Shown here one piece after another: positions 1-12,159 of a stretch of DNA of 12,159 nucleotides. The position numbers were made by a program, and so were the translations under genes. Origin of the DNA: Acidimicrobiales bacterium (lineage in GTDB: Bacteria > Actinomycetota > Acidimicrobiia > Acidimicrobiales > Poriferisodalaceae); the NCBI GenBank assembly GCA_030749275.1, contig JASMKJ010000252.1:1-12159 (forward strand), written 5' to 3'. Position 1 is the first letter of the stretch; the number at the start of each line of letters is the position of its first letter. The notes beneath the pieces were generated by a model that saw only the letters and a list, made by a program, of their open reading frames with translations, was not told where the DNA came from and searched no databases.

Positions 1-2
1 GT

Positions 3-362
3 AAAGGTGAACCTGTAGAGCACATTCCCGCCGAAATGGAGGCGGGCTCAATTCTGATAGTCAACGGTGGTACATGGCATTGCGGTGGGGCTAACACCAC
101 AGAAGACGACTGGCGTTTAGGGATCAGCGTCCAATATTGCCAGGGGTATCTTCGCCAGCAACAAAATCAGTACTACAGCCTCTCACCCGAAGACGTTAGA
201 GAGATGCCCGAAAGATTGGCTTCTTTGTGCGGCTTCACGCTCTACAAGGGCATCATGGGGCACGTTGATGGAGCAAGCCCTGGACGTTTTTTGGGCGCCG
301 CCCAAGCGGATGAAATTGCCTATGCAGCAATGAGAACCAAAAACGGAGTTGCCGAAAGTTGA
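3..362 (+). CDS. Phytanoyl-CoA dioxygenase (PhyH) family protein, 5'-truncated
   Basis: This is the C-terminal part of a PhyH-type Fe(II)/2-oxoglutarate oxygenase; the reading frame is open to the window edge, so the start lies upstream. About 119 residues are visible. The segment GSILIVNGGTWHCGGANTT is the typical last part of the PhyH double-stranded beta-helix. The His encoded at 78-80 fits the distal iron ligand, and the Arg at 114-116, twelve residues later, fits the 2-oxoglutarate carboxylate-binding Arg. The following GYLRQQQN stretch is also family-like. The proximal HxD ligands would lie outside the window. PhyH enzymes hydroxylate many small substrates, so the substrate cannot be named. 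The gene is 34 bases ahead of a short-chain dehydrogenase on the same strand, suggesting hydroxylation followed by alcohol oxidation. That pairing is inferred from context only. Confidence 0.85.
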   Translation, partial: KGEPVEHIPAEMEAGSILIVNGGTWHCGGANTTEDDWRLGISVQYCQGYLRQQQNQYYSLSPEDVREMPERLASLCGFTLYKGIMGHVDGASPGRFLGAAQADEIAYAAMRTKNGVAES

Positions 363-396
363 GCGGCCCATAGCTTCCGCGATCTAGGTTCAGGTT

Positions 397-1173
397 ATGG
401 AGATTAAAGATCGGGTAGCAATTATTACGGGAGGTGGTGGCGGCATCGGGTCGGCCACCGCTCGCAAATGGGTTTCGGAAGGCGCTAGGCAGGTCGTGGT
501 AGCTGACTACAACGAGGAAGCAGCGCGGCTAGTTGCCGAAGAACTGGGTTGTGTCGGTGTCGGCCTCGACGTCACCGATGAACAGGCCGTAAGTCAACTC
601 GTTGAAGACACTGAAACCACGAGCGGGCCGGTAGACATCTTCTTCTCGAACGCCGGCGCTGGCGCGGAGGGTGGCGTCGAAGCTCCCAATGAGGCTTGGC
701 AGATGCAGTGGGAGCTGCATGTGATGTCTCACGTATACGCAGCTCGAGCCGTAGTGCCTTCGATGACAGCGCGGGGAGAGGGCTACTTGGTACACACGGC
801 GAGCGCGGCTGGCCTTCTAGCGGCGGTTGGCTCAGCTCCGTATTCAGTCACGAAAGCAGCGTGCATTAAACTTGCCGAAACACTTGCAATAAGTCATGGC
901 GACGACGGAATACGAGTTTCAGTCCTATGTCCGCAGGGAGTGAACACTGCCATGGCACCGCGACAACTTGGTGATGGTGGTACGGATGGGATTGTTGAGC
1001 CTGATTTCGTTGCCGACAAGATCACACAGGCGATCCGCGACGAGGAATTCTTGATCTTGTCTCATCCCGAAGTGCAAACCTACACCGAACGTAAGGCATC
1101 GGATCCTGACCGATGGCTTAACGGCATGCGTCGCCTTCGCAGAAGATCGCTTGATCTTCTTGAGGGCGCGTGA
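397..1173 (+). CDS. SDR family NAD(P)-dependent oxidoreductase
   Basis: A classical short-chain dehydrogenase/reductase of 258 aa, the usual length for the family. The Rossmann cofactor motif TGGGGGIG is at residues 11-18 and the structural NAG motif at 85-87. The catalytic residues are Ser136 and the Tyr149-x-x-x-Lys153 pair (YSVTK). Asp37 at the end of the second beta-strand suggests a preference for NAD(H) over NADP(H). The C-terminus (LSHPEVQTYTERKASDPDRW, 221-240) resembles a subgroup of actinobacterial and proteobacterial SDRs of unassigned substrate. It most likely oxidises an alcohol or reduces a ketone in the cytoplasm. The stop overlaps the GTG start of the permease gene by four bases, so the two are probably translationally coupled. 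The Shine-Dalgarno before 397 is weak. The family call is firm; the substrate is unknown. Confidence 0.93.
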   Translation: MEIKDRVAIITGGGGGIGSATARKWVSEGARQVVVADYNEEAARLVAEELGCVGVGLDVTDEQAVSQLVEDTETTSGPVDIFFSNAGAGAEGGVEAPNEAWQMQWELHVMSHVYAARAVVPSMTARGEGYLVHTASAAGLLAAVGSAPYSVTKAACIKLAETLAISHGDDGIRVSVLCPQGVNTAMAPRQLGDGGTDGIVEPDFVADKITQAIRDEEFLILSHPEVQTYTERKASDPDRWLNGMRRLRRRSLDLLEGA

Positions 1174-2108
1174 ACAAGCCCCGCGGACCCGATCCCAAAG
1201 CCAGTCAGTCTTCCAGCGCTATAACAGTCGGCCTGGTCGTTCTAACGGCGTTGTTGATCGGACTGAATTACACGGTCATGAAGTGGGCTTTGGACCACAC
1301 CACTCCGTTAGCGCTAGCTGCCCTTCGGACATCTGTCGGTGCCCCATTCTTGCTGGCGATAGCGTTTATTCGGGGAGAGAGATTGCCCCAAAACCGTGAA
1401 CAATGGTTGGCCGTCTGGTGGATCTCGCTCTCCATCACAACCGTGTCAAGCGGGTTCCTCGTCCTGGGTATCTCGCGACTTTCTCCGGGCTTAGCAGCGA
1501 TGTTGTCGGCGACGATGCCACTTTTCACGGCCATCATCGCCGTGCTGGTCCTTGTCGAACTGCCGGGACATCGCGGCTATTTCGGGTTGCTCATCGGTCT
1601 ACTGGGAGCCATTTGTTTGGCCATTCCAGCCCTCGGATCAGGCAACACAACTCTTGGCATAGCGTTCTCGTTAATTTCCAGCGTCAGCTGGGCAGTAGGA
1701 GCTGTCCTCAACAAACGGTTGCCGGGAGCCCTAGAAATCAGCCCTTTGATGCTCGTCGCGCTACAGATCACGTTTTCCGCTGTGTGTCTGCACGTAGCGG
1801 TTCTATTCATGGAAGATTGGTCGGACACCTCTATTAGCTGGGGACTCACAATGCCGCTGCTATATGCAGGGATTCCGTCCTTAGCCGTCACCTTCTACCT
1901 CTTCGCGAGCGTTCTTCGACGAGCCCCGGCGATACAGGGAGCCGCCGTCGCGTATTTGACACCCTTCTTTGGTGTGTTGTTCAGTTGGCTACTCGTGGGT
2001 GATCGGCTTGGAGGCATCGAAATAGTCGGTGGCTTGCTCGTAGTTGCAGGTGTTGCACTTCTCTCGGTTGATCGTCGATCATCAGATCTGCAATCGAGCA
2101 ACGAGTGA
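1170..2108 (+). CDS. DMT superfamily (EamA) permease
   Basis: An inner-membrane protein of 312 aa with about ten hydrophobic segments arranged as two EamA repeats (roughly residues 18-155 and 160-303), the standard architecture and length of the drug/metabolite transporter superfamily. The conserved end of the second repeat is visible around residues 255-300: a PAIQGAAVAYLTPFFGVLFSW stretch, an acidic/glycine-rich loop, then a final hydrophobic helix. Members export or import amino acids, metabolites or drugs, and the sequence does not say which. The GTG start overlaps the dehydrogenase stop as GTGA, and GAGGG at 1162-1166 may act as a closely spaced Shine-Dalgarno. Position between the SDR and the GrdB-like gene suggests it moves the substrate or product of that pathway (inference). 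Confidence 0.9.
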   Translation: MNKPRGPDPKASQSSSAITVGLVVLTALLIGLNYTVMKWALDHTTPLALAALRTSVGAPFLLAIAFIRGERLPQNREQWLAVWWISLSITTVSSGFLVLGISRLSPGLAAMLSATMPLFTAIIAVLVLVELPGHRGYFGLLIGLLGAICLAIPALGSGNTTLGIAFSLISSVSWAVGAVLNKRLPGALEISPLMLVALQITFSAVCLHVAVLFMEDWSDTSISWGLTMPLLYAGIPSLAVTFYLFASVLRRAPAIQGAAVAYLTPFFGVLFSWLLVGDRLGGIEIVGGLLVVAGVALLSVDRRSSDLQSSNE

Positions 2109-2123
2109 CGTAGCCTCTGAGCT

Positions 2124-3269
2124 ATGGCAGATAGCGACATTAAGGCAATGACGGCAAATCTTGATGCGGTCGAGTTCGATGAGACTGCGTTCACCGTGCC
2201 TGTTCCTTTAACGGAGGCGAAGGTGGCGATCGTCACTTCTGCGTCTCTGCACCATCCCGGTGATGAAGATTTCTCACCTATGGACACCGGCTACCGGGTT
2301 TTGAAGTCCGAGCATCGCGATTACGTAATGGGTCACTGGAGCCCAAACTTTGATGCGACAGGCTTCGCACTCGATATCAACACGGTGTTTCCCATTGACC
2401 GTCTCGACGAGTTAGCAGCGCAAGGAGTCATCGGTTCAGTAGCCGAAGAGCATCTTGCATACGCGGGTAATCAGTTCGAGTTATCTGCGATAAGGATGGA
2501 CAGCGGCCCAGCAGGAGCCAAGTTTCTCAAGGAACAGGACGTCGACGTCGTCTTGCTCACCCCTGTCTGACCGCTGTGTACGCGTACCGTGAGTACGCTC
2601 GCCCACATCTTCGAAGCGGAAGGCCTTGCCACCATTGCCCTCGGTTCCATCAAAACCCAGATAGAAGGCACCGCGCCTCCGCGAGGTCTTTGGTGTGACT
2701 TCCCGTTAGGAAGGCCTCTCGGAGTTCCGTCCGACCCAGAATTTCAACATCGGGTGCTCGCTAAAGCCTTCGAATTACTTGATAGCCCAGAACCAGTTTT
2801 TGCAGAATATGACGTCAGCATCGCTGATGACGAGACCGATGTTCTGGCATGTCCCATGCCCCCCCGACACGACCCAGATGCACACCCTGCGGTTGACGAG
2901 GCCAACGGCCTGCGCCCGGCATATGAACGCGCTATCACCCAATATGGCAACCGAGTCGGAGCTGGGAGAGCCGTTGAGGTCGACGACATAGCCGCCGCGA
3001 TAGAAGCCTTCGTGAGGATTGCCGAAGGAACTCCATGGAAAGAAGCTGGTGTACCTGGAATTCCATCACGAGTAAGCCAAGACGTTCGGGGATATTACGA
3101 AACAGCGGCTTTAGAGCTCTCAGATCATGCCCCCTCGGCATGGGCTGGGACACGTTGGTTCCTAGACCGGACCGAGGCTGGCAAAATAATCATGGCAGCG
3201 AGGCAGGCCATGGCCGACGCAGGTGAACCGAATCCCATTTGGTTCTATATGGCTCCGGGGGACCGCTAG
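2124..3269 (+). CDS. GrdB/PrdB-family selenoprotein (in-frame TGA read as selenocysteine)
   Basis: A 381-residue protein if the in-frame TGA at 2568-2570 (codon 149) is read as selenocysteine. The parts before and after the TGA are in the same frame and both match the glycine/sarcosine/betaine/D-proline reductase selenoprotein B family. The N-terminal half has LTEAKVAIVTSASLHHPGDE (29-48), FPIDRLDELAAQGVIGSVAE (91-110) and a DVDVVLLTPV strand (139-148). Then comes U149-P-L-C152-T-R, followed by LAHIFEAEGLATIAL (159-173). The family's catalytic selenocysteine (cysteine in non-Sec homologues) sits at the end of exactly this strand, followed by x-x-C. Other cysteines are C191 and C243. Clostridial GrdB is somewhat longer and PrdB shorter. 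No pyruvoyl partner (GrdE/PrdA), GrdA or GrdC is encoded here, so a true glycine or proline reductase is not implied; a C-Se, C-S or C-N redox role is possible. The Shine-Dalgarno before 2124 is weak; an alternative ATG is at 2148. The alternatives are a nonsense mutation or a base error in a Cys codon. Confidence 0.82.
2568..2570 (+). other. Recoded TGA (selenocysteine) codon
   Basis: The only in-frame stop in the GrdB-like frame between 2124 and 3269. It lies at codon 149, directly after the VVLLTPV strand and three codons before TGT (Cys152), producing the U-x-x-C redox motif expected at the active site of this family. The downstream half has no ATG close by and no Shine-Dalgarno in front of the GTG at 2589, so independent restart is unlikely. 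Whether the host carries selA, selB, selC and selD cannot be seen from this window. Confidence 0.8.
2576..2606 (+). promoter_or_regulatory. Putative bacterial SECIS element
   Basis: A perfect 6-bp stem pairs GCGTAC (2582-2587) with GTACGC (2593-2598) around the loop CGTGA (2588-2592). The loop begins 18 nt after the TGA, and a G is at its second position. Both fit the known loose bacterial SECIS pattern (a small apical loop about 16-37 nt after UGA, with a G among its first bases). GTG (2576-2578) can pair with CAC (2604-2606) below an internal loop. SelB would be the binding partner. Bacterial SECIS elements are poorly conserved, so this supports recoding but does not prove it alone. Confidence 0.6.
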
Positions 3270-3277
3270 TCAAGGTT

Positions 3278-4513
3278 GTGATCTTTTCGGTTCAGCCAGT
3301 CGAGCACAGATTCTTCGGTTGGCGCATCGTAGCGGCAGCGTTTACGGTCCTTTTTGTCGTCTATGGTGTCCAGTTCAGTTTTGGCACCTTTGTTGGAGAT
3401 GTCGTAGCTGACACCGGGTGGTCCGAAAATCGGCTCCAGTTGATCTTCGCTATCTACATCGGGCTTTATAGCGCGTTATCGGCGATAAGCGGATGGGTCA
3501 CTGACCGTATGGGGCCACGACCCGTCGTCGCTGTAGGCGCCGTCTTACTGACGGGCGGCTACCTGCTGTGGGCCACCGCTGACAGCATTTTTGTTGTTGC
3601 TATTGGGATGGCAGTCGTTGCCCCCCTTGGGATGAGCTGTTCTTGGGTGCCCTGCAATGCAACGGTTGTTCGGTGGTTTGTTGTCCGGCGAGGTTATGCG
3701 ACAGCTATCGCAACTGCAGGCGGTAGTCTCGCCAACATTTTGGTTCCACCGATTGCTGCCGTGCTTGTCTCAGCTTATGGATGGCGAATAGCGATTCTGG
3801 CAATGTCGCTAGCAGGTGGCGTTTGCATGTTGCTGAGCTCGATCGTCCTCGAGCGAGACCCCGAAGGAATAGGACAACAACCCGACGGGCGGCTCGCGCC
3901 CAGAGTAAATCCGGGTGAGGACCTCCTAGAAGGGATGACTCCCGCTGAAGCGTGGAGAAGTCGGACTTATTGGAAGATCTTCGGGATGTACGCACTCACT
4001 TTTGTTGCGGTGTTCGTACCATTTGTTCACGGCGTGCAATTTGCCCAGAGCTTGGGTGCCTCGCTTCAAACTGCTTCAACTGTTATTTCGGCAATAGGAA
4101 TTGGTGGGCTGCTTGGTCGCCTCATCATGGGACCGGTATCTGATCGGATCGGTAGAAAAAACGCGGTCATGTTGGCCTTGCTCTTAGAGACGGTGTCATT
4201 TCTGGGAATGGCCGCTACAAACACTTTGTGGTTGCTGTATCTGTCGGCAGTCACCTTCGGATTTGCCTACGGGGGTGGAGTTGTGGTCTTCCCACCGCTC
4301 GTTGCGGACCTGTTTGGTCGCGCCCACGCTGGATCAATTGTGGGCAGAATCTTCGCGACCGCTGGAGCAATGGCAGCGATAGGTCCATACACAGCACAAG
4401 TCTTACGCGATGCATTAGGCAACTACAGGTGGGCCTTCTTGCTCTCAGGCATAGCAAACGGACTCGCCCTAATACTCGCAACGCGTCTTCCTCGGCGTGC
4501 AGAACACTCTTAA
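3278..4513 (+). CDS. MFS transporter (monocarboxylate / oxalate:formate-like)
   Basis: A polytopic membrane protein of 411 aa with about twelve hydrophobic helices split into two halves by a charged loop around residues 192-230. The MFS motif-A loop occurs in both halves: G72-WVTDRMGPR-81 between helices 2 and 3, and G285-PVSDRIGRK-294 between helices 8 and 9. The helix-1 start (FFGWRIV) and the YWKIFGMYALTFVAVFVPFV segment (231-250) resemble monocarboxylate-porter and oxalate:formate-antiporter-like bacterial MFS proteins, so a small organic acid is a reasonable but unproven substrate. The frame is open upstream to a TTG at 3239, which would overlap the selenoprotein gene by 31 bases. The GTG at 3278, 8 bases after that gene's stop, is preferred because it begins just before the conserved N-terminus. 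No strong Shine-Dalgarno decides it. Probably the last gene of the operon. Confidence 0.9.
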   Translation: MIFSVQPVEHRFFGWRIVAAAFTVLFVVYGVQFSFGTFVGDVVADTGWSENRLQLIFAIYIGLYSALSAISGWVTDRMGPRPVVAVGAVLLTGGYLLWATADSIFVVAIGMAVVAPLGMSCSWVPCNATVVRWFVVRRGYATAIATAGGSLANILVPPIAAVLVSAYGWRIAILAMSLAGGVCMLLSSIVLERDPEGIGQQPDGRLAPRVNPGEDLLEGMTPAEAWRSRTYWKIFGMYALTFVAVFVPFVHGVQFAQSLGASLQTASTVISAIGIGGLLGRLIMGPVSDRIGRKNAVMLALLLETVSFLGMAATNTLWLLYLSAVTFGFAYGGGVVVFPPLVADLFGRAHAGSIVGRIFATAGAMAAIGPYTAQVLRDALGNYRWAFLLSGIANGLALILATRLPRRAEHS

Positions 4514-4530
4514 TTGCTGATCTGACGGCT

Positions 4531-4558
4531 ACAGAGAAGCGCTGACACCTCTGTCGCT
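4531..4558 (+). terminator. Possible hairpin between MFS and indolepyruvate oxidoreductase genes
   Basis: Within the 77-base gap, ACAGAG (4531-4536) can pair with CTCTGT (4549-4554). Alternatively AGC (4538-4540) plus GACA (4544-4547) can pair with TGTC (4552-4555) plus GCT (4556-4558). No T-run follows, so a classical intrinsic terminator is not supported. It could be a weak terminator or a leader structure ahead of the next gene. Confidence 0.25.
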
Positions 4559-4590
4559 ACTAATCTGGAGTTGGAGCAGAAGGGGACACG

Positions 4591-7500
4591 ATGGCGTTAG
4601 CTGACTTCAAACTGGAGGACCGATTTACACGTAGCGAGGGAGATGTCGCTATGTCAGGAGTCCAGGCTTTGCTTAGGGTTCTTTTAGATCAGTTGCGCGC
4701 CGATAAACGTGACGGATTCAACAACGCTGCAATGGTGTCGGGGTACCGAGGCTCGCCATTGGGGGGCATCGACTCGCTGATGCTGGGTAACGCTGAAGAA
4801 TTGGCTGACAACAACATCCAGTTCGTTCCTGGCCTCAATGAAGACCTTGGGGCAACAACTGTTTGGGGTTCCCAGCTAGCCAACCGTAACTTCGACGGCA
4901 AGTTCGATGGCGTGTTGGGCATGTGGTATGGCAAGGCTCCTGGAGTGGATCGATCGGGTGACGCTATTCGGCACGCAAACGTTTGCGGCGTCGATCCTAA
5001 AGGTGGCGTCCTACTGGTAGCGGGGGATGACCCTGCCTCTAAGTCGTCGACGCTGGCATCCGAATCTGAGTTCGCACTGCTCCATTTTCAGACCCCCATT
5101 CTTTACCCAGGAACGGTTCAAGAGGTAGCCGACTACGGTCGAATTGGCTACGAACTTTCTCGGTATAGCGGACTGTGGGTGGCGCTGAAGATTGTGACAA
5201 ATGTTGCGGACGGATATTCGACCATAAAAGTAGGCCCCGGCCGGGTGCAGATGGAACGTCCCGACTTTGAATGGGATGGCGTTCCTTGGCAACACACCCA
5301 ACAGGACGCGCTGTTTGGTCCGTTTGCGGTCCGTCAAGAACTCGAAATCCATGAAGGTCGAATGGAAGCCACTGACGCTTTCACCCGTCTCAATAGTCTC
5401 GACACCGTCAGCGGAGCTACCTCTGATGCTCGCATAGGCTTTGTAGCGGCGGGGAAGACCTACTACGACCTTCGAGAGGCACTCGATCGGATGGGTCTCG
5501 ACGAAGCTGAACTCAAGCGCCGAGGGGTGAGGCTCTACAAGCCAGCCGTCGTATGGCCACTCGAAGCAAACGGAGTTAGACAATTTGCTAGTGGCCTCGA
5601 AACGATTGTTGTTGTCGAAGAGAAGCGGGCTTTCATTGAGACGTTCATGCGCGAGATTCTGTACGGATCAACTGATGCCCCAACGATCCTCGGAAAACGT
5701 GATGCGGAGAACACATTTTGGTTCCCCGGTCACGGAGAGATGGACGCTGACCTCATTGCCCGAAAAATTCGCCCATTCCTCGTCAACCGTTTGGGAGAAG
5801 ACGCAGTAGGTCCAGCCGTGCGCGAACGGGTGACGATTCCGGTTGCTCTGGGTGAACCTGACACCAAGAAACAGTCGAACCGCACCCCTAATTTCTGTTC
5901 CGGCTGTCCACACAATCGTTCAACTTGGGTTCCTGAAGGGTCTGAAGCCGGTGGTGGCATTGGGTGTCATGGGATGGCATCAATGACACCAACACGCAAC
6001 GTTAAAGGGACTACCCAAATGGGAGGAGAAGGAGTTCAGTGGGTTGGAGCTGCGCCATTTGTCACCATGGAGCACAGATTCCAGAACATTGGCGATGGCA
6101 CCTTCCATCACTCCGGTTCCCTAGCGGTCCGACAGGCTGTTGCTGCCGGTACAAACGTCACATACAAGATCCTCTACAACGCGGCTGTTGCGATGACAGG
6201 CGGACAAGACGTTGATGGTGGAATGACGGTCCCCGAGTTGACTCGCTCACTTGAAGCTGAGGGAGTTACGAAGGTCATGGTATTGACCCACGACACCGAA
6301 AAATATGGGGAAGAGGCACACTTCGCTGACGGGACAGAAGTCTGGTACCGAGACCGGCTGGATGAAGCACAAAGGATCCTGCGCGATACACCAGGATGCA
6401 CAGTTCTGATTTATGACCAACCCTGCGCAGCCGAGCTGCGTCGTGACCGAAAACGAGGCAAGGTTGCCGAGCCGACTATGGCGGTATTCATCAACGAGGC
6501 CGTGTGTGAAGGATGCGGAGACTGTGGTGAGAAATCGAGTTGTCTCTCAGTGCAGCCGGTGGAGACGGAATTCGGTAGGAAAACAGCCATCCACCAATCC
6601 TCATGCAACAAGGATTTCACCTGCCTCGACGGAGATTGCCCAGCTTTCATAGAAGTTGTGGCTGCGGGCGTTGTGCCCGAAAAGTCGGCTCTCGCTGTTG
6701 CCGAAATCGGTGATGACCAATCGGAACCTGACCGCCTTGATGAAGGCAACGTCTTGATGATCGGAATCGGAGGCACCGGTGTTGTTACGGTCAATCAGCT
6801 GTTGGCCACAGCGGCTCTCCTAGATGGCAAAGAAGCCCACGGACTTGATCAAACCGGGCTTGCCCAAAAAGGCGGTCCAGTGGTATCCAACCTCAAGATT
6901 CGACGCCCTGATAGTGAACTTGAACTAGGAGAAGCCAACAAGATCGCGACCGGAGAAGCCGACGCCTACATCGTGTTCGACTTGTTGAGTGGGACAAACC
7001 CAGCCAACCTCGAGAAAGCGATGCCAGGACGCACTGTGGCGCTCGTATCGTCCAGCAAAGTACCTACAGGTGCAATGGTTCGAGACACCTCAGCTGAGTA
7101 TCCAGAGTGGTCCGCCCTACAAGCATCTATCGACAGCGCCACCGTCGCGGAGAAAAACGTCTACTACGACGCAGGAAACCTGTCGGACAATCTCTTTCGA
7201 TCGCACATGCCAGCGAACATCATTGTCCTTGGCTCTGCCTACCAGAGCGGCGTAGTGCCAATCAGTGCGGCAGCAATAGAACGCGCCATCGAACTGAACG
7301 GTGTTGCTGTAGAAATGAACACCCAAGCGTTCAGAATCGGACGACAGATAGTTATTGAACCCGAGTTCATTGACAAGCTGGGAATAGAACGCGTCGGGAA
7401 AGTCAATCGCAAGAACAATGTTTCGGAAGCGTTCGAGGCTCTAATCCAATCAGTGCCCGACCCGTCCGAAGAACTTGAACGGCTTCTAAGAATCCGGGTC

Positions 7501-8076
7501 CCGGACCTCGTTGACTACCAGAACACCAAATATGCGAAGACATACGTAGAAAGAGTCAGCGCAGTCAGAGCAGTAGAAGCAACTGTGGGTCAAGACACGC
7601 GCTTGTCGGAGACTTACGCTCGTTATCTCTACAAACTAATGGCGTACAAGGACGAGTACGAAGTCGCCCGACTTCACAGGTCCAAAGCATTCCAACAAGC
7701 AGTGCGTGATCAGTTCGGAGACCGAACCAAAGTCACGTACAAGTTGCATCCGCCTTCCATGAGGCGACTTGGCCTTGACCAGAAAATTGGGCTAAGTCGC
7801 GCAGGCGATCTGGCGTTTGGGATATTACGCAGGATGAAGTTCTTGCGCGGCACCCCTCTAGATATCTTCGGCAATACAACCCACCGCAAGATGGAACGTG
7901 GACTGGTTGAGGAATATCAAACAATGATCGATTCAGTGATGGTGGGTCTTGGCCCTGATAGCTACGACAAAGCGCTCCGCGTAGCTGAACTTCCCGATAT
8001 CGTCCGCGGCTACGAAGGCATCAAGGAAGCAAACGTCGAGAGATTCAGACAGGCTGCTAACGAAATATTGAGTTAA
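4591..8076 (+). CDS. Fused indolepyruvate ferredoxin oxidoreductase
   Basis: A 1161-aa single-chain 2-oxoacid:ferredoxin oxidoreductase, the long form in which the alpha (iorA) and gamma (iorB) parts are joined. It would oxidatively decarboxylate aryl or branched pyruvates to the acyl-CoA in the cytoplasm, using ThDP and Fe-S clusters. Visible parts in order: an N-terminal pyrimidine-binding domain with SGYRGSPLGG (50-59); FCSGCPHN (435-442) opening the ThDP pyrophosphate domain; the ThDP/Mg motif GDG (501-503) with Asn530; a cysteine-rich Fe-S region with C639, C642, C645, C651, C672, C678 and C683; a gamma domain starting GIGGTGV (725-731); and the conserved C-terminal extension of long-form enzymes (about 1040-1150). 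Length is normal for fused forms. AGAAGGGG (4578-4585) is a good Shine-Dalgarno. The 77-base gap before it suggests a separate or weakly coupled unit. The exact 2-oxoacid is not determined. Confidence 0.93.
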   Translation: MALADFKLEDRFTRSEGDVAMSGVQALLRVLLDQLRADKRDGFNNAAMVSGYRGSPLGGIDSLMLGNAEELADNNIQFVPGLNEDLGATTVWGSQLANRNFDGKFDGVLGMWYGKAPGVDRSGDAIRHANVCGVDPKGGVLLVAGDDPASKSSTLASESEFALLHFQTPILYPGTVQEVADYGRIGYELSRYSGLWVALKIVTNVADGYSTIKVGPGRVQMERPDFEWDGVPWQHTQQDALFGPFAVRQELEIHEGRMEATDAFTRLNSLDTVSGATSDARIGFVAAGKTYYDLREALDRMGLDEAELKRRGVRLYKPAVVWPLEANGVRQFASGLETIVVVEEKRAFIETFMREILYGSTDAPTILGKRDAENTFWFPGHGEMDADLIARKIRPFLVNRLGEDAVGPAVRERVTIPVALGEPDTKKQSNRTPNFCSGCPHNRSTWVPEGSEAGGGIGCHGMASMTPTRNVKGTTQMGGEGVQWVGAAPFVTMEHRFQNIGDGTFHHSGSLAVRQAVAAGTNVTYKILYNAAVAMTGGQDVDGGMTVPELTRSLEAEGVTKVMVLTHDTEKYGEEAHFADGTEVWYRDRLDEAQRILRDTPGCTVLIYDQPCAAELRRDRKRGKVAEPTMAVFINEAVCEGCGDCGEKSSCLSVQPVETEFGRKTAIHQSSCNKDFTCLDGDCPAFIEVVAAGVVPEKSALAVAEIGDDQSEPDRLDEGNVLMIGIGGTGVVTVNQLLATAALLDGKEAHGLDQTGLAQKGGPVVSNLKIRRPDSELELGEANKIATGEADAYIVFDLLSGTNPANLEKAMPGRTVALVSSSKVPTGAMVRDTSAEYPEWSALQASIDSATVAEKNVYYDAGNLSDNLFRSHMPANIIVLGSAYQSGVVPISAAAIERAIELNGVAVEMNTQAFRIGRQIVIEPEFIDKLGIERVGKVNRKNNVSEAFEALIQSVPDPSEELERLLRIRVPDLVDYQNTKYAKTYVERVSAVRAVEATVGQDTRLSETYARYLYKLMAYKDEYEVARLHRSKAFQQAVRDQFGDRTKVTYKLHPPSMRRLGLDQKIGLSRAGDLAFGILRRMKFLRGTPLDIFGNTTHRKMERGLVEEYQTMIDSVMVGLGPDSYDKALRVAELPDIVRGYEGIKEANVERFRQAANEILS

Positions 8077-8210
8077 GAACTCCCATCTCGGCCCTGTAGC
8101 GTCCCCACGTGTCAAACACAGGGAAGAATCGTCGCGGCCGGGCGGCCGAGGACCACGCAGATCTCCTAGTTAACTGTGTGAATGTGGCTGTGAGCCAGCA
8201 GACTGGACGT

Positions 8211-9608
8211 ATGGATAACCAGGACCTGGATATCGCTGACTCTGTACTTGACCTCATCGGTAAGACTCCGATGGTCAAGTTGCCGAGAATCGGCAGAGCA
8301 GTTCCCTGCCCGGTTGTCGCCAAACTGGAGACCACTAACCCTGGCGGAAGTTCCAAAGATCGACCAGCACTGACGATGATCGACGACGCGGAAAAGGCAG
8401 GCCTCCTAAAGCCTGGCGGAACGATTATCGAACCCACATCGGGGAACACCGGTGTGGGTCTTGCCATAGTCGCTGCGCAGCGCGGTTACGACTGCATTTT
8501 CGTCATGACGGACAAAGTCAGCGATGAAAAGGTTGCCCTCCTAGAGGCATACGGAGCCGAGGTCGTCGTTTGTCCAGTGGCTGTTGCACCGGAAGATCCT
8601 CGTTCCTACTACTCCACGGCGGAACGACTGGTTAAAGAAATCCCAAATGCATATCGCCCGAACCAATATCACAACCAAGCGAATCCAAAATCTCATTACC
8701 AAACAACTGGTCCCGAAATTTGGGAACAAACTAAAGGCCGCGTTACTCACTTTGTTGCGGGAGCGGGCACAGGAGGCACAATCACGGGGGTCGGCAGATT
8801 TTTAAAGGAACAAAATCCAGAAATAAAAATAGTTGCCGCTGATCCAACTAATTCCGTGTACTCAGGCGGCAGCGGCCGACCATACCTAGTGGAAGGTGTT
8901 GGCGAAGACTTTTGGCCTGACACCTACGATCCTGGAATAGTTGATTCCACCATTGCGATCACCGATGCCGAGTCGTTTTCTATGGCGCACCAGGTCACTG
9001 TCGAAGAGGGAATCCTTATCGGTGGTTCAGGGGGAACGGCGGTTGCGGCTGCTTTGCGAGTCGCCGAAAATCTGACGGACCAAGACCTAGTTGTCGTCCT
9101 CGTTCCCGACAGCGGTCGCGGATATTTGAGCAAAGTTTTTGACAAGTCGTGGATGATCAACATGGGCTTCTCGAGACACGAAGGGTCGACCGTCTCAGAT
9201 GTTCTTGATCGCATACCCGAAGGCGATCCCGACTTGGTTTATGTTTCGCCCGAAACCAAGGTTGGAGACGCCATTGAGATCATGCGTCAACATGATCTGC
9301 CTGTAATTCCGGTGGCAAGTGGCGAAATGCCGTTAGCAGTTGCAGAAGTTATGGGTTCGGTATCTGAACATTCCTTGATGGAGCAATCTGTTGATGCTGA
9401 TGGTCCGCTTAACCAAAGAGTCGATGAGGTGATGGGTCCGCGCCTACCAATGGTTGGGATAGGAGAATCCTTGGAGGTTGCGGTCAACGAACTTCGGAAC
9501 TCGCCAGTGCTTGTAGTGCTTGACAACGGTCAGCCACGTAGCTTGTTAACTGAATCAGATATAAAAGGCTCTGATATTGGAGAACGACTGGGAGATGAGT
9601 TGAAATGA
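8211..9608 (+). CDS. cbs: Cystathionine beta-synthase with C-terminal CBS-domain region
   Basis: A fold-type II PLP enzyme of 465 aa that would condense homocysteine with serine (or O-acetylserine) to cystathionine, the first step of reverse transsulfuration. The PLP lysine is K49 in NPGGSSKDR (43-51). TSGNTG (76-81) binds the substrate carboxylate, GTGGT (186-190) the PLP phosphate, and Ser273 in GGSGG lies near the pyridine nitrogen. PDSGRGYLSK (299-308) closes the catalytic domain. Residues about 325-458 form a CBS-domain pair, regulatory in this family and known to bind adenosyl ligands in some members. The length equals that of actinobacterial CBS enzymes. The frame is open upstream to a GTG at 8109, but those 34 extra residues are not family-like, so ATG 8211 was chosen; its Shine-Dalgarno (GGA at 8205-8207) is weak. 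The stop overlaps the next gene as ATGA, so coupled translation is likely. A cysteine synthase role is less likely given the CBS domains. Confidence 0.92.
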   Translation: MDNQDLDIADSVLDLIGKTPMVKLPRIGRAVPCPVVAKLETTNPGGSSKDRPALTMIDDAEKAGLLKPGGTIIEPTSGNTGVGLAIVAAQRGYDCIFVMTDKVSDEKVALLEAYGAEVVVCPVAVAPEDPRSYYSTAERLVKEIPNAYRPNQYHNQANPKSHYQTTGPEIWEQTKGRVTHFVAGAGTGGTITGVGRFLKEQNPEIKIVAADPTNSVYSGGSGRPYLVEGVGEDFWPDTYDPGIVDSTIAITDAESFSMAHQVTVEEGILIGGSGGTAVAAALRVAENLTDQDLVVVLVPDSGRGYLSKVFDKSWMINMGFSRHEGSTVSDVLDRIPEGDPDLVYVSPETKVGDAIEIMRQHDLPVIPVASGEMPLAVAEVMGSVSEHSLMEQSVDADGPLNQRVDEVMGPRLPMVGIGESLEVAVNELRNSPVLVVLDNGQPRSLLTESDIKGSDIGERLGDELK

Positions 9609-10795
9609 TGGGCGGTGATCCCCTCCTCTCGGGATTCGAAAACCCAGAGGACTTCGGATTCGAGACACGTGCGATTCGCGCGGGCCAACCCCACGACCAG
9701 CGGACCGGTGGGGTTGTGACACCGATATCGCTGTCGACGACCTTCGCTCAGGATGCGCCCGGGTCTCCAAAGAACGGATATGAATATTCGAGAACTGGAA
9801 ACCCAACCCGTCACGCTTATGAGGCGTGCGTTGCTTCCCTGGAAGGCGCCAAATATGGTTTCGCCTTCGCGAGTGGTCTCTCAGCGGAAGATGCCTTATT
9901 TCGTCAGTTATCACCTGGGTCTCAAATCTTGTTGGGTAACGATGCCTACGGAGGGACCTTTCGCCTGATCGACAGTGTCCACGGCAAGAAATCTGGCTTA
10001 GCCAACGCAGCAGTGGACCTGACGAAACCTGAACAAATAGAAGAGGTTTGGACCCCCGATACAAAGATGGTGTGGTTGGAGACACCCACCAACCCCATGC
10101 TCTCGGTCTTCGATATTCAGGCCATTGCTGAGCTAGTGCATAACTTGGGAGGCATCGTCGTAGTCGACAACACTTTTGCGACTCCCTATCTGCAGCAACC
10201 TCTGTCGCTTGGAGCGGATGTGGTAGTGCACTCCGCAACGAAGTACATCGGCGGTCATAGCGATGTCGTGGGGGGTTTCGTCGCTACCAACCATGAATCG
10301 CTAGCCGACGACTTGGTCTATGTACAAAACGCGGTCGGCGCAGTTCCAAGCCCGTTTGACTGTTATCTGGCGTTGAGAGGAGTCAAGACACTGCCAGTGC
10401 GCATGGATCGACACTGCGAAAACGCTCAACGCATTGTCTCACTACTCAAAGCACACGATGCGGTTAGTCAAGTGCTGTACCCCGGACTGGCAGAACACCC
10501 CGGTCATGAGATTGCTTCTAGACAGATGAAGAATTTCGGAGGGATGGTCAGTTTCCGATTGGTGGCAGGACAAGCGGCAGCGGAACGGCTCGTCACCACA
10601 ACAGAAATTTTCACACTCGCGGAATCTCTAGGGGCGGTTGAATCGCTCATCGAACACCCAGGGGTGATGACGCATCTGTCGGTTGCAGGGTCCGCTCTCG
10701 AAGTACCCGACGACTTGGTGCGAGTGTCAGTGGGGATCGAATCAGCCGATGACCTCGTTGCGGATCTCACGCAAGCTCTAGATCAACTCGCATAG
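9605..10795 (+). CDS. Cystathionine gamma-lyase / gamma-synthase
   Basis: A Cys/Met-metabolism PLP enzyme (fold type I) of 396 aa, the normal length for the family. Y61 and R63 in YSRTGNPT contact PLP phosphate from the neighbouring subunit. D188 in VVDNTFATP pairs with the pyridine nitrogen, and K213 in HSATKYIGGHSD is the Schiff-base lysine. SLGAVESLIEHP (341-352) is the conserved substrate-site loop. MetB-type synthases and CGL-type lyases cannot be separated reliably by motif. The ATGA overlap with cystathionine beta-synthase favours the lyase direction (cystathionine to cysteine, 2-oxobutyrate and ammonia), as in actinobacterial pairs. Two tandem ATGs (9605 and 9608) are possible starts. 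The enzyme may also release H2S or act on selenocystathionine (family knowledge, not visible here). Confidence 0.92.
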   Translation: MMGGDPLLSGFENPEDFGFETRAIRAGQPHDQRTGGVVTPISLSTTFAQDAPGSPKNGYEYSRTGNPTRHAYEACVASLEGAKYGFAFASGLSAEDALFRQLSPGSQILLGNDAYGGTFRLIDSVHGKKSGLANAAVDLTKPEQIEEVWTPDTKMVWLETPTNPMLSVFDIQAIAELVHNLGGIVVVDNTFATPYLQQPLSLGADVVVHSATKYIGGHSDVVGGFVATNHESLADDLVYVQNAVGAVPSPFDCYLALRGVKTLPVRMDRHCENAQRIVSLLKAHDAVSQVLYPGLAEHPGHEIASRQMKNFGGMVSFRLVAGQAAAERLVTTTEIFTLAESLGAVESLIEHPGVMTHLSVAGSALEVPDDLVRVSVGIESADDLVADLTQALDQLA

Positions 10796-10820
10796 ACAAA
10801 CCTGTGGAATTCACACTGCC

Positions 10821-10836
10821 GTAACACAAAAGAAAC
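10821..10836 (+). promoter_or_regulatory. GlnR-type operator upstream of the ammonium transporter
   Basis: GTAAC, six bases, GAAAC matches the actinobacterial GlnR half-site pair gTnAC-n6-GaAAC. It ends 67 bases before the amt ATG, in a 108-base gap where such boxes are known to control nitrogen genes. A TAnnnT-like -10 (TACCTT, 10858-10863) lies downstream, so the box would sit around -35 to -50, compatible with activation. A second pair of half-sites is not evident. GlnR itself is not in the window. Confidence 0.6.
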
Positions 10837-10871
10837 TGGCCCATGATTTTGCTTGTCTACCTTCTGTTGAA

Positions 10872-10898
10872 GCGGATGCCCGTCCGCGCGGAAGGAAG
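10872..10898 (+). promoter_or_regulatory. amt leader: GC-rich inverted repeats and strong Shine-Dalgarno
   Basis: GCGGA (10872-10876) can pair with TCCGC (10883-10887). The latter is also half of the perfect palindrome TCCGCGCGGA (10883-10892), so two hairpins are mutually exclusive. The palindrome runs into the Shine-Dalgarno GAAGGAAG (10891-10898), which is well spaced from ATG 10904. The ribosome site itself is convincing; a regulatory role for the repeats is speculative. Confidence 0.45.
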
Positions 10899-10903
10899 AT
10901 CGA

Positions 10904-12106
10904 ATGGAAGGCAATATTGCCTGGATCCTGACCTCTGCTGCCTTGGTCCTATTTATGGTGCCAGGGTTAGCTCTCTTTTACGGAGGCATGGTTAGGGCCA
11001 AGAACGCACTCAACATGTTGAACATGAACATGTGGTGTCTCGGAATCGTGCCCGTGGTCTGGGTACTCGTTGGATTCAGCCTGGCAGCAGGCGATAGCGG
11101 TCGAAGCTGGCTCGGTGACCTGAGCATCGTTGGCATGAAAGGCATTCACGATGCCGAAGGAATAGCAACTTTCGCATTCCTTATGACCTTTGCATGCATT
11201 ACACCGGCATTGATTTCAGGCGCCGTGGCTGACCGTATGAAATTCTCAGCTTGGATGATCTTTGTTCCTGTGTGGTCGTTGGTTGTATACGCCCCCGTTG
11301 TTTATTGGATATATGGCGCCGACGGCTGGATCTTCAATTTGCCTGCTCACGACTTTGCCGGCGGTACAGCGATTCATGTCAACGCGGGTGCTGCTGCCTT
11401 AGCACTGGCGATTGTTCTCGGAAAGAGAACCGGATGGCCACAAAACCGACCTGCCCCGCACAACGTCCCATTCGTGATGTTGGGCGCAGGAATCTTGTGG
11501 TTCGGATGGTTCGGATTTAACGCCGGATCGGCGCTTGCAGCTGATGGGGCGGCTACACAAGCGTTCGTGAACACCTTTATAGCGGGGGCCGCGGGCATGG
11601 TTGCGTGGATGGTTATCGAAATGGCGAAAACCGGAAAAGTCAGCACAATCGGAATGGCATCAGGCATAGTCGCAGCATTGGTTGCTATAACCCCGGCGGC
11701 TGGCTTCGTCGGCTCCATGCATTCGTTCGTGTTTGGTGCACTAGCAGGCGCCATTTGTTTCTTTGCTATCGAGGCCAAATTCCGATTCGGCTTCGACGAC
11801 AGCCTTGACGTTGTGGGTATCCACTTTGTTGGAGGTGCCGTGGGCGGCATCTTGCTCGGATTTATGGCCGATGCGTCGGCGGTCCCAGGCGGAGACTTCG
11901 AAAACGGTGTCTTTTTCGGGGGAGGAATTCTCCTTTGGAACCAAATCCTCTCAATCGCAGTGGTAACAGCCTTTTCGTTTGTAGCTACCTACATCATTGC
12001 CAAGGCGATAGATAAGACCATGGGGCTTAGAGTCACCGAGAGCACTGAAATGACGGGACTCGACGTCAGCGACCATGGCGAAGCGGCCTATGTGATGGAA
12101 CCCTAA
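10904..12106 (+). CDS. amt: Ammonium transporter (Amt/AmtB family)
   Basis: A trimeric inner-membrane ammonium channel subunit, 400 aa, with about eleven transmembrane helices and a cytoplasmic tail. The family signature DFAGGTAIHVNAG is at 150-162. The twin pore histidines are H158 and H307, the Phe gate residues F96 and F205, and the external ammonium site includes W142 and S209. The tail carries GLRVTESTEMTGLDVSDHGEAAY (374-396), the conserved regulatory C-terminus that contacts P-II proteins in homologues. All key residues are present, so it should be functional. The N-terminus starts directly with helix 1 and no signal peptide is evident, as in many actinobacterial Amt proteins. A GlnR-type box and a strong Shine-Dalgarno precede it, implying induction under nitrogen limitation. 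A glnK gene often follows amt but is not seen in the 53 bases left. Confidence 0.97.
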   Translation: MEGNIAWILTSAALVLFMVPGLALFYGGMVRAKNALNMLNMNMWCLGIVPVVWVLVGFSLAAGDSGRSWLGDLSIVGMKGIHDAEGIATFAFLMTFACITPALISGAVADRMKFSAWMIFVPVWSLVVYAPVVYWIYGADGWIFNLPAHDFAGGTAIHVNAGAAALALAIVLGKRTGWPQNRPAPHNVPFVMLGAGILWFGWFGFNAGSALAADGAATQAFVNTFIAGAAGMVAWMVIEMAKTGKVSTIGMASGIVAALVAITPAAGFVGSMHSFVFGALAGAICFFAIEAKFRFGFDDSLDVVGIHFVGGAVGGILLGFMADASAVPGGDFENGVFFGGGILLWNQILSIAVVTAFSFVATYIIAKAIDKTMGLRVTESTEMTGLDVSDHGEAAYVMEP

Positions 12107-12140
12107 AGCCTTCCTAATGTCTGCAGGCGCCGTTGGCTTT
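12105..12140 (+). terminator. Possible hairpin after amt
   Basis: AAAGCC (12105-12110), overlapping the last two bases of the stop codon, can pair with GGCTTT (12135-12140). The 24-base loop contains the palindrome GGCGCC (12126-12131). No T-tract longer than three follows. It may be a weak terminator or a spacer structure before a downstream gene outside the window. Confidence 0.25.
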
Positions 12141-12159
12141 CATAACTAAGAGAATTCTC

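Follow-up and report, generated by a model that had tools for sequence, protein, structure and literature searches.

A single selenoprotein, distantly related to the reductase subunits PrdB and GrdB and working as a lone subunit without a pyruvoyl partner, is very probably specified by positions 2124–3269 of a 12,159-nucleotide contig from an Acidimicrobiales bacterium (family Poriferisodalaceae); this whole stretch of DNA is referred to below as the window. Recoding of the in-frame TGA at codon 149, proposed in an earlier note on this DNA, is strongly supported by the predicted SECIS hairpin, by the conservation of the TGA, by cysteine-containing homologues and by the selenocysteine genes of the host. 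The features of the window are as follows.

3–362, + strand: PhyH-like Fe(II)/2-oxoglutarate dioxygenase, truncated at its 5' end where the contig begins (PF05721, 24 bits; conserved upstream in relatives)
397–1173, + strand: short-chain dehydrogenase, SDR (PF00106, 133.6 bits)
1170–2108, + strand: EamA-type transporter (PF00892, 137.4 bits)
2124–3269, + strand: predicted selenoprotein gene, PrdB/GrdB-like (ATG start, TAG stop, 381 residues with the TGA read through)
2568–2570, + strand: TGA codon 149, probably read as selenocysteine (TGA in relatives, Cys in homologues)
2577–2579, + strand: Cys152 of the UxxC motif, presumed resolving cysteine (Cys in 38 of 38)
2578–2602, + strand: putative bacterial SECIS hairpin (covariation; same register in Sec paralogs)
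3278–4513, + strand: MFS transporter, monocarboxylate or oxalate-formate type (NF049980, 221.8 bits, cut-off 320; TIGR04259, 143.9 bits, cut-off 335)
4591–8076: single-chain indolepyruvate ferredoxin oxidoreductase, 1161 aa (NF009589, 1399.6 bits)

The two open reading frames that make up the gene, 2124–2570 (148 aa) and 2589–3269 (226 aa, GTG start), lie on the plus strand in one frame and are separated solely by the TGA at 2568–2570. Read through, they give the 381-residue product that the earlier note had described, with the motif U149-P-L-C152. Given this base composition, and with bases treated as independent, the chance of 232 codons without a stop is about 5e-5. The alignment to the PrdB model TIGR04483 spans the TGA (residues 25–219, 108.3 bits, against 79.6 bits when the first half is taken by itself), and that to PF07355 (GRDB) covers residues 17–146, ending just before it.

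When the product was used to scan GTDB species genomes, 37 loci of 60–93% identity were obtained; by title 34 belong to Actinomycetota (Acidimicrobiia for the most part, 'Ca. Microthrix' among them) and three to Gammaproteobacteria. All 37 contain one in-frame stop only, a TGA in the same aligned column (L051 and L055 are partial, at contig ends). The contigs labelled Gammaproteobacteria (L049, L052 and L054) carry the same long form at 61–70% identity, which may reflect horizontal transfer or a binning error. In the order to which the window belongs the family is present in 64 of 198 genomes. Of its 138 matches there, 129 contain a single TGA, two have the TGA plus further stops, and seven have no stop. 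Five of these seven cover the selenocysteine column and all five have TGC or TGT there; the other two miss it (G026:C60 corresponds to query residues 1–98, G189:C1:16536 to residues 181–379). At the level of the phylum, 63 of 396 genomes have a match. TGA also occupies the column in each of the 30 long-form loci checked (L058–L087, L058 being the window gene), and the full-length database homologues P0067, P0087 and P0104 have cysteine at this position. Exchange of selenocysteine and cysteine in a conserved setting is a classical sign of a selenoprotein. Alignment of codon 149 with a Cys or Sec column and comparison of TGA with TGC/TGT in related genomes had both been suggested in the earlier note, and both came out in favour of selenocysteine.

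The draft host genome (2.69 Mb, 630 contigs, 90.25% complete) contains all four genes, selA, selB, selC and selD, that the same note had named as worth looking for. Those for SelA (344.6 bits) and SelB (282.8 bits) adjoin on contig C275, a tRNA-Sec with anticodon UCA is located on C513 (66 bits), and selD lies at C499:2892–3830 (loci L019 and L117; 356.8 bits). The selD reading frame has an in-frame TGA at codon 16 (HGAG-U-ACK), and its product itself looks like a selenoprotein. In the order, SelA accompanies the family in 60 of 64 family-holding genomes, against 57 of the 134 others (Fisher p 4e-13; three weak SelA matches were left out of the count). Four family-holding genomes have no SelA: completeness is 78–84% in three of them, and the remaining one, at 97%, carries the Cys form.

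Immediately 3' of the TGA, as is characteristic of bacterial selenoprotein genes, lies the putative SECIS hairpin, composed of outer pairs (2578–2579/2601–2602), an inner stem (2582–2587/2593–2598) and the loop CGUGA (2588–2592). Across 38 sequences, 36 of them distinct, 98.6% of pair cells show standard pairing, and two pairs have double changes (UA to CG in four sequences, AU to GC in one). Among 500 shuffles, none reached the observed values for cells paired, covariation score or cells with a double change, and three reached the observed two pairs with a double change; the fifth covariation measure, further pair types, was not above the shuffles (500 of 500 reached the observed value). The lowest synonymous diversity of all 11-codon stretches falls on codons 153–163 (0.23, gene mean 0.57), and codons 155–157 are base-identical across 32 genes. 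All 30 long forms, the window gene included, and 31 of 42 short-form paralogs form the full set of five inner pairs in the same register; alternative registers are found in at most two of the long and 13 of the short forms. Between paralogs the letters change while the register stays: at pair 16/28 (numbered by offset from the TGA) the long forms have G-C or G-U where 40 of 42 short forms have A-U, and at pair 17/27 the long forms have U-A or C-G where 34 of the 42 have G-C. At least one of the five inner pairs is broken in 11 of the 42 short-form Sec paralogs, in eight of them just one. None of the five Cys forms makes all five pairs; since four of these lose a single pair, as do eight of the 42 Sec short forms, hairpin loss sets the Cys forms apart only weakly. 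Taken as a single sequence, the region has a folding energy no lower than that of shuffles (z -0.05).

The host has a second PrdB-like gene, on contig C343 (L116:2773–3678; L002:1420–2325). This is a short form with a TGA at the motif (VPL-U-PVC) and the SECIS register of the window gene, and it too is split in two by ordinary ORF calling. Its neighbours, named from sequence alone, read like MaoC, CoA-transferase and hydrolase genes. A short-form subgroup comprising L128, L129, L135 and L138 (4 of 42) has the motif VPA-U-PLD-HQT, in which selenocysteine is kept and the second cysteine is replaced by aspartate; L114, with extra stops, also belongs here. At L053:3194–4864 a second PrdB-like gene starts right after the first, an apparent tandem duplication near a contig end.

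The genes of the window are nearly contiguous, the MFS gene probably starting at GTG 3278 rather than at TTG 3239. The oxygenase, dehydrogenase and transporter neighbours reported in the earlier note are borne out by the PhyH, SDR, EamA and MFS matches, and the order PhyH-SDR-PrdB-like-MFS recurs in 23 of the 37 loci, in 16 of these with an EamA gene between the SDR and selenoprotein genes. Three further loci (L028, L034 and L051) are cut by a contig end and agree with the row as far as they can be read. In L041 the MFS and ferredoxin oxidoreductase genes follow downstream, but the 573 bases that precede the gene contain no SDR match; other neighbours are found in the remaining ten loci. An indolepyruvate ferredoxin oxidoreductase match lies downstream in 24 of 37. 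Because ten loci have other neighbours and L041 lacks an SDR match, the gene row does not settle what the family as a whole does. In L043, one of the ten, a HalD-like 2-oxoglutarate oxygenase-type gene (61.8 bits) lies within 2 kb, and in L054, another of them, a PhyH gene divergently adjoins. Halogenase-like 2-oxoglutarate oxygenases were seen near the PrdB-like gene at L043:3408–4184 and L039:1292–2068 (the HalD scan covered L043), and in L043 an amidohydrolase gene lies alongside.

A model of the product was calculated with AlphaFold2 from a 21-row alignment (mean pLDDT 90.3, pTM 0.91). The protein is predicted to consist of an alpha/beta Rossmann-like domain (residues about 27–234) and a C-terminal helical extension, with U149 placed between a strand (142–146) and a helix (152–165). 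Comparison of the model with the PDB gave common Rossmann-type similarity only.

In the proposed mechanism, the SECIS just 3' of UGA-149 would recruit SelB-GTP-Sec-tRNA, and the ribosome would insert selenocysteine and continue to the TAG at 3269, two steps for which the sequence argues strongly. The product would then act as a distant PrdB/GrdB relative working without PrdA or GrdE: U149 may attack or reduce the substrate, C152 may resolve the selenenyl-sulfide, and a cellular thiol system may regenerate the enzyme. A role in aerobic catabolism is likely, the reductase perhaps contributing one of the steps by which the PhyH-SDR-EamA-MFS row would take up a small organic (carboxylic) compound and degrade it aerobically. 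In its general form, that of a selenol-dependent reductase in small organic acid catabolism, this function is put forward tentatively. It is possible, if rather doubtful, that in aerobic marine actinobacteria the lone PrdB-like selenoproteins constitute a distinct class of reductases with all of the following traits together: the selenol itself would break a bond between carbon and a heteroatom in a small organic acid, without a pyruvoyl cofactor; the enzyme would act in series with the Fe/2-oxoglutarate oxygenase and the dehydrogenase; substrates would differ from paralog to paralog, also for the UxxD forms, which lack the second cysteine; and the 'proline reductase' label carried by sea-water selenoproteins since 2005 would be wrong. 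The protein might instead be a general thiol/selenol disulfide reductase of redox defence rather than a catabolic enzyme, an unlikely reading that nevertheless draws on the UxxC motif, as in Trx-like redox proteins, and on the GST-family genes that adjoin three of the 30 loci surveyed (L052, L094 and L095).

PrdB and GrdB enzymes bind their amino-acid substrates via a pyruvoyl partner, PrdA or GrdE, the processing of which was reportedly the subject of one earlier paper; proline reductase is known from anaerobes and requires this partner. The window protein might be a true D-proline or glycine-type reductase, that is, a Stickland enzyme, whose partner was missed in the draft genome. It passes the gathering cut-off of PF07355 (22 bits) with 23.2 bits as a whole and 27.1 bits for the first half, TIGR04483 is its best NCBIfam match, and relatives are called 'D-proline reductase PrdB' or 'glycine reductase' in the sources. 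The PF07355 match is, however, partial (profile positions 207–345 of 347), the 108.3 bits fall under the PrdB cut-off of 300, and the GrdB model TIGR01918 gives 31.9 bits, under its cut-off of 65.45. By contrast, a GrdB in another actinobacterial genome (L120; G469:C11, Actinomycetota), encoded less than 1 kb from a PF09338 gene, scores 269.3 bits with TIGR01918. PF09338, which we take to stand for the pyruvoyl partner (the PrdA/GrdE subunit), went unmatched in the host genome, in keeping with the word 'lone' in the earlier note. It was found in 14 of 198 genomes of the order and 15 of 396 of the phylum, and together with the family in one of the 64 family-holding order genomes (G030, on different contigs). 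At 90.25% completeness the missing partner of the host could sit in an assembly gap, yet the relatives are without it as well. A Stickland reductase is accordingly improbable. Of the GrdB/PrdB membership first claimed, the distant relationship stands, and by the curated models the protein is neither PrdB nor GrdB. The label 'proline/glycine reductase' looks wrong for it; the host, the gene row, the covariation of the SECIS, the Sec/Cys distribution and the missing partner all argue against the function so given.

Databases annotate two proteins, with a stop at the UGA and a restart at GTG 2589, and the 226-residue half stands in them alone: of 1202 matches, 120 are listed, and 117 of these have a length of at most 231 aa; judging from those listed the gene is largely stored as a headless 'hypothetical protein' of 226 residues. 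Against this very improbable arrangement, the sequence that separates the TGA from the GTG codes for protein: the stretch P-L-C-T-R-T is kept with synonymous variation, residue 151 being leucine in 38 of 38 sequences through six different codons and residue 150 proline in 37 of 38. Single-chain Cys homologues exist, and GTG 2589 falls in the apical loop of the predicted hairpin, which accounts for its conservation. The earlier note had held that the second half has neither a credible start nor a Shine-Dalgarno sequence; the latter point carries little weight, as a clear Shine-Dalgarno sequence is likewise absent at 2124.

The other two alternatives to a single selenoprotein can hardly be credited. 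A pseudogene or a sequencing error at 2568–2570 might be suspected in a single draft assembly, but the TGA is present in 37 of 37 independent contigs, and third positions account for most of the differences between the window gene and 31 loci on both sides of it (2641 of 3727 before, 4125 of 6044 after); the downstream half, which had been singled out for signs of decay in relatives, is constrained like the upstream half. Reassignment of TGA to Trp or Gly in the host would explain the read-through, but the PhyH, SDR, EamA, CBS, selA and selB genes all end in TGA, so the codon is not reassigned, and the homologues carry Cys, neither Trp nor Gly.

Selenoproteins of this kind have been noted before under the name of proline reductase, the PrdB family being among the abundant ones of sea water (PMC1088965, PMC2398784, PMC9402790). 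As given in the accessible parts of these papers, a 2005 study counted 42 'proline reductase PrdB' genes with the UxxC motif (PMC1088965), a 2008 study 235 Sec and 110 Cys forms of PrdB, assigned to pfam07355 (PMC2398784), and a 2021 study put PrdB at 6.4% of selenoprotein genes (PMC9402790). With UxxC 'PrdB' selenoproteins on record since 2005, the kind is already known; the class is not rare, and the selenoprotein itself is less novel than first rated. A 2026 review, in the portions available, treats PrdB and GrdB as Stickland type, and its main text to that extent makes no mention of Acidimicrobiia or Actinobacteria. The present data indicate a large marine and actinobacterial branch that is apparently Sec-encoded and partnerless and often set in an oxygenase-dehydrogenase-transporter row, which removes the assumed function; the conserved row supplies a concrete gene set for testing.

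Compared with PrdB, the Sec subunit of D-proline reductase, the window protein shares the UxxC motif and the homologous domain (residues 25–219), but it scores under the model's cut-off, no PrdA was found with it, and some 160 residues extend beyond the aligned region. With GrdB, protein B of glycine/sarcosine/betaine reductase, it has in common the PF07355 domain and a Sec motif directly after it; it differs in its sub-threshold TIGR01918 score, the partial PF07355 match and the absence of a detected GrdE. The marine metagenome 'PrdB' selenoproteins (PMC1088965, PMC2398784) resemble it in the UxxC motif, marine origin, selenocysteine and, in the latter paper, pfam07355, and going by these descriptions they probably include the window family. 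As far as available, those papers report counts for the family under the name of proline reductase; added here are the host lineage, the gene row, SECIS covariation, the Sec/Cys distribution and the missing PrdA. The farB/farE operon for fluoroacetate in Cloacibacillus, as described in the accessible text (PMC10838667), combines a GrdB-like protein, in a system proposed to cleave the carbon-fluorine bond, with an oxalate/formate-family MFS transporter. Cloacibacillus is an anaerobe and, unlike the window, retains a GrdE-like partner along with a radical SAM protein (PMC10838667); by analogy, its operon offers a suggestive parallel to the gene row of the window.
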